From positions 1 to 55,656 of IMG/VR virus record IMGVR_UViG_3300037882_002905: 55,656 bases of DNA, one strand, 5' to 3'. The notes below the pieces were generated by a model. That model was given only the letters and a program-made list of their open reading frames with translations, was not told where the DNA came from and searched no databases. Positions 1 through 55,656 of this stretch are shown piece after piece; the stretch's first letter is position 1, and every line of letters begins with the position of its first letter. Origin of the DNA: a virus. A program made the translations under genes and the position numbers.

Positions 1-136
1 ATCACGCATATCATAGATATCCAACATACCATAGATATGATGCGTATTCGTCCTATCATAGATACCATTCATATGATTGATAGCCAATGTATGTTGGATA
101 TCCAATGTATCCGCAATACATAGAATGCACAGACGC
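1..136. repeat. AT-rich region with inverted and direct repeats
   Basis: This gene-free stretch is rich in short repeats. A 13-bp inverted repeat pairs ATATCCAACATAC (17-29) with its reverse complement at 89-101. ATCATAGATA occurs near 10-20 and 56-64, and CCAATGTAT occurs twice (84-92 and 102-110). No convincing gene is present. It could be an operator or replication-related region beyond the regulator's terminator; its function is unknown. Confidence 0.5.
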
Positions 137-137
137 G

Positions 138-164
138 AAAAAGCCGACGGCGTGTCGGCTTTTT
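138..164. terminator. Rho-independent terminator, probably bidirectional
   Basis: The stem GCCGAC/GTCGGC with a 5-nt loop is flanked by A5 on the left and T5 on the right, so it can work on both strands. It lies just beyond the stop of the minus-strand regulator gene at 180-713 and would end that transcript. Confidence 0.85.
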
Positions 165-179
165 CTGAGCTAGAGTCTT

Positions 180-713
180 TCAAGTGGCAGGTGATTTCCG
201 AACGGCCTTTCGCTCATCGCTTTCTTTGTCCATCTTCTTCAGATGAGCCTGAACGTCTTCAAGCTGACTCAATACCTGTTTGCTAGTTGCCTTTTTCATA
301 TCTGCCACAAAGCTTGGCATTCCTGCCAGGTTGATGTCTAGGCCATTAAGCTGTTCGCGCAAAATGGCGATGATTTTCATTTCGTTCGCGGTGACAAGGC
401 GGTCGCCCATTACTGAGTTGATCGAATCCCAAAGTTCAGCATTGCTTTCGGATATCACCTTACCGAGAAGGAATACCGGGTCGAGTTGCAAAACTTTCGC
501 AGCAGCAATCGCCTTGTTGTCCGGCAGCCGCATCGCTCCAGTCTTCATCATGGCGATCACATTTGGTCGAGTGTAGCCGAGCGCTTTCTGCACTACGGTG
601 TTGTCAATGCCGAGCTCATCGATGCGTATTCGTATCAGGTCCTTGACCATTAGGCCAGACAGGCGGCGGTCTCGATTACGGAAGCTCTTGGTTTCCGTGG
701 AATCTGTTTTCAT
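180..713 (-). CDS. XRE (Cro/C1-type) transcriptional regulator
   Basis: The product is about 177 aa. A helix-turn-helix of the Cro/C1 type is recognisable around residues 25-75 (IDNTVVQKALGYTRPNVIAM, followed by a Leu/Asp-rich dimer-like segment), and a charged Lys-rich helix ends the protein. The start at 713 is chosen because GGAG lies 7 nt upstream; a longer frame to 797 runs through the promoter. The gene is transcribed away from the rest of the early genes. Its promoter (TATAAT on the minus strand at 763-768) overlaps an AGTCA-N4-TGACA palindrome, the same site found upstream of many operons here. By analogy with 434-type repressors, which bind 14-bp operators, I infer that it autoregulates and controls the phage-wide sites. 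It could instead be an activator. Confidence 0.75.
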   Translation of the reverse strand: MKTDSTETKSFRNRDRRLSGLMVKDLIRIRIDELGIDNTVVQKALGYTRPNVIAMMKTGAMRLPDNKAIAAAKVLQLDPVFLLGKVISESNAELWDSINSVMGDRLVTANEMKIIAILREQLNGLDINLAGMPSFVADMKKATSKQVLSQLEDVQAHLKKMDKESDERKAVRKSPAT

Positions 714-749
714 ACGTTTCTCCAAAGATGTTAAAATACCGACCTTATC

Positions 750-768
750 AGTCAGTATTGACATTATA
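750..768 (-). promoter_or_regulatory. Promoter and operator of the XRE regulator
   Basis: Reading the minus strand, TATAAT (768-763) is followed at once by TGTCA-ATAC-TGACT (763-750). The palindrome therefore covers the likely transcription start, a typical place for repression. No good -35 hexamer is seen. Confidence 0.7.
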
Positions 769-881
769 GCGTTGCAGCGATGGACTTTCGGCATCATACT
801 TGATGCGACTTTTTCTTGTGCAATTCCATGAATTAAGCTCCGACTAATTGCGGAGTAGGTACGCTACAGCACATAAAACAC

Positions 882-906
882 TATAATGCCCAAGTCACTA
901 ATGACT
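882..906 (+). promoter_or_regulatory. CACTATAAT promoter with downstream AGTCA-N4-TGACT operator
   Basis: TATAAT lies at 882-887, preceded by CAC, and AGTCA-CTAA-TGACT lies at 893-906, over the expected start of transcription. It drives the small gene at 926 and probably the cobT/cobS block. A -35 match is not apparent. Confidence 0.7.
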
Positions 907-925
907 TACTTTAACTAAGGAAAAT

Positions 926-1111
926 ATGCAGTCTTTTGCATTCAAAAATGTCCGCACTGTAACGACAGAAGATGCCGCCACCCTCATTGAGGAAAAAAGT
1001 ATTACATCTAAGCTTTCTTACGGCTCGCTGAATTTGACTGTATTTCATGAACATGGCGTTGAAACTGTTTTGATCGAAAGCGCCGGGGGCGAATGTCTCC
1101 TAGTTGGATAG
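926..1111 (+). CDS. Small hypothetical protein (61 aa)
   Basis: The 61-aa product has no recognised domain. The start is well supported: TAAGGAAAAT precedes the ATG, and the same AAGGAAAAT leader is used by several other genes here. As the first gene behind an operator-controlled promoter it is probably expressed early. A small hairpin (AACGAA..TTCGTT, about 1118-1138) follows before the cobT-like gene, without a T-run. Confidence 0.7.
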   Translation: MQSFAFKNVRTVTTEDAATLIEEKSITSKLSYGSLNLTVFHEHGVETVLIESAGGECLLVG

Positions 1112-1204
1112 GTTTCAGAACGAAAGCTCGGCTTCGTTGAATCGCCGGGCACATTTCCAAGACTTTATTCTTAAAGTCACAGCATCAAAGAACAGGTGCA
1201 AATT

Positions 1205-3460
1205 ATGAAAAAAGATATTTCAATTATCCGTGAATCGATTTCACGAATCGTATCCATGCTGACGCGCCAATCCATCGATGTGACGCAGCGTGGATCGCGC
1301 GCTTTCGTTTCGTATCACCCGAAAACTGGCGAAATCATGGGATTGAATATCCCGTACATACCTGATGACGCCAGCGATGAATTCATTTGCGCCATTCAGG
1401 GCTTCCTGGATCACGAGGTCGGTCACGTCCTTCATACAGATTTTGCCGCCGCGAAGGGTGCAGCAAAAGCTGGCAAGCGAGTCGCCAACATCGCCAACGT
1501 GATTGAAGATGTGTTCGTTGAGCGCAAGATGTCCGAGATGTTTCGTGGCTCCGGCACAAACCTTGAAAATACTCGCAAGTTCTATCTGGAGAAGATCGCT
1601 CGTGTCAAGATCGACGCCGCGCTCAAGGCGGGTGATATCGAGATGGCGCGAGGGTACGCTAGCGTTGCTGCGTTCCGTGCGTGGGGTGGTCAAACCAGCG
1701 CGCAGGACTTTATCAAACAGCCGCACATCGCCGAGTTAGTTCTTCCAGTTCAAGAGAAGCTTGGTCCAGAGCTCATTAGCAAGATCGCCGCATGCAATAG
1801 CAGTGCCGACTGTCTTAACCTGGCCAAGTTGTTCAAGGGAAAGCTTGAGACGCCAAAGCCACCTCCACCGCCACCCGAACCTAAGCCCGTAGTGCCACCA
1901 CCGCCGCCACCGCCATCTGAGCCTGAATCAGATGACGAGCCGGCTGAAGAGCCAGGTGAGGGCGGGGAAGTTGCCACAAAGGCAGAGGGTTCGGAGGATC
2001 TCGGAACTGAAGATCGTGAAAAGTCTGATGCGCCAACCGACGCTTCAGAAGGCGATGCCGCAGATGGTGGCTCAGAAGATGTGCCTGAAGACGCCGAGGG
2101 TGGTGCGGGCGGCGAGGGCGTAGACCCAGAGGAGGGTGCAGCTGAAGATGGGTCGGACGAAGGTGCCGATATGTCATCTCTGCCAGACACTTCCGGGCCG
2201 CCAGAATTGCCAGCAGCGTCAGAGGAGTCTGAAACTGATGATACATCTGATACTTCAGATACATCGGATACATCCGATACACGCGACACATCGGCTACGC
2301 CCGACAAGTCAGATGATTCATCCGGGCCAGATACCGCAGGAGGTTCTGATGCGCCGGAAGAGTTAGATAAGCGCGAGCCCGGCTCAGGCCCCGAATCGAG
2401 CGACTCGGTTGCCGAGTCTGACGACATGGCGCGGTCGGGGGAAGCTGATGCTGAGCCTGAAGAAGACGACATGACGGATATGTTCGACACCGAGCGAGAC
2501 TTTGACAAGGATATGTCTGAAGCACTGAGTGCCGACGCTGAGAAGGAAATATCGAAGTCTAAGTACGCCGTGTTCTCAACCGACTGGGACAAGATAGAGC
2601 CAGCGCCAGTGTGTGTGCGTCCATCGACAGTCGAGCGCTTGGACCACAGCGTGAAAAACAAACTGAGCGTGATGCAGAAACAACTGGAACGTGCAATGGC
2701 GGCGCAAGCTCGCAAGGCTTGGAACCCCGGCATGCGGCGTGGTCGTATTGCTCCTGGCAGCCTCTACAAGGTTGTCGCCAATGATGATCGCATCTTTCGC
2801 CAGCGCTTTGAGACTCGTGCCAAGAACACTGTCGTTTCCCTTGTGATTGACTGTTCTGGCTCGATGGGCGGCGACGACAAGATTGGTTTAGCTGGATTGT
2901 CCGCTTACGCTCTTTCTTGTGTGATGGAGCGCATCAAGCTTCAGTACGAAGTGCTTGGATTTACCACACGGAATGGCGGGGAACTACAGCATTACATGAG
3001 GGAAGATGCCGCATCCCACGGCAAATCCATTTACGAAATGCAGTGGGGCCGGATTGAGCCCTTGTACATTCCAGTCTTTAAGCCATTCGATTCCAAGCTT
3101 AATAACCTCGCGAAGAGCCGTATCGCGCACTTAACTGAGTCGCCGAAGTATCTTTTGCAGAACGTAGATGGCGAGTCAATACAAATTGCAGGCCGCAGGC
3201 TTCTTGCCCAAAAGGCAGAGCGTCACGTGATGATTGTTCTGTCAGACGGCGAGCCCGCAGCGCAGGCGGCGCGCAACCTGCCGGCTCACTTGAAGTCTGT
3301 GGTCAAGGAGATGACCAAGAAAGGCATCGAGGTTATCGGCATTGGCATTCAGAGTGACGCCGTAGAGGCATACTATCCAAAGCATATCGTTATCAACGAC
3401 GCTTCGGAGCTGCCAACTCGCGTGATGGCTGAATTGACAAAGCTGCTTTTGGCCCCGTAA
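1205..3460 (+). CDS. cobT: CobT-like protein: HExxH metallopeptidase-like domain plus C-terminal VWA domain
   Basis: The product is about 751 aa. The N-terminal part carries HEVGH at residues 70-74 and a downstream N-x-IED segment with acidic residues near 101-106. This arrangement resembles gluzincin metallopeptidases. A long Pro run and then a roughly 200-residue acidic, Ser/Asp-rich low-complexity linker follow, including four DTS repeats. The C-terminal VWA domain has a complete MIDAS DxSxS (D549-C-S-G-S). The next gene is a CobS-like MoxR ATPase, so the pair matches the MoxR/VWA partnership of cobaltochelatase CobS/CobT. No other cobalamin gene is nearby, so a role in cobalt insertion is unlikely; the pair may remodel or cleave a protein target (inference). 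A GTG at 1196 is an alternative start. Confidence 0.8.
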   Translation: MKKDISIIRESISRIVSMLTRQSIDVTQRGSRAFVSYHPKTGEIMGLNIPYIPDDASDEFICAIQGFLDHEVGHVLHTDFAAAKGAAKAGKRVANIANVIEDVFVERKMSEMFRGSGTNLENTRKFYLEKIARVKIDAALKAGDIEMARGYASVAAFRAWGGQTSAQDFIKQPHIAELVLPVQEKLGPELISKIAACNSSADCLNLAKLFKGKLETPKPPPPPPEPKPVVPPPPPPPSEPESDDEPAEEPGEGGEVATKAEGSEDLGTEDREKSDAPTDASEGDAADGGSEDVPEDAEGGAGGEGVDPEEGAAEDGSDEGADMSSLPDTSGPPELPAASEESETDDTSDTSDTSDTSDTRDTSATPDKSDDSSGPDTAGGSDAPEELDKREPGSGPESSDSVAESDDMARSGEADAEPEEDDMTDMFDTERDFDKDMSEALSADAEKEISKSKYAVFSTDWDKIEPAPVCVRPSTVERLDHSVKNKLSVMQKQLERAMAAQARKAWNPGMRRGRIAPGSLYKVVANDDRIFRQRFETRAKNTVVSLVIDCSGSMGGDDKIGLAGLSAYALSCVMERIKLQYEVLGFTTRNGGELQHYMREDAASHGKSIYEMQWGRIEPLYIPVFKPFDSKLNNLAKSRIAHLTESPKYLLQNVDGESIQIAGRRLLAQKAERHVMIVLSDGEPAAQAARNLPAHLKSVVKEMTKKGIEVIGIGIQSDAVEAYYPKHIVINDASELPTRVMAELTKLLLAP

Positions 3461-3469
3461 GTGGCAGTC

Positions 3470-3483
3470 AGTCATTGATGACT
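3470..3483. promoter_or_regulatory. AGTCA-N4-TGACT operator upstream of cobS
   Basis: AGTCA-TTGA-TGACT sits just after the cobT stop. TTGTGATACACT downstream (about 3486-3497) could supply a weak -10. The arrangement suggests that cobS has its own operator-controlled promoter as well as read-through from cobT. Confidence 0.6.
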
Positions 3484-3563
3484 ACTTGTGATACACTGCC
3501 GAGTTATCACTTGCACAATTAAGTTTGTTGAGTTTGACTAATTTTTATTTTTCTGGAGCTGTT

Positions 3564-4730
3564 ATGACGACACCAACCCCTTCCACAGATACCCGCATCA
3601 AATGCGAGGAATGTGGCGCACTCATTCACGCTGTTGAGCATCACCTGAAGGAAGCTCACCCTGAGCTCACGCTGGAGCAGTACCGCAAAGCACACCCGGA
3701 TGCGCCTGTGTTCAGCAAGTTGGCACTGATCAAGCTGGAAGAAATGCGCAAGACAAAAGCCGCGTCTGCGGCATCCGAGTCAGTCAGCACTGACGTAGCC
3801 GCCCCCAAGACGGCATTGCATGAGTTGTTTGGCTTGGGTGTAACGCCGGCCGCCATGAGCTCGGGCGGCAAGCCCATCATGTTGTCTGTCTGTGAGCCTG
3901 ATGCATCGCATCAAAACATGGTTCCAGACATCGATCCAAACTACGTCTTCAACCTGGATGTCTTGAAAACCCTGCTCATGGGCATTGAGACAGGCATTCC
4001 CGTCTACCTGTGGGGCCACGCTGGCACGGGTAAGACCTCGATCTTTGAGCAGATCGCCGCCCGCACCCGCCGCGCCTTCATGCGTGTTCAGCACACTGCT
4101 AACATGGAAGAAGAGCACATCGTTGGTGGTTGGCGCTTCCGTGACGGCAAGACCACCTTTGAGCTCGGCCCATTGCCACTCGCCATGAAATATGGCTGGA
4201 TGTATGTCGCCGACGAATACGACTTTGGCCGACCCGAGGTCACTTCAGTCTATCAGGCGGTTCTTGAGGGCAAGCCTCTCGTCATCAAGGAAGCTGACGC
4301 CGAGAATCGCGTCATTCGCCCACACCCGAATTTCCGCATGGTTGGCACTGGTAACACCAATGGCCAGGGCGACGAGTCTGGCTTGTATCAGGGCACAACC
4401 TTACAGAACGCCGCGAACTACGAGCGCTTCGGAATTGTCGAACAGATGCCCTACATGGACCCCAAGCAGGAGGCCCGGGTCGTGTCTCAACAGGCTCGTA
4501 TCCCACTGAAGGATGCTGAGAAGCTGGTGGACTTTGCCAAGCGAGTTCGCACAGAGTTTGATGGCGGCAAGTTGGGTAACCCAATTTCTCCACGCTCGCT
4601 GATCTACGCGGCCCAGATTGGAATCATGCGCGGCAACTACCGCATCGGTCTGGAGAAGGCGTTCGTCAACCGTCTGACTTCGGTTGACCGTGAGTCTGCC
4701 TCTCAGTTGGCGCAGCGCGTCTTCGCATAA
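3564..4730 (+). CDS. cobS: CobS-like MoxR-family AAA+ ATPase with N-terminal zinc finger
   Basis: The product is about 388 aa. Residues 14-32 form C-x2-C-x8-H-x5-H followed by LTLEQYRKAHPD, resembling the Ros/MucR-type zinc finger and likely to bind DNA or protein. The AAA+ core has Walker A GHAGTGKT at about 151-158 and Walker B VADE near 215-218, and the region EEEHIVGGWRF..LAMKYGWMYVADEYDF is typical of CobS/MoxR. The start at 3564 has GGAG six nt upstream. The gene follows the cobT-like gene, and MoxR ATPases act with VWA partners. Phage CobS-like proteins are known, but their target is not. The sigma-like gene follows after 8 nt. Confidence 0.85.
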   Translation: MTTPTPSTDTRIKCEECGALIHAVEHHLKEAHPELTLEQYRKAHPDAPVFSKLALIKLEEMRKTKAASAASESVSTDVAAPKTALHELFGLGVTPAAMSSGGKPIMLSVCEPDASHQNMVPDIDPNYVFNLDVLKTLLMGIETGIPVYLWGHAGTGKTSIFEQIAARTRRAFMRVQHTANMEEEHIVGGWRFRDGKTTFELGPLPLAMKYGWMYVADEYDFGRPEVTSVYQAVLEGKPLVIKEADAENRVIRPHPNFRMVGTGNTNGQGDESGLYQGTTLQNAANYERFGIVEQMPYMDPKQEARVVSQQARIPLKDAEKLVDFAKRVRTEFDGGKLGNPISPRSLIYAAQIGIMRGNYRIGLEKAFVNRLTSVDRESASQLAQRVFA

Positions 4731-4738
4731 GGCACACA

Positions 4739-5344
4739 ATGCAAACACTTACGCCAGCTAAGAAGACTTATGCCAATGATGGCTCACTAGAGTCGGTTCA
4801 GAACCTACTCACCAGGCTGGCGGGCAAGTGCTACCGCCGGGTGGCTGCGATGGGTCTGAGTATGGAGTTCGACGATGTTCTTCAGGAGATGCGTCTGAGC
4901 TACGTGAAGGCGAAAGCCGCATGGAAGCCAGATGGCGGTAGCCGCTTTTCGACTTACTGCCAGACCGCCTGCATCAACAATTTCAACAACGCCATTCGCA
5001 AGATGGAATCGGAGCGTGCTGAATTGGGCATGGTGTCGATCAACGCCTTCTCAGGCGAAGATATCGACGGCGCAATCGACCCGATGGAGATCATGCTGAA
5101 TGCCGCTGGCGACAAGAGTGACCTTCCGGAAGCTCGTCTTGAAGGCGCGCAAGAGCTCCAGAGAAACCTCAAGGGATTGTCGCCTGGCGCCATGCGTCTT
5201 GTGAACCTTCTCTTTCAGGCAGAGCAGCGCGGTTCGAACTACTCCACAAGTCTTCGCCTGCTCTCTACGGCTGCCAATTTGAAAGGCGACGAGCTTGTGC
5301 GTGTCAAGGCTGAGATTGAAAAGAAATTTGGAGTCAAATGGTAG
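4739..5344 (+). CDS. Sigma-70 region 2-like protein, candidate phage sigma factor
   Basis: The product is 201 aa. Residues about 40-90 match sigma-70 region 2: DDVLQEMRLSYVKAKAAW, then FSTYCQTACINNFNNAIRK, the pattern of the -10 binding helices. The C-terminal half is less typical and I do not see a clear region 4, which recalls T4 gp55. AAGG lies upstream of the ATG. The gene follows cobS closely and overlaps the next gene by 7 nt. It is a candidate for recognising the second promoter class of the 24-47 kb genes. That link is inference. Confidence 0.7.
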   Translation: MQTLTPAKKTYANDGSLESVQNLLTRLAGKCYRRVAAMGLSMEFDDVLQEMRLSYVKAKAAWKPDGGSRFSTYCQTACINNFNNAIRKMESERAELGMVSINAFSGEDIDGAIDPMEIMLNAAGDKSDLPEARLEGAQELQRNLKGLSPGAMRLVNLLFQAEQRGSNYSTSLRLLSTAANLKGDELVRVKAEIEKKFGVKW

Positions 5345-5940
5345 TTCAAAAAGAGCCGCTGGGCTGCTATGGACTGCCATCTGCTGTCAGCTTTAACTCA
5401 CCCACTTGCCGTGGGTGCTCTTGCTCTTCGGGTTGTTTGTCTGTCGGAAAGGCGCTTCTGGAGTCTTTCCCCGATACCGAATCTATTGCACGTGAGCGCC
5501 AAGTATTTGCAGTGACGTTTCGTGCGTTTGCAAGCTCGCCACCGCGAAGCGCTCATGGTAAGGGACAGGTTGTCGTTGTGGAAAGCACACGCGGTGTTCG
5601 CCGAATCAAGCTGACGCCCGAGCAGCTGGATACGCTTAGCAGATTCCCAGCCAAAGTTGGCAGTCAGGTTCGCTCGCTCATGGAGCGCGGTTGGTTTGAT
5701 TTTGCCAAGAACGAACTTAGGCATGGGCGCAATCCATCCAACAAAGGATGGAAGAAAGTCTTCTGTGACGCTCTTCTGAATGGAAGGTCTTCAAGGGCCG
5801 AGCTGGTGATTGCGCTGGCAGAGCAAATGGGCATGACGGCCAAAAGCGCCACGGTTCAAGTCAGTGTTGGGATGTCCATCTTCGCAGCGGGTCGAATTGC
5901 CAGCGAAGTCTTCGGGAAACTGCACTTGACTCCGAACTGA
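5338..5940 (+). CDS. Hypothetical protein with N-terminal cysteine cluster
   Basis: The product is 200 aa and not recognised. Residues 24-33 hold CRGCSCSSGC, a cluster that could bind zinc or an iron-sulfur cofactor. The rest is basic and probably folded, with a central IKLTPEQLDTLSRFP segment. The ATG overlaps the end of the sigma-like gene and is preceded by GGAG, so the two are probably translated together and could act together. Confidence 0.7.
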   Translation: MVVQKEPLGCYGLPSAVSFNSPTCRGCSCSSGCLSVGKALLESFPDTESIARERQVFAVTFRAFASSPPRSAHGKGQVVVVESTRGVRRIKLTPEQLDTLSRFPAKVGSQVRSLMERGWFDFAKNELRHGRNPSNKGWKKVFCDALLNGRSSRAELVIALAEQMGMTAKSATVQVSVGMSIFAAGRIASEVFGKLHLTPN

Positions 5941-5979
5941 TCGGTTGATCATAAGGTCAGTAAATTAAAAGAGAGATAC

Positions 5980-8900
5980 ATGAATCCGCTACAAGTTGCA
6001 CTATCTGTCAGGACTGACTATTCGCTCGGGGAGTCTAGCTTCCAGATCGGCAAGATTATCGAACAGGCGAAAAAGCTCCAACTTACCCACATTGGCATTG
6101 CCGACTACATGACAGTCTCTGCGATGCCAACGCTCGCCGAGAAGGCTAAAAAAGCGGGTATCGAAATCATTACCGGCGTCACGATCCAAGTGGTTGACGA
6201 TCCGGTCGCCAAGATCAAAGACCGGGAGAATAACGGCTACCGTCTGAAGGTGTACTCCAAGACAGAGAAGGGCACTCATGCCATTTTCGCTGCCCTGAGC
6301 AAATCTCTTGAGCCTGACAACTTCTACTACCATCCTCGCCTGGGCCTGGACGATGTTCTTGCTCTGGAAGATGTCGTTGTCACCACAGGCGATACACACA
6401 GTCTGTGGCGTCACCCGGACTTTCAGGTAATCCATCACAAGCTCCTTGAGCGATTCGGGTCTGACTTGTACGAGGAGTTGGTGGCAATCAATACGCCACT
6501 CTACGACAAGATGAATCAGATTGCCCTGAAGATGGCGCCAAACCCTAACAACGTGATCATCACGCGGCCATCCTTCTACGCTGAGCCTGATGATGCCGAC
6601 GCTACCGATGTGCTGCGCGCCATCACTAGCAATACGCCAATGAGTTCGAATTTTCTCGCTCGTCCATATACGCGAGACATGTGCCTAATGTCGCCCTTGC
6701 AGATGGTCAGGCAGTCACGCGAGGCAATACATCGCTCCAGCGCCCAGGCGGCCGTAGCGGGCGTGAGCGCTTCAACGGCACTGACTTCGATGACTTTGCT
6801 GGCGGAAAAATGCAGCTATCGGTTCAAAAAGATGGCGCCATCGATGCCCAAGATGGCACCTGACGAGTTTAAGGCGCTGTGTGCAGCCGTTGCTGTGGGC
6901 TGGAAAGATCGTCTTTCAAGCCCAGTGTGGGGCCACCAGCCAGCTGAGGCAGAGCTGCCTGTCTACCGAGAGCGCCTGAAGTTCGAACTCGCCGTGCTTG
7001 GCAAGATGGGCTTCTCTGGCTACTTTTTGCTGGTGCAAGACATCGTGAAGTGGTCAAAGGACAGCGGTATTCTTGTCGGCCCGGGTCGTGGGTCGGTTGG
7101 CGGCTCTTTGGTTGCGTACCTCATGGGCATTACTGACATCGACCCGATCCGGTTTGACCTCCTATTCGAGCGATTTATCAATCCTGACCGTACCGACTTG
7201 CCTGATGCCGACCTGGACTTCATGTCTGGCAAGCGTCACATGGTGGTGGACTACATCATCAGCAAGTATGGCAAGGAGAACGTCGCGGGTATCGTCAACT
7301 TCTCCACCCTCGGGGCGGCATCGGCGCTGCGCGACACCGCGCGGCTGCATGAGCTTGACCCTTGGGAATATGCCTGCTCAAAGCAGATGGAGAAAGAACA
7401 CGGCGTTTCTGTTGGTCTTACCGAGTCTGCCGAGCGTGTCCCGGATATTGAAAAGTTCAAGAACGAGCGGCCTGTTTTGTGGGACTTTGCGCTGCGCCTG
7501 GAGGGTTCCAACCGCTCCCTGTCACAGCATGCCGCTGGCGTGATCGTCTCGGGTGAGCCAGTTGTGAACCGTGCCGTCGTCTCTACCCGTGGAGAATTGC
7601 CTGTTGTTCAGTGGGACAAGACACAAGTCGAGAACTTCGGACTGATCAAGATCGATATCTTGGGCCTCAACACGCTGGACTTGATTGACACGGCGCTTGA
7701 CTACGTCAAGGGGCGTCACGGTAAGTCGATTGATATTCTCAAGCTGCCGCTGGATGACGAATACGTTTTGCAAGCATTCGCCAAGGGCGACAGCACAGGC
7801 GTCTTCCAGTTTAGCGGGGCGGGCATGAAGAAGCTCCTACGCGAGATGGCGATGGGCGGCCCACTCACGTTTGAAGACCTGTGCGCCGCCACCGCGCTGT
7901 TTCGTCCAGGTCCTCTCGATGCGGGCATGTGTGATCGCTACGTCCAGGTGAAACAGGGCGCGACAGTTCCGCACTACGAACACCCGCTGCTGGAAGAATG
8001 TCTGAGCGAAACCTTCGGGGTGATTGTCTATCAGGAACAGGTGATGAAAATCTGCCGAGTTCTTGCGGGCATGACCCCGGGCCAGGCGGACTCTGTGCGT
8101 AAAGCTATGGGTAAGAAAGATGCCGAGAAGATGGCTGAATACAAGACCATCTTTATTGAAGGCGCTTCGAAGTCGGGTATGGCACCTTCCGCAGCCGATC
8201 AGCTTTGGGAGAATATCGCAGGCTTCGCCGGCTATGGTTTCAACAAGAGCCATAGTTATGAGTACACACTACTGTCCTGGGTCACCATGTGGCTGAAGGT
8301 TCACTATCCAGCCGAGTTCTTCGCGGCGGCCATGACGGTGATTGATGATGACGACAAGCTCGCGCCGCTCGTCACCGATGCGCAGTCCCGAAAGCTCCAG
8401 GTGTTGCCACCTGATCTGAACAAGTCTAGCGCCCGAATCGAGATCGAAGGCGAAGACAAGCTGTACGCACCATTTCAAGCCATCAAGGGCATCAGTTCCA
8501 ATGTATCAGCAGCCATTGTCAAGCTGCGCGAGTACGGAAACCACGACACCGGGTGTCTCGCAGGCGTATTTACGCGAAGCGCCAAGGGCGACATCATGGA
8601 GCTCGACCCGATAATTCAGAAGATTGTTCTGGGTGGCGTCAAGGTGAACGTGACCGCCCGCGAGAAATTGGCCAGGGTGGGTGCATTCCATTCGATTGAT
8701 GGGATAGGGCACAAGGCAACTCATCCAGACCGTCTGAAGGATCGTCTTGAACTCTGCCCCGGCTTTACGGTGGATATGGTTAAGCCAGATCGTGTGCTCA
8801 GTGTGGATCACATTACCAAGCTCAAGATTACTGCCATGATCCAGGGCACGAAGACCTGTGACGGCTGCTCTCTGCGTGGTGCTCCGCATCCGTTGCCCCG

Positions 8901-9369
8901 CATGGGTGACCATCCTCGTTTCATGGTGGTGTTTGACACGCCCAACTGGAAAGAAGAGAAGGCGGGCATGCTTCTTGAAGGCGACAACGCCCTGATTGTT
9001 AAGGCGGCGCTCAAAGACATTGGCCTCAAGCCGTCAGACGGCTACTACACGACGCTGGTCAAGTCCATGAAGCCAAAGGATCAAAAGATGCTCTCGAATG
9101 AGCAGATCAATGGCTGTTCGAAGTGGCTCAAGGAAGAAATCGCAATCTTAAAGCCGCCCGTTATTGTGGCAATGGGTAGCAATGCGATCCGCTTTTTCAG
9201 TCCAGGTATCAAGGGGACTCCGTCTGACCTGGCGGGCAAGGCCATCTTCAATGCCGATCTGGACGCGACCATCATCTTCGGAATCAACCCCGCAACCCTG
9301 TTCCACAATCCGGGCAATGTCAAGCTGATCACAGCGGCATTTGACAAGCTCGGAGAACTTCTCTCTTAA
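5980..9369 (+). CDS. dnaE: DNA polymerase III alpha (DnaE-like) fused to a uracil-DNA-glycosylase-like domain
   Basis: The product is 1129 aa. The N-terminal PHP domain is degenerate: the usual His motif reads SVRTDYS, so metal-dependent proofreading there is unlikely. The C-family polymerase core is intact, with GPGRGSVGGSLVAYL at 367, PDADLDF with catalytic Asp about 411 and 413, and KIDILGL with the third Asp about 559. The thumb and fingers motifs FRPGPLDAG and YQEQVMKI are present. After about residue 945 the usual OB and tau-binding regions are replaced by a family-4-like UDG domain: C960-x2-C963, then C1046 in NGCSKWL and IVAMGSNAIRFF. The fourth expected Fe-S Cys reads KS instead of KC. 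The UDG-like part may sense or remove uracil near the replication fork (inference). A separate DnaQ-like exonuclease is encoded at 33642. Confidence 0.93.
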   Translation: MNPLQVALSVRTDYSLGESSFQIGKIIEQAKKLQLTHIGIADYMTVSAMPTLAEKAKKAGIEIITGVTIQVVDDPVAKIKDRENNGYRLKVYSKTEKGTHAIFAALSKSLEPDNFYYHPRLGLDDVLALEDVVVTTGDTHSLWRHPDFQVIHHKLLERFGSDLYEELVAINTPLYDKMNQIALKMAPNPNNVIITRPSFYAEPDDADATDVLRAITSNTPMSSNFLARPYTRDMCLMSPLQMVRQSREAIHRSSAQAAVAGVSASTALTSMTLLAEKCSYRFKKMAPSMPKMAPDEFKALCAAVAVGWKDRLSSPVWGHQPAEAELPVYRERLKFELAVLGKMGFSGYFLLVQDIVKWSKDSGILVGPGRGSVGGSLVAYLMGITDIDPIRFDLLFERFINPDRTDLPDADLDFMSGKRHMVVDYIISKYGKENVAGIVNFSTLGAASALRDTARLHELDPWEYACSKQMEKEHGVSVGLTESAERVPDIEKFKNERPVLWDFALRLEGSNRSLSQHAAGVIVSGEPVVNRAVVSTRGELPVVQWDKTQVENFGLIKIDILGLNTLDLIDTALDYVKGRHGKSIDILKLPLDDEYVLQAFAKGDSTGVFQFSGAGMKKLLREMAMGGPLTFEDLCAATALFRPGPLDAGMCDRYVQVKQGATVPHYEHPLLEECLSETFGVIVYQEQVMKICRVLAGMTPGQADSVRKAMGKKDAEKMAEYKTIFIEGASKSGMAPSAADQLWENIAGFAGYGFNKSHSYEYTLLSWVTMWLKVHYPAEFFAAAMTVIDDDDKLAPLVTDAQSRKLQVLPPDLNKSSARIEIEGEDKLYAPFQAIKGISSNVSAAIVKLREYGNHDTGCLAGVFTRSAKGDIMELDPIIQKIVLGGVKVNVTAREKLARVGAFHSIDGIGHKATHPDRLKDRLELCPGFTVDMVKPDRVLSVDHITKLKITAMIQGTKTCDGCSLRGAPHPLPRMGDHPRFMVVFDTPNWKEEKAGMLLEGDNALIVKAALKDIGLKPSDGYYTTLVKSMKPKDQKMLSNEQINGCSKWLKEEIAILKPPVIVAMGSNAIRFFSPGIKGTPSDLAGKAIFNADLDATIIFGINPATLFHNPGNVKLITAAFDKLGELLS

Positions 9370-9381
9370 CCAAAGGAAACC

Positions 9382-9903
9382 ATGACCATCGAAAAAACTG
9401 TTGAGCCGGCGCTCAACGACTTCATCGACGCCGAGCAATTCAAGAAGGACCTGTCCTTTAATCTGGCAGACTTGACGACCGCCATGCAGAAGCATTCTGG
9501 CTTCTATGCCCACTACGCCGGCCAGGCGGTCCGGGCAAAGCGCCAGTATGACATTCAGGTCAAGAAGCTGGAGATTCTGGAGTCGAGGCTGGATCGCGAG
9601 TATCGTGCCAGCTTCAAGGAGCGGGCCGAGAAGGTCACTGAGCCTCAGATTCGTTCGTCAATCGTTACTGACTCTCGCTACATCGCCGCAAGTCTGCGCG
9701 AAATCAATGCGCGGAGCATCTATGACCTGTGCCGAAGCTGTGAACGCAGCTTCGATCAGCAGAAGGACTTGTTGCTTCAGATTGCCCGGGACGCCGCACG
9801 CGAGGGCGCTGGCAATTTGCGCGTAGTGGCCAATCAAACCAGCCGCGAACGCATTATGGAGGCAATGAAGCACAACGCCGCCGGCGCTGAACCTGCCGCA
9901 TAA
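9382..9903 (+). CDS. Hypothetical helical/coiled-coil protein
   Basis: The product is 173 aa, almost entirely charged amphipathic helix, with likely coiled coil around residues 55-90 (KKLEILESRLDREYRASFKE). No catalytic motif is recognised. It sits between the polymerase and ssb with a good AAGGAAACC leader. The position suggests a replication or recombination accessory such as an SSB-interacting factor, but the sequence does not prove it. Confidence 0.75.
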   Translation: MTIEKTVEPALNDFIDAEQFKKDLSFNLADLTTAMQKHSGFYAHYAGQAVRAKRQYDIQVKKLEILESRLDREYRASFKERAEKVTEPQIRSSIVTDSRYIAASLREINARSIYDLCRSCERSFDQQKDLLLQIARDAAREGAGNLRVVANQTSRERIMEAMKHNAAGAEPAA

Positions 9904-9906
9904 ATA

Positions 9907-9937
9907 AGTCATCAGTGACTGATTTCCGCACTATAAT
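9907..9937 (+). promoter_or_regulatory. Operator plus CACTATAAT promoter upstream of ssb
   Basis: AGTCA-TCAG-TGACT (9907-9920) lies 11 nt upstream of TATAAT (9932-9937). Here the palindrome is on the upstream side, at the normal -35 position, unlike the sites at 893 and 24376 where it follows the -10 box. Confidence 0.75.
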
Positions 9938-9949
9938 GAAGGGGTGCAA

Positions 9950-10009
9950 ATGAGAAGGGCGACCGACTCTAGCACTCCAAAAACCTCAACCCTTTCAAGG
10001 AAAATATGA
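9950..10009 (+). CDS. Leader peptide uORF coupled to ssb (19 aa)
   Basis: A 19-aa ORF starts at 9950 with AAGGGG upstream and ends in the ATGA that starts the SSB gene. The SSB ribosome-binding site lies inside this uORF. The overlap would couple SSB translation to that of the leader. No protein evidence exists; the placement is the argument. Confidence 0.45.
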   Translation: MRRATDSSTPKTSTLSRKI

Positions 10010-10968
10010 CAACCCTTCTCGAACTCCTGAAGCAAAAGAAACAAGACCTGGCTGCCAGCCGGCGTCGCAAGACTGTGAAGCCTCTTGACGGCAACACACG
10101 CTGGCGAATCCTGCCCTCATGGCGCGGTGAAGGTCAACAGTTCTGGCATGATTTTGGCCAGCACTTCGTCAAGAACAGCGCCAAAGAGCTCACTGCCATT
10201 TACATGTGTACTGACAAGACTTTTGGCAAGCCCTGTTCCATTTGCGACGCCATCAAGGCGGGCATCAAATCAGCCACCGACGAATCGACGATGGATCTTC
10301 TCAAAGAAGCTGCCAGCACAGGCCGTGTTCTGCTGAACGCCCTGCACTTGGATTCTTCGAAGCCCGAAGAGCGCGTCGAGCCTCAGATTCTTGAGCTGCC
10401 GCCCAGTGTCTTTTCGATGATTCTGGACATTGCCGCTGAGTGGGAAGAAGCTGGCGAATCGATCTTCGACGTGACCGCAGGCAAAGACCTGATCATCAAC
10501 CGCGTTGGCACTGGCAAAAACACAAAGTACACGGTTCAGGCCGGTGCAAAAGTGACTCCGGTTCCCGCTGGCGTGTTGGCCAAGTTGCATGACCTCGACG
10601 CTTACGTTCAGCAAGAGTCCAACGAACAGCAGCTTCGTGCCTTGAACTCGGTACGCTCTGTGACGGGCCTGCTCCCTGCGCCTTCTAGCTCTGGACTGCC
10701 TCCTGCAGCGGCGGCAATGGGCGCGGCAACCCTCGCTGAAGATGATGATCCGTATGCGGTTGCAAAGCCGCCATCAAAACCAGCGGCAGCTGCAAAGCCT
10801 GCCGCTGATGTTGAAGATGTTGTCGGTAAGCCATTGCCGAAGGCGGCAGCACCTGCACCTGCACCTGCGCCAGCACCAGCCGCTGTACCAGCACCAGCTC
10901 CAGCCGCATCACCGGAACCAACCGGCGATGACGAGCTTGACGCGATGTTGGCATCGCTCGGTAGCTAA
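10006..10968 (+). CDS. ssb: T4 gp32-like single-stranded DNA-binding protein
   Basis: The product is 320 aa. A basic N-terminus (KQKKQDLAASRRRKT) is followed by an OB-fold region holding H53-x14-C68-x8-C77-x2-C80. This zinc site closely follows the His-Cys3 site of T4 gp32. Beyond about residue 225 comes an Ala/Pro-rich flexible linker with AP repeats, then the acidic tail GDDELDAMLASLGS, the usual protein-interaction tip of SSBs. It would coat single strands for the DnaE-like polymerase and for RecA. It has its own operator-controlled promoter and a strong terminator. Confidence 0.9.
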   Translation: MTTLLELLKQKKQDLAASRRRKTVKPLDGNTRWRILPSWRGEGQQFWHDFGQHFVKNSAKELTAIYMCTDKTFGKPCSICDAIKAGIKSATDESTMDLLKEAASTGRVLLNALHLDSSKPEERVEPQILELPPSVFSMILDIAAEWEEAGESIFDVTAGKDLIINRVGTGKNTKYTVQAGAKVTPVPAGVLAKLHDLDAYVQQESNEQQLRALNSVRSVTGLLPAPSSSGLPPAAAAMGAATLAEDDDPYAVAKPPSKPAAAAKPAADVEDVVGKPLPKAAAPAPAPAPAPAAVPAPAPAASPEPTGDDELDAMLASLGS

Positions 10969-10985
10969 CTCGGCCTGAAAAACGA

Positions 10986-11012
10986 GGGAGAGCTTCGGCT
11001 CTCCCTTTTTTT
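10986..11012 (+). terminator. Rho-independent terminator after ssb
   Basis: The 8-bp stem GGGAGAGC/GCTCTCCC with a stable TTCG loop is followed by seven T residues. It ends the ssb transcript just before the exonuclease gene. Confidence 0.93.
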
Positions 11013-11028
11013 CTATCAAGGAAAACAA

Positions 11029-11982
11029 ATGCAGAATCACGTCGTCGTGGTGGACGGGAATTCCATCGCCCATGCCAATCACAATGCGAATGTCCTGACC
11101 GTTGGGACTATGCAGGTTCAGGCTATCTTCGGGATGCTCAAGTCACTCCGGGCTATTCTGCAGGGCATCCCTGGCGAAAAGCGATTGATTACCTTTTGGG
11201 ACGGTAAGGCGGAGTTTCGCAAGGAACTTTTCCCTGAGTACAAGGGCAATCGGGAGGCGATGACCCCAGAGGAAGAAGCCAGCAAGGCAGCTTTTCAGCG
11301 ACAAACTCCTTTCATTGAGAAATCTCTGGAGCTTCTAGGTGTGCGGCAGTACCGCTCTCCGCTCCTTGAGGCAGATGATCTGGCGGGGCACATCATTCCG
11401 CGTCTGAGCGCTGCCGGCACGAAAGTGACCATGATCTCCGGCGACAAGGACTGGATTCAACTGGTCGATGAAAACGTCACTTGGGTGGACCCAATCCGTG
11501 CCCGCTCGGTCAACATGAGCAATTTCCTGGAGTTCACAGGCTATTTCAATAGCGCTGCGTTTGTTCAGGGCAAAGCACTCGTTGGCGATAACTCCGACAA
11601 CATCAATGGCATCTACAAGCTTGGCGATGTGACTGCTCAGATGTTGCTGGCCGAGTGGAAGGACATGAACCTGTTCTTCAAGGCAGTGGACGACGGCACC
11701 TACACGCCCAAGACACGTAAGTCTAAGACGGCCGCAAGCCTGCACCCTGAGCAGCTTCTGGCATCCCCGGAAGGACGAGCCCTGTTCCAGCGTAACGTCA
11801 AGCTGATGGACCTGCGTCTGTCTCGCAAGCCTGCGCCTGGGGAAATGGTCATTCGCGATGGCAAGGCCGACATTGCAGCTTTCGAGTTGTTCTGTCACCG
11901 CATGGCCTTCAGGTCAATTCTGGCCGAATGGGGAATGTTCCTCAAGGCATTCAATCTTCAACCTCTCAAGGAATCAAAATGA
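11029..11982 (+). CDS. 5'-3' exonuclease / flap nuclease (PIN-like)
   Basis: The product is 317 aa. Family features include VVVVDGNS at the N-terminus (Asp9), FWDGKAEFRKELFPEYKGNR, the acidic LLEADDLAGH, ISGDKDWIQLV, and the helix-hairpin-helix-like VGDNSDNINGIYKLG. Together these define the T4 RNase H / T5 exonuclease / PolA 5'-nuclease family. It would remove RNA primers and flaps during replication. AAGGAAAACAA precedes the ATG, and the stop overlaps the recA start as ATGA, so the two are translated together. Confidence 0.9.
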   Translation: MQNHVVVVDGNSIAHANHNANVLTVGTMQVQAIFGMLKSLRAILQGIPGEKRLITFWDGKAEFRKELFPEYKGNREAMTPEEEASKAAFQRQTPFIEKSLELLGVRQYRSPLLEADDLAGHIIPRLSAAGTKVTMISGDKDWIQLVDENVTWVDPIRARSVNMSNFLEFTGYFNSAAFVQGKALVGDNSDNINGIYKLGDVTAQMLLAEWKDMNLFFKAVDDGTYTPKTRKSKTAASLHPEQLLASPEGRALFQRNVKLMDLRLSRKPAPGEMVIRDGKADIAAFELFCHRMAFRSILAEWGMFLKAFNLQPLKESK

Positions 11983-12986
11983 GCTTCGCCGCACTAGAAA
12001 AGGCACTGCTAGATGCAGTCGGCAGCAATGACATTCAGACCGAACCAAAGCATTGGCTCGATATGGGTTACCCGCCGCTGAATCACATTCTGTCGGGCCG
12101 CTACGACCGTGGATTGCCTTCGGGGCGCATCATCGAAATCTACGGGCCGTCGGCGTCGGGCAAGACGCTGCTCGCCACACAGGCCATGATCGCTGCGCAG
12201 AAGGCGGGCGGCATCGCCATCTTCATCGACTGGGAACGTGCGTTCAATGCCAAGTTTGCGGAAGAGCTCGGGTTGGACACCACGTTCCCCAAATTCATCT
12301 ACAAGCGTTCCAAAACTTGGGAAGAGGGCAATACCGCAGCTATGAAAGTGGCTGAGACTGTTCGCAAGGGTAAGCATATCGCTGAAGACGCGCCAATCGT
12401 GGTTGTATTCGACTCTGTGGCAGCCGCAGTGCCCAAGTCAATGGCCGAAAAGGAAATTGACGAGTACACCATGAACGACACCACGGCTCTTGCGCGAGTG
12501 TCCTCAACCACTCTCAAGTCCGTCAACCAGCACGTTGGCGAATTTGAAGTGACGGCGATCTACTTGAATCAGATTCGGACCAAGCCCGGAGTCGTCTACG
12601 GTGACCCAACCACGACGCCAGGTGGCGTCGCAATGGAGTTCTACGCATCTGTGCGTATTGCTCTGGGTGCCAAGAAGATCATGGGCAAGGACGCCGCAGG
12701 TGACAAGGAGTTCCTGGGTCGTTTGATCGGGATGGAGACCAAGAAGAATAAGGTCAGCCGCCCGTTTCAGTCCACTGATCTGCGCCTGGTCTACGACGAA
12801 GAAGGCCGCGCACACTTCGACAAGACGCTCGGCATGCTGGAACATCTGGTGGCCATTGGCAAGTTAGAAGAGAAGGGTGGCCGCATCATCTGGATCGACG
12901 GCAAGTCTTTCTTCAAGTCTGTGCTGTCAAAACAGATTGATGACACAGGCACTCAAGCGGAACTCGTGAAACTCCTGCCCGTTTGA
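11979..12986 (+). CDS. recA: RecA/UvsX-type recombinase
   Basis: The product is about 335 aa. It has Walker A GPSASGKT at 56-63, a Walker B-like VVVFDSVAA and the L2-region sequence YLNQIRTKPG..GDPTTTPGGVAMEF, all characteristic of RecA. The start at 11979 lies in ATGA with the exonuclease stop and has AAGGA upstream. It would form filaments on SSB-coated DNA and drive recombination-dependent replication with SbcCD, RuvC and the UvsW-like helicase. Length is close to E. coli RecA (about 350 aa). Confidence 0.95.
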   Translation: MSFAALEKALLDAVGSNDIQTEPKHWLDMGYPPLNHILSGRYDRGLPSGRIIEIYGPSASGKTLLATQAMIAAQKAGGIAIFIDWERAFNAKFAEELGLDTTFPKFIYKRSKTWEEGNTAAMKVAETVRKGKHIAEDAPIVVVFDSVAAAVPKSMAEKEIDEYTMNDTTALARVSSTTLKSVNQHVGEFEVTAIYLNQIRTKPGVVYGDPTTTPGGVAMEFYASVRIALGAKKIMGKDAAGDKEFLGRLIGMETKKNKVSRPFQSTDLRLVYDEEGRAHFDKTLGMLEHLVAIGKLEEKGGRIIWIDGKSFFKSVLSKQIDDTGTQAELVKLLPV

Positions 12987-12999
12987 GCCTTGTCCGCAC

Positions 13000-13005
13000 T
13001 ATAGT
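13000..13005 (+). promoter_or_regulatory. -10 box (TATAGT) six nt before an ATG
   Basis: CGCACTATAGTG follows the recA stop and shares the CAC-TATA form of the other promoters here, but no AGTCA palindrome is present. The ATG of the next gene is exactly six nt beyond the hexamer, so the transcript may have no 5' leader. Confidence 0.5.
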
Positions 13006-13011
13006 GGTTGG

Positions 13012-13380
13012 ATGAACCCAACCATTAGTTTCTCATCTCCCCGGCGCGGCCTGTCGGGGAGATTTAATACCTTCCGCTTTGGCACTGGAGCAGCTAAAAA
13101 GCTGACACCGGGACTACAGGTGGATCTGATTGACGCTCGCTCTAAGAAGGTTCTCAAGCGCGCCGCGGTGACAGAGGTTCACGTGGGCAGCTTGAGGGAA
13201 ATGGCAGCACTGCATTCAGCTCATGCCCACAACTGGAAGGAGTTTCCAGAAGACGAGCGGGCTGCGCTGCTAACTGCCAGCATGCTCCGAAGGTTTAAGC
13301 ACTACGGGCCGATAAGGTGCAGCGAAGATTCAATCTGTTCAGTAATTTACCTCAAGGAAATTGAAAATGAAATTCTATGA
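13012..13380 (+). CDS. ASCH-like domain protein (tentative), possibly leaderless
   Basis: The product is 122 aa. FNTFRFGTGAAKKLTPGLQV and IYLKEIEN, with a central VTEVHVGSL strand, recall the small beta-barrel ASCH/PUA-like proteins that bind RNA or modified nucleotides. This is a weak match by eye. No Shine-Dalgarno sequence is seen, and the -10 box is six nt upstream. A 9-bp hairpin (13035-13063) lies within the first codons. There is no later usable start in frame. Confidence 0.55.
   Translation: MNPTISFSSPRRGLSGRFNTFRFGTGAAKKLTPGLQVDLIDARSKKVLKRAAVTEVHVGSLREMAALHSAHAHNWKEFPEDERAALLTASMLRRFKHYGPIRCSEDSICSVIYLKEIENEIL
13035..13063 (+). other. GC-rich 5'-proximal mRNA hairpin
   Basis: ATCTCCCCG (13035-13043) pairs with CGGGGAGAT (13055-13063) around an 11-nt loop, about 25 nt from the presumed transcript start. 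It could protect the mRNA 5' end or control translation. It lacks the T-run of a terminator. Confidence 0.55.
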
Positions 13381-13612
13381 AGTCACTGCCGGCGATGAGC
13401 CAGAGTACGCAGCAACATTCGACGCCGCAAAAGATGTCATGAGGACTGCTGACCCTGCGTTCCGGCCAACCGTGACCATCACCGAAGTCGATGTGCCAAC
13501 CGACAAGGAAAATCTCTTGCTTCTCCTGAATGGCGGCACCTGGAAATCCACACTCGGCCGCCAGTGGAAGGGAACCGCGCGTGGTGGCGTCGTAGAAGTC
13601 ACTTCGACCTGA
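13367..13612 (+). CDS. Hypothetical protein (81 aa)
   Basis: The small acidic product is not recognised. The ATG at 13367 is preferred over a TTG at 13361 because AAGGA lies 8 nt upstream of it. It overlaps the end of the preceding gene by 14 nt, so the two are probably co-expressed. Sequence features are limited to likely beta strands (PTVTITEVDV, GGVVEVTS). Confidence 0.65.
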   Translation: MKFYEVTAGDEPEYAATFDAAKDVMRTADPAFRPTVTITEVDVPTDKENLLLLLNGGTWKSTLGRQWKGTARGGVVEVTST

Positions 13613-13615
13613 GCC

Positions 13616-14080
13616 ATGATGCACGAGCGCAAGGTAGGGGAGCCGAAGCTGTCCAAGTGTGGGCAGCTTAACGTGCGCTCCGTCAAGGTTGGTAACCGCA
13701 GCTTCGGAACCATTGAGTCTAAAAGGCTCAAGCCTGGTGAGCGCCCCGAGGCAACCTACTGGGCTAAAGATGTGGTTCGGGTATCCGAGCGCGATCGTGG
13801 CCTGTGGGTCAATCGCGCCGCCCTTAAGGGTCTGTTGTCCTACGCCGTCAAGTATGTTGCCCTTCGTCAGGACGACGGGACAACCTACACCGCCTTGCTG
13901 TCAGACTTGACCGATAGCGCGAAAGTGGATACTGTCACCTATAAGCTGTATCTTGTCGCGCCATTCGAGCTATGGACGATTGAGAATCCGCCCATCGAAG
14001 ATGCATCCACAACACTGATGAAAAAGATGCGAATTGCCGGTCGCGGAAGTAAGTCATCCGTGACTGCTGCTGCAAAATAA
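13616..14080 (+). CDS. Hypothetical protein (154 aa)
   Basis: The product is not recognised. It is basic at the N-terminus and mixed alpha/beta by inspection, with no transmembrane segment or catalytic motif. The ATG-ATG start has only a weak ribosome-binding site, which fits coupling to the gene ending 3 nt upstream. The last codons contain an AGTCA-N4-TGACT palindrome (14052-14065), the only such site found inside a full-length gene here. Confidence 0.65.
   Translation: MMHERKVGEPKLSKCGQLNVRSVKVGNRSFGTIESKRLKPGERPEATYWAKDVVRVSERDRGLWVNRAALKGLLSYAVKYVALRQDDGTTYTALLSDLTDSAKVDTVTYKLYLVAPFELWTIENPPIEDASTTLMKKMRIAGRGSKSSVTAAAK
14052..14065. promoter_or_regulatory. AGTCA-N4-TGACT operator at gene end
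   Basis: AGTCA-TCCG-TGACT lies 38 nt upstream of the next ATG (14103). No clear -10 box is visible near it. It may control the genes from 14103 or act as a roadblock. Confidence 0.55.
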
Positions 14081-14102
14081 ACAATCGAGAAAAGAGGTTT
14101 AT

Positions 14103-14537
14103 ATGGCGAACAAGTTTGGTTTGGTCTGCAATACGCTGTTTCAGGGTCTGACGATGTCCAAAGGTGACATCTACGAAACCGAGGCAAAGGCGCGGGAAGA
14201 ATACGCGGACATGCGGCGCGAGCGATTGGCCTCTGACATGGAAGAGGACGATGATTTCAGCATCATCGAAATCGTTCAAGTCGGAGATGGCTGGCAGGAT
14301 CTATTTGGCGAAACCATCACGGTCACCGACGCAGGAACTGCCCCCATTTCCGGCCCGCTTGACGACCGCCTGAACGACATCTCGGAAGAGCTGCGTGACT
14401 CTACCGCCGAAGAGCGCGATCTGGCAAACGAGCAGTACGGAGATAACGACCTTCAGATCGATGATGACGCCAAGGTTGCTGAAATCGAGGGTACGGAAAA
14501 CATCTGGGTGCAAGCCTGGGTTTACGTGCGCAAGTAA
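14103..14537 (+). CDS. Acidic hypothetical protein (144 aa)
   Basis: The product is strongly acidic, with clusters such as MEEDDDFS and LQIDDDAKVAEIEG, and has no recognised domain. GAGG precedes the ATG at good spacing. Strongly acidic small phage proteins can be DNA mimics or inhibitors of host DNA-binding proteins; here that is only a possibility. Confidence 0.7.
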   Translation: MANKFGLVCNTLFQGLTMSKGDIYETEAKAREEYADMRRERLASDMEEDDDFSIIEIVQVGDGWQDLFGETITVTDAGTAPISGPLDDRLNDISEELRDSTAEERDLANEQYGDNDLQIDDDAKVAEIEGTENIWVQAWVYVRK

Positions 14538-14568
14538 TGACCGCCTCAACCGTTGAAAGGAACTGCTC

Positions 14569-14808
14569 ATGAACATTGGAGAACTCCGCAAGCGTATCGA
14601 GGGCATGCCTGATGACGCCCCGGTTCTATTGGAATCTGGAGATCACTCTTACCGCGAGTGCGACTTCTTGGTAAATACAGCACTCCGCTTGAAAGGGTAC
14701 GGAAGTGGCGCGGAATGGACAGAGGATGTCTTCATTCCCAAATCAGGTGATGGCATCGGTGAAGTTACTGCATATGGCGTGCGAACGATTGCATTGGCGC
14801 TCGTATGA
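14569..14808 (+). CDS. Small conserved-type phage protein (79 aa)
   Basis: It begins MNIGELRKRIEGMPDDAPVLLES, a pattern common among small phage proteins of unknown role, with beta strands to follow. AAGGA lies 7 nt before the ATG. Its stop overlaps the start of the wall hydrolase as ATGA. Confidence 0.7.
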   Translation: MNIGELRKRIEGMPDDAPVLLESGDHSYRECDFLVNTALRLKGYGSGAEWTEDVFIPKSGDGIGEVTAYGVRTIALALV

Positions 14809-15212
14809 TTGTTTCAACCGCCGCCCTTTGTTTGGCGATCAACATTTTCATGGAGTCCAGGGGCGAGCCAATCCCGGGACAGTACGCTGTGGCTCTGGTC
14901 ACAATGAACCGAGCGAAGCAAGACCCGGAGCGCGTCTGTGCAGAGGTCTTCGAGGCGAAGCAATTCAGCTGGACGATCAGTGGCGCGAAGAAAGTCAAAG
15001 GCGGCTGGAAAGTCGCAACGCCAACTGACGCACACGCTTGGTGGGTGGCGCAGCGGATCGCTGAGGTCACATTGTCAGGACGCATGTACGACATTACCGA
15101 CGGCTCTAAGTTCTTTCACACCACGGCCGTTCGCCCTTATTGGGTCGCCAGTATGCGGAAGACAAAACGCATTGGCGGGCATATTTTTTACACAGCCGTT
15201 AGTCAGTCATAA
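14805..15212 (+). CDS. SleB/CwlJ-type cell wall hydrolase (endolysin candidate)
   Basis: The product is 135 aa. It matches the Hydrolase_2 (SleB/CwlJ) family: ALCLAINIFMESRGEPIPGQYAVALVTMNRA near the N-terminus with the likely catalytic Glu17, then VCAEVFEAKQFSW and a C-terminal HTTAVRPYW..KRIGGHIFY. This family cleaves peptidoglycan, and in phages it often serves as the endolysin. The N-terminal hydrophobic stretch is part of the fold; I do not see a clear signal sequence. No holin is obvious next to it, although the one-TM protein at 17122 is a distant possibility. Confidence 0.85.
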   Translation: MIVSTAALCLAINIFMESRGEPIPGQYAVALVTMNRAKQDPERVCAEVFEAKQFSWTISGAKKVKGGWKVATPTDAHAWWVAQRIAEVTLSGRMYDITDGSKFFHTTAVRPYWVASMRKTKRIGGHIFYTAVSQS

Positions 15213-15229
15213 CTGACTATCACTATAAT
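15201..15229 (+). promoter_or_regulatory. Operator plus CACTATAAT promoter upstream of sbcD
   Basis: AGTCAGT-CATA-ACTGACT (15201-15218) is an extended palindrome and is followed by CACTATAAT (TATAAT 15224-15229). A small hairpin GCGCA-agg-TGCGC with a short T-run lies at the start of the transcript, before the AGGAAAA ribosome-binding site. Confidence 0.75.
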
Positions 15230-15265
15230 GACAGGGCGCAAGGTGCGCTATTTTAGGAAAACCCA

Positions 15266-16351
15266 ATGAAGCCATTTGGTCTTATGGCTGATCTGCATCT
15301 TCATGCATGGTCGGCATTCTCAAGCACATTGCCCAGCGGACTAAACAGTCGCCTCAGCGGCCTCTTGTCAGAAATACGCCGCTGTGCAGGTGAGGTGAAG
15401 GCCGCCGGCGGCGACACCATCGTGCTCGCTGGTGACATCTTCCACGTTCGGGGTTCGGTTTCCCCAACCGTGATGAATTCCACACGTGATTGCCTCATTC
15501 AAATTTACAGGGAATTGGGCGTCAGTTTCCAGATCATGCCCGGCAACCATGACCTTGAGAGTAAAGAGTCCACGCGACTGTCAAGTGCCGTAACGAGTCT
15601 TGAAGGCGAGGGCGTCTGGATTACCAATGCGCCCAACTACATCAAGGCGTCTCGTACCGCGCTAGTTCCGTGGGTGGAGAACATCGACGACCTGAAAGCC
15701 GCAATCGCAGAGCTAGGCACTGGTGTTGGTGTGGACAAGTTTCTACGCGCAAACACCGACCTGATCATTCACGCTCCAATTGACGGCGTAATCAAGGGTC
15801 TGCCCAATTGTGGTCTCGATCCAGAGTACCTCGCCGCCCTTGGATTCAAGCGCGTGTTCGCTGGCCACTACCACAATCACAAGTGTTTCGATGGCTCTGT
15901 CTATTCGATTGGAGCGCTCGCTCACCACACTTGGAGCGATGTGGGTACAAAAGCGGGTTACTTGATCATCCACGAAGACCGTGTTGAATATCGCAAGTCT
16001 CACCTGCCTGAGTTTGTTGACCTGAATCAGCTTGTTGACATCGAGCCAGAGACTATTCCGTTCGTGGTTGATCACAACTATGTCCGCGTCAAAGTTGAAG
16101 CCTCGAAGTCCCGGGACGTGGAAGCCGCGCGCCAGGAGTTGCTCGACATGGGTGCTTTGGCGGTGATCGTTCAGGCGCAGCCCAAGCCACCCGAGCGCAC
16201 ATCGACGGCGACGCGACCCACTGTCGCCAGCGGAGCCTCGCTTGAAGTCTCCGTCAACGATTTCATCAAAGGTATGCCTGACATCGACCAGGCAGAAGTA
16301 GCGAAAGCCGCAATGAGCGTGCTCGCATCCGTAGATTCAGCGGGAGACTAG
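15266..16351 (+). CDS. sbcD: SbcD/Mre11-like nuclease subunit (T4 gp47-like)
   Basis: The product is 361 aa. It carries the metallophosphoesterase motifs in order: DLHLH (Asp9, His11), GDIFH, GNHD, a central LIIHAPI and GHYHNH. It would pair with the SbcC/gp46-like ATPase at 17313 to process DNA ends. The gene follows an operator-controlled promoter, and three small genes separate it from sbcC in one overlapping operon. The tail after about residue 305 is low in complexity and variable. Confidence 0.9.
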   Translation: MKPFGLMADLHLHAWSAFSSTLPSGLNSRLSGLLSEIRRCAGEVKAAGGDTIVLAGDIFHVRGSVSPTVMNSTRDCLIQIYRELGVSFQIMPGNHDLESKESTRLSSAVTSLEGEGVWITNAPNYIKASRTALVPWVENIDDLKAAIAELGTGVGVDKFLRANTDLIIHAPIDGVIKGLPNCGLDPEYLAALGFKRVFAGHYHNHKCFDGSVYSIGALAHHTWSDVGTKAGYLIIHEDRVEYRKSHLPEFVDLNQLVDIEPETIPFVVDHNYVRVKVEASKSRDVEAARQELLDMGALAVIVQAQPKPPERTSTATRPTVASGASLEVSVNDFIKGMPDIDQAEVAKAAMSVLASVDSAGD

Positions 16352-16355
16352 GTCT

Positions 16356-16562
16356 ATGAATACAGCGAATCAATTTACTCCTGCTCAGTTGGAGAACTGG
16401 CACTCCTATGAAAAAGTGCGTCAGTCTGCGAAATTCAATATGTTCGACCAGCGGGCCGAACGCGCAGCAGGACTGACAAGCGACGAATACACATTCGTTA
16501 TGGACAATTTTGAAGCGCTTGAAGCCGCATACAACGCAACGCAAGGACAAAAGGCACCATGA
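16356..16562 (+). CDS. Small hypothetical protein (68 aa)
   Basis: A 68-aa helical protein with the segment YEKVRQSAKFNMFDQRA. Similar short proteins are frequent in large phages, and their function is unknown. It starts 4 nt after sbcD and its stop overlaps the NinX-like start, so it belongs to the sbcD-sbcC operon. Confidence 0.7.
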   Translation: MNTANQFTPAQLENWHSYEKVRQSAKFNMFDQRAERAAGLTSDEYTFVMDNFEALEAAYNATQGQKAP

Positions 16563-17125
16563 AAACTGGCATGCGCGATGCGCCCTATCTTGACAGCACT
16601 CCGAAGCTGCATGTTGGCAGCTCCTCTTTTGAGGACTGGTTTCAAGCTCACGAAAAAGCCTGCACTGGCGACAAGCAACTCGCTCGGGATGCCTACGCCG
16701 CTGGCATGGGTGACCCGCTGGTGACGTATGCAACGCCTTCGACGGAGGCGTTGCTGAAAGTCAAAACAGCGGACATGACAACACGCCAAATGAACTGGGC
16801 TGTGGCTATCTGTCTGGGGTTTACAGAATTTGACTTCTGGCACACCGGCGCCGTGACCACCCGCTATGAGAATGGCGTAACTGTTCATCACGCTTACTGC
16901 GACAACTGGGCACAAGGCGGGCCGATTATTGATCAGATGAAGTCCTACTGCCAGGAAAAGAACGAGGAAACTGGGGAGTGCTATTGCTCCACACTTAGTG
17001 TTGCAGAAGACTGGCACAACCACCCGGTAGCTGGTCTTGGCTCAACGCCGCTTATCGCAGCCATGCGTTGCTTTCTCGCGTCTAGGCTAGGTGACGAAAT
17101 TGGAATGCCGAAAGAACTGCAATGA
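16559..17125 (+). CDS. NinX-like protein (DUF2591) with N-terminal extension
   Basis: The product is 188 aa. The C-terminal 115 residues match the NinX/DUF2591 pattern: VKTADMTTRQMNWAVAICLG, then YCDNWAQGGPIID, and GSTPLIAAMRCFLASRLGDE near the end. Lambdoid NinX is of unknown function and sits among recombination genes, which fits this place between sbcD and sbcC. The first 70 residues are extra and not recognised. Confidence 0.75.
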   Translation: MKTGMRDAPYLDSTPKLHVGSSSFEDWFQAHEKACTGDKQLARDAYAAGMGDPLVTYATPSTEALLKVKTADMTTRQMNWAVAICLGFTEFDFWHTGAVTTRYENGVTVHHAYCDNWAQGGPIIDQMKSYCQEKNEETGECYCSTLSVAEDWHNHPVAGLGSTPLIAAMRCFLASRLGDEIGMPKELQ

Positions 17126-17316
17126 ACGAAATAGGTAAAGCAATTCCTTGGGTTGCCTTTTGGCTTGTGGTGGCTCTTTACATCTGGATCGAGCACAAGA
17201 TGTATTTGGCTGGGCACTCGACCCTCCTTTTTGAGCACAAGACTCCAGAAGAAAAACGCCTACGCGAGGCGGCAATTCGTAAGGCTGAAATAGAAGCAGG
17301 TGTGGAAAAGAAATGA
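17122..17316 (+). CDS. Single-pass membrane protein (64 aa)
   Basis: One transmembrane helix (IPWVAFWLVVALYIWI, residues 8-23) is followed by a charged helix rich in Lys and Glu, facing the cytoplasm if the N-terminus is outside. It overlaps both neighbours by 4 nt. The function is unknown; a holin or spanin role cannot be excluded. Confidence 0.65.
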   Translation: MNEIGKAIPWVAFWLVVALYIWIEHKMYLAGHSTLLFEHKTPEEKRLREAAIRKAEIEAGVEKK

Positions 17317-19262
17317 AATTTAATCAACTATCCGTTCAAAACTTCCTTGCGCTTGAAAGCGCCGTCATTCAGCTTAAGGATAAAGGCTTGCACCTGATCC
17401 AGGGCAAGAACAACGATGACAGCTCCGCGAGCAGCAACGGCGCTGGCAAGTCAAGTCTCGTTGATGCCCTGTGCTGGTGTCTGTTTGGCCAAACCGCCCG
17501 TGGCGTCAAGGGCGACACGGTGGTCAATCGTGCTGCAAAGAAAGACTGCCGCGTTCAGGTAACTTTCGAAGTCGGACACACGATCTACAGCGCCATTCGC
17601 CACCGCAAGCATGGCACGTTCAAGAACGGTCTGATCGTGGAAGTGCAAGGGGCAACACCGAGCGACCCGCCAGTGGATCTCTCGCGCGGAACTGACGCCG
17701 AGACGCAGAAGGTTCTTGAGAGCATTCTTGGATGCAGCTACGAGGTCTTCATGGCTGCTGTTTACAGTGGCCAGGAAGTGATGCCTGACCTGCCCCGAAT
17801 GAAAGACCGGGAACTGAAAACCCTGATCGAGGAGGCTGCCGGGCTGCAGCGCATTGAGCGAGCCTATGAGGAGTCACGTGCGAAGGCAGTATCCGTCAGC
17901 TCGGAAGTCACCAAGCTGACCGCCTCTCTTGAGTCTGCCAATGCAGAGAAGTCTCGCGCTGATGTGGCCCTTGTCGCCGCCACTGAGCAATTTGATGCTT
18001 GGGAGCTGGCACGAGGCGACCGGGTCGCTCAGGCACAGCGGCTCTGGGATGGTGAGAAGAATGCACTGGAGGCGACTGTCGATCTGGCGAAGTCAAAAGT
18101 TGCGGCGGCCACCATCGCAGCCACCACGATCAAGGAGATCGATGAAAAGCTGTCGGGTCACAAGACCATTGAGACGAACGCAGTAGCTGCCGAGCGCGAG
18201 GCCCAAGCTGCCGAGCTTGCGCTTAATCCCGCAGGGTTGCGTACCGCGAAAGCAGCCGTCGAGCGAATCGAAGGACTGATCGCCAATGCTGAGTCAGAGA
18301 TCAGCAAGCCATGTTCCGAATGTGGCACGGTTCTGAAAACCATGCCTGTCGAGGAGTACATCGCTCACCGAGAAAAGCATCTGATCGCCGCCAAGCGGGC
18401 TCTTGAGGATGCGACTGTCAAGGAAGAGGCACAGAAGACGGTTGTGCTGGCTAAGAAGGAAATTGCCTCGCAACTCCGCAAGCTCGTCCCGGATGTCAGT
18501 GCGCTGATCGCCGAGCGGGCTGTAAAGAATGCCGAAGTTGTGGCGTTTAAGAAGATTCACAGCGACATTGAAACCCTCAAGCGGAACACGGCTGCATACT
18601 TTGATCAGGCTTCGGCTCGTTCTACAGAGGCGAACCCACACGCATCTGCAAAGGCAGGCTGCGAGACTCGCGTAGAGAATGCCAGCAACAACGTGGCATC
18701 TGTTCTCACCAGCCTGAAAATATCTCAGGCGAATCTTGCGGTGGCGGCCGCGGTAGTCAAGGTGTTTGGACCCGCTGGCGTGCGCGCTCAAATCCTTGAT
18801 ACGGTCACTCCGTTCTTGAACGATCGCACGGCAGATTACCTCAGTATTCTTTCGGACGGCGAAATCACAGCCACCTGGACAACACTCACCAAGAGCGCCA
18901 GCGGCGACCTCAAGGAGAAGTTCAGCATCGATGTGACCCATGCTAAGGGTGGCGACTCATTCGCCGAGCTCTCGGGCGGAGAGAAGCGCAAGGTGCGCCT
19001 CGCCACCGCACTGGCTCTGCAAGACCTCGTGGCATCCCGGGCGACACAGCCGATCGACCTGTTCATTGGCGACGAAATTGATGATGCGCTAGACCCTGCG
19101 GGCCTAGAGCGACTGATGACAATCTTAGAACGCAAAGCACGAGAGCGGGGCACTGTCCTCGTGATCAGCCATAGCGACCTGCGGGATTGGATCGACAACG
19201 TGACAATCGTCACCAAGTCGGAACTCTGGAAATCAACTGTCGAAGGATCATTATGTTCGTGA
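17313..19262 (+). CDS. sbcC: SbcC/Rad50-like ATPase (T4 gp46-like)
   Basis: The product is 649 aa. It has an N-terminal ABC half with an expanded P-loop ending in SNGAGKSSL, a Q-loop region (YSGQEVMPDL), two coiled-coil arms, a central CSEC zinc hook in KPCSECGTVL, a signature SGGEKRKVRLATAL and Walker B LFIGDEIDDAL with an H-loop in VISHSD. It is shorter than bacterial SbcC (about 1000 aa) and close to T4 gp46. With SbcD it would resect or trim DNA ends. Confidence 0.92.
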   Translation: MKFNQLSVQNFLALESAVIQLKDKGLHLIQGKNNDDSSASSNGAGKSSLVDALCWCLFGQTARGVKGDTVVNRAAKKDCRVQVTFEVGHTIYSAIRHRKHGTFKNGLIVEVQGATPSDPPVDLSRGTDAETQKVLESILGCSYEVFMAAVYSGQEVMPDLPRMKDRELKTLIEEAAGLQRIERAYEESRAKAVSVSSEVTKLTASLESANAEKSRADVALVAATEQFDAWELARGDRVAQAQRLWDGEKNALEATVDLAKSKVAAATIAATTIKEIDEKLSGHKTIETNAVAAEREAQAAELALNPAGLRTAKAAVERIEGLIANAESEISKPCSECGTVLKTMPVEEYIAHREKHLIAAKRALEDATVKEEAQKTVVLAKKEIASQLRKLVPDVSALIAERAVKNAEVVAFKKIHSDIETLKRNTAAYFDQASARSTEANPHASAKAGCETRVENASNNVASVLTSLKISQANLAVAAAVVKVFGPAGVRAQILDTVTPFLNDRTADYLSILSDGEITATWTTLTKSASGDLKEKFSIDVTHAKGGDSFAELSGGEKRKVRLATALALQDLVASRATQPIDLFIGDEIDDALDPAGLERLMTILERKARERGTVLVISHSDLRDWIDNVTIVTKSELWKSTVEGSLCS

Positions 19263-19735
19263 GTAAACATGAGCTGGCATCTGAGCCAACTTTAGGGAAA
19301 CAGATTCGTAACTGGGCCGCAAACCTGAACTTGGCAGCCAAGGGCGCGGGCGCTCCGACGTTCAAGATATCTGGCCCCTGCCAGTTGAACACTCGCCAGA
19401 GGCGCCCGGGAGTTCCCACGGGCATGGAAAACTACATGGGTGGGGAGGAGTTTAGGATTTCCTCAATCTTCACCGAAGAGAACCATAAGTGCGATGGATT
19501 CAATGTGAATGTCATCTTCACGCCGGTGGATATGAAGCTGGTGCAGTACATTGTTGGCATCACCATGCCTCTGGAAGATGCCATTGTCACGTTCGACGGT
19601 TTCGAGGAGTGGACGAAGACCTCAGCAATCGAATCGAAGGCGAGCAAGAGCGTAAAGGAGCATGAGCGCGAAGCTATCGCGGCGCTGCCTACCGTGGAAG
19701 AGACCCGCTCAGGCGAATCTTGGGGCGCATGGTAA
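19253..19735 (+). CDS. Hypothetical protein (160 aa)
   Basis: Start 19253 is chosen because AAGGA lies 6 nt upstream; it overlaps the sbcC end by 10 nt. The protein is not recognised. It is mainly beta in the middle, with a charged C-terminal helix. Its location between sbcC and ruvC suggests a recombination context only. Confidence 0.7.
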   Translation: MFVSKHELASEPTLGKQIRNWAANLNLAAKGAGAPTFKISGPCQLNTRQRRPGVPTGMENYMGGEEFRISSIFTEENHKCDGFNVNVIFTPVDMKLVQYIVGITMPLEDAIVTFDGFEEWTKTSAIESKASKSVKEHEREAIAALPTVEETRSGESWGAW

Positions 19736-20106
19736 TGGCATCCATGACACACGAAAAGATTGCCCGTAATCGGTACAACATCCAGGTTGGCCAAGAGATT
19801 TTGTTTGTGCCTCATCGCTATCAGAGTCGCGATAAGCCTAAGTTGATGGTTGTCGAAACTGTCGGAACGCGATGGGCTCAACTGGAAGGCGGCCCCCGTT
19901 TCGACATCGAAACGCTGGAGGTTGATGGTGGCAACTATTCGTCGCCAGGTAGTGTCAAGCTTTCGTCCGCGCTATATGAAGAGGAGATGAAGCGCATGGC
20001 GATACTTCAGGAGATTCGCCTGCTTGCAGAGTACTCCAATTCGAAAACCTGTCTTGCTACGACGAAAGAGCTGGAAGACTTTGCTGATCTATTAAGGAAA
20101 AAATGA
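19735..20106 (+). CDS. Beta-barrel-like hypothetical protein (123 aa)
   Basis: The start is taken at the ATG in the TAATG junction with the preceding gene. YNIQVGQEILFVPHRY, VGTRWAQLEGGPRFDIETL and SSPGSVKLSSALYEEE form a pattern seen in small phage beta-barrel proteins. A C-terminal helix follows. The role is unknown. It is coupled by ATGA-type overlap to ruvC. Confidence 0.65.
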   Translation: MASMTHEKIARNRYNIQVGQEILFVPHRYQSRDKPKLMVVETVGTRWAQLEGGPRFDIETLEVDGGNYSSPGSVKLSSALYEEEMKRMAILQEIRLLAEYSNSKTCLATTKELEDFADLLRKK

Positions 20107-20684
20107 GCACGATACGAATAATTGGACTTGACCCTTCCCTGCGAAACACCGGGGTGGCTATCGCAGACTACAGTCTGACGACAGGCAAGCTAGACCTTGT
20201 GGACTTGATACTGATTCAGACAGAGAAAATGGAAGATGGAACGAAGGTTCGTCAAACCTCGGATGACTTGAAGTGTGCTCAGCACATCATCCGGTCGCTC
20301 CGAAAAATCGTTGCTGACCATAAGCCTGTCATTGCTGCGTCTGAAATCTCCGTGTTCAGCAAGTCAGCGCGCGCCATGCTCACCAACGGGATATGTGTAG
20401 GCGTTCTGGCCAGTATCCCTGTTCCGGTTATCGAGGTTCACCTTCTGGAGGTCAAGAGGGCTGCAGGTGGCGAGAAAACGTCCAGCAAGGACTTCATGGT
20501 TCAGTGGGCTGTAGGGCAATGGCCCAATGCCAACTGGCGCACCCGCAAACTCAAGGGCGATGTAGTTCTTCTGAAGGAGAACGAGCACCTGGCTGACGCC
20601 TGTGCTGCCATCTCCGCAGGAATTTTGACAAGTCAGTTCTCTCAGGCTACAGCCATGATGATAGCTATGACGAAAGCCGCCTGA
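20103..20684 (+). CDS. ruvC: RuvC-like Holliday junction resolvase
   Basis: The product is 193 aa. The RNase H-fold acidic residues appear in order: Asp10 in GLDPSLRNTG, Glu81 in AASEIS, and His162/Asp165 in ENEHLADACAA. The family cleaves four-way junctions. In large phages such proteins resolve recombination and replication intermediates before packaging. It lies with RecA, SbcCD and the UvsW-like helicase in the recombination set. Confidence 0.85.
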   Translation: MSTIRIIGLDPSLRNTGVAIADYSLTTGKLDLVDLILIQTEKMEDGTKVRQTSDDLKCAQHIIRSLRKIVADHKPVIAASEISVFSKSARAMLTNGICVGVLASIPVPVIEVHLLEVKRAAGGEKTSSKDFMVQWAVGQWPNANWRTRKLKGDVVLLKENEHLADACAAISAGILTSQFSQATAMMIAMTKAA

Positions 20685-20899
20685 TGTCAGTTATCCTTAA
20701 GCTGACCGAAGTGCAGGCAGACTGGCGGGACGGGTTTGTTACCCTTCGTCTGGAGGCTATTGTCCCGGTCGGACAGGGAAACGCCTTGCATGATCTGATG
20801 CTTAATCACTCCATCGTTGAGGATTGGGTTCTTTCAAGGTACACACCGCCAGCTATAAGCACAATAGAGGCGACACCGCAAATGGTAGACACGTGGTGA
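20684..20899 (+). CDS. Small hypothetical protein (71 aa)
   Basis: It starts in a TGATG junction with ruvC. The sequence is beta-rich (VILKLTEVQADW, FVTLRLEAIVPV) and not recognised. It closes the operon before the nrdA operator. Confidence 0.6.
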   Translation: MSVILKLTEVQADWRDGFVTLRLEAIVPVGQGNALHDLMLNHSIVEDWVLSRYTPPAISTIEATPQMVDTW

Positions 20900-20928
20900 T
20901 CGCCTAAATCTCTCCGCTTATATGGTCA

Positions 20929-20942
20929 GTCATCGCTGACTA
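20929..20942. promoter_or_regulatory. AGTCA-N4-TGACT operator upstream of nrdA
   Basis: AGTCA-TCGC-TGACT is followed by TAAGAT as a weak -10 candidate (about 20947-20952). It would bring the ribonucleotide reductase genes under the same regulator as the replication genes. Confidence 0.65.
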
Positions 20943-20983
20943 ACGTAAGATCGGTCTCCATTATTTAACAACCAGGAAAGAAA

Positions 20984-23236
20984 ATGAACGTCATTAAACG
21001 GGATGGCTCGGCAGAGCTTTTTGATTCAGCAAAGATCGAACGCCTCAATGAGTATGCGACAAGGGGTCTTAACGTGGACCTGGACCTGTTGCGCAGGCAG
21101 ATCACGCTTCTTGTCTACGAAGGCATGAGCACGGCTGATATCTTCCAGACCCAGATTAAGGCTGCCGCCGGTCTGATTAGCCGCGAAAACCCAAATTTCA
21201 CTTACGTCGCCGCCCGCTACTTGCTGGCAGATACCAGCAAGCGCGCGAATGGCAGTGCCTTTTATCCGCACTTGAGCCAGACTGTTGAGCGAGGCATCAA
21301 GGCCGGCCGCTACAACCCGGCACTCGGGAACACTTTCAATCTTGATCACCTGAACGACGCCATCAAGGTTGAGCGCGACTTTCAGTTCGACTACATCGGC
21401 CTGCAGAACATCGTGGATCGCTATTTGATCCGTGACTTTGATCAGAATCTGATCGAGATGCCGCAGCACTTTTTCATGCGCGTGGCAATGGGTCTGTCTT
21501 TGAATGAAGAGTACCCGACGGCCTATGCGATTCACTTCTACGACCTGTTGTCTTCCTTTGACTTCATGTCCAGCACCCCTACGCTGTTCAATTCCGGGAC
21601 TCTGCACAGCCAGCTCTCCAGTTGTTACCTGAACACTGTGGCAGATCAGATCAGTGCCGAGGGTGGTGAGAACCGTTTCGCCAGTATCTTCGGCACCATT
21701 GAGGAGTCGGCTCGTTTGAGCAAGTTTGCTGGCGGCATTGGAACCAGCTGGACTCGGGTGCGTGGCGCTGGTAGCAATATCAAGTCCACCAACGGCAGGT
21801 CAAGCGGTGTTGTTCCATATCTCAAGGTTTACAACGACACAGCCGTCGCTGTGAATCAAGGCGGCAAGCGCAAGGGCTCTTTCGCGCCGTACCTTGAGCC
21901 GTGGCATCCCGACTTCATGGACTTCTGTGAACTCAAGAAGGAGTTCGGTGATGATCGCCTGCGGGCTCACGACATCTTCCCGGCCGCATGGATTCCTGAC
22001 CTGTTCATGAAGCGTGCCACAGAAGGCGGTGTTTGGTCATTCTTTCAGCCTAACGTCTGCCCTGAACTGCATGAACTCTATGGCGAAGCCTTCGATGCTC
22101 GCTACAAAGAACTTGAAGCCGCTGGCAAGTTCGTCAAGCAATTGCCAGCCATTCAGGTCTGGAAGCACATCTTGACGAACCTGTTTGAAACTGGCCACCC
22201 TTGGGTCACCTTCAAGGACGAGTGCAATCGTCGCAGCCCTCAAGACCATGTCGGCGTGGTGCATAGCTCCAACCTGTGTACGGAGATCACCCTCAATACA
22301 TCTGACACCGAAACCGCCGTCTGCAACCTCGGCTCTATCAACCTATCTCGCCACATCAAGTACGGAACGATTGACCACGAGAAGATTGGCCAAACCGTTG
22401 GGCTGGCCATTCGGATGCTGGACAACGTGATCGACCTGAATTACTACCCGTCCGATCGGGCACGAGCCTCCAATATGCGACACAGGCCCATCGGCCTCGG
22501 GATTATGGGCGAGACGGAAGCCAAGATCGCTTGCGGTATCGCCTTCGACAGCGAGGCCGGCCTTGATTTCTCTGACGCCGTGATGGAGCGAATCAGCTAC
22601 GAAGCAATCTCGGCCTCCAGCAAGTTGGCGCGCGAGCGCGGCTCATATGGTTCGTTCAAGGGCTCCAAGTGGGAGCGAGGCATTCTGCCCATTCACACCG
22701 CCCGGAGCCAGAACTCAATCTTGAGGCTTGATTGGGATTCACTGGCCAAGAAAGTGTCTCGCAACGGCATGCGCAACTCAAACCTGATGGCAATTGCCCC
22801 AACGGCCACGATTTCCGTGGTCTGTGGGACAGAACCTTCTTGTGAGCCGATCTTCGAGCTGGAGCGCACTGAAGGCAACATCAGCGCCAGCTTCAAGGTT
22901 ATCAGCCCGGCTCTTCGCTTGACCAGCAACCCGGCGCTCCTGAAGACTGTGTGGGATATCGAGCCTGTTTGGGTGATCAAGTCTGCCGCCCGCCGTCAGA
23001 AGTGGATCGACCAAGGCCAATCCATCAACGTCTTCATCAAGGACGGCACAAGGGGGCGTGACTTGTCAGAAATCTACGTCATGGCATGGCAAGAAGGCTT
23101 GAAGACCACCTATTACTTGCGCAGCCAGACTAAGAAGAAGGCTGTTCCGGGAACCCTCTTGACGCAAGCTATTGCCCAGCCTGAGAGCGCCAACTTCTGC
23201 AGTATCGACACGCCAGATTGCGAGGCATGTCAATGA
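20984..23236 (+). CDS. nrdA: Ribonucleoside-diphosphate reductase, class I alpha subunit
   Basis: The product is 750 aa, close to E. coli NrdA (761 aa). An N-terminal ATP-cone-like segment (VIKRDGSAELFDSAKIERL) is followed by the barrel with active-site cysteines: Cys214 in LSSCYL, radical Cys432 in SNLCTEI and Cys447 in AVCNLGSINL. A YY pair is present in TTYYLRSQ, and a CxxC-type redox tail (DCEACQ) ends the protein. It reduces NDPs to dNDPs with NrdB. AGGAAAG precedes the ATG, and a terminator follows. Confidence 0.95.
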   Translation: MNVIKRDGSAELFDSAKIERLNEYATRGLNVDLDLLRRQITLLVYEGMSTADIFQTQIKAAAGLISRENPNFTYVAARYLLADTSKRANGSAFYPHLSQTVERGIKAGRYNPALGNTFNLDHLNDAIKVERDFQFDYIGLQNIVDRYLIRDFDQNLIEMPQHFFMRVAMGLSLNEEYPTAYAIHFYDLLSSFDFMSSTPTLFNSGTLHSQLSSCYLNTVADQISAEGGENRFASIFGTIEESARLSKFAGGIGTSWTRVRGAGSNIKSTNGRSSGVVPYLKVYNDTAVAVNQGGKRKGSFAPYLEPWHPDFMDFCELKKEFGDDRLRAHDIFPAAWIPDLFMKRATEGGVWSFFQPNVCPELHELYGEAFDARYKELEAAGKFVKQLPAIQVWKHILTNLFETGHPWVTFKDECNRRSPQDHVGVVHSSNLCTEITLNTSDTETAVCNLGSINLSRHIKYGTIDHEKIGQTVGLAIRMLDNVIDLNYYPSDRARASNMRHRPIGLGIMGETEAKIACGIAFDSEAGLDFSDAVMERISYEAISASSKLARERGSYGSFKGSKWERGILPIHTARSQNSILRLDWDSLAKKVSRNGMRNSNLMAIAPTATISVVCGTEPSCEPIFELERTEGNISASFKVISPALRLTSNPALLKTVWDIEPVWVIKSAARRQKWIDQGQSINVFIKDGTRGRDLSEIYVMAWQEGLKTTYYLRSQTKKKAVPGTLLTQAIAQPESANFCSIDTPDCEACQ

Positions 23237-23270
23237 AAGACCTGAATCCCGTTTCCATCTAATCAAAACA

Positions 23271-23294
23271 GGCTCCGTAACTGGAGCCTTTTTT
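23271..23294 (+). terminator. Rho-independent terminator between nrdA and nrdB
   Basis: GGCTCC/GGAGCC with a 6-nt loop is followed by six T residues. It is short, so partial read-through into nrdB is likely and may set the alpha to beta ratio. Confidence 0.85.
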
Positions 23295-23313
23295 CCCATG
23301 AGAAAGTACAAGC

Positions 23314-24318
23314 ATGACAAAGAACACAACACAGATCACCAATGATCGCCGAATCGCTTTCGGGCCACCGGACCGCATGATGAATATGTCCAGGGTGAAG
23401 TACCAGTGGGCGATTGAAATCTACGACCGCATGGAGTCGAACACTTGGTTCCCCAAGTCCATCCCGCTCGGTGGAGACCGCATCTGCTATCGCGGCGGCC
23501 AGCTGAGCGAGCGCGAGAAGTCTGCCTATGACAAGGCGCTGGCATTTGTTTCCAACCTGGACGGCATTCAGTTCAACAACCTGATCCACAACATCGGCCA
23601 GCATGTCACCGCCCCCGAGGTTAGCCTTGCATTGGCTCGCCAGGCATCGGAGGAGGGCGTTCACGTTCGCTCCTACCAGATGCTGATCGATGCCGTCTCC
23701 CTAGACCCGGAATCGGTCTACATGATGTTCCAGCGCGATGGCGTTCTGGCGCAGAAGAACGAGTTCATTATGCGGCAGTCCGATGTACTGCGTGGCGATC
23801 CTAGCCCTGAGAACTTTGCTCGCGCCATCGTCAGCAATGTGATCCTTGAAGGCGTCTACTTTTACACTGCCTTTTTGGTCTTCTACACGCTGGCCAGGAA
23901 CGGAAAAATGCTGGCTAGCTCCGACATGATCAAGTACATCAACCGCGACGAAGGTGGAACCCACCTTGACTTGTTCACAAACATGCACCATGCGTTCCAC
24001 GCAGAGAACCCGCATCTGTATGACGCTCAGTTCGTGGCAGACGCCCACAAGCTGTTCCGGGACGCAACTGAGCTGGAGATCAACTGGGGCCGGTACATCA
24101 TCGGCGGCGGCTTTCTCGGACTCACAGACGCGATGATGACCGACTTCCCAAAGCATCGCGCCAATCTATGTTCGATCAAATTGGGCCTAGGGCCAGTCTA
24201 TCCCGACATCGCTGACCCGGCGCCGTGGTTCGAAGGCTTCTCGGAGCCCGGCGGCCGGCAAAACTTTTTCGAGCGCCGTGTCACGGACTATCAGGCAACA
24301 GGCTTGGAGTGGGATTGA
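23314..24318 (+). CDS. nrdB: Ribonucleoside-diphosphate reductase, class I beta subunit
   Basis: The product is 334 aa. Di-iron ligands and the radical Tyr are in place: LDGIQ, then EEGVHVRSYQ with the EXXH pair and Tyr as in E. coli NrdB, VILEGVYFY, and RDEGGTHLDLF. In the last motif Glu and His are separated by three residues rather than two. I read this as a subfamily feature, not a defect. It supplies the tyrosyl radical to NrdA. The start lacks a strong ribosome-binding site, and ATG at 23314 is the natural choice. Confidence 0.93.
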   Translation: MTKNTTQITNDRRIAFGPPDRMMNMSRVKYQWAIEIYDRMESNTWFPKSIPLGGDRICYRGGQLSEREKSAYDKALAFVSNLDGIQFNNLIHNIGQHVTAPEVSLALARQASEEGVHVRSYQMLIDAVSLDPESVYMMFQRDGVLAQKNEFIMRQSDVLRGDPSPENFARAIVSNVILEGVYFYTAFLVFYTLARNGKMLASSDMIKYINRDEGGTHLDLFTNMHHAFHAENPHLYDAQFVADAHKLFRDATELEINWGRYIIGGGFLGLTDAMMTDFPKHRANLCSIKLGLGPVYPDIADPAPWFEGFSEPGGRQNFFERRVTDYQATGLEWD

Positions 24319-24360
24319 CCTTTGCCTAATAAGGTTCGCGTGATCCGACTGACTGCTCAC

Positions 24361-24389
24361 TATAATGATGCAGTCAGTCAGCACTGACT
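24361..24389 (+). promoter_or_regulatory. CACTATAAT promoter with downstream operator
   Basis: TATAAT (24361-24366) directly follows CAC, and AGTCA-GCAC-TGACT (24376-24389) overlaps the expected transcript start. Another half-site-like GACTGACTG lies just upstream (24348-24356). It drives the gene at 24495. Confidence 0.75.
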
Positions 24390-24456
24390 CTAAAACTGAA
24401 TGGCGCAACCCAGTGTTGCAGCCGATCAGACCCGACCAGTGCCGAGACCTCGCTCT

Positions 24457-24487
24457 CAAAATTCATTTATCAACCCGCTAACGAAAG
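24457..24487 (+). promoter_or_regulatory. Conserved AATTCATTTATC leader/promoter element
   Basis: CAAAATTCATTTATC followed by CGCTAACGAAAG matches the second conserved element of this genome (consensus near AATTCAATTATCGAAACA) and sits 27 nt before the ATG. It lies downstream of an operator promoter, so this gene may have both kinds of control. Confidence 0.5.
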
Positions 24488-24494
24488 CACCCAA

Positions 24495-24887
24495 ATGGCA
24501 GATATTCGCAAGTTCACAGGTTTTGTCGCTATCGATGGAACAACCCACACGACGATCAAGGCAGCGATCGAACACACCCGCGCATTCAAAATCAAGGAAG
24601 CATTGAAGGCTTTTGAGCCACTGCTTGCTTGTTCGAAGAAAAGCGAAGAGTCAGGCGTCGATGAGGACGACGGCGGTAACCTAGCGATCTATCCATCAGG
24701 TCTGCCCGCCTTTCTGTTTAACAACCGTGAAGCCATCATGGCCGCATTCAATCAAGAAGCGGTGATCCGCGCACCACGCAAAACACGCTCGCCCAAAGAG
24801 AATGCCGGGTCTACGACAGATGCTGCCATCTCTGCACAGGCAGCAGCGGCGATTGCGGACGCAGCGGCTGCTGCTGCATCTGCTTAA
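24495..24887 (+). CDS. Hypothetical protein with Ala-rich tail (130 aa)
   Basis: The N-terminal 85 residues look folded (IRKFTGFVAIDGTTHTTIKAA). The C-terminus is a basic PRKTRSPKE patch followed by an Ala-rich helix. No domain is recognised. It is the first gene behind a strong operator-controlled promoter, so it is probably an early product. Confidence 0.7.
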   Translation: MADIRKFTGFVAIDGTTHTTIKAAIEHTRAFKIKEALKAFEPLLACSKKSEESGVDEDDGGNLAIYPSGLPAFLFNNREAIMAAFNQEAVIRAPRKTRSPKENAGSTTDAAISAQAAAAIADAAAAAASA

Positions 24888-24888
24888 G

Positions 24889-24981
24889 GTGGTATTCGCT
24901 GGCGTTTTGGCTGTCATCACCTTGATGGCCATTGCCTTCTGGGCGGGTATGCGCTTTGAGCGCTTCATCCGAAGTATCTGA
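24889..24981 (+). CDS. Possible 30-aa single-pass membrane peptide
   Basis: A GTG-initiated frame encodes one hydrophobic helix (VFAGVLAVITLMAIAFWAGM) ending in a basic RFERFIRSI tail. It starts 1 nt after the previous stop. The ribosome-binding site is weak, so the call rests on the membrane pattern and on the tight junction. Confidence 0.4.
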   Translation: MVFAGVLAVITLMAIAFWAGMRFERFIRSI

Positions 24982-24983
24982 GG

Positions 24984-25066
24984 CAGCCGGGAAGCCGGCT
25001 GTCATTCGGGAGTGACTTGGACCAACTGCACTACTCCACCCTAGGCAGCTAGGTTACTCCCGAATG
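24984..25066 (+). ncRNA. Structured RNA element: two stems, branched
   Basis: A first hairpin CAGCCGG-GAAG-CCGGCTG (24984-25001) is followed by a perfect 11-bp stem CATTCGGGAGT (25003-25013) / ACTCCCGAATG (25056-25066). Its 42-nt loop holds a further hairpin CCTAG-GCAG-CTAGG (25040-25053). There is no T-run, so it is not a simple terminator. It lies in the 5' leader of the RNA ligase gene and could be an mRNA control element, a processing site or even a ligase substrate. Confidence 0.5.
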
Positions 25067-25107
25067 GCGGCGCTGTAGCGTCACATGAAATTTAACCGAG
25101 GAAAAAC

Positions 25108-26343
25108 ATGAGTCAATTTGAGTGCCCAGTCGTCCGTGTGACGATTGAACCCCATGACAATGCAGACAGCTTGGAGATCGCTCGTGTTGGCGGCTTCATG
25201 TCTATCGTGAAGAAAGGCCAGTTCAAGACCGATGAACTGGCTGTGTATCTTCCGGAGCAGTCAGTGCTGCCTGAATGGCTGTTGAAGCACATGGGTATGT
25301 GGGACGAAATCAACGGCAAGGGCAAGCTCAGCGGAAGCGCCGGCAACCGCATCAAGGCAATCAAGCTGCGCGGTGTGTTGAGCCAGGGTATTTTGGTTGG
25401 TGGGCCGCAAAAGAGTTATGGGGCGGTCAACCCGGCCCATGCCATGTTGCCGATTCATTTCATTTCTGAGCATGGGACGCCAGCCGGCTCATACGATGCA
25501 CACGTATGCCTGAGTGAGGGCGAGTGTGCTGCGGAAGTTATGGGCGTCACCAAATACGAACCCAAAGTGCCGGCCAATATGGCAGGCCGCATTGCTGGTG
25601 GCGACCTAGATGCCACGATTGGCTACGACTTCGAGAACATCAAGAAGTTTCCTAGCCTATTCGAGGATGGCGAACTGGTGGCGATGACTGAAAAGATCCA
25701 CGGGACGTTTGTTCAGATCGGCCTCATCCCGGAAGCAATCTGGTCAGGCAAGGCTTGGGCCGACAAGATGGCTGACATCATGTTCGGTGACCTCAAGTAC
25801 AAGGCCGTTGTAACCAGTAAAGGCCAGGGCGCCAAGGGTCTGCTTCTGGACACTACCGACACTGGCAACCTGTACGTCAAGATCGCCAGCGAACTGCTGC
25901 TCTGGAACCGCTTACTGACGCTGCGCCAGGAGCTTGGCTTGCCAAACGATAAGCCAATCTTTCTGCTCGGTGAAATCTTTGGCCCAGGTGTTCAAGACGG
26001 ATTTACCTACGGGCAGGGCGGACATACATTTCGGGCGTTCGACATCTATGTTGGCACTCGTAGCGATGGCTACTTTGTTGATTACCACGCCATGATCGCG
26101 CTATGTGGAGATGCTGGCGTGGATATGGTTCCCCTGCTGTATTTTGGCCCATTTACTGCAGCCGCACTGGCGATGCACACAGATGGCGAAACGCGAATGA
26201 CCAGCTCCAACCCACACATGCGCGAAGGCGTTGTGGTTAAGGCAGTAAGTGAGGCGCGTCACCCTCGATATGGACGCAAGATCGCCAAGAGCGTCAGCGA
26301 AGCCTACCTCCTGCGCAAGGGCGCAACAACAGAATTTAACTGA
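25108..26343 (+). CDS. RNA ligase of the Rnl5/DraRnl type (OB domain plus nucleotidyltransferase)
   Basis: The product is 411 aa. The N-terminal half (RVTIEPHDNADSLEIARVGG) looks like the OB-fold domain placed before the ligase core in the Deinococcus-type RNA ligase. The nucleotidyltransferase motifs follow: motif I TEKIHG with Lys196 as AMP acceptor, motif III FLLGEIFGPGVQ and FRAFDIYV, motif IV REGVVVKA, and motif V KIAKSVSEAYL. It would seal RNA nicks, perhaps to counter host RNA cleavage. No polynucleotide kinase-phosphatase partner is seen nearby. AACCGAGGAAAAAC precedes the ATG. Confidence 0.85.
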   Translation: MSQFECPVVRVTIEPHDNADSLEIARVGGFMSIVKKGQFKTDELAVYLPEQSVLPEWLLKHMGMWDEINGKGKLSGSAGNRIKAIKLRGVLSQGILVGGPQKSYGAVNPAHAMLPIHFISEHGTPAGSYDAHVCLSEGECAAEVMGVTKYEPKVPANMAGRIAGGDLDATIGYDFENIKKFPSLFEDGELVAMTEKIHGTFVQIGLIPEAIWSGKAWADKMADIMFGDLKYKAVVTSKGQGAKGLLLDTTDTGNLYVKIASELLLWNRLLTLRQELGLPNDKPIFLLGEIFGPGVQDGFTYGQGGHTFRAFDIYVGTRSDGYFVDYHAMIALCGDAGVDMVPLLYFGPFTAAALAMHTDGETRMTSSNPHMREGVVVKAVSEARHPRYGRKIAKSVSEAYLLRKGATTEFN

Positions 26344-26351
26344 AGGAAAAT

Positions 26352-26843
26352 ATGAAGACACTACAACTCGGCCATAAGCTCAAGGACTCCATCTCGGGGT
26401 TCGCCGGCATCGCCCAAAGCCACACGCTGTTCCTCACCGGGAATGAGCAGTTCACCTTGATGGCTCCTCTTGCCAAAGATGGCAAGCTGCTTGAAGCGTC
26501 CTTTGATACTCTGCAGCTGGACTACGTCAGTCCCGGCAATGTGAATCGCGTGGTTCAGGCCCCGGCTGATACTGGCATCGAGCTCGGCTGGAAAGTCGAA
26601 GACATCGTGACTGGCTTTCAGGGCATCGCGGTTCATCGCGTCACGTTCATCAACGGATGCGTGTACTTCACCGTCGTCTCCAAGATCACTCCTGACAACA
26701 AGGGGGCAGATGAGATGTTCCTCGAATACAAGCGCCTGAAAAAGGTCAGCGCTGGCGTGAGTGTTGCTATCGCCAACAAAGAACCAAGTGGCGACGCTAA
26801 GCCGCCGGGCGGCCCCGCGTACAGCGTTCCACGTCGAGGTTAA
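26352..26843 (+). CDS. Hypothetical protein with duplicated beta domain (163 aa)
   Basis: Two internal copies are visible: LGHKLKDSISGFAGIAQSHT (residues 6-25) and LGWKVEDIVTGFQGIAVHRV (about 78-97), each followed by a hydrophobic strand and a Gly turn. It is probably a tandem SH3-like or beta-barrel protein. A Gly/Pro-rich tail follows. AAGGAAAAT precedes the ATG. The role is unknown. It sits between RNA ligase and ThyX. Confidence 0.7.
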   Translation: MKTLQLGHKLKDSISGFAGIAQSHTLFLTGNEQFTLMAPLAKDGKLLEASFDTLQLDYVSPGNVNRVVQAPADTGIELGWKVEDIVTGFQGIAVHRVTFINGCVYFTVVSKITPDNKGADEMFLEYKRLKKVSAGVSVAIANKEPSGDAKPPGGPAYSVPRRG

Positions 26844-26845
26844 AA

Positions 26846-27727
26846 ATGACCATCACTGCCAAAATCATTGAAGACTCCGTTTCACCAGACGGAAAACGGC
26901 TCACAACAATGCAGTTGTGCTATCCGCGGTTCATTCACGCGGAGTTCATGACACACAGGCTGTTTAGCCGCAACGCCAGCAGCAGTCGAGCCATCCCGGT
27001 CAAGAAGATGATCCAGATGGTGCGGGACGAACCCGCCATGCCGATTCACTGGGGTGCGAACCAGCCTGGCATGCAGGCAAGTGCAGAGATTCAGCATGTT
27101 GAAGTGGCGAAAGACATCTGGCTTCGCGCAGCGCGAAACGCGGCGAATATCGCAGAAGAAATGGAACAGATTGGCCTGCACAAGCAAGTGGCAAACCGCA
27201 TCTTGGAACCCTTTCAGCACATCCATGTGATTGTCACGGCGACCGAGTGGGAAAACTTCTTCGCCTTGCGCGCGCACCCTGATGCTCAGCCTGAGATTCA
27301 CGAGCTGGCGCTTCAGATGCAACTGGCAATGCAAATGAGCGAACCCGCCGAGCTTAAGTACAGCGATTGGCATTTGCCATACGTCACCCGAGCTGAGCGC
27401 AAGGACGTTGACCTGCAGCGCCTTCGCATGTTGCCTAAGATTTCTGCGGCTCGCTGCGCCCGGGTGTCCTACTTGACCCATGACGGACAAGCTCCATCGG
27501 TCGCTAAAGACATGGAGCTCTATGAGCGACTTGTCGGAGGTGTGCCGCTACACGCATCGCCAATCGAACATCAGGCCATTCCAGATGTCTTGCTCGATGA
27601 TGTTGAGGGCTTTTCAGGCTGGCCTCAAAAGCACCTGCATGGCAACTTTGTCGGCTGGATTCAGTGCCGCAAAGTCATTGAGCTCGAAATGGAGCAGGAT
27701 GCCCGTATCAATCGATGCGCCGACTAG
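26846..27727 (+). CDS. thyX: ThyX-like flavin-dependent thymidylate synthase
   Basis: The product is 293 aa, longer than typical ThyX (about 220-250 aa). The ThyX motif RHRxxSxNExSxR appears as THRLFSRNASSSR, with the first Arg and the Glu replaced. NRILEPFQHIHVIVTATEWENFFALR and the C-terminal SPIEHQA are characteristic. It would methylate dUMP using folate and FAD. The altered motif could indicate a subfamily or a changed product such as a modified pyrimidine (inference). With NrdAB and the MazG-like protein it forms a nucleotide-supply group. Confidence 0.85.
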   Translation: MTITAKIIEDSVSPDGKRLTTMQLCYPRFIHAEFMTHRLFSRNASSSRAIPVKKMIQMVRDEPAMPIHWGANQPGMQASAEIQHVEVAKDIWLRAARNAANIAEEMEQIGLHKQVANRILEPFQHIHVIVTATEWENFFALRAHPDAQPEIHELALQMQLAMQMSEPAELKYSDWHLPYVTRAERKDVDLQRLRMLPKISAARCARVSYLTHDGQAPSVAKDMELYERLVGGVPLHASPIEHQAIPDVLLDDVEGFSGWPQKHLHGNFVGWIQCRKVIELEMEQDARINRCAD

Positions 27728-27735
27728 CGCGTCAC

Positions 27736-27764
27736 TATAATTCTATTGTCAGTCATGACTGACT
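27736..27764 (+). promoter_or_regulatory. CACTATAAT promoter with downstream operator
   Basis: TATAAT (27736-27741) is preceded by CAC, and the 16-bp perfect palindrome GTCAGTCATGACTGAC (27748-27763) follows over the start region. The leader then contains a hairpin, AAAT-c-GGCGCC / GGTGCC-a-ATTT (27777-27805), and a CCTATAAG motif (27812-27819) before the MazG-like gene. Confidence 0.75.
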
Positions 27765-27840
27765 AGAATAAACGCCAAATCGGCGCCGAAAAAAGGTGCC
27801 AATTTGTTCTACCTATAAGCACTTTTCAACAGGACACTAA

Positions 27841-28425
27841 ATGACATTTGACGAATTCAAAGCCGATGCACTCCGCACGGAATCAAAACCCCAGAAGCTG
27901 AATTTCAGCCTCGGTGGCTTGACTTTACTTCTGGGTGTGGCCTCTATGACTGCCTCAATCGTGGACCAGTCCAAGAAGACCATGTTCTACGGTAAGTCGT
28001 TGGACACTGAAAAAATCAACGCCACCATCGACAAGCTGAAAGCCGACCTGACTCTGATGCAGACTGCGCTCCATCGCATTGCAATCCCTGAAGACGTTGC
28101 CACTGAAATGCACATGCCCAACATGCGTATCGCCCACGGCGCGATCGGCATGTTCACCGAGTCCGCAGAGCTTCTGGATGCCGTCGCGGATCAGATCCGG
28201 ACAGGCAAGCTCGATTTGACAAACGTGGCTGAAGAGACAGGCGACAGTGACTGGTACAAGGCCATCATTCATGACGAGGCGGGCATCAGTGAAGAAGAAA
28301 GCCGCGCCAAGGTGATCGCTAAGCTGAAAGCGCGTTACGGCGACAAGTTCAGCAATGAATCGGCGCTGAACCGTGATCTTTCGGCAGAGCGCGCCGTTCT
28401 TGAGGCAGCTTTCGTTCCCGTGTAA
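27841..28425 (+). CDS. MazG-like nucleotide pyrophosphohydrolase
   Basis: The product is 194 aa. The central region fits the all-alpha NTP pyrophosphatase superfamily: TESAELLDAVADQI, then NVAEETGDSDWYKAII with the E-x2-D metal motifs, and KLKARYGDKFS..NRDLSAERAVLE at the end. Such enzymes hydrolyse abnormal or excess (d)NTPs; phage versions may also lower alarmones. It has its own promoter, operator and terminator. Confidence 0.75.
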   Translation: MTFDEFKADALRTESKPQKLNFSLGGLTLLLGVASMTASIVDQSKKTMFYGKSLDTEKINATIDKLKADLTLMQTALHRIAIPEDVATEMHMPNMRIAHGAIGMFTESAELLDAVADQIRTGKLDLTNVAEETGDSDWYKAIIHDEAGISEEESRAKVIAKLKARYGDKFSNESALNRDLSAERAVLEAAFVPV

Positions 28426-28453
28426 ATCTGCCTGAAGTTTGTAAGACCAAAAA

Positions 28454-28478
28454 GAAGGCTCTCGGGCCTTCTTTTTTT
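28454..28478 (+). terminator. Rho-independent terminator after the mazG-like gene
   Basis: GAAGGC/GCCTTC with a 6-nt loop is extended by A/T pairs and followed by seven T residues (28472-28478). It ends the transcript from 27736. Confidence 0.92.
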
Positions 28479-28490
28479 GAAAGGTGACCC

Positions 28491-28955
28491 ATGTTTGACG
28501 AAGAGACTATTGCTTCCGCGCCTGTCGCAGCACAAGCGGTAGAACATGAGGCAAGCTGTATTCTGCCAGTGGCTACTGTAGTTGAGGACTTGGGCCACGA
28601 TGGGGTAGGTTTTTGCGCGAAAGTGCGGTGGCTTTTTAACCCCGTTCCCGTTGGCCAGGAGTTACTCTGGAATCACAACTCCGGCTTGCGCGTGAAACTT
28701 GCGAACCCTTCAATGTGGCGTGGGTTTGGCTGTGATGACGTTGGTGCGGTGTTTACCGTATTCGACAGCCAGCGCAATGATCGTTTTGGAAGCGGTACTG
28801 GTCTAAGGGTTCGCCCAGCCATTCAGCCGAACCATTCTGAATGCGAAATGGTTTGGTATGACTCTGCACATTTCACGCCTGTTGCGGAAGTGCCGCCGAG
28901 TGACAAGGCAACACCCAACATATCCAGTAAAGCCGCTCACGCTTCCGACAACTGA
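28491..28955 (+). CDS. Hypothetical protein (154 aa)
   Basis: The product is not recognised. It is a probable single globular domain with a central Trp/Phe-rich stretch (WLFNPVPVGQELLW) and a Ser/Ala-rich tail. AAGG lies before the ATG. The end of the gene overlaps the hairpin of the next promoter-like element. Confidence 0.65.
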   Translation: MFDEETIASAPVAAQAVEHEASCILPVATVVEDLGHDGVGFCAKVRWLFNPVPVGQELLWNHNSGLRVKLANPSMWRGFGCDDVGAVFTVFDSQRNDRFGSGTGLRVRPAIQPNHSECEMVWYDSAHFTPVAEVPPSDKATPNISSKAAHASDN

Positions 28956-28980
28956 GCGTGAAAATTCAACTATCGAAACA
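28940..28980 (+). promoter_or_regulatory. Hairpin plus AATTCAACTATCGAAACA element
   Basis: TCACGCT/AGCGTGA forms a hairpin over the end of the previous gene and is followed by AAAATTCAACTATCGAAACA. The TATCG lies 25 nt before the ATG at 28996. About 45 nt here are nearly identical to the leader at 44366-44412. Confidence 0.6.
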
Positions 28981-28995
28981 ATAGCAGGGAAACCT

Positions 28996-29640
28996 ATGAG
29001 CATGCACAAAATACCGCTCACGCCTACTGAAGAGGCTGGTCTACACGCTCACGGATTGCAGAGCAACATCGGAAAACCAAGTCAACTGACGGACGCTTTC
29101 CGACAAGGTGTGGCGTGGGGTATTGCGCATGCGGCGGCAGAAAAAGAGACGGAACCGAAGCAGGATTTCTGTTTCTGCAATGACGACATTAGCCTGCAGA
29201 TGGTGTCTGGCGGAGCGGCACCAGAAGGGCTGTACGGCACAGTCACGCTGAAGATTGGTGATCAGGACGTCCGGTATGTGAAAGATGAGCACGTATCGGC
29301 AGCCTCTGATGATTGCTACTACCTGCAACACACCCATAGCTATGTCGGCAATTGCCCGCTGTGGTGGATCAAGGACGGTCAGGGATATACAACTGATCTT
29401 CGAAAGGCTCAGAAGTACACCCTGAGTCAGGCAATCAAGCTGCACAACTTCCGCAATTCAGACGTGCCCTGGCATTGCTCAGAGATAGATGCATTGTGGC
29501 GCAAAACGGTCGATATGCAGGACATGGGCCGCGAGCTTCACAGCAGGCAAGACCAAATAGCCACCCTTTTGGCAAAAGTCGCACTTATGACAATCACAGG
29601 CAAGTCAGTGGCCTTCGACACTGACAAATTGGAGAAATGA
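28996..29640 (+). CDS. Hypothetical protein (214 aa)
   Basis: The start at 28996 follows AGGGAAACCT. A middle segment NCPLWWIKDGQGYTTDLRKAQKYTLSQAIK resembles a small fold that recurs in phage accessory proteins. The function is unknown. The N-terminal region (TEEAGLHAHGLQ..LTDAFRQGVAWG) recalls other small phage proteins. Confidence 0.65.
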   Translation: MSMHKIPLTPTEEAGLHAHGLQSNIGKPSQLTDAFRQGVAWGIAHAAAEKETEPKQDFCFCNDDISLQMVSGGAAPEGLYGTVTLKIGDQDVRYVKDEHVSAASDDCYYLQHTHSYVGNCPLWWIKDGQGYTTDLRKAQKYTLSQAIKLHNFRNSDVPWHCSEIDALWRKTVDMQDMGRELHSRQDQIATLLAKVALMTITGKSVAFDTDKLEK

Positions 29641-29641
29641 C

Positions 29642-30064
29642 ATGAAAGCTAGTTTCAAATTTATCGCCATCTTGGCGGCAGTTGTGGCAACCCTCGCACT
29701 TTCTGCGTGTGCTGAAAAACAGGTGTCCTTTGATGCCCTCGAAACGCAACGCACAGTTGCCAACGAAAACAGCAGCTACAACGCGAAGAAGTGGCGAGCG
29801 GAAAACGGCCATGAGAAGCTCGGCATTCTGGCCCGGGGCGACAGCACTCAGCAGGCAAAGTGCCCGCAAGGCGATGGCTGGGCCTCGGTTGACCTCACCG
29901 AGCCAACCACAAAGCAGCCTGTGGTTAAGCTGAAATGCTCGACAGTCTCAGGCAATGTTGGTTGCATTAAGGATGAAGACTTCAAGGCTCGCGCAGTGCT
30001 GGCCAATCAGGAAAACACCTGTAACAAAGGAATTCCTGAAACCCTCAAGAAGATCGAGGGATGA
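29642..30064 (+). CDS. Predicted lipoprotein (140 aa)
   Basis: A signal peptide of about 22 residues (basic MKASFKF, then a hydrophobic core) ends in the lipobox LSAC, so the mature protein starts at a lipidated Cys. The mature part has four further Cys residues, possibly in disulfides. Phage lipoproteins can block superinfection or act in lysis; no specific family is recognised. Confidence 0.75.
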   Translation: MKASFKFIAILAAVVATLALSACAEKQVSFDALETQRTVANENSSYNAKKWRAENGHEKLGILARGDSTQQAKCPQGDGWASVDLTEPTTKQPVVKLKCSTVSGNVGCIKDEDFKARAVLANQENTCNKGIPETLKKIEG

Positions 30065-30198
30065 CAGCCGTAGGCGTTTTCGCCGGTCGCGGCGACGTGA
30101 TCTTGGCAATGGGCCTAGCGCTCATTGTCGGGATATGGTTGGGCTGGTTTTTCAAATGCACCCAGCTGCGGATCAAACAGTGGCTTGCAAAAAAGTAG
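30061..30198 (+). CDS. Small membrane protein (45 aa)
   Basis: It overlaps the lipoprotein stop by ATGA. One transmembrane helix (VILAMGLALIVGIWLGWFF) is followed by a basic tail (RIKQWLAKK) that would face the cytoplasm. Tight coupling to the lipoprotein suggests that the two act together in the envelope. Confidence 0.65.
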   Translation: MTAVGVFAGRGDVILAMGLALIVGIWLGWFFKCTQLRIKQWLAKK

Positions 30199-30207
30199 GA
30201 GGGGAAA

Positions 30208-30855
30208 ATGTTAGGACTCACAGGCAGCCACCGAACAGGCAAAACAACATTGGCCATGCGCTTTGCGCAGAAGCATGATCTCCTGTTTGTGAAAACCTCG
30301 ACATCGGAAGTATTCGCCCGGATCGGCAAAGATCCGAAGGTGGAGTATCCGATCGACGAGCGTGTCGCGATTCAGGAAGTCATTCTCATGGCTCTTGAGG
30401 CTCAGTATGCCGAGGCTAACAGGCTCGTAAAGGGCGGATTGTTCATCGCTGACCGGACCCCCATCGACCTGGCCGCCTATATGCTGGCAGACCTGCGCAG
30501 GTCAACCCTCGTAGAGAGTCCAGCTCTTGCGCAAATAGTCAATGGATACGTTCATCGCTGTCTTCAGGCTTCGAGCCGCTGGTTCTCCATGATCGCGCTG
30601 GTGCAGCCAGGCATCGCGCTCGTGGAAGAGCCCGGAAAGGCACCTGCATGCCCAGCCTTCATGGAGCATATGAACGTGCTACAGGCTGGTTTGCTGCATG
30701 ATGAACGGCTCAGCTGTATGCGCTCTACGATTCCGCGTTTAGTTACCGGCATCGACCAGCGTGTGCAGCATCTGGAGCTCATCTACCATGCTGCGCTGGA
30801 GGCGGCTGCCGAGCATCGAAGCATGCGTATCGAAGTGGGGGTGCTGCCACACTAA
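30208..30855 (+). CDS. P-loop kinase/ATPase (NadR/AAA_28-like)
   Basis: The product is 215 aa. Walker A is GSHRTGKTT at residues 6-14, and a DR motif (IADRTPIDLAAYML, around residue 80) resembles the substrate-binding DR of nucleoside and nucleotide kinases. It may phosphorylate a nucleoside, nucleotide or nicotinamide riboside. A strong GGAGGGG ribosome-binding site precedes the ATG. Confidence 0.65.
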   Translation: MLGLTGSHRTGKTTLAMRFAQKHDLLFVKTSTSEVFARIGKDPKVEYPIDERVAIQEVILMALEAQYAEANRLVKGGLFIADRTPIDLAAYMLADLRRSTLVESPALAQIVNGYVHRCLQASSRWFSMIALVQPGIALVEEPGKAPACPAFMEHMNVLQAGLLHDERLSCMRSTIPRLVTGIDQRVQHLELIYHAALEAAAEHRSMRIEVGVLPH

Positions 30856-30890
30856 CTATCGGCTGCACTGATTTATGGTGCGTGACAGTC

Positions 30891-30918
30891 AGTCATCCGT
30901 GACTGCATGCACTATAAT
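30891..30918 (+). promoter_or_regulatory. Operator plus CACTATAAT promoter
   Basis: AGTCA-TCCG-TGACT (30891-30904) lies upstream of CACTATAAT (TATAAT 30913-30918). An ATG begins six nt after the -10 box (30925), the same spacing as at 13000-13012. Confidence 0.75.
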
Positions 30919-30938
30919 CGAAACATGCTGAAAAGCAC

Positions 30939-30971
30939 TGGGGAGGGTACTTATCCTCCCCAATTTTTTAG
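30939..30971 (+). terminator. Promoter-proximal terminator-like hairpin (attenuator candidate)
   Basis: TGGGGAGG/CCTCCCCA with an 8-nt loop is followed by AATTTTTTAG. It lies about 20 nt after the start of transcription and before the likely start codon at 30982, where it could attenuate transcription or shield the mRNA 5' end. Confidence 0.6.
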
Positions 30972-30981
30972 AGACCTGGCC

Positions 30982-31401
30982 ATGAGCTACGCTGCAGAAA
31001 TTCCAACGCTCGTTGAAGAGCTTGATCGCAAGGTTACCGATGCCTTGACCGATGCCTGCACTCGGACTGAGTCCGGCGACATCACGCTCGAAGACGCAGC
31101 CTTGATCGGAAAAGCTCTCTGGAGCGCAACTTCAGGCTTGGTCAGCAACGATGTCTCCGAGCTTTGTGCCAAGGTGTCTGACTCAGCAGGAGCTCGACGC
31201 TATACGGCCCACTTTGTAAATACAGCCCAAGCCGTGACGGTCTATTGGACCAAGGCTAGTGATGACTATGTGGTTGTCACTCTCAACATTTTGTCGGGCG
31301 CCAAGAAGCCACACCGAATTCATGTTCCAGCAGGCGAACAAAAAGTCCAGTTGGAAAAGCTGTTCTCCACGCTGGTGAAATCAAATTACCGAAAACTCTA
31401 A
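30982..31401 (+). CDS. Hypothetical protein (139 aa)
   Basis: The start is taken at 30982, after the hairpin, giving a natural N-terminus (MSYAAEIPTLVEELDRKV). An in-frame ATG at 30925 would make a leaderless 158-aa form whose first codons encode the hairpin. The fold looks helical at first and beta-rich later (VTVYWTKASDDYVVVTLNI). The role is unknown. Confidence 0.6.
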   Translation: MSYAAEIPTLVEELDRKVTDALTDACTRTESGDITLEDAALIGKALWSATSGLVSNDVSELCAKVSDSAGARRYTAHFVNTAQAVTVYWTKASDDYVVVTLNILSGAKKPHRIHVPAGEQKVQLEKLFSTLVKSNYRKL

Positions 31402-31410
31402 AGGAAATCC

Positions 31411-31899
31411 ATGAGCGAAGAAATGAAGGACTACATGAATGTAGTCGTGATGAATGCGGATCGCATTGCACTTGAGTTGAGCCTCGACTTGAAGAACAAG
31501 AGCCAGCAAGAGCAGCGCGCGGCATTCGCGGGCAGCAAAGAATCAGGCTACTTTTACCTGCATACCATGCCCAAGCACCCGGACGTTGTCTTTGAGTGCG
31601 TTGTAACGACCGCTGGTGATGCCATCTCTAGCGTCTACAAGGGACATCGCATCTTCAACTCGGCTGGTGAATTGATTCGCGCTCGGAACGACATGATGGC
31701 TGCCATTTCTGCCCGCATCGGCTTGAGCCAGAGCTTGATCGGTATCGCCGACGAAGCTCGTGGACGCGACCTCATGCTCAGTGAGCTTGCCACAGGTCAA
31801 CTGATTGACCTCTTCGCAGAGCGTGTTGGCAAGTCCATCGTCGTTACCAATAGCCACTCGGCAGCAGGCGCCGGCGGCGTGGTGGTTTCCCATGAGTGA
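31411..31899 (+). CDS. Hypothetical protein (162 aa)
   Basis: The product is not recognised. It is mixed alpha/beta, with a Gly-Ala-rich C-terminus. AAGGAAATCC precedes the ATG. It follows the previous gene by 9 nt and overlaps the next by 8 nt, so it belongs to the operon driven from 30913. Confidence 0.65.
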   Translation: MSEEMKDYMNVVVMNADRIALELSLDLKNKSQQEQRAAFAGSKESGYFYLHTMPKHPDVVFECVVTTAGDAISSVYKGHRIFNSAGELIRARNDMMAAISARIGLSQSLIGIADEARGRDLMLSELATGQLIDLFAERVGKSIVVTNSHSAAGAGGVVVSHE

Positions 31900-32083
31900 T
31901 GGCGGCAAAGGTAGCGCACGGCGGCCGGGCGACCATGCTGGTTTTCTTGCCAACTTTGATCGAATCTTCGGAAGCCGCCCGCGTCCTGAGTTCATACCAA
32001 TGGGCGACTCAGAGCCAGTGATTCCGGTTGTCATGCCTGAAGGGCAGCATCGCAACTCGGCTAACGACGATCAAGCTCAATAG
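31892..32083 (+). CDS. Small conserved-type phage protein (63 aa)
   Basis: MSDGGKGSARRPGDHAGFLANFDRIFG is a pattern common to short phage proteins that start with a Gly/Lys/Arg segment and continue to an N-x-D-x-IFG box. The function is unknown. It overlaps the previous gene. Confidence 0.7.
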   Translation: MSDGGKGSARRPGDHAGFLANFDRIFGSRPRPEFIPMGDSEPVIPVVMPEGQHRNSANDDQAQ

Positions 32084-32161
32084 AGCCGACTGAGCGCCGA
32101 AGCATCACATTCAAAATTGTATTTGTCGCGGGAAGACCGCATTTTTATGAAAGAGCATTCC

Positions 32162-32761
32162 ATGAATCTCACCAAAGCACACCGAAGCCAATTTGTCGCT
32201 GATGTCATGAGCGATATTCCCAAGGTGGACTACCGCCAGCAAATTGAAGTCCTGATCAAGCAGGACATCGACAACGCTCCCGACAAGTTCATTCGCGATG
32301 CCTTGAAAGTGCCGATTCTTCGCTCTATGTTGATCGCTGGCAATAACACTGTCAATGCAAATACTTCCACAAGCAAGTACGGGCATCCTGAACTGAGCAC
32401 ATTCAAATACGGATACGGAAGCGATGTCAACGATCCAGAGACTCTCAATTGCTCGGCTCTTTGCGTCGCCTGCTATTTGAATTATCAAATGTCCAAGTCG
32501 TGTGCTGACGCCTGCTATGCCCTGATGAAGCAAAACCAAGAGCAGGAAGAAAAGCTCGCCTCGATCAGGGTCAAGGTGTTCGCCGCAATCGCAGGCTGCA
32601 CAACTCGCAAGACAGCGCTGGCTGCGATGCCTGAGTTCGAGAAATACTTGCCAGAAGTCGTGACTCCGTCAAAGTTCCCTATCGCAATCGCCAACTTGTC
32701 GGCTGAGTTGATGATGGCTGGCTGGCCGAAGGGTGGCAAGAAAGAAGTGGTGGCGGCATGA
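32162..32761 (+). CDS. Nmad5-like protein (tentative)
   Basis: The product is 199 aa. The N-terminus MNLTKAHRSQFVADVMSDIP with KVDYRQQIEVLI resembles the start of the putative nucleotide-modification-associated domain 5 (Nmad5). The match is by memory and weak. AAGAG precedes this ATG; another ATG lies at 32147. A degenerate copy of the AATT-type leader element (CAAAATTGTATTTGTCG, 32113-32129) lies upstream. Confidence 0.5.
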   Translation: MNLTKAHRSQFVADVMSDIPKVDYRQQIEVLIKQDIDNAPDKFIRDALKVPILRSMLIAGNNTVNANTSTSKYGHPELSTFKYGYGSDVNDPETLNCSALCVACYLNYQMSKSCADACYALMKQNQEQEEKLASIRVKVFAAIAGCTTRKTALAAMPEFEKYLPEVVTPSKFPIAIANLSAELMMAGWPKGGKKEVVAA

Positions 32762-33093
32762 GGTATACGAAAAATCAACGTGCTCAGCTGAAGGAAGTTT
32801 TCACCCTGGCGCTGGGGAAACTTGCGCCAGACAACACCGGATATGAAAAAGGCAAAAGTACATTCATCTGCATCGCTATGCGGTTTCTTCCAATTCCGGA
32901 AGCGCCTGTCAAATTGGCGATCAAGTTAGTAGAACGGCGCCTCTTCCCCGCAACAGAGCTGGCTGGCTGGCTTGAGAAAAAGCACCCTGAGCTGTCTCCT
33001 GCTGTTGAGAAGGATATTCTCAACGGTGGCCATAAGCTGCAAGAGACCCGCGCGGCCTGGCTCAAGGATCTGATCAAGGAATTTTCAGAATGA
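32758..33093 (+). CDS. Hypothetical protein (111 aa)
   Basis: A basic helical protein (MRYTKNQRAQLKEVF) starting in an ATGA overlap and ending in another. No recognised domain. KLAIKLVERRLFPATELAGWLEKKHPEL suggests a small alpha-helical DNA- or protein-binding domain. Confidence 0.65.
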   Translation: MRYTKNQRAQLKEVFTLALGKLAPDNTGYEKGKSTFICIAMRFLPIPEAPVKLAIKLVERRLFPATELAGWLEKKHPELSPAVEKDILNGGHKLQETRAAWLKDLIKEFSE

Positions 33094-33560
33094 CAACAAT
33101 CATCCTCAGCAAAGAAGGCATCGAAGCGCTCTTCCCGGAAGGGTCAGAGGCTCGTGTTGAGCTTCAGCGTACTGTGCTCGCACAGCTTGCAAAGCAGGCA
33201 GTGAAAACGCCAGGCTTTAATGCGTCTCTCATGAAGGAAATCAATAATGTCCAAAAGCAAATGAGTCAGGAAATTCTGGCCGAAATGGGCATTGTGGTTG
33301 ACGAAAGGTATCGGCTTGAACGCCCAACCATCTCCGACAAGATGAGGGAGACGATTGCCTCAGAAGCGAGGATTGCCGTGCGTGGTCAAATTCATGAGGC
33401 ATTCGACGCTGAGCGCGTTTCGATTGACGAAAAGGTCGGCAGGCTGATGGAGACGTGCATTAAGCATGCAACCGACAAAGCAGCGAAGGAAGCCGCGCCT
33501 GTGATTCTGGCAATCGGAATGATGAACGCAATGAAGAGCGCTCCGACTCCCGCTGGTTAA
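33090..33560 (+). CDS. Hypothetical coiled-coil protein (156 aa)
   Basis: It consists mainly of long charged helices (SLMKEINNVQKQMSQEILAE; IDEKVGRLMETCIKHATDKA), consistent with an oligomeric coiled coil. No motif is recognised. It overlaps the previous gene and is followed by an operator. Confidence 0.65.
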   Translation: MTTIILSKEGIEALFPEGSEARVELQRTVLAQLAKQAVKTPGFNASLMKEINNVQKQMSQEILAEMGIVVDERYRLERPTISDKMRETIASEARIAVRGQIHEAFDAERVSIDEKVGRLMETCIKHATDKAAKEAAPVILAIGMMNAMKSAPTPAG

Positions 33561-33578
33561 AATTGATTCTTAGCGGTT

Positions 33579-33592
33579 AGTCACTACTGACT
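33579..33592. promoter_or_regulatory. AGTCA-N4-TGACT operator upstream of the dnaQ-like gene
   Basis: AGTCA-CTAC-TGACT precedes the leader ORF at 33610. TTGATTCTTAGCGG upstream offers a possible -35, but no strong -10 is seen. Confidence 0.6.
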
Positions 33593-33609
33593 GCGCAACA
33601 AGGAGCAAG

Positions 33610-33645
33610 ATGAGAACAAAATTTCCATTTGAGTCACAAGCATGA
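33610..33645 (+). CDS. Leader peptide uORF coupled to the dnaQ-like gene (11 aa)
   Basis: An 11-codon ORF with AAGGAG four nt before its ATG ends in ATGA, which contains the start of the exonuclease gene. The exonuclease start itself has little ribosome-binding sequence, so translation by coupling is likely. It mirrors the uORF at 9950. Confidence 0.45.
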   Translation: MRTKFPFESQA

Positions 33646-34232
33646 GCCGAACAGTCGTCTGTGGCCTTGATATCGAAACGACAGGGCTAAGCCAGCCTGA
33701 AGGTCACCGGATCATCGAGGTGGCTGCCATTGTCTATGACCTAGCCACTGAAAAGGAAGCGGGGCGCTATGCCGTGCGTATCAACCCTGAACGCGGCATC
33801 GACGCCGGTGCCCAGGCTGTGCATGGCATTGCCTATGAAGACCTGATCGGCTGCCCAACGTGGGAGACGGTGGCTCCCAAGCTATCCAAGCTCATGTCGG
33901 CATGTGACTACGTCGTCGCGCACAACGGCATCGGTTTCGACATGCCCTTCATCTACGGCGAGTTCATCCGTGCCGGGGTGGCGCTGCCAGAGGTTGCTGT
34001 CGTGGACACCATGCTGCAAGGCCGTTGGGCTACGGCTGACGGCGCAGTTCCCAACCTCGGATTGCTGGCATATGCATCGGACGTTGCCTACGACAAGACG
34101 AAGGCTCACGCCGCGATCTACGACGTTGAGGTAATGATGTCCTGCTTCTTCAAGCACTGGAAGTCTGACTTCTTCAAGCTCGAAGGCTCGGTCTACAAAT
34201 ACACGGTTCCCAAAATCAAGGAGAAAAAGTGA
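33642..34232 (+). CDS. dnaQ: DnaQ-like 3'-5' exonuclease (DEDDh)
   Basis: The product is 196 aa. Exo I is LDIETTG (Asp10, Glu12), Exo II is VAHNGIGFDMPFI, and Exo III is KTKAHAAIYDVEVM with the His of the DEDDh class. It could serve as the proofreading epsilon-like partner of the DnaE-like polymerase, whose PHP domain looks inactive. Free RNase T-like action is the alternative. Confidence 0.88.
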   Translation: MSRTVVCGLDIETTGLSQPEGHRIIEVAAIVYDLATEKEAGRYAVRINPERGIDAGAQAVHGIAYEDLIGCPTWETVAPKLSKLMSACDYVVAHNGIGFDMPFIYGEFIRAGVALPEVAVVDTMLQGRWATADGAVPNLGLLAYASDVAYDKTKAHAAIYDVEVMMSCFFKHWKSDFFKLEGSVYKYTVPKIKEKK

Positions 34233-34378
34233 TCTATCAGAAAAAGCCGAAGACTTACATTCTTCCGAAAAACTACGTTCTTGGTGGCTCTGAGCTTTGG
34301 ATCATTGTCGGCATCTCAGCTCTTTTCGGAGCAGTCTCTGGCGTCGCCCTGCATCTGCTTTTTGTGGCTGCGCGCTGA
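34229..34378 (+). CDS. Small membrane protein (49 aa)
   Basis: A GTG start overlaps the exonuclease stop (GTGA) with AAGGAG upstream. One transmembrane helix (LWIIVGISALFGAVSGVALHLLFV) follows a basic N-terminus. The role is unknown. It may work with the next membrane protein. Confidence 0.65.
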   Translation: MIYQKKPKTYILPKNYVLGGSELWIIVGISALFGAVSGVALHLLFVAAR

Positions 34379-34387
34379 CCTGTTCAT

Positions 34388-34810
34388 ATGAATCACCACT
34401 CGCAAATGAAAAAAACTCCTGAATACATCATCAATCCCGTTGCCAATTACAGCCCGGTTTGGCTGCCCGAGGTTTACCAGTTGTGCCTTGGTAGTGGCAA
34501 TATCCACTACTTCAACTCCCTGTGGCTTGGCACCGTCTGGAACCTTCTTTCGCTGCCCATGCGCTTGATCTTGAGCGTCGGAGTACCGCTGTTCAACTTC
34601 CGCTTCCTGACGGTGTTCGCGAACCTGTTCGTTGTCCTCTTAAGCGTGGTTGTCTTTCTGTTTGCTGGCGTGTTCGGCATTCTCGTAAGCCTCCCAGTGA
34701 CAAGGGAGCAGGCGAAAAATGGCATCGTTCTCGATCACGAGCAGGGCCTGGAGTGTCTGGCTGCCGGTAATCTGGAATTTGTCACTCACATTGACGACAT
34801 ACGGCAGTGA
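34388..34810 (+). CDS. Membrane protein, two likely transmembrane segments (140 aa)
   Basis: Hydrophobic stretches lie around residues 50-70 (TVWNLLSLPMRLILSVGVPL) and 78-100 (FANLFVVLLSVVVFLFAGVF), with a soluble C-terminus rich in acidic residues. No domain is recognised. ATG 34388 is used; ATG 34406 is possible. Confidence 0.65.
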   Translation: MNHHSQMKKTPEYIINPVANYSPVWLPEVYQLCLGSGNIHYFNSLWLGTVWNLLSLPMRLILSVGVPLFNFRFLTVFANLFVVLLSVVVFLFAGVFGILVSLPVTREQAKNGIVLDHEQGLECLAAGNLEFVTHIDDIRQ

Positions 34811-34834
34811 GCCTTGATAGATAAGGACGCAAAA

Positions 34835-35185
34835 ATGAGTCGATTACTTTACGCCGCAGCGCGCGGCGCTCGGATTCAAGGGAACTACCAAGGAGTCTGG
34901 AGCGGCGTCGCCGGTGTGCATCTCGGAGAGACGAAGTATGAGTACCGCGTCCACCCGGACGACGCTCATTTGCAATACGGAAGGATCAGCACGAAGCTGC
35001 GTGAGTCTGCTGAGAATACAAACTCCAACCTCTCATGGTCTGTACGTGGTTTCATGGAAATGGGTGCCATTTGTGCGTACACAGCCGCGTGTCGAAGTGA
35101 TGACTGGCGTAACTGTTTGTCCGATCTTCAGCGCTCGCTGTTTCTGCTGATTCTTTCCGAAGTGATTGCGGACGACGGACTATGA
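34835..35185 (+). CDS. Hypothetical phage protein (116 aa)
   Basis: The start at 34835 has AAGGA seven nt upstream. YEYRVHPDDAHLQYGRISTKLRESA is a pattern seen in phage proteins of unknown function. It overlaps the next gene by 4 nt. Confidence 0.65.
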   Translation: MSRLLYAAARGARIQGNYQGVWSGVAGVHLGETKYEYRVHPDDAHLQYGRISTKLRESAENTNSNLSWSVRGFMEMGAICAYTAACRSDDWRNCLSDLQRSLFLLILSEVIADDGL

Positions 35186-35775
35186 CCACAGCCAACACAC
35201 AATGGAAAGAAAAGCTCGACGCATGGCGAGCCACTGCAAGAGAGTTCGCCACTAAAATGAAAGGCGTGGTGGTTGCTGAAAGCGGCGGCAAAGTAATCTG
35301 CTGGCTCGATGCCTATGACGAGAAGCTTTCGGAGCTGGTGCGTCAAGACGCACTTGAGGAAGCTGCCACGTTGTGTGATACAGAGCAGCGCGGCGACAGT
35401 GACACCGACCACGCACAGGCGGAAGCTTACAGTGAATGCGCTCAAGCCATTCGCAAACTCAAAGGAACAGATATGACTGAGCGAAAAATCCTCATGAAGG
35501 AAATTTGCACGATTGACCCGGATGGTCGTCTGCTCGAAAGCGTTGTCTCGGAACTGACTGAGCTGGCTGCCACACATGGCGCTGGACTGAAGATCAGCAA
35601 GGAGTCTTATGCTTATAGCGACGACACCCACTTGGCAGTCATGAAGCCCACTCCGGAAACGGATTGGGAGCTTGATACGCGGATCAGGCGGGAAAAGAGA
35701 AGGGCGGCTCAGCGCGAGAGCTTAGATCGTGCCGAATATGTTCGCCTAGCTAAAGTGTACGGAGGTGCAAAATGA
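35182..35775 (+). CDS. Hypothetical protein (197 aa)
   Basis: The protein is charged and mostly helical. A segment near residues 60-90 contains Cys, His and Asp (LCDTEQRGDSDTDHAQ) but no known motif. A strong internal AAGG lies before ATG at 35497, so a shorter C-terminal product is possible. It overlaps both neighbours. Confidence 0.6.
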   Translation: MTTANTQWKEKLDAWRATAREFATKMKGVVVAESGGKVICWLDAYDEKLSELVRQDALEEAATLCDTEQRGDSDTDHAQAEAYSECAQAIRKLKGTDMTERKILMKEICTIDPDGRLLESVVSELTELAATHGAGLKISKESYAYSDDTHLAVMKPTPETDWELDTRIRREKRRAAQRESLDRAEYVRLAKVYGGAK

Positions 35776-36125
35776 TTCTGACACAAGAGGATATCGACAA
35801 TCTTGACCAGTCCATGTGTGGCGAACGTGAGTTCGCCACGCCCTATGCGCGAGCGGTAGAGGCTGCCGTGCTGGCTAAGCTACAGGTTCCTACTGAGGCC
35901 ATGTGGGGTGAGCTGGCTCGGGACATCGTCATGTGGATGGACATGCATCAGGGTCGCGACAAAACTCCAGCCAGGTTGTTCCGACACCTGAACAATCTAG
36001 GCCGAGAAATACCCCAATGGCTCCTTGATGAATCCGAGATGAAGAACCTAGATCATGTGCCTAGTAAGGGGACGCGCGCCGTGATTGTCTATAAAGCCAT
36101 GTTAGAAGCTGCAGTAGCCAAATAG
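35772..36125 (+). CDS. Conserved-type phage protein (117 aa)
   Basis: HVPSKGTRAVIVYKAML near the C-terminus and WGELARDIVMWMD in the middle recur in small phage early proteins of unknown function. GGAGGTGCAAA precedes the ATG. It ends the operon before the 36126-36392 control region. Confidence 0.65.
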   Translation: MILTQEDIDNLDQSMCGEREFATPYARAVEAAVLAKLQVPTEAMWGELARDIVMWMDMHQGRDKTPARLFRHLNNLGREIPQWLLDESEMKNLDHVPSKGTRAVIVYKAMLEAAVAK

Positions 36126-36392
36126 ATTGGTGTATTCGCGGGCGCACACGCATCGCGCAGATCAGTCAGTCATCACAGCCAATTGTGGGTGCAGAGGTTC
36201 CGAGACCCTGCACCCACAATTCATTTATCGGTTTAGCGCACACAAAAGCGCTGTGCCGATGTGTTGTGAAGGTGGTCAAACGCAGCCAAGCAAAGATGCA
36301 AAGCTCCAAAAGATGACATTCACAATTCATTTATCGGTTAGCGATTCTGCTGACGGATAATTTTTATTGACACCCACTCTGTGAGGCTCGAA
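36126..36392 (+). promoter_or_regulatory. Control region: half-operator, long hairpin, duplicated AATTCATTTATCGG element
   Basis: This gene-free stretch holds several signals. AGTCA-TCAC with a degenerate right half lies at 36168-36181. A perfect 14-bp inverted repeat, AATTGTGGGTGCAG (36181-36194) / CTGCACCCACAATT (36208-36221), follows, with three more pairs after a bulge. CACAATTCATTTATCGG occurs twice (36215-36231 and 36321-36337), each followed by GTT(T)AGCG. The first copy begins inside the hairpin arm. These match the second promoter-like element. A plus-strand frame across it looks non-coding. Confidence 0.6.
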
Positions 36393-37337
36393 ATGGCTAA
36401 AACTAGCGCAACATCTTCCACCAAACCCGCTTCCACGAAGAAGCCTTCTACCAAGAAGCCTTCCGCGAATAAGTCTGCCATTGTGCAGAACAACACCGAG
36501 ACCTTGGAATTAGATGATGCAGACACCGCGTTGTCCAACCTGATCAATTCCCTGAACTCTCCTGACGAAATCATCGTCGCCTCCACCACGGTCGCCGAAG
36601 CGGTTGTCGCGTCGAACGACTTGGCTGAATTCCACACCGCAATGGGCACATCCGTTGATGATGTTGTCTCCAGCGCCATGATTGCAGATGCAGTCTCGGG
36701 CGCCGAAGCGGTTGAAGCCAGCATTGCTGCTGCGACATCCACGACGATCGAAGGTTCTGAGGCCCCAACGGGTGACGCCTCTGATGTGGTTGCTGAGCCA
36801 GTTGCCGCTGCAACGAAGGCCAAGAAGGTCGCTACGCCTCGCAAGCATTACAGCGACAAGACCGAGCGCCTGAAAGACAAGCTGGGTGCCGGGTTGTCTG
36901 AGTATTCAGTGCTGACGCTTGCCGACACGCCTGTGACTGACGAAGACTTGGCCAAGGTCATGAACTCCACGATGGAGATCATCCGTTCGCTCAACAAGAA
37001 GGAGCAAAACTGGGCCGTGAAGTTCATCGAGTACATGGCTGGCAAAAAGTCCACCCTGAGCGAAGTGACTGCGCGTATCCTGACGGTGTTGAACAAAGAC
37101 GGCTTCATCACGATGGGTGCAGAAGGCAACGTGTTCAAAGACCTCCTGAGCAAGCCCTACAGCCCTGGCGCTGCCCGTGCTATGGGTGGCAACAACATCG
37201 GCATGCTGAAAGACTTGAAGGTCATCATTGCAGGCGACACCAAGGGCAAGTACGTGGCCAACCCTGAGTCGCTCCTGTTGATGAAGGTGCGTTCCATGAT
37301 GTCAGCGCCAGCTGCGGTGACTGCCGCCGTCGCTTAA
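36393..37337 (+). CDS. Hypothetical protein with Lys/Ser/Thr-rich N-terminal tail (314 aa)
   Basis: The first 30 residues repeat a TKKPS pattern (KPSTKKPSANK) and resemble histone-H1- or AlgP-like basic tails, suggesting nucleic-acid binding. An acidic, Ala-rich middle section follows. The C-terminal 170 residues form a likely folded helical domain (KTERLKDKLGAGLSEYSVLT). It has a long control region in front and a terminator behind, so it may be highly expressed. Confidence 0.7.
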   Translation: MAKTSATSSTKPASTKKPSTKKPSANKSAIVQNNTETLELDDADTALSNLINSLNSPDEIIVASTTVAEAVVASNDLAEFHTAMGTSVDDVVSSAMIADAVSGAEAVEASIAAATSTTIEGSEAPTGDASDVVAEPVAAATKAKKVATPRKHYSDKTERLKDKLGAGLSEYSVLTLADTPVTDEDLAKVMNSTMEIIRSLNKKEQNWAVKFIEYMAGKKSTLSEVTARILTVLNKDGFITMGAEGNVFKDLLSKPYSPGAARAMGGNNIGMLKDLKVIIAGDTKGKYVANPESLLLMKVRSMMSAPAAVTAAVA

Positions 37338-37353
37338 GCGGCAAGTCGAAGTG

Positions 37354-37385
37354 AGCGGTGGCCTTCGGGCCACTGCTTTTTCTTT
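37354..37385 (+). terminator. Rho-independent terminator
   Basis: AGCGGTGGCC / GGCCACTGCT with a TTCG loop is followed by TTTTCTTTT. It ends the transcript of the 314-aa protein gene. Confidence 0.92.
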
Positions 37386-37403
37386 TCGAATCAAGGACTG
37401 AAG

Positions 37404-37826
37404 ATGAATCTCACAGAATTGGCAGGGCACATCGCGAAGCTCGACTTGATAGAGCTCAAGGCGCTGAACACCTATGTTGTCGGCCAGATCAACACTCAAG
37501 AAGGGCGAACTGGAATTGGCGCTCGCGGTAGCTATAAGGTTGGCGACCTCGTTGATTTTGACTATCAAGGCAAGACGGTTCGCGCCAATGTGGTTGGTAT
37601 CAACCGCAAGTCCATCAGCTGCGAGGAAGTCAGCAAGCCCTATGTTGGCAAGAGTGGGAAGTGGCGCGTCGCACCTTCGTTCTTGCGCCTGGTGGGTGCA
37701 GACAAGGCTGTACTGGGACTGCCCGCAACGCCGGCGGCAGAAGAGACCGAAGAGGCCGTTCCGGAGGACATTCCCTTCGCGCCATCGACGAGCCCGACCG
37801 CCTCTGTGTTGAGCGGAACTTGGTGA
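37404..37826 (+). CDS. Hypothetical protein with SH3/KOW-like segment (140 aa)
   Basis: An N-terminal helix (TELAGHIAKLDLIELKALNT) is followed by YKVGDLVDFDYQGKTVRANVVGI, a small beta-barrel pattern as in KOW/SH3 nucleic-acid-binding domains. The tail is acidic and Pro-rich. Terminators lie on both sides, so it forms its own transcription unit or depends on read-through. Confidence 0.65.
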   Translation: MNLTELAGHIAKLDLIELKALNTYVVGQINTQEGRTGIGARGSYKVGDLVDFDYQGKTVRANVVGINRKSISCEEVSKPYVGKSGKWRVAPSFLRLVGADKAVLGLPATPAAEETEEAVPEDIPFAPSTSPTASVLSGTW

Positions 37827-37845
37827 TCGAAAGGCGCCATAGCGG

Positions 37846-37866
37846 CAGGGCTTCGGCCCTGTTTTG
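37846..37866 (+). terminator. Rho-independent terminator
   Basis: CAGGGC-TTCG-GCCCTG is followed by TTTTG. It ends the gene at 37404-37826. Confidence 0.88.
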
Positions 37867-38133
37867 CTTTGGGTGCTGTAGCCTCGGAGCGCGGCAGCCT
37901 CGACTAGGCACAGCCCGGTTCGCGGGTGCTTACCTAGCCCTCAACACAGTCTGGATGCGCTAGGCTGGTGCTAGGCGAGAGGTCGCATATTCAGGAGCCA
38001 GATCACGCGATCTGCGAAATAATCTGAATGGGTCCTATAATCAGCACTGACTGCCGAGAAACTGGGGTCACAATTGAATTTAGAGGTCAGGGCAGGTTGT
38101 CCAGATCAGTCACTAATGACACACAGGAGTCTT
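37867..38133 (+). promoter_or_regulatory. Intergenic control region with promoter and operators
   Basis: This 267-nt stretch contains a long hairpin (CTAGGCA...TGC..CCTAG enclosing CCCG/CGGG, about 37914-37945). CCTATAATC (TATAAT 38036-38041) overlaps a degenerate operator, ATCA-GCAC-TGACT. A copy of CACAATTGAATTTAG lies at 38070-38084. AGTCA-CTAA-TGACA lies at 38108-38121, just before the AGGAG of the next gene. I see no tRNA in it. Confidence 0.6.
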
Positions 38134-38475
38134 ATGAATATCGGGACAGCGAGAAAGTTAGCCGAAGAGTTCCGGCAAGTTAGTCGCCTTTGGTATGAAC
38201 GGAAGGGCATGCCGAAAATGTTCCACAACGGAATTTGTTTCGCAGTAATGATACTGCGGGACAAGAACGGTTCAGCCGACGATGATGAGTACGAGTGTCC
38301 GTCGTATCCGCAGGTTCAATACATTTTGAACAATGTGATGCCGACCAAAGTGTGCTTTCTCCAGCCGGGCCGCTTCAGTGATGAACGCGCCATGATGTGT
38401 CTATTCATGGCTGAGTGGATCGAGACAGACTTGATTCCAAGTCTTCAGAAGGCTTCGAAAGGCTCAACGCAATGA
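38134..38475 (+). CDS. Hypothetical protein (113 aa)
   Basis: Start 38134 has AGGAG seven nt upstream. The small protein (TARKLAEEFRQVSRLWYERK) is not recognised. The operator palindrome lies between promoter and start, so it is probably repressed with the early genes. Its stop overlaps the next start as ATGA. Confidence 0.65.
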   Translation: MNIGTARKLAEEFRQVSRLWYERKGMPKMFHNGICFAVMILRDKNGSADDDEYECPSYPQVQYILNNVMPTKVCFLQPGRFSDERAMMCLFMAEWIETDLIPSLQKASKGSTQ

Positions 38476-39068
38476 TGTCCGAATACGACGTTGCGCCGCA
38501 ATACCTGCAATTCAGGAAGACCTTCGTCTTCAACATGGAGGAGCAGACAGAGAAGCCGGCACGACATGGGCTTCCTTGGTCTGAGGACGATGTCTTCACT
38601 ATGAAGCGGGCGTTCCTCAATGGATTCTCTTTGTCAAAAATGGCAGCTGTGCTGATGCGCAAAAAATCTGGAGTGCTACCAAAACTGGAGCAGCACGGAT
38701 TGATTGTGCCTAGCAAAGAAGGCCATGTTCAGTGCCGATACCTGCGTGATGAAATACTTTTACCAACTAAACAACCTGAAGGAATCAAAATGGCTTTTGA
38801 AGACATGGGCAATAGCAAAACCAGCGGAAGCGGAAGTGTGGGTTTCAAACCCGTAGACCGGCCTGCGATCCAGACCCTGACCTTGATCTACGGGCAGGAC
38901 GCATCCACGATGTCGAACGACCAAATCTTCACGGCGATTGGCCACATCGAGGCTGAAATTACCCGCCTTGAAGCTATCAAGGCCAAGTCGAAGAAATTGG
39001 CTCAAACGGTCGAGAACTATCGCAAGGACATCGAAGCTCTTGTGAAATATGTTGACGGCCGTCCATGA
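38472..39068 (+). CDS. Hypothetical HTH/SANT-like protein with C-terminal coiled coil (198 aa)
   Basis: The N-terminal half contains WSEDDVFTMKRAFLNGFSLSKMA and KSGVLPKLEQHGLI, a small helix-turn-helix pattern common in phage proteins. The C-terminal half is a separate helical region (EITRLEAIKAKSKKLAQTVE). An in-frame ATG at 38790 has AAGGA at ideal spacing, so a second, shorter protein of about 92 aa may be made from the same frame. Confidence 0.65.
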   Translation: MMSEYDVAPQYLQFRKTFVFNMEEQTEKPARHGLPWSEDDVFTMKRAFLNGFSLSKMAAVLMRKKSGVLPKLEQHGLIVPSKEGHVQCRYLRDEILLPTKQPEGIKMAFEDMGNSKTSGSGSVGFKPVDRPAIQTLTLIYGQDASTMSNDQIFTAIGHIEAEITRLEAIKAKSKKLAQTVENYRKDIEALVKYVDGRP

Positions 39069-39364
39069 CGGTTCTTGAGAAGTTCGAGGCTTATCACAAG
39101 GCCAATCCCCATGTTTACAGCCTCTATAAGCAATTCGCTTATGAGGCGTTCTCTAGGGGTGCAACTCGGATTTCTTCAAAGCTGATTATTGAGCGCATCC
39201 GGTGGGAGACTGCGATCAGCACCACCGGAGCTGGCTGGCATGTGGCCGCGGGGAAGAAGTTCCTTGTGGATAACAGATTCACTGCGCACTACGGCCGCCT
39301 GTTCGCTAAAGACTTCCCCAGGCTGGCAAGTCGGCTTGAGTTTCGTGCCATTCGGACGCCTTGA
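39065..39364 (+). CDS. Conserved-type phage protein (99 aa)
   Basis: FEAYHKANPHVYSLYKQFA, then RISSKLIIERIRWET and KFLVDNRFTAHYGRLF, are the marks of a short protein often found in phages and integrated elements, probably helical and nucleic-acid related. No function is established. It overlaps the previous gene. Confidence 0.7.
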   Translation: MTVLEKFEAYHKANPHVYSLYKQFAYEAFSRGATRISSKLIIERIRWETAISTTGAGWHVAAGKKFLVDNRFTAHYGRLFAKDFPRLASRLEFRAIRTP

Positions 39365-39408
39365 ATGGTCACTCACAGTTGACTTACTTTGGACACGAGA
39401 GGAATTTC

Positions 39409-39654
39409 ATGAGACCGGCAGGTGAGCAAACACTGCGTATTCAAGATGCCGAGCTGGACGACATTCGTGAACGGCTGTATCGGTTGATCTCGCCAGATCC
39501 ATGTGCAGCGGTCGATGCCATTGTCCCTTGGAACTCAGCATCGATGTTCTTGGAAGTCCTGTACCAAAAGCGAGGAGTCCAGGCGGCCTGTGCTTACGTC
39601 AGGCCAATGCTAGGCAGGATCATTCTTGACGTGCCCGATGCGTCCAAGAAATAG
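39409..39654 (+). CDS. Hypothetical protein (81 aa)
   Basis: Start 39409 is preferred (GAGAGGAA upstream) over a TTG at 39361. The helical product is not recognised. Upstream, GGTCACTCACAGTTGACT resembles two operator half-sites at the wrong spacing. Confidence 0.6.
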   Translation: MRPAGEQTLRIQDAELDDIRERLYRLISPDPCAAVDAIVPWNSASMFLEVLYQKRGVQAACAYVRPMLGRIILDVPDASKK

Positions 39655-39701
39655 CCGTGTCTTGTTGGTCAAAGTAGAGACTTCGCAACAGGGAGAACGC
39701 A

Positions 39702-39929
39702 TTGAGTAAGCGCCAAAAAGAACTGAAGAGTTTGATCGAGTCCTGCGGCTTGGTCGTCTTGAATGTTGATCACACCAAGAGCCAGCATCTGAAATTCAGA
39801 ATCAAGGCTTCCGATGGGCGTGAAGCGAACTTTGTGACCTCCAACACACCTAGCTGCCGCAGAGCCGACATGAACAATCGATCGTTTCTGCGGCGTTTCG
39901 CAGCCGAGAGTGCGGGGCAGGGCGCCTAG
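39702..39929 (+). CDS. Small HicA-like-fold protein (tentative), TTG start (75 aa)
   Basis: A TTG start with GGGAGA six nt upstream. LIESCGLVVLNVDHTKSQHLKFRIKA followed by the basic RRADMNNRSFLRRFA resembles the dsRBD/HicA-like fold, with the central His of HicA-type proteins. No HicB partner is adjacent, so a toxin-antitoxin role is doubtful. Confidence 0.55.
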   Translation: MSKRQKELKSLIESCGLVVLNVDHTKSQHLKFRIKASDGREANFVTSNTPSCRRADMNNRSFLRRFAAESAGQGA

Positions 39930-39940
39930 ATGCGGGTTTC

Positions 39941-39960
39941 ATAATTCAATTATCGAAACA
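39941..39960 (+). promoter_or_regulatory. AATTCAATTATCGAAACA element
   Basis: ATAATTCAATTATCGAAACA lies with TATCG 25 nt before ATG 39976. It is one of the best copies of the second conserved element and is followed by a purine-rich ribosome-binding region. Confidence 0.6.
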
Positions 39961-39975
39961 GAAAGAGAACACACC

Positions 39976-40236
39976 ATGATGTCCGCAGCCGCAAAATGTG
40001 AACCGATCATCAATGCCTACGCCGGGTTCAGCTATGACTCCAGTCGCAAGGTTGATCCTGCCAGACTGAATGAGGAACAAAATCGCATGTCGATTAAGAG
40101 CCAGAATTGGGTCTTCGCTGAGCTGAACTCCAGGTTCCATATTGAAATGATGGAGCACGTCTGGGTGAACAGAATTGCCGGGTACGAGGATACTTTCGCG
40201 CACCAGGACCTTTACTGTGTGTTCATGGGACTTTAA
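39976..40236 (+). CDS. Hypothetical protein (86 aa)
   Basis: The small protein has an aromatic-rich C-terminus (WVFAELNSRFHIEMMEHVWV). It is not recognised. It is the first gene after an AATTCAATTATCG element and is followed after 9 nt by the DUF6876-like gene. Confidence 0.6.
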   Translation: MMSAAAKCEPIINAYAGFSYDSSRKVDPARLNEEQNRMSIKSQNWVFAELNSRFHIEMMEHVWVNRIAGYEDTFAHQDLYCVFMGL

Positions 40237-40245
40237 GGAGTGGCA

Positions 40246-40668
40246 ATGAAAGACGGAAGAGATTTGATAAATGCGCTGGCTGGCTATACCGGCAGCGACG
40301 AGATTTACAGACACAGTTTGGTTGCCAGCTTCAACTACACAGAGGGCGTCCGTAAGTTCGCTATTGAGGCGGGCAATGGTGCCTACTGGCTGTTGGATAT
40401 TCTCGCCACAGAGCCTGTCATAACAAGGTTCGTGAGGCAAGAGGGGTTTGCTCTAGTTCTACTCAAGATAACTGGCAGCAAGGCTACATTAACCGTGGAT
40501 GATGGGAACGGCTCTGCGCCAGTCTTTACTCAGGAGATTAAGTACACCGATTGCCCGGAATGTCCTGTGAGCCGGTCGAACACTGCCGGTGCCTGGAAGT
40601 TCTACATTGAATCCACCTATGCAAGCGGCATGCCAATTCGGCTTTGCATGCTTCCGCAGGAGCGCTGA
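40246..40668 (+). CDS. DUF6876-like protein (140 aa)
   Basis: GYTGSDEIYRHSLVASFNYTEGVRKFA, GAYWLLDILAT, and VDDGNGSAPVFTQEIKYTDCP follow in the order of the DUF6876 family found in phages and mobile elements. Its function is unknown. AAGGAG precedes ATG 40246. The YTDCP replaces the family's more usual FTDFP. Confidence 0.7.
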   Translation: MKDGRDLINALAGYTGSDEIYRHSLVASFNYTEGVRKFAIEAGNGAYWLLDILATEPVITRFVRQEGFALVLLKITGSKATLTVDDGNGSAPVFTQEIKYTDCPECPVSRSNTAGAWKFYIESTYASGMPIRLCMLPQER

Positions 40669-40669
40669 T

Positions 40670-41032
40670 ATGAGTTTAGCTAACGCATTTGTAGGCTCAG
40701 ACGCTCGGTATAAGGCTCAGGTTATTGCAGCCACATGGGGCCATCTTGAAATGAAAACTAACACCCTCCAAAAAGGGTGGTTCGTTTTCTCAATTACCGC
40801 CTACAGCGGTCACCATGTAATTCTAGGTTCGGACTGGGGAGATGTGCCTGACTCTCCAGGTTTGTACGAGGCAATGGAAGATTACATTTTTAGGCACGGC
40901 AAACGTGGCGTTGTGATGCGCCTTGAGGGCCATATCCGCCGCTACAAGAACGGCGCTTACCGCATCGGCGGCAAGCGAAAGATTATGAAGATCAAGCCTA
41001 CAAAGGATCGCCGATATGAGCCTAATCACTGA
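40670..41032 (+). CDS. Hypothetical basic protein (120 aa)
   Basis: Start 40670 has AGGAG eight nt upstream and overlaps the preceding stop region. The C-terminus is strongly basic (HIRRYKNGAYRIGGKRKIMK), suggesting contact with nucleic acid. No domain is recognised. It overlaps the next gene by 17 nt. Confidence 0.6.
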   Translation: MSLANAFVGSDARYKAQVIAATWGHLEMKTNTLQKGWFVFSITAYSGHHVILGSDWGDVPDSPGLYEAMEDYIFRHGKRGVVMRLEGHIRRYKNGAYRIGGKRKIMKIKPTKDRRYEPNH

Positions 41033-41243
41033 CGCGACAGGGCTGAGAACTACGCAGGATGTTGGCTGGCATGGCTACTCCTGGCTCGACAAGTATGTCG
41101 CGGAGCAGGCGGCGTACTACGGAATGACGCCTGAGAAAAAAGCTGCGCTGTTCAATGGTGCTGCCGATTACGATGAACTGATTTTGGCTGGTGAGGTTGA
41201 AGAGCCAAGTGGTGCACAAAATGAACTGCAAACATTGCAATGA
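41016..41243 (+). CDS. Small acidic hypothetical protein (75 aa)
   Basis: A short acidic protein (YDELILAGEVEEPSGA). It overlaps genes on both sides. This is normal in this operon but lowers certainty. No domain is recognised. Confidence 0.55.
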   Translation: MSLITDATGLRTTQDVGWHGYSWLDKYVAEQAAYYGMTPEKKAALFNGAADYDELILAGEVEEPSGAQNELQTLQ

Positions 41244-41430
41244 GCCTATTGTGCTTTCGCCTAGTGCGAGCGAGCGCGCCGCGAAGTTGGGCGGAAGTCC
41301 TTCAGACTTTACAAAGCTGTTCGAATACCATGCCGACTGTACCTTGAAGCTCAGGCGGGACTCGGCATCGAGTCTCCTGAGCAGTGGTCGGGCATCGGTA
41401 CACCGCGCAAATGTGGGTGCGCCTACATGA
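41221..41430 (+). CDS. Small zinc-ribbon-like protein (69 aa)
   Basis: MNCKHCNEP at the N-terminus and HADCTLK later give C-x2-C and H-x2-C pairs, a plausible zinc site. It overlaps the previous gene by 23 nt and the next by 4 nt. Confidence 0.55.
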   Translation: MNCKHCNEPIVLSPSASERAAKLGGSPSDFTKLFEYHADCTLKLRRDSASSLLSSGRASVHRANVGAPT

Positions 41431-41675
41431 GCGCCATTGCTCCCAAGTTCGTTGTCGGCGATCAGGTCATCTACACCAATCCGCAGGGTGTGGTGTGGGG
41501 CAGCCGCACGATCACTGCCGTCGATACAACCAGTAAGCGAGCCGTGAAGTGGGGGCCTCACTATTACATTTCCCCGACGGACGCTCCGTGGTACGCGGTG
41601 GCAGAAAGCTGTCTCGACTTCCCGGAACTGGATACGGCTGAACTGGTTGAAAACAAAGAGGCGAAATCATGGTGA
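41427..41675 (+). CDS. Hypothetical SH3-like protein (82 aa)
   Basis: FVVGDQVIYTNPQGVVWGSRTITAV has the look of a small beta-barrel domain, followed by an acidic tail. ATGA coupling to the preceding gene. The role is unknown. Confidence 0.6.
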   Translation: MSAIAPKFVVGDQVIYTNPQGVVWGSRTITAVDTTSKRAVKWGPHYYISPTDAPWYAVAESCLDFPELDTAELVENKEAKSW

Positions 41676-41815
41676 CCTGGAATCAACACTACAGGCGCTG
41701 GCAATGTGTGGGCTGCTTCTGCCTTATGTCAAACAACGGAAAGCACTGCCTTAATCGCCGCTGTTTTAAGTACACATCAGCAGGCCCATTCGGACAAACT
41801 GGAACCACGGAATGA
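41669..41815 (+). CDS. Cys-rich small protein (48 aa)
   Basis: WQCVGCFCLMSNNGKHCLNRRC supplies five Cys and one His within 22 residues, a probable zinc-ribbon or knuckle. It starts inside the end of the preceding gene and couples by ATGA to the next. Confidence 0.6.
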   Translation: MVTWNQHYRRWQCVGCFCLMSNNGKHCLNRRCFKYTSAGPFGQTGTTE

Positions 41816-42066
41816 ACTCCAAGAAAAGAAACAAAAACAGGCAAAACGCGCGTGAGCTGAACAGCTTAGTGCGGAAGCGCGTGTTGATGCAGCACACGTG
41901 CGAGAACTGCGGAGAGCCTGGAGGTCACTGAATCATGACGCGCGGAGCGTCTCTGCAAGCATTGCTCTCAGGAGTGGATGATCAAGAAGGATTCTGGACG
42001 TGTTTGAAGCCTCATGATGCAGCCAAAGATGGCATAAGCACGCCTAAAACAGTCAGTCATCATTGA
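41812..42066 (+). pseudogene. Zinc-knuckle protein gene interrupted by in-frame TGA
   Basis: The first 39 codons encode a basic region and the knuckle CENCGEPGGH, then TGA at 41929-41931. The same frame continues with IMTRGASLQ and GFWTCLKPHD to 42066 (84 codons in all). In comparable phage proteins the CxxCGxPG(G)H box is usually followed by an aromatic residue and, later, GF-x-C, so the TGA seems to replace a Trp codon (TGG). It may be a nonsense mutation, a sequencing error or read-through. The downstream part could also start at ATG 41935. Confidence 0.55.
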
Positions 42067-42078
42067 CATATCGAAACA
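42055..42078 (+). promoter_or_regulatory. Operator fused to a TATCGAAACA element
   Basis: AGTCA-TCAT-TGACA (42055-42068) runs directly into CATATCGAAACACAAGG, so the palindrome and the second conserved element share bases. The next ATG (42092) follows at 23 nt from TATCG. This is the only place where both signals merge. Confidence 0.55.
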
Positions 42079-42091
42079 CAAGGTGAAGCAA

Positions 42092-42421
42092 ATGAGATTC
42101 CACACAGGTAGAAATTGGGCCGTCAATACAGACGGCACGAGCCTACAGGGCTACATCCAAGCAACACGCACTGGTCTGATGAAAGCCTTCGGTGCTCCGG
42201 ATATGGTTGATCTTGACAAGTCCAGCACTTACTGGAGTGTCCAGTTTGCCAACGGTACTGTCGCGACGATCTACGATTACTTCGGCAACGGCGCCAAGCC
42301 TGTACAACCAGCCCATGACGAAGTGATCAGTTGGCACATTGGAGGGCGCAACCGTGACGCCGACATGCTTGTTCACGAGGCGTTCCGGGCTGCCAATGAT
42401 CTGAAGGCTCGCGCAGCATGA
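42092..42421 (+). CDS. Conserved-type phage protein (109 aa)
   Basis: TSLQGYIQATRTGLMKAFGAP, ANGTVATIYDYFGNG and ISWHIGGRNRDADMLV make up a pattern seen in phage proteins of unknown function. GTG 42083 is an alternative start; AAGGTGA favours 42092. It overlaps the next gene as ATGA. Confidence 0.65.
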   Translation: MRFHTGRNWAVNTDGTSLQGYIQATRTGLMKAFGAPDMVDLDKSSTYWSVQFANGTVATIYDYFGNGAKPVQPAHDEVISWHIGGRNRDADMLVHEAFRAANDLKARAA

Positions 42422-43167
42422 AGATCATCCGTTACTTTTTGTGCCGAGAGTGGCATGAAGTTGGAGTGATGGGCTTCACCCCACTTTGGATTCCCAAGTC
42501 TTGCGGATTCGATCCGAGCGAGGCGCGCGGGATGATGCACGACATGCTAGAACATAGGCTTAGCGACCGTGGAAAGTTCCATGAAGAGGTAATGGCGTTC
42601 GGGAGAATCATCGCCTTGCGGGCCATGCCTGGGTTTGGCTTTGACAGGGGAGGATACCGTCCCGATAAGGTACTAGGTATGGAGCTTGCTGGCATTTTTG
42701 CTCGCGGGTTTGAGAACAGCGGCGAACCTCCAACAATAGAGCGGGCGCCTGAAACGGGCTTCGCTGAAAACTACGCCGAAAACTTCATTGAGGAGATGGT
42801 CAAAAGCTTCAAGCAGTCCATTGCATCGGAGCTGCAAGATCGTTTTGACGAAAGTGTTCCGCTGCCAGGCGCAAGTTTGTACAGAAGCCTTGCTTCCTGG
42901 CTACGCATTGGGTACATCGACGCCATTCGGCGCTACGGGCAGCTGGACCACGGATGCTATGACGTTGGCTATGCGGGTCATCTTTGGGCGGAAGAAAACG
43001 CCAAGCGTATTTCCAGGCTCGTTGAAGAGGCTGATGGCTCTGTGATGCGCCTGTGTTTTGACACCAAGAGTCTGCGAATACAGGAAACGCTGATCGAACC
43101 TGATCGTGAGTACGGGCGTCTGCCGACATGGCTCAGAGCCCGTGTCCACTGGTGGCACATGGCATGA
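42418..43167 (+). CDS. Hypothetical protein (249 aa)
   Basis: The product is not recognised. It contains a helical centre (GFAENYAENFIEEMVKSFKQ) and several conserved-looking aromatic pairs, and ends in RARVHWWHMA. No membrane segment. It is one of the larger unknowns in this half. Confidence 0.65.
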   Translation: MKIIRYFLCREWHEVGVMGFTPLWIPKSCGFDPSEARGMMHDMLEHRLSDRGKFHEEVMAFGRIIALRAMPGFGFDRGGYRPDKVLGMELAGIFARGFENSGEPPTIERAPETGFAENYAENFIEEMVKSFKQSIASELQDRFDESVPLPGASLYRSLASWLRIGYIDAIRRYGQLDHGCYDVGYAGHLWAEENAKRISRLVEEADGSVMRLCFDTKSLRIQETLIEPDREYGRLPTWLRARVHWWHMA

Positions 43168-43190
43168 TTTTTTTCAAAAGGAAGTTAGAT

Positions 43191-43481
43191 ATGAAAATGA
43201 CAATCGCGGCATTGGTATTGTTGGCATTGACTGGCTGCGCCTCGCTTAAAGAGCCATGCTCTGAGCAAAGCGCAAGGCTGCAAGCGAAGAACGCCTCACT
43301 GATTGAGCGCAAGAAGGTGGTTGAGTCCTACCTTGAGGATTACCGAAAAATCCCGTCCTGGCAAACTTCGCTGGTGACGCCTCGCGAACTTCAGTATGTC
43401 TACGTGGACGGCTACAACCGGAGCTTTGATGAGTTCGTCAAGGAAGTTGCGGAGCACAACGCACGTTGCGTCCGCAACTGA
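43191..43481 (+). CDS. Predicted lipoprotein (96 aa)
   Basis: A short signal peptide (MKMTIAALVLLALTGCAS) with lipobox LTGC is followed by a charged helix (QAKNASLIERKKVVESYLED) typical of periplasmic coiled-coil lipoproteins such as spanins. A possible o-spanin role fits its size but no partner is next to it. AAAAGGAAG precedes the ATG. Confidence 0.7.
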   Translation: MKMTIAALVLLALTGCASLKEPCSEQSARLQAKNASLIERKKVVESYLEDYRKIPSWQTSLVTPRELQYVYVDGYNRSFDEFVKEVAEHNARCVRN

Positions 43482-43500
43482 CACTCGGCTGTGTTTTGTC

Positions 43501-43550
43501 TTCACGCTCTGTCCTTAAGCAGGGCGTGAAACTACATCTATCGAAACAGC
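43501..43550 (+). promoter_or_regulatory. Hairpin plus CATCTATCGAAACA element
   Basis: TTCACGC-t-CTG / CAG-g-GCGTGAA (43501-43530) forms a strong hairpin, followed by ACTACATCTATCGAAACAGC. TATCG is 27 nt before ATG 43566. The hairpin could end the upstream transcript. Confidence 0.6.
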
Positions 43551-43565
43551 AACCGAAAGCGGTAA

Positions 43566-43835
43566 ATGTCCTACAACTTCAATGTCCAGCTGGCTCAGCA
43601 GGGCTTCAAGATCGAGGTGGATACGGCGGCCAATTACGGATGCTGGCAATTCCCGGATGGCTCCGAAGGCGGTGGCTTGTGGTTTGAGGTCTCTGAGACC
43701 AGCACTCCGGGAGACGCCGGTCGTGTCCTGACGCTTAGCGACTACGACGGAGTCTTCCAGCTTCCAAAGGCTGTGATCGCCGCATTGCTTGACTCAATAG
43801 GGCAGTTGTTCATTGTGGATGAGGATTTCAAATGA
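43566..43835 (+). CDS. Hypothetical protein (89 aa)
   Basis: A small beta-rich acidic protein (LWFEVSETSTPGDAGRVLTLSD). GGTAA lies before the ATG. It overlaps the next gene as ATGA. It is not recognised. Confidence 0.65.
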   Translation: MSYNFNVQLAQQGFKIEVDTAANYGCWQFPDGSEGGGLWFEVSETSTPGDAGRVLTLSDYDGVFQLPKAVIAALLDSIGQLFIVDEDFK

Positions 43836-44056
43836 GTTTAGCCGCAGCACACCCAGACTTCCAAGCCAAGATTCGTGCCATCGCTGCCGTTGGCCGCTGC
43901 ATGACCGAGGCTGAGGTCTATGTGCTTTGGCGCGACTATTCGCGCAAATGCACAGATCAGTCGGCAGTCCTGACTGAGTTTGTCGAGTGGTATCACATCC
44001 GACTGGGTGCCACTAAAACTGCGCTTCTCAGCGCAATAGGAGAGCTTCATGGTTGA
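43832..44056 (+). CDS. Hypothetical protein (74 aa)
   Basis: A short helical protein (MTEAEVYVLWRDYSRKCTDQ). It starts in ATGA and overlaps the next gene by 8 nt. No recognised domain. Confidence 0.6.
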   Translation: MSLAAAHPDFQAKIRAIAAVGRCMTEAEVYVLWRDYSRKCTDQSAVLTEFVEWYHIRLGATKTALLSAIGELHG

Positions 44057-44363
44057 AGAACAAGAAGACGAGGCGGCCGAGATCACCCACGAGCAATACG
44101 AGGACATGGAGAAGGCACTTTCCGGTCAACGTATTGCTTTTTTTTGGACGCCTTCAACGGTACTGCTTCACAGAGCCGGTAAATCAAGAATGTTGGACAT
44201 GCTCATTGAACAGTTCGCGCTTCAGGCTGAAGCGCATGCTCAGGTGATGGAAAGCAAGACGCATCGGATCACTATCGATGAACTCACCCCTTCTGTGGCG
44301 CGAGTGGACAAGCATGAGGCACAGTGGAAGCGAGAGATGCGAAACGTCCGAAGGCGCCGCTGA
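44049..44363 (+). CDS. Hypothetical protein (104 aa)
   Basis: An acidic N-terminus (EEQEDEAAE) and a basic C-terminus (KREMRNVRRRR) flank a helical middle with a TPSTVLLHRAGKS segment that is not a P-loop. The role is unknown. Confidence 0.6.
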   Translation: MVEEQEDEAAEITHEQYEDMEKALSGQRIAFFWTPSTVLLHRAGKSRMLDMLIEQFALQAEAHAQVMESKTHRITIDELTPSVARVDKHEAQWKREMRNVRRRR

Positions 44364-44384
44364 TGCTGCCGACAACTGAGCTTG

Positions 44385-44404
44385 AAAATTCAATTATCGA
44401 AACA
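44385..44404 (+). promoter_or_regulatory. AATTCAATTATCGAAACA element
   Basis: AAAATTCAATTATCGAAACA lies 28 nt (from TATCG) before ATG 44423. The 45 nt around it nearly repeat the leader at 28936-28985, including CCGACAACTGAGC upstream. Confidence 0.6.
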
Positions 44405-44422
44405 ACAGCAGAGGTTCACCAA

Positions 44423-44545
44423 ATGCCAATCACGATCATCCGCCAAGCAAACATGAGCCTAGAGGGCAAAGTCCAGTTCGAAGTCGAGCAGGGCGGTGTC
44501 CGTAGCATCATGACCATTCGGCAAATCATTCAGGTGATGCGATGA
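44423..44545 (+). CDS. Small hypothetical protein (40 aa)
   Basis: A short beta-rich peptide (MPITIIRQANMSLEGKVQFEV) behind a good promoter-like element and coupled by ATGA to the DUF5983-like gene. Its place supports it more than its sequence does. Confidence 0.55.
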   Translation: MPITIIRQANMSLEGKVQFEVEQGGVRSIMTIRQIIQVMR

Positions 44546-44886
44546 ACGCCGCAATTCTTTCTGATCGCCAATACACGATCAAGACGCTGGTTCTGTCCAC
44601 CGGACATTATTCAGCCAAGACAGACCAAGCAATTTTTACGCCAAACGGACTTGCCGGGCCTGCCATCTATCTGAGTATCGAAAAGCTCACCCACGGTTGG
44701 CAAGTCCTTATACCTGAAGACCTGTCAATCTTCGAGCACCAGCAGCGCCTTCTTGTTAAACAAGGACACGGCGCTCTTGCGGGCATTATGCGGCTCGCTC
44801 GTGATCTGAAATACGACATCCTGAAGTTCGACCCGGATGGGCCGTACCTTCCAGAGAGTTACGGCTACCGAACCTTCGCATGGTGA
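44542..44886 (+). CDS. DUF5983-like protein (114 aa)
   Basis: LVLSTGHYSAKTDQAIF, a central GWQVLIPED, and IMRLARDLKYDILKFDPDGPYLP match the layout of DUF5983, a small family in phages and mobile elements with no known function. Identification is by pattern only. Confidence 0.6.
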   Translation: MNAAILSDRQYTIKTLVLSTGHYSAKTDQAIFTPNGLAGPAIYLSIEKLTHGWQVLIPEDLSIFEHQQRLLVKQGHGALAGIMRLARDLKYDILKFDPDGPYLPESYGYRTFAW

Positions 44887-44891
44887 TCCAA

Positions 44892-45260
44892 ATGATCAAA
44901 GTCACAATCCAAAATCCTGAGCGCCCTGAGAAGGTTCATGTCATTCCGATGAAAGACATCAACAACGCCATGTGTGCTGTGATGAGCCTCAGCCTGGCAT
45001 TCGACGACGCCGGCCTCGCCAATCGAGCGCGGCCGCTGGTTTGGTTCGACACCAACGAAATCGGCTATGTGGGCCAGACTCCCAACGGAATTTGGTGCGA
45101 GTACACCAAGCTCATGGATGGCCGGCGCGTTCCGGGCGTCAGGCGCTACAGCGTGTCCGACTTGACAAATCAACCTGTGGTTGCGGGCCGACTCGCTGCC
45201 GACGAGGTCAATTCGCTGCCTAGCTGGGTTTGGACATGGGCCGCGCTGGTTGGACTGTGA
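44892..45260 (+). CDS. Hypothetical protein (122 aa)
   Basis: ATG 44892 has GGTGA upstream; ATG 44880 in the same frame overlaps the previous stop and is possible. Aromatic and beta-rich (WFDTNEIGYVGQTPNGIW). It is not recognised. Confidence 0.6.
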   Translation: MIKVTIQNPERPEKVHVIPMKDINNAMCAVMSLSLAFDDAGLANRARPLVWFDTNEIGYVGQTPNGIWCEYTKLMDGRRVPGVRRYSVSDLTNQPVVAGRLAADEVNSLPSWVWTWAALVGL

Positions 45261-45268
45261 TTGAAGCG

Positions 45269-45313
45269 AGGTCGCTGTCCTGAAGCTGACCTGCACAATT
45301 CAATTATCGAAAC
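45269..45313 (+). promoter_or_regulatory. Hairpin plus AATTCAATTATCGAAACA element
   Basis: AGGTC-GCT / AGC-T-GACCT makes a hairpin, followed by CACAATTCAATTATCGAAACAA, with TATCG 28 nt before ATG 45333. This copy is close to the consensus. Confidence 0.6.
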
Positions 45314-45332
45314 AACGAACGAGGGCGACGAA

Positions 45333-45626
45333 ATGTCCAAAACCATCACAGTTGATCTGCCTGCTACGGTCCTGAATATCGAAATGATCAGAAATCCGTT
45401 CCTAGGTGACATGCTGTGCGTCACGCTCGCCAATGGGCGCCAGGTGGTGATCGATGCTATGCAGATGACGCCTGAGCACGAGTGCCAAGTTGCCGTGTGG
45501 GATAACTTCGACGCGGTCCAAGAAGGTCCGAACATGGTTGCATGGATCGGCTTCAATGGTTACAAGAAGACCGACACGGTTGCCAAGGTCTGCAACGCAG
45601 CCAACGCGCTCGCGTCAGTCGCCTGA
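45333..45626 (+). CDS. Hypothetical protein (97 aa)
   Basis: A small beta-rich protein (ITVDLPATVLNIEMIRNPF) behind a promoter-like element with GAGGG at the ribosome-binding site. It is not recognised. Its end overlaps the hairpin of the next element. Confidence 0.6.
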   Translation: MSKTITVDLPATVLNIEMIRNPFLGDMLCVTLANGRQVVIDAMQMTPEHECQVAVWDNFDAVQEGPNMVAWIGFNGYKKTDTVAKVCNAANALASVA

Positions 45627-45658
45627 ACCTGACCGTCACAATTGAAATATCGAAACAC
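45614..45658 (+). promoter_or_regulatory. Hairpin plus AATTGAAATATCGAAACA element
   Basis: GTCAG/CTGAC (45614-45633) and then CACAATTGAAATATCGAAACAC, with TATCG 25 nt before ATG 45673. Confidence 0.55.
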
Positions 45659-45672
45659 GAAAGGTATTCCAG

Positions 45673-45915
45673 ATGATCACAGAAGCCAGAATTGAAGAAC
45701 TCAAAGCCTTGGGGTACACAGTCGAAGACATGGGCGCCGAGCATGGGGAAGAGTTTGCGGGCCTGTATCGCTGGTTCCATGATCGCTCAGGTCACTTTCA
45801 AGACTCTGAGCCATCTTTCTCAAATCCAAGCGCATGGGAGAGTGCAGACCGACATGCTGCCATTTGCCTAGAAGAACCAACATATGCTCCGGACCTGCCA
45901 GCAATCGCCAGTTAG
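45673..45915 (+). CDS. Hypothetical protein (80 aa)
   Basis: An acidic protein whose N-terminus (ITEARIEELKALGYTVEDMG) forms a helix followed by an aromatic segment (YRWFHDRSG). AAAGG precedes the ATG. It is the last gene before the large non-coding region. Confidence 0.6.
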   Translation: MITEARIEELKALGYTVEDMGAEHGEEFAGLYRWFHDRSGHFQDSEPSFSNPSAWESADRHAAICLEEPTYAPDLPAIAS

Positions 45916-46095
45916 AAAAGGGGGAACGCCATGAAGTAATAACAGTCCACTCGCGACAGGCTCGCGAGTAGAGCGCCTCGTAGGACTCACAAGAGAATCA
46001 GGCTTAGAGAACCTGGCTCCGATGTACGACAGAAAACAAGGCGCTCTACTCACGGTTGCTTCATCCTAGGTCTGGTGCTGTAAGGCCCAGCCTTT

Positions 46096-46134
46096 CAAGC
46101 CGTTCTGTAGCAATGCAGTTCGGCTTGTCTTTTT
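46096..46134 (+). terminator. Rho-independent terminator
   Basis: CAAGCCG/CGGCTTG with an inner CTG/CAG pairing is followed by TCTTTTTG. It ends transcription from the small-gene operons upstream. Confidence 0.85.
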
Positions 46135-47383
46135 GCGCTCACGTAAGCCGAGGATCACCATTTTTAAGGCTCGTTCGCTCTGTGGTAAAAAAAGCCTTAT
46201 AAATCAACGACTTACGGCACTTTACCGCCGCCTAAGTGCTGGTATAAGCGATCAAATATCCGATTAGCGAGCATTTCCGCTCAAATCCAGACTTAGACAG
46301 CATCATCGGCTCTTTAAGAAGCGCAAAAGTGGTGCTGCCGAGCGAGTCCAGAGTGTAGGGCTTACGCAGGGATGTCTAGTTCAAGCGGAGCAGCTGCCGA
46401 GCCCGAGGCAGCCCTCCCTAAGCTTCGGAGACATACAACCTAAACACCAGTTTTCAGCGAAGGGCAATTGCTTAGAGTCCAACCTGAAAAGCTAATCGAG
46501 AGCAGAGGTCCGGGCTAAAAGTAATACAGCAGAAACCAGACCCAAGCAATGCAGCCCAACCCAAACTAGGCACGATCGAACCCAAAATCAACCCAACCCG
46601 GAGTCAGGCAGACTCAGGCTCAAAATCACCAATTCCCCAATGGCGCATACGGCTGAAGAGCATGATTAACTAGGCTCAGAAAACGTAGGCAGAAAAGAAC
46701 AAACCGAGGCTCAATCCCACCAGCAAGAACCAGGACATCCCGGCATCAGGAGACAACAACGATACATTCAATACATCGGATACATGCCGGTAGAAGAAAG
46801 GCTCTGAATAGTCGATAGAGCATAGGAATGATCAGTTCCTACCTATAGAAGCCTGTACTTTAGACATAGGAGTAAGACTCTCTAGGTGTAGGAACAACAC
46901 TCGCTAGGTATAAGGAAAGAATAAAGTTGGCGGCCTTCCATTTTTTAAGAACGAAGCGCTTTCCTTAAATGTGCAGAATATCCTTATGAATCAACGATGT
47001 GTGCCATTTCTATGGGCCTAAAAGTACGCTTAAACCAGCGGTTTCGGCGCTCTTACGCAGCTCCTAGGCTCTGTTTGCCCTATAAGCGTCCGAGTAATCT
47101 CCTATAAGCAGTCCCTATAAGAACGCTTATAGGTGCAGGGCTAAATTCGGCTTACCCCCTACAGAAACCATGCCTAAAAACAGCTTATAGGGTGAAAACA
47201 GCTTATACAAGGGTCCGATCGGATCAAGCTCAGTTGGGCAGGTGCAGCCTAGGCTCTGGGGTTTTGATATACGGCTAGGGAGCATGACTAGACTCGGCAG
47301 CCCTTTCTGCGCGCGCTCTCAGGCGTCTGCATCCTCGGACTCGTTGCCCTCAAGTCCCGGGTGTCCTGAAGGTGGGTGCGACA

Positions 47384-47406
47384 CTTGAATTCTCGAACAA
47401 CGAAAG
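47384..47406 (+). promoter_or_regulatory. TTGAATTCTCGAACA element
   Basis: CTTGAATTCTCGAACAACGAAAG is a divergent copy of the AATTCAATTATCGAAACA element, 22 nt before ATG 47413. A GTGTC/GACAC hairpin (47361-47384) lies just upstream. Confidence 0.5.
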
Positions 47407-47412
47407 CAAGCC

Positions 47413-47670
47413 ATGAAAGTTAGACTGAGCCTGAAGTTTGATCCGCACTCCTTTGAGCCAGCGGTCGTGACAGCCCTTGACGGAATCAGGCCCATCATGA
47501 CCATTACCATTGACCTGTGGTCGGGCGCTGATCACCGAGGGCACAAGATCACCTCCGAAGCCGACCGATGCCTAGATCACACTGATCAAGCCAAGGTGAT
47601 CCTGGCCGCGACGACTTTGGTTCAGTCGGTGCTCACGGGCCAAGATGCCCTGAGTGTTCTTTGCCTATAA
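47413..47670 (+). CDS. Hypothetical protein (85 aa)
   Basis: A lone small gene inside the repeat-rich region, preceded by a promoter-like element. It is beta-rich at first (VRLSLKFDPHSFEPAVV), then helical. Its last codons contain a CCTATAAG motif. Not recognised. Confidence 0.6.
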   Translation: MKVRLSLKFDPHSFEPAVVTALDGIRPIMTITIDLWSGADHRGHKITSEADRCLDHTDQAKVILAATTLVQSVLTGQDALSVLCL

Positions 47671-47990
47671 GGGATTTTCACATACGGCTCGGGGCCTTGA
47701 TCTTCTAGGATTTCCCCGCTGCCCATGAGGCTCGGCATCTGCTATATGCATATAGCGCACAGCTCGGACCTGGGCTGGACGGATTTCTTGATCCTAGGCT
47801 GTGTGGCGGACCAGTTTCTGCATTTCAAGCTCAAGAGTCAGGCTCATCTGTGCTCAGGCTCAATCTAGGCTCATGCCAGAAGACCCGGAGTCTGGGTGTG
47901 CGCAGCAGCCGATGGACACATTTGGGTGGGTGAGGGCAGCCGACACCGTGGTCTGACAGTAGAGACTTCAACAAACGAAAGAGGTCTTAT
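47671..47990. repeat. Non-coding stretch with repeat copy and leader element
   Basis: This 320-nt gap contains a TACGGCTCGGGGCCTTGATC repeat (47683-47702), a GCATATAGC palindrome-like word and several AGGCTCA words (47845-47870). At its end lies AGAGACTTCAACAAACGAAAG, a distant form of the leader element, before ATG 47991. No gene is seen. Confidence 0.5.
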
Positions 47991-48134
47991 ATGTCAGCAC
48001 AAGCGTTCCAGTTCGCATACAAAGCGAGACTGATGAAGAACAACATCGGCACCCGCGCAGCAGCCGGGTTTCTGCGCAATCGGGACGTGAGCCTGAAAGA
48101 AGCGCTGTTTATCTTGGTCGGTCGCCCACTATGA
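47991..48134 (+). CDS. Small conserved-type phage protein (47 aa)
   Basis: YKARLMKNNIGTRAAAGFLRNRDVSLKEAL is a pattern known from short proteins in many phages, probably a helical hairpin. GAGG lies seven nt before the ATG. It is coupled by ATGA to the next gene. Confidence 0.7.
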   Translation: MSAQAFQFAYKARLMKNNIGTRAAAGFLRNRDVSLKEALFILVGRPL

Positions 48135-48331
48135 GCGCCGTACTTGTGACTGCGCGGGTCCTGGCCGCGATGGTGGCAATGGTCATGATTGCGATGTCCT
48201 TGGTCTTTGCTGTATTCGGTGAGACCGAAAGCGCGGTGAGGTGCCTGGTGTTGACCATCATCTTCGGCTGCCTTGCTCTCCTCGATCTGAAGATTGAGGT
48301 CCGGGACACGCGGGGAGGGAGCCGAAGATAG
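48131..48331 (+). CDS. Membrane protein, two transmembrane helices (66 aa)
   Basis: Hydrophobic segments at about residues 8-30 (ARVLAAMVAMVMIAMSLVFA) and 37-52 (CLVLTIIFGCLALLDL) with a basic C-terminus (RDTRGGSRR). Size and topology would fit a holin, but no lysis gene is next to it. Confidence 0.6.
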   Translation: MSAVLVTARVLAAMVAMVMIAMSLVFAVFGETESAVRCLVLTIIFGCLALLDLKIEVRDTRGGSRR

Positions 48332-48909
48332 TGATTTAGGTTTCTGGGAAGTGCCGAGGTCAGACTGAAAGGATCTGGCCACCCGGCGCGAGAGGGGCGA
48401 GTCCTTGGACGGTCTGGCGGAGGGCCATCAATAAACGCTGTTTTGATGTACGGCTCGGTGCCTTGATAAAGTAGGACGTGAATGGCGAATTTCCTATACG
48501 GCTCGGTGCCTTGACTAGCCTAGGATTCGTGGCCTTGGGCGAGCCCAGATTCCTACTGAACAGTCGCCGAAAACGATCCGAGTCGCCTTCCTAGCCGATA
48601 GTCGCCTTCCTGCTGCCGAGTCGCCGTCCGTGTGATGTGTGCATATTCCGAACAATCGGGTTAGCCAATTACTATAACGGGCAATTTAATACTGTGCAGT
48701 ATTAATAACATTTATTTGACAGGGCTATTAATTTATAATAGAGAATCTACCATGCATGCGACTATCATAAAAATGTGATGTTGTCAACATTAAAACAAAA
48801 AAACAACAAATAAAATTATTTTTAATATATTTTCGAATTACTATAAAACCATGTCATAATTCATCAAGTCAGAAATTTCTCTGACTTAAACAACCTGAAA
48901 GTAAATATC
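48332..48909. repeat. Non-coding region: repeats, then AT-rich segment with palindromes
   Basis: Two further copies of the TACGGCTCGGTGCCTTGA repeat lie at 48450-48467 and 48497-48514. AGTCGCC words recur from about 48552 to 48624. From about 48660 base composition turns AT-rich. That part holds TAATACTG-TG-CAGTATTA (48687-48704), a TTGACA (48717-48722) with TATAAT nearby, and AAGTCAGA-N6-TCTGACTT (48866-48887) just before the next gene. It could be an origin or the promoter of an acquired cassette. Confidence 0.55.
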
Positions 48910-49539
48910 ATGTCTAAGTCTTCCAAAGTCAGTTTTGCCAAAACCATCGCCACCCTGAAGGCGCACAGATTAGCTGCCACAAGTGCAGATATGAATGCCG
49001 TTCTAGGTGGTGCAAAGTCTGCATCCGTGTTCGAATATACCGAGAGTGTACATGCTACGATTGCAGCATGGGGCATTGATACTGCGCAGATTTTCGCAGT
49101 AGACCGCAATCCAAAGGTTATCAAGCGTTTTATCCAGTTTGTGCATGGGGTGAATGCCAAAGACTATAAAGCCATTGATTCCGTCACAGCCACGATTATC
49201 TATGCACTCCACCTGACTGAGGGAAACCCGCTTACGGTGGATGCTCTGCAATACTTGGGCGCCGGTCTACTCGCAGGCCGCGTAAGCCCCGAGACCAAAG
49301 GGGTGAACCGCTCCACGGTCTCTCGCTTGTTCGGTTCCGTGGGACTATCTACCATTCCAACACAGACAAGCCGCACAGTTGGCAAAAATGGTTTCCTTCA
49401 ATTAGCCGGGGCCACCATCGGCGAGCCGGGAAAGCATAACCAACACGTTAAACTCGATTCGGAACATGCGATGATCAAGGCGTTTTTTGCCACGATGAAT
49501 GCAGCGACGGACGCACAAGTCGCGGAGGTAACGGGCTAA
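48910..49539 (+). CDS. Hypothetical protein (209 aa), cassette gene
   Basis: The product is not recognised. It is basic at the start (MSKSSKVSFAKTIATLKAHR), then helical, with a possible helix-turn-helix-like NRSTVSRLFGSVGLS near residue 135. The AT-rich promoter region and the isolated position between non-coding stretches suggest later acquisition (a moron-like gene). CTGAAAG precedes the ATG. A DNA-binding role is possible but unproven. Confidence 0.6.
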   Translation: MSKSSKVSFAKTIATLKAHRLAATSADMNAVLGGAKSASVFEYTESVHATIAAWGIDTAQIFAVDRNPKVIKRFIQFVHGVNAKDYKAIDSVTATIIYALHLTEGNPLTVDALQYLGAGLLAGRVSPETKGVNRSTVSRLFGSVGLSTIPTQTSRTVGKNGFLQLAGATIGEPGKHNQHVKLDSEHAMIKAFFATMNAATDAQVAEVTG

Positions 49540-49558
49540 TTATCATCCAGTGCCAGTC

Positions 49559-49572
49559 AGTCATGACTGACT
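49559..49572. promoter_or_regulatory. AGTCA-N4-TGACT operator in a long palindrome
   Basis: AGTCA-TGAC-TGACT sits in TGCCAGTCAGTCATGACTGA and continues to CTGGCA, an almost perfect palindrome that could also form a hairpin. No -10 box is seen near it. Confidence 0.65.
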
Positions 49573-49603
49573 GACTGGCAACAAACCTATTAAGGAGAAC
49601 AGC

Positions 49604-49777
49604 ATGAAAACACAAACCCCGGACAATATCTCCCTGAGTGACAGCGAAACGGATGCAGCATTCACGCTATCTTCCGCGCGCATGCAATCACGGGCAACCA
49701 TCACACAGGACGACGCGGAAGAGCTTTGCGAAACAATCGATTATTCGTTAGCAATAGACGCCTTCTATAACACGTAG
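49604..49777 (+). CDS. Small hypothetical protein (57 aa)
   Basis: TAAGGAG lies eight nt before the ATG, the best ribosome-binding site in the area. The sequence is acidic (DNISLSDSETDAAF; DDAEELCETIDY) and Ser/Thr-rich. It is not recognised. An operator precedes it. Confidence 0.65.
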   Translation: MKTQTPDNISLSDSETDAAFTLSSARMQSRATITQDDAEELCETIDYSLAIDAFYNT

Positions 49778-50046
49778 TCGCCAGTACCTTGCACCCCCTC
49801 CTGGGGGAGCATCGGGCGCGTGGCCCTTCATGCCATTTTTCCTGGCCCGCCACCAAAGTGCTTATAGGGCCAAACAGCCACAAGGTCTCCGAATCCCGGG
49901 ACGACACGCGACCCAAAAATCCTGGCGCCAGGTGGCCAGGACAAAGTGCTTATAGGGAGCGCTCCACGCCAAGGTGCGCAGCCGAACGTAGAAAGGGCGC
50001 TCACGCGCCCCTTTCTACAGGTTCCAGGGCGTTGCGACACCCGAAG
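49778..50046. repeat. Convergent intergenic region with two GTGCTTATAGGG repeats and terminator
   Basis: AAAGTGCTTATAGGG occurs twice (49855-49869 and 49943-49957), about 88 nt apart. The rest is GC-rich without a gene. The hairpin at 49988-50018 ends it. Confidence 0.5.
49988..50018. terminator. Bidirectional-type terminator hairpin
   Basis: GTAGAAAGGGCGC pairs with GCGCCCCTTTCTAC around a TCAC loop, with one bulged C. It lies between converging plus- and minus-strand genes. Confidence 0.65.
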
Positions 50047-50793
50047 TTACCAACTCCCCTGCTTGGCACTTCCCCCAACACCATAGAGCTCGTCCAATAG
50101 GGTCGGGGGCAAGTTATCAGGTGCATCGCTGTACTTCTCAGCACGTTCGATCAAGAACCTCGCATGCGCGAGCTCATTCTGGCGCTTTCGCTCTGCCGCC
50201 CTTTCGATTTCTGCCTTGCGATTCAGCTCCGAAATTCTGCGTCTTGCACTAAGCTGCTCGGGCGTTGGGTCGGGATTCTCCAGGTGCTCGATCAGTTCAT
50301 CATGCAGTACCTGAGTCCAGTTGTTTGAAGCACGGTCCAGCTCCGCCTGGTAGGCTGCGTGTCGCATGTAGCCGTACTCTACGCGCCTGAAGTTCGAGGT
50401 GTGCAGGATATGGTTGATCTCTTCCCTGAACGATCGTGCCCAGCCCTTGCCTTTTGCAGCCTGAACTTCCCTGCTACAGACTTCGGGCCAGCGAGCTACG
50501 ACTGTCTTCAGGGTGTGCTCCGCGAGGTCTTCCCTCATCATCGGCCTGCCCGTCACCTTCAGCTTAGTTAGCGCCGATTCGACCTTGCTCATGTCCAGGC
50601 TTGAGCCGAGACTCACCTTAGCGGTGCGCCATACGTCTGCGGCACTCGTTATCGACGACCCTGTTGCTGCAGAGGCCGTTGCAAACTTGTCGAGCGACGA
50701 GTAGATCGGGCTGAATGAATCTACAGCCGAGTCAGACCCCATCGTCGATAAAAGCAAATCTGCAAACCAATCATCATCTTTACCAAGTTTCAT
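50047..50793 (-). CDS. Hypothetical protein (248 aa)
   Basis: The product is not recognised. A Ser/Ala-rich N-terminal part is followed by a helical region and a long charged helix (RRRISELNRKAEIERAAERK) likely to form a coiled coil. Start 50793 is chosen for the GGAGG nine nt upstream. It is the last gene of the three-gene minus-strand operon and overlaps the previous gene by 14 nt. Confidence 0.65.
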   Translation of the reverse strand: MKLGKDDDWFADLLLSTMGSDSAVDSFSPIYSSLDKFATASAATGSSITSAADVWRTAKVSLGSSLDMSKVESALTKLKVTGRPMMREDLAEHTLKTVVARWPEVCSREVQAAKGKGWARSFREEINHILHTSNFRRVEYGYMRHAAYQAELDRASNNWTQVLHDELIEHLENPDPTPEQLSARRRISELNRKAEIERAAERKRQNELAHARFLIERAEKYSDAPDNLPPTLLDELYGVGGSAKQGSW

Positions 50794-51310
50794 GGCGCTC
50801 GTCCTCCTTGAACTCTTGCTCCGCCAGGACATTCGCCAGTTCATTTTCAGAAGAGGTCTCCGACGCCGGCTTCAACACCTTAACAATGGCCTCGACATCA
50901 TCGTCTGTGAAGTTTTCGTCCATGATGAGCTTGATCTCTTCAGCAGCAACGCCGTCGATGCCCATGACCGCGACCGAATCAAACGACGCCCTGTCCTTTT
51001 TCACCTTTTCGCTCTTTGCCATATCGACCCTCAAGCTATACGCCGGATACCCTCCCAAGCGAAACCACTCGACAAGGTGATTGTGATTGGCCAACGTCCA
51101 GTCGTCAGCGAGTTTCTTGCAAACCGCATTCATGTGCGTATCTGAGAGCGCCATTGCTTCAGAATCAGCGTCGCGATAGCCTGCCTTGCGCAGCGCCATC
51201 ATCAAGCGGCCTGTAGAGCTCTTGCCTCGGGACTCGCGCACATAGACCGACTGGTTGAGTTCAAGCCATTTGACGGTTGTTTCTGCCCATCCGGGTGCTG
51301 AGTCGATCAT
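50780..51310 (-). CDS. Hypothetical protein (176 aa)
   Basis: The product is not recognised. It contains a helical, basic middle (LMMALRKAGYRDADSEAMA) and an acidic C-terminal half (IMDENFTDDDVEAIVKVL). It overlaps the preceding gene by ATGA and the following one by 14 nt, so the three proteins are made together and probably act together. Confidence 0.65.
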   Translation of the reverse strand: MIDSAPGWAETTVKWLELNQSVYVRESRGKSSTGRLMMALRKAGYRDADSEAMALSDTHMNAVCKKLADDWTLANHNHLVEWFRLGGYPAYSLRVDMAKSEKVKKDRASFDSVAVMGIDGVAAEEIKLIMDENFTDDDVEAIVKVLKPASETSSENELANVLAEQEFKEDERHETW

Positions 51311-51630
51311 TTGGCTTGCTCCGCGAGGGCCACCAGGTTGTCCAGCTGCTCGGGCGTCAGGTTTTTGAGCTTTGCCGCTACGAGTCGTACCTTGCTGGGC
51401 GGCTGCGCCGGCGGCTTGTACCGATTCGCGACATATTTCTCCGCGTGTGGTGCGAGCTTGTCGAGAATATCAGGGTCTGCAGTCGCGAGCAACACGATCA
51501 GATCACCCAGCGTCCGGAGCTTGAGCGTAGCCATCCGGGCCTCGAAGTCAGCCTTGTACTTTTGAGACAGGGCGAAGCTGCCGCGCCAGTATTCTGTCTT
51601 TTTGTCTTGTTGTAATTCTTGCTCTGTCAT
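51307..51630 (-). CDS. Hypothetical protein (107 aa)
   Basis: First gene of the minus-strand operon. A small, mostly helical protein with a basic centre (PPSKVRLVAAKLKN). Start 51630 follows AAGGG; an in-frame ATG at 51666 lies in the -10 box and is unlikely. Not recognised. Confidence 0.65.
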   Translation of the reverse strand: MTEQELQQDKKTEYWRGSFALSQKYKADFEARMATLKLRTLGDLIVLLATADPDILDKLAPHAEKYVANRYKPPAQPPSKVRLVAAKLKNLTPEQLDNLVALAEQAK

Positions 51631-51652
51631 ATATTGCCCTTGGAATGAAAAA

Positions 51653-51681
51653 TCGGTAGTTACCATTATAGTAACTACCGA
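51653..51681 (-). promoter_or_regulatory. Promoter with 11-bp inverted repeat around the -10 box
   Basis: TCGGTAGTTAC and GTAACTACCGA form perfect 11-bp arms around a 7-nt centre that holds TATAAT on the minus strand (51670-51665). The palindrome exactly covers the -10 box, so bound protein would block it. It differs from the AGTCA operators and points to a second regulator. Confidence 0.75.
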
Positions 51682-51707
51682 CTTATTAATGGGACTTTTT
51701 AAGATAT

Positions 51708-51911
51708 TTACTTGATATCTGCTGAAAATCCGATGGCGTTCGAGGGCTCTTCCTCGAATTCTTCTTCTTGCTTGCTGAACCTCTGGATCGCATGAGTCTG
51801 AAGAATCACCGCGATGATGAGAATGTAGGGGTTGTCCATCTTCCAGGCCAGTGCGCCTGCGACCAACAAAACCGCGAGGTTGATGATGAGTGAATAGGTG
51901 ATTGGCTGCAT
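51708..51911 (-). CDS. Small membrane protein with acidic tail (67 aa)
   Basis: Two hydrophobic segments, about residues 5-22 (TYSLIINLAVLLVAGALA) and 28-38 (PYILIIAVILQ), are followed by a Glu-rich tail (KQEEEFEEEP). An AGTCA-N4-TGACT operator lies 27 nt upstream. Function unknown. Confidence 0.65.
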   Translation of the reverse strand: MQPITYSLIINLAVLLVAGALAWKMDNPYILIIAVILQTHAIQRFSKQEEEFEEEPSNAIGFSADIK

Positions 51912-51937
51912 ACTGGTGTATTCCCTGTTTTGGTTGT

Positions 51938-51951
51938 AGTCAGCCCTGACT
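51938..51951. promoter_or_regulatory. AGTCA-N4-TGACT operator upstream of a membrane-protein gene
   Basis: AGTCA-GCCC-TGACT lies between the helicase stop and the membrane protein start, the only such site serving a minus-strand gene besides the regulator's own. The gene pair is otherwise without a clear -10 box. Confidence 0.65.
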
Positions 51952-51973
51952 ATCGCCTAATCTTTCGACAAGG

Positions 51974-53707
51974 TCAAGCAGTCTTTCGTGAAAACCCGAG
52001 ACCGGCATAGTCAAAGTCCGCCACGATATTTTCCCCAAATCCGGGAGTTCCTTTGATCACCGCTTGACGGTCGCCGCAGTGGCTCTTCAGGTGGTTGTTG
52101 AACTCGTCAAAGGCATCCACGATAAAGGCATAGTTCGGCAGCCCATTCTTCTTCTCACGCAGGCCCCTGCCGATGCGCTGACGCAGCGCAACTTCAGCTT
52201 TGCCTCCGCCAGCCAGCACGATCATGCCGATAGAGGGTACATCGACACCCACATCAAGAATGGTTGAGCCGATCAGAACATCCAGAGAGCCGTTTGCGAG
52301 CTTGGTGAGCTCGGCCTGGCGCTCCGGCTGGCTTGAGTCACCGTCAATAAACGCGCAGCGCATGCCGAAGCGGGTGAGCATCTCTTTTAAGACATGACCA
52401 TGAGCCTTGTGCTGCACGAGAACCAGTCCATTGAGCCCATACATCTTGGCCCTCAGCAGCTCGGCGCAAATCAGCTTATTCCGGTGTTCGAAGTTGACGA
52501 TTCCCAGCGTATAGGCTTTTTGCCAAGGCGTGCTGCGCGTCAATCCCTTGGGCTTTCGTGTCTCGTCGAGCTTAAGCCACTTGAAGTAGGGCTTAGCGAG
52601 AATTCCGCGCTCGATCAGAAGCTGTTCTGTTACCCTAACTGCAACTGGGCCGCACGATGCGAGCAAGCGCATGTTGGCCTCCTCGTCGTCCTTCATAAAG
52701 GGCGTCGCGGTCAGCGCAAGGCGGTAATGCGCGTTCTTTAGGTGAGCCATGACTGTGAAGAATCCGTCACCTGAGAGTTCGTGCGCCTCTTCTGCGATCA
52801 CGACCTCGAACCGCTGCAAAAACTCGATGGTGGCGGTTCGCAGCTTATTGTGCCGGGCGACCGAGACCTTAATGTTGGCAATCTCCTCCGGAGTCACGTC
52901 CAGGCGCTCTGCCTCGCGGCGAGCCAATTCATCGGTGCGCTGCCCGATCAGGTGGGGCAGCACGCCGTCCTTTTTCAACTTTAGCTTGGCCTCATCGACA
53001 ATCTTGGCCAACTGGTTTGCCCTGCGCTGACGCAGTGCGAGCAGTTCAGCCTTTTCGTCATGTTGCTCCAGACGCTGTGTGAGTGTCTGCACCATACCCA
53101 CGCAGAACTTGGTCGCGCGGCGACCCTCTGACCCATCTGCCTTGCGGTATTTGATGCCCCATTCACCATCACCCAGCACAGCAACCTCTTCGCCCATCCC
53201 AACAACGGCATCCCGCATCTGGTACATGAGAATGCCGCGGGTGGTTAGAAATAGGGTAGGGCGATTTATCCGACGGTACACCATCCGGCAGATGCGGGAC
53301 TTGCCGCCACCGGTGGCGACCTGGGCAATCATCTTGCCGTGCCGAAGCAGCGCCTCTACGGTCTCGGGTTGATAGTCGTAGCGCTCGCTGTATCCAAAGG
53401 CGTCAACTTCTGGGCGCTCTGGACCGAGAGGAGGTGGCAGGGGTTTGCTGATCAGCTGAACCTCAAGGCCAATCTTGCGCATCGCGCGGCACACGAGCGG
53501 AACGAATCCGGCAGGAAAGTGCCCGGTTCCGGCCTCCTTGCCCCACGTTAGAAAGGACGACGTTCCCGACCAGCTGCCCGACCGGCATGCCGCCATGTGC
53601 TCAGGGCCGGCCACTTGGTAGCTTAGAACTCGATTGATCTCGACCAAAGCCTGTTTTGGGGCATTGATGATGCGAGCATCTGTGGCGTTGTGAGCAATTT
53701 GGATCAT
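51974..53707 (-). CDS. uvsW: UvsW-like SF2 DNA helicase
   Basis: The product is 577 aa. An N-terminal region (about 110 residues) precedes the helicase core: YQPETVEALL as Q-like motif, Walker A ATGGGKS at 131-137, EEAH at 306-309, TATP at 333-336 and QRIGRGLR in motif VI. About 80 charged residues (about 215-295) lie between motifs Ia and II and may be an insertion. T4 UvsW unwinds branched intermediates and R-loops, and a similar role suits this recombination-rich phage. UvsW is the best fit, but another SF2 subgroup is possible. Confidence 0.85.
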   Translation of the reverse strand: MIQIAHNATDARIINAPKQALVEINRVLSYQVAGPEHMAACRSGSWSGTSSFLTWGKEAGTGHFPAGFVPLVCRAMRKIGLEVQLISKPLPPPLGPERPEVDAFGYSERYDYQPETVEALLRHGKMIAQVATGGGKSRICRMVYRRINRPTLFLTTRGILMYQMRDAVVGMGEEVAVLGDGEWGIKYRKADGSEGRRATKFCVGMVQTLTQRLEQHDEKAELLALRQRRANQLAKIVDEAKLKLKKDGVLPHLIGQRTDELARREAERLDVTPEEIANIKVSVARHNKLRTATIEFLQRFEVVIAEEAHELSGDGFFTVMAHLKNAHYRLALTATPFMKDDEEANMRLLASCGPVAVRVTEQLLIERGILAKPYFKWLKLDETRKPKGLTRSTPWQKAYTLGIVNFEHRNKLICAELLRAKMYGLNGLVLVQHKAHGHVLKEMLTRFGMRCAFIDGDSSQPERQAELTKLANGSLDVLIGSTILDVGVDVPSIGMIVLAGGGKAEVALRQRIGRGLREKKNGLPNYAFIVDAFDEFNNHLKSHCGDRQAVIKGTPGFGENIVADFDYAGLGFSRKTA

Positions 53708-53782
53708 ATGAAGTCGTTTTTCGTCACGTCTGACGCTTATTTCGTGTTTTCGCGCTGTTTCAGGCGGTTATTTGCTAAGGCG

Positions 53783-53828
53783 TTGCCGAATTGCTTATAT
53801 GTGGCTACAATGTCAGTCATGAATGACT
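53783..53828 (+). promoter_or_regulatory. Sigma70 promoter with overlapping operator upstream of parB-like gene
   Basis: TTGCCG (53783-53788), a 17-nt spacer and TACAAT (53806-53811) form the clearest sigma70 promoter here. AGTCA-TGAA-TGACT (53815-53828) lies across the expected start. A TTATAG follows at 53835-53840, six nt before the ATG, and could be a second -10. Confidence 0.75.
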
Positions 53829-53846
53829 TACCAATTATAGCGCGTG

Positions 53847-54515
53847 ATGAGTAATCCAAAGCTTGAAATCGTCTACCTGCCTCCCGGATCGCTGATTCCG
53901 AATCGGTGGAACTCCAACTCTGTTTCGTCAGAAATGGAGGCGCGTCTTGAGTCCTCGATTCGGGAGTTTGGCTTCATCAAGCCAATCATCACCAGGCGCC
54001 TTTTTGACGGGACGTTGCAGATTCTGGGCGGCGAGCACCGCGCGCGCAAGGCATCTGAACTCGGGATGGAAACAATTCCAGTCGTGGTTCTCGATGGCGT
54101 CGATGAAAAGCGTGCCAAGGCAATGGGCCTGGCAGACAACGGTCGATATGGCCAAGACGACGCGCTCAAGCTTGCTGCAATTCTTGGCGATATCGGCACA
54201 GACTTGATCGACGCCTTGCCTTTTGACGAATCTGATCTGGCAGGAATCTTTAGCGCCAGCTCGGTGAATCTCGACGACCTCGGCTTTGGGGAAGACCCAG
54301 ACCCAGGCGCCGGTCTCGAAGAGCTTGCAGCGGCCAGGCCATCCATTACCCATGAACTGATGCGCTTCAAGGTGCCAATCGAAGACCGGGACAACGTCCA
54401 GCAGTTCATCGACCAGATTATCAAGCGCCGTGGACTCTCTGCAGAGAAGGACTCGATGGTTGCCGCCGGCATGGCGCTGGTCGAGATCGTCAACGCCGCG
54501 AAGGAGACCCTGTGA
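53847..54515 (+). CDS. ParB/Srx N-terminal domain protein
   Basis: The product is about 222 aa. The ParB-like domain spans about residues 5-95: PPGSLIPNRWNSNSV, IREFGFIKPIITR, and LGGEHRARKASELGMETIPVVVLDG, the GxxR-type nucleotide-binding box. A C-terminal region of about 120 residues is separate. Phage ParB-like proteins often act in DNA regulation or near methylase/terminase genes; no ParA is visible. GTG at 53844 is an alternative start. Confidence 0.8.
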   Translation: MSNPKLEIVYLPPGSLIPNRWNSNSVSSEMEARLESSIREFGFIKPIITRRLFDGTLQILGGEHRARKASELGMETIPVVVLDGVDEKRAKAMGLADNGRYGQDDALKLAAILGDIGTDLIDALPFDESDLAGIFSASSVNLDDLGFGEDPDPGAGLEELAAARPSITHELMRFKVPIEDRDNVQQFIDQIIKRRGLSAEKDSMVAAGMALVEIVNAAKETL

Positions 54516-54664
54516 CCTTTATTCGAATTCGCAATGACAACGGCTTCCCTGAGTGCAGCACCTGCATGCACATCGAAAGCGAAACGTGCGAGGACTGCGA
54601 GGACGCAGATGAGTACGAAGAGGGCGAGCAGCAAAAGATTCTGGAAGAGCTCTTAGCCGCATGA
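54512..54664 (+). CDS. Small zinc-ribbon protein (50 aa)
   Basis: A GTG start overlaps the preceding stop (GTGA), with AAGGAG upstream. C-x2-C in PECSTCMH and C-x2-C in TCEDCED make a possible zinc ribbon, followed by an acidic tail. It connects the two ParB-like genes in one operon. Confidence 0.65.
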   Translation: MTFIRIRNDNGFPECSTCMHIESETCEDCEDADEYEEGEQQKILEELLAA

Positions 54665-54825
54665 AGCAAGAAAAATTCACCGTAGGCGCCCGCCTGAGTG
54701 ACGGCTCCATTGGGAAATGGCAAGTCGAGACTTCAGACCATCAATCGGCCGCAGATGAGGTTCTTTTGAGCCTTGAAATCAAACCCATCGTCATCCTCAC
54801 ATGCATCAACGGAGACAAAGCATGA
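54661..54825 (+). CDS. Small hypothetical protein (54 aa)
   Basis: ATGA overlaps on both sides define the frame. The sequence alternates beta strands and charged turns (VGARLSDGSIGKWQVETSDH). It is not recognised. Confidence 0.6.
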   Translation: MKQEKFTVGARLSDGSIGKWQVETSDHQSAADEVLLSLEIKPIVILTCINGDKA

Positions 54826-55055
54826 GTAACACCCTCGAAACCCCAGTCACTCCAGCCGACCAGGCGGAAGTCGACTACGGAAACCACCTCATTTGGCGCC
54901 TGATTGGCGCCAAGATCACGATGTTTGGCGCCAATGCCACGGGGGAGATTTTCCTTGCGGCCGAACGCGACGGCGTGGTAACCGAGGTCATTGTTGGGCT
55001 GGAAGACGGACAAATCGCCCTCTTCGAAGTTGAAAAGAAAGACGCCGCGGTATGA
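54822..55055 (+). CDS. Hypothetical protein (77 aa)
   Basis: A small beta-rich protein (LIGAKITMFGANATGEIFLAA) in the ParB-like operon, coupled by ATGA to its neighbours. GGAGAC lies near the ATG. Function unknown. Confidence 0.6.
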   Translation: MSNTLETPVTPADQAEVDYGNHLIWRLIGAKITMFGANATGEIFLAAERDGVVTEVIVGLEDGQIALFEVEKKDAAV

Positions 55056-55656
55056 GCACCGGTGAAGCCAAACTGAAACTGGAAAGTTGGCCAGTTGCAA
55101 ATCTTATTCCCTACGAACTAAATGCCAAAAAGCATGAGGCTTCGCAGGTCGCCCGAATCGTCAAGGCAATTCAACAGCATGGTTGGGACGTTCCAATCGT
55201 TGTTGACCGCCACGGGGTGATCATCAAGGGCCACGGCCGGCGCCTGGCTGCCATTGAAATGGGTCTTCTGAAAGTTCCAGTGCTTGTGCGCTCGGACTTG
55301 AACCCAGAGCAGGTCCGGGCCGCTCGGCTTGCTGACAATCGCGTCGCGCTGTCGGACATCGACCCCGAGATACTGCGTCAAGAGCTTTCTACCCTTGATG
55401 CCGACCTCGACGGCATCTTTGACGCAAAGGAGCTTGAATTCATGTCTGTGGATCTGGGCTCGATGGATGAGAGTGCCTTCGTTTCTGACATGGACAAGGT
55501 TTTGAGCGACCAGCGCTCAGAAATCGACGCCGTATCTGACAAGGCAACCAGCTCGGAAGTGCGAGTCCCTCTCGCAAAAGCTTTCGGGTTCAAGGATGTC
55601 TCAGCCGCTGGGCAATTCGCAATCAGCCAACTGATGGCGAAGGCGGAAGCGGTGAC
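55052..55656 (+). CDS. ParB/Srx N-terminal domain protein (partial, runs off the window)
   Basis: The first 201 codons are present. LESWPVANLIPYELNAKKH, IVKAIQQHGWDVPIVV and IIKGHGRRLAAIEMGLLKVPVLV match the ParB-like nucleotide-binding domain, with GHGRR in place of the GEHR box. It is a second ParB-like gene about 0.5 kb after the first. The C-terminus lies beyond the window and could add a methylase or other domain. Confidence 0.8.
   Translation, partial: MSTGEAKLKLESWPVANLIPYELNAKKHEASQVARIVKAIQQHGWDVPIVVDRHGVIIKGHGRRLAAIEMGLLKVPVLVRSDLNPEQVRAARLADNRVALSDIDPEILRQELSTLDADLDGIFDAKELEFMSVDLGSMDESAFVSDMDKVLSDQRSEIDAVSDKATSSEVRVPLAKAFGFKDVSAAGQFAISQLMAKAEAV

Follow-up and report, generated by a model that had tools for sequence, protein, structure and literature searches.

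What do a cobT-like and a cobS-like gene do in the genome of a phage? Viral cobS and cobT genes are taken as auxiliary metabolic genes for vitamin B12 (e.g. PMC8651126, PMC11705849), and in a study of archaeal tailed viruses it was proposed that viral CobST hijacks the CobN protein of the host, the peptidase label carried by the cyanophage relatives being called mistaken (PMC8651126). For group 2.2 jumbo phages, Iyer et al. (2021; PMC7824862) described a pair formed by a MoxR AAA+ ATPase and a metallopeptidase-vWA protein, and proposed a role in virion assembly. In this work, we have analysed such a pair in a viral record of 55,656 bases (the window, i.e. the whole stretch of DNA studied), which is rich in genes for replication, recombination and nucleotide metabolism. 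The initial annotation had read the pair as a chaperone-protease machine.

Organization of the CobT-like protein

The first gene of the pair codes for a protein with three recognizable parts:

1205..3460, + strand: cobT-like gene (PHROG_1576), ATG at 1205, stop codon ending at 3460, 751 aa
1208..1831, + strand: N-terminal gluzincin-like domain (AlphaFold2 model, VIA-align matches)
1412..1426, + strand: HEVGH, residues 70-74, predicted zinc-binding/catalytic motif, kept as HExxH in homologues
1496..1522, + strand: NVIEDVFVE, residues 98-106, predicted third-ligand helix (E101/D102/E106), from homologue conservation
1835..2524, + strand: proline/acid-rich linker, residues 211-440, from composition
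2795..3451, + strand: VWA domain with MIDAS (PF11775, E=2e-36; invariant D, S, S and SDG)
2849-2863, + strand: MIDAS DCSGS, residues 549-553
3242-3250, + strand: SDG of the VWA domain, residues 680-682

The product belongs to PHROG_1576 (E=3e-174), whose function is given there as unknown; it is matched by the Pfam family CobT_C (E=2e-36), and its N-terminal domain by itself is matched by PF06213 CobT (E=3.6e-7). The linker contains 33% D+E and 6% K+R, together with poly-proline. The HEVGH with acidic residues nearby, the acidic linker and the VWA domain with an intact MIDAS, all pointed out in the initial annotation, were thus recovered. Antisense ORFs across cobT (e.g. 1750-2733, minus strand) were dismissed as an effect of the acidic, repetitive linker sequence. 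The nearest named relatives of CobT and CobS are found in phages of Rhizobium, Stenotrophomonas, Salmonella (SSU5), Klebsiella, Escherichia and Pseudomonas (nickie). At seven loci (L042, L072, L076, L085, L108, L110 and L111) cobT is broken into a peptidase/linker ORF and a VWA ORF.

The N-terminal domain and its zinc motif

Conservation of the motif was assessed in 61 non-redundant CobT homologues, which had been found by VWA patterns or by similarity over the whole protein, HExxH playing no part in the selection. The motif is retained at a single column in 55 of them and its Glu in all 61; since the sequences were collected independently of the motif, this is not due to chance. The N, E, D and E of NxxEDxxxE are each nearly invariant over the whole set, and all four are present together in 53 of the 55 HExxH-bearing proteins. 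In the remaining six sequences both His are replaced together (S..K, Q..K, R..K, R..T, K..T). Inspection of the tree and the alignment showed at least four phage lineages without both His that still carry the VWA domain and the ATPase gene; a parsimony count gave nine His losses, a figure that takes in fragments and split genes without the N-terminal domain, and the four phage losses were counted by inspection. These losses imply that proteolysis cannot be the sole function of the pair, and that the ATPase/VWA part is valuable on its own. One locus (L053, 4238-6226) reads HEVAR where its near-identical sister L041 reads HEVAH, owing either to recent loss or to an error in sequencing.

In the model of the domain predicted by AlphaFold2 (pLDDT 93.5, pTM 0.87), three short strands are followed by the HExxH helix, and a helix further on carries the acidic motif. 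A Foldseek search of the PDB with this model gave no significant match, and zincins surfaced only by VIA-align re-ranking, where the top six (DUF885, the minigluzincins jannalysin and abylysin, ZMPSTE24, LTA4H and ArdC) are all HExxH peptidases, MATCAP and IrrE appear at lower ranks, and the best Z values (4.6-5.7) lie in what is a middling range (Z 4-6) on the tool's own scale. Peptidase families of Pfam and NCBIfam gave zero matches on the domain. The combination of HExxH with conserved acids on a following helix, as judged from sequence conservation and the secondary structure of the model, is that of gluzincins, and the domain probably belongs to these metallopeptidases of the zincin fold class. 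The metallopeptidase motif of the initial annotation is supported as part of a metallopeptidase-like domain, which is predicted to bind zinc and to be catalytic.

The partner ATPase carries a Ros/MucR-like finger

The second gene lies immediately downstream:

3564..4730, + strand: cobS-like gene (PHROG_249), MoxR/CobS-type AAA+ ATPase, ATG at 3564, stop codon ending at 4730, 388 aa
3603..3659, + strand: Ros/MucR-like C2H2 zinc finger (PF05443 in relatives, 2jsp profile match)
4014..4037, + strand: Walker A GHAGTGKT, residues 151-158, conserved in homologues

Its product belongs to PHROG_249 ('porphyrin biosynthesis', E=2e-91) and to the CobS family of ATPases, with a match to AAA_5 (E=9.5e-18). 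The adjacent genes, with Walker A intact in one protein and MIDAS in the other, form a MoxR AAA+/VWA pair. The finger reads C14-x2-C17-x9-H27-x4-H32. On this CobS alone ROS_MUCR stays below threshold (E=0.021 with the whole protein, 0.0016 with the isolated segment); PF05443 is matched by 43 of 63 CobS family members, and the family profile retrieves the Ros structure 2jsp (E=1.5e-5), in agreement with the earlier description of a MoxR ATPase with a Ros/MucR-like finger. The spacing C-x2-C/D-x9-H-x4-H within a Ros-type segment recurs in the family, where the second Cys is an Asp in some members; as these were picked by the pattern C..[CD], only the His columns are unbiased. The finger may bind DNA. 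The ATPases examined from T4-like phages, ICP2 and integrative elements gave no sign of a Ros-like finger, so it seems specific to the CobS lineage of this phage. In the CobS of a Xenorhabdus hominickii element (L109:10406-12712) an intein-like insert follows directly after the GK of the P-loop.

The pair is fixed beside a DNA polymerase gene

Three genes of a conserved neighbourhood follow the pair:

4739..5344, + strand: sigma-70 region-2-like gene (PF04542, E=6e-5, 23.1 bits against a cut-off of 24)
5338..5940, + strand: PHROG_3616 gene (PHROG match)
5980..9369, + strand: DNA polymerase III alpha with PHP and a C-terminal UDG-like domain

Sequence extends for 6.5 kb or more beyond cobT in 58 viral loci, and 55 of these show the order cobT, cobS and polymerase III alpha, with the polymerase gene within 3 kb. 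The comparison with other phages that had been suggested for the pair thus confirms its place beside the polymerase; of the genes said to follow it directly, the polymerase stands, and the sigma-like gene is a weak assignment that falls just short of its cut-off. The C-terminus of the polymerase contains a domain of the uracil-DNA-glycosylase superfamily (residues about 978-1120), and at L016:10766-15015 the polymerase gene is split by approximately 700 bases carrying another ORF, with similar splits at several loci. Genes for an NrdA/NrdB-type ribonucleotide reductase, an enzyme that needs no B12, lie at 20984-24318. Promoter and terminator scans gave counts near those of shuffled sequence and were not used.

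Several relatives lie beside other replication and recombination systems

In the T4-like phages S-ShM2, S-CAM1 and Mosig, 'peptidase' and CobS-like genes adjoin, or are a few genes away from, those for gp45/gp44 (sliding clamp/clamp loader); in S-CAM1, where the 'peptidase' gene is unnamed, the pair is also near gp46/47. The 'peptidase' proteins of Mosig and S-ShM2 carry HECAH or HEVGH. The T4-like cyanophage set (PHROG_459 and CobS) resembles ours in its HExxH N-terminal domain, its VWA domain, the neighbouring MoxR ATPase and the adjacent replication genes, but its CobS has no detected finger and the replication system is a different one. In ICP2, the relatives are upstream of primase, helicase and polymerase.

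Outside phages, relatives occur in bacterial integrative elements downstream of Erf-like and exonuclease genes, with DUF3150 in between, and inside the ssb/bet/exo or recT/exo region of an IncC plasmid and another MOBH plasmid, whose VWA proteins carry HEAAH or HEIGH. The IncC cluster reads AAA-ssb-bet-exo-DUF3150-VWA (L197:2777-10770), its VWA protein having HEAAH. These plasmid and integrative-element sets share with ours the HExxH...EDxxxE motif, the VWA domain, the MoxR ATPase and recombination neighbours; they differ in the additional DUF3150 gene and in the ATPase gene, which is upstream of the VWA gene instead of downstream, and the integrative-element ATPases lack a detectable finger. 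The loci from Gordonia, Roseobacter, Kayvirus and Microcystis have no clear replication neighbour, or just a RecA-family one, and the record of a Kayvirus MoxR relative calls it a 'structural protein'. The scan of genome contigs used the HExxH pattern, and its HExxH frequency was excluded as evidence.

Relationship to cobaltochelatase

The AAA+ and VWA domains and, as profile comparison shows, the N-terminal domain are homologous to those of cobaltochelatase CobS/CobT (PDB 9uka, 21vu, 9ujv), with which the acidic linker is also shared. The phage proteins nevertheless miss the curated equivalog cut-offs widely (TIGR01651, 112.6 against 759 bits; TIGR01650, 135.8 against 558.6 bits). CobN/ChlH, the sole cobalamin family searched, is absent from the phage record, which is a fragment; the earlier statement that no cobalamin gene is nearby holds to that extent. 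Among 22 bacterial genomes holding the cobT family (of unstated completeness), 12 lack CobN/ChlH and 10 have it. A CobN partner is missing from many carriers of the family. Together with the missed cut-offs, this supports the view that the pair is not linked to cobalamin synthesis.

In cellular CobT, which aligns with the phage N-terminal domain (hhalign probability 94%, E=1e-7), SxALK/R-like residues stand where the phage has HExxH; our literature search found no mention of a CobT zinc site. A tree of the VWA region places eight cellular CobT proteins in one clade, beside HExxH-bearing proteins of Roseobacter-type phages (84% support). This position favours loss of the zinc site in the chelatase line, which the tree supports without proving, because it includes sequences collected with the HExxH pattern.

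Discussion

Our analyses suggest that the pair is a MoxR/VWA-metallopeptidase machine, driven by ATP, that remodels or cleaves proteins in nucleoprotein complexes of replication and recombination. Its relatives recur next to replication and recombination systems of different kinds, and the zinc motif is conserved. On these two grounds, the explanation that fits best is a remodelling/protease role in DNA transactions, and we give it an even chance of being correct; the neighbourhood points to this function without proving it. The CobS ring would pull substrates using ATP, and the VWA/MIDAS face of CobT, in complex with it, would dock onto the ring or grip the substrate peptide. The Ros-like finger could bring the ring to DNA or to a replication protein, and the zinc domain may cut the protein presented by the ring, the likely job being to extract, remodel or cleave proteins of these complexes. 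Of the chaperone-protease reading in the initial annotation, the MoxR/VWA pair with its metallopeptidase-like domain stands; proteolysis cannot be its only function, given the lineages that lost the His.

Those same lineages, and cellular CobT, which lack the motif and keep the VWA domain, speak for an ATP-driven chaperone without useful proteolysis, in which the zinc domain would be a structural or regulatory substrate-binding module. We regard this as unlikely, since 55 of the 61 sequences show strong conservation of the His, the Glu and the second-helix acids, and the others have lost both His together, which is how a functional site behaves. Quite unlikely, in our opinion, is a role in virion assembly or maturation, with chaperoning and processing of structural proteins. 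It was proposed for the jumbo-phage pair, the analogy drawn being with the Acidianus two-tailed virus (PMC7824862), and would agree with the label of the Kayvirus relative, but the genes studied here sit in a replication/nucleotide module, and the IncC plasmid relatives retain the motif though plasmids build no virion. Compared by description, the jumbo-phage proteins (ASV44728/ASV44729) share the adjacent MoxR and vWA genes and the N-terminal metallopeptidase of the vWA protein; our pair differs in its replication/recombination neighbours and its Ros-like finger.

A host-takeover or counter-defence machine degrading DNA-bound host proteins early in infection would suit the early/replication module and a finger of DNA-binding type. 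Defence-type genes usually vary in position, and the pair keeps its place next to the polymerase in 55 of 58 loci, which makes this reading improbable. We give least credit, and very little, to auxiliary metabolic genes whose products would join host CobN in a cobaltochelatase and increase B12. Homology and annotation favour it, as do the general proposal for viral CobST (PMC8651126) and the 10 carriers with a CobN/ChlH-family protein; the missed cut-offs, the carriers without CobN/ChlH, the viral zinc motif missing in cellular CobT and a phage-encoded reductase of a kind independent of B12 stand against it. Our results are in favour of calling the cyanophage proteins peptidases, and they speak against hijacking of CobN as an explanation that would hold generally.

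SPRTN/Wss1-type proteases of DNA-protein crosslinks work with p97/Cdc48, and the remodelling machine proposed here resembles them in joining a zinc protease to an AAA+ ATPase at replication; the AAA+ clade and the domain layout are different, and the likeness is one of analogy only. A bolder version, which we consider rather doubtful, is that a SPRTN-p97-like nucleoprotein protease machine of mobile elements serves unrelated phage, plasmid and integrative-element systems, and that the B12 subunit CobT derived from it by loss of the zinc site.

The general idea of a phage MoxR and metallopeptidase-VWA pair is already known (PMC7824862); the link to replication and recombination, the zinc finger and the evidence against the B12 annotation are new. 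If the pair is a protein-remodelling protease machine for DNA transactions, readings of these viral genes as B12 auxiliary genes would have to be revised. A gene pair present in hundreds of phages and many conjugative plasmids, and so far unexplained, would acquire a role open to testing, and there would be a concrete hypothesis for how cobaltochelatase arose.
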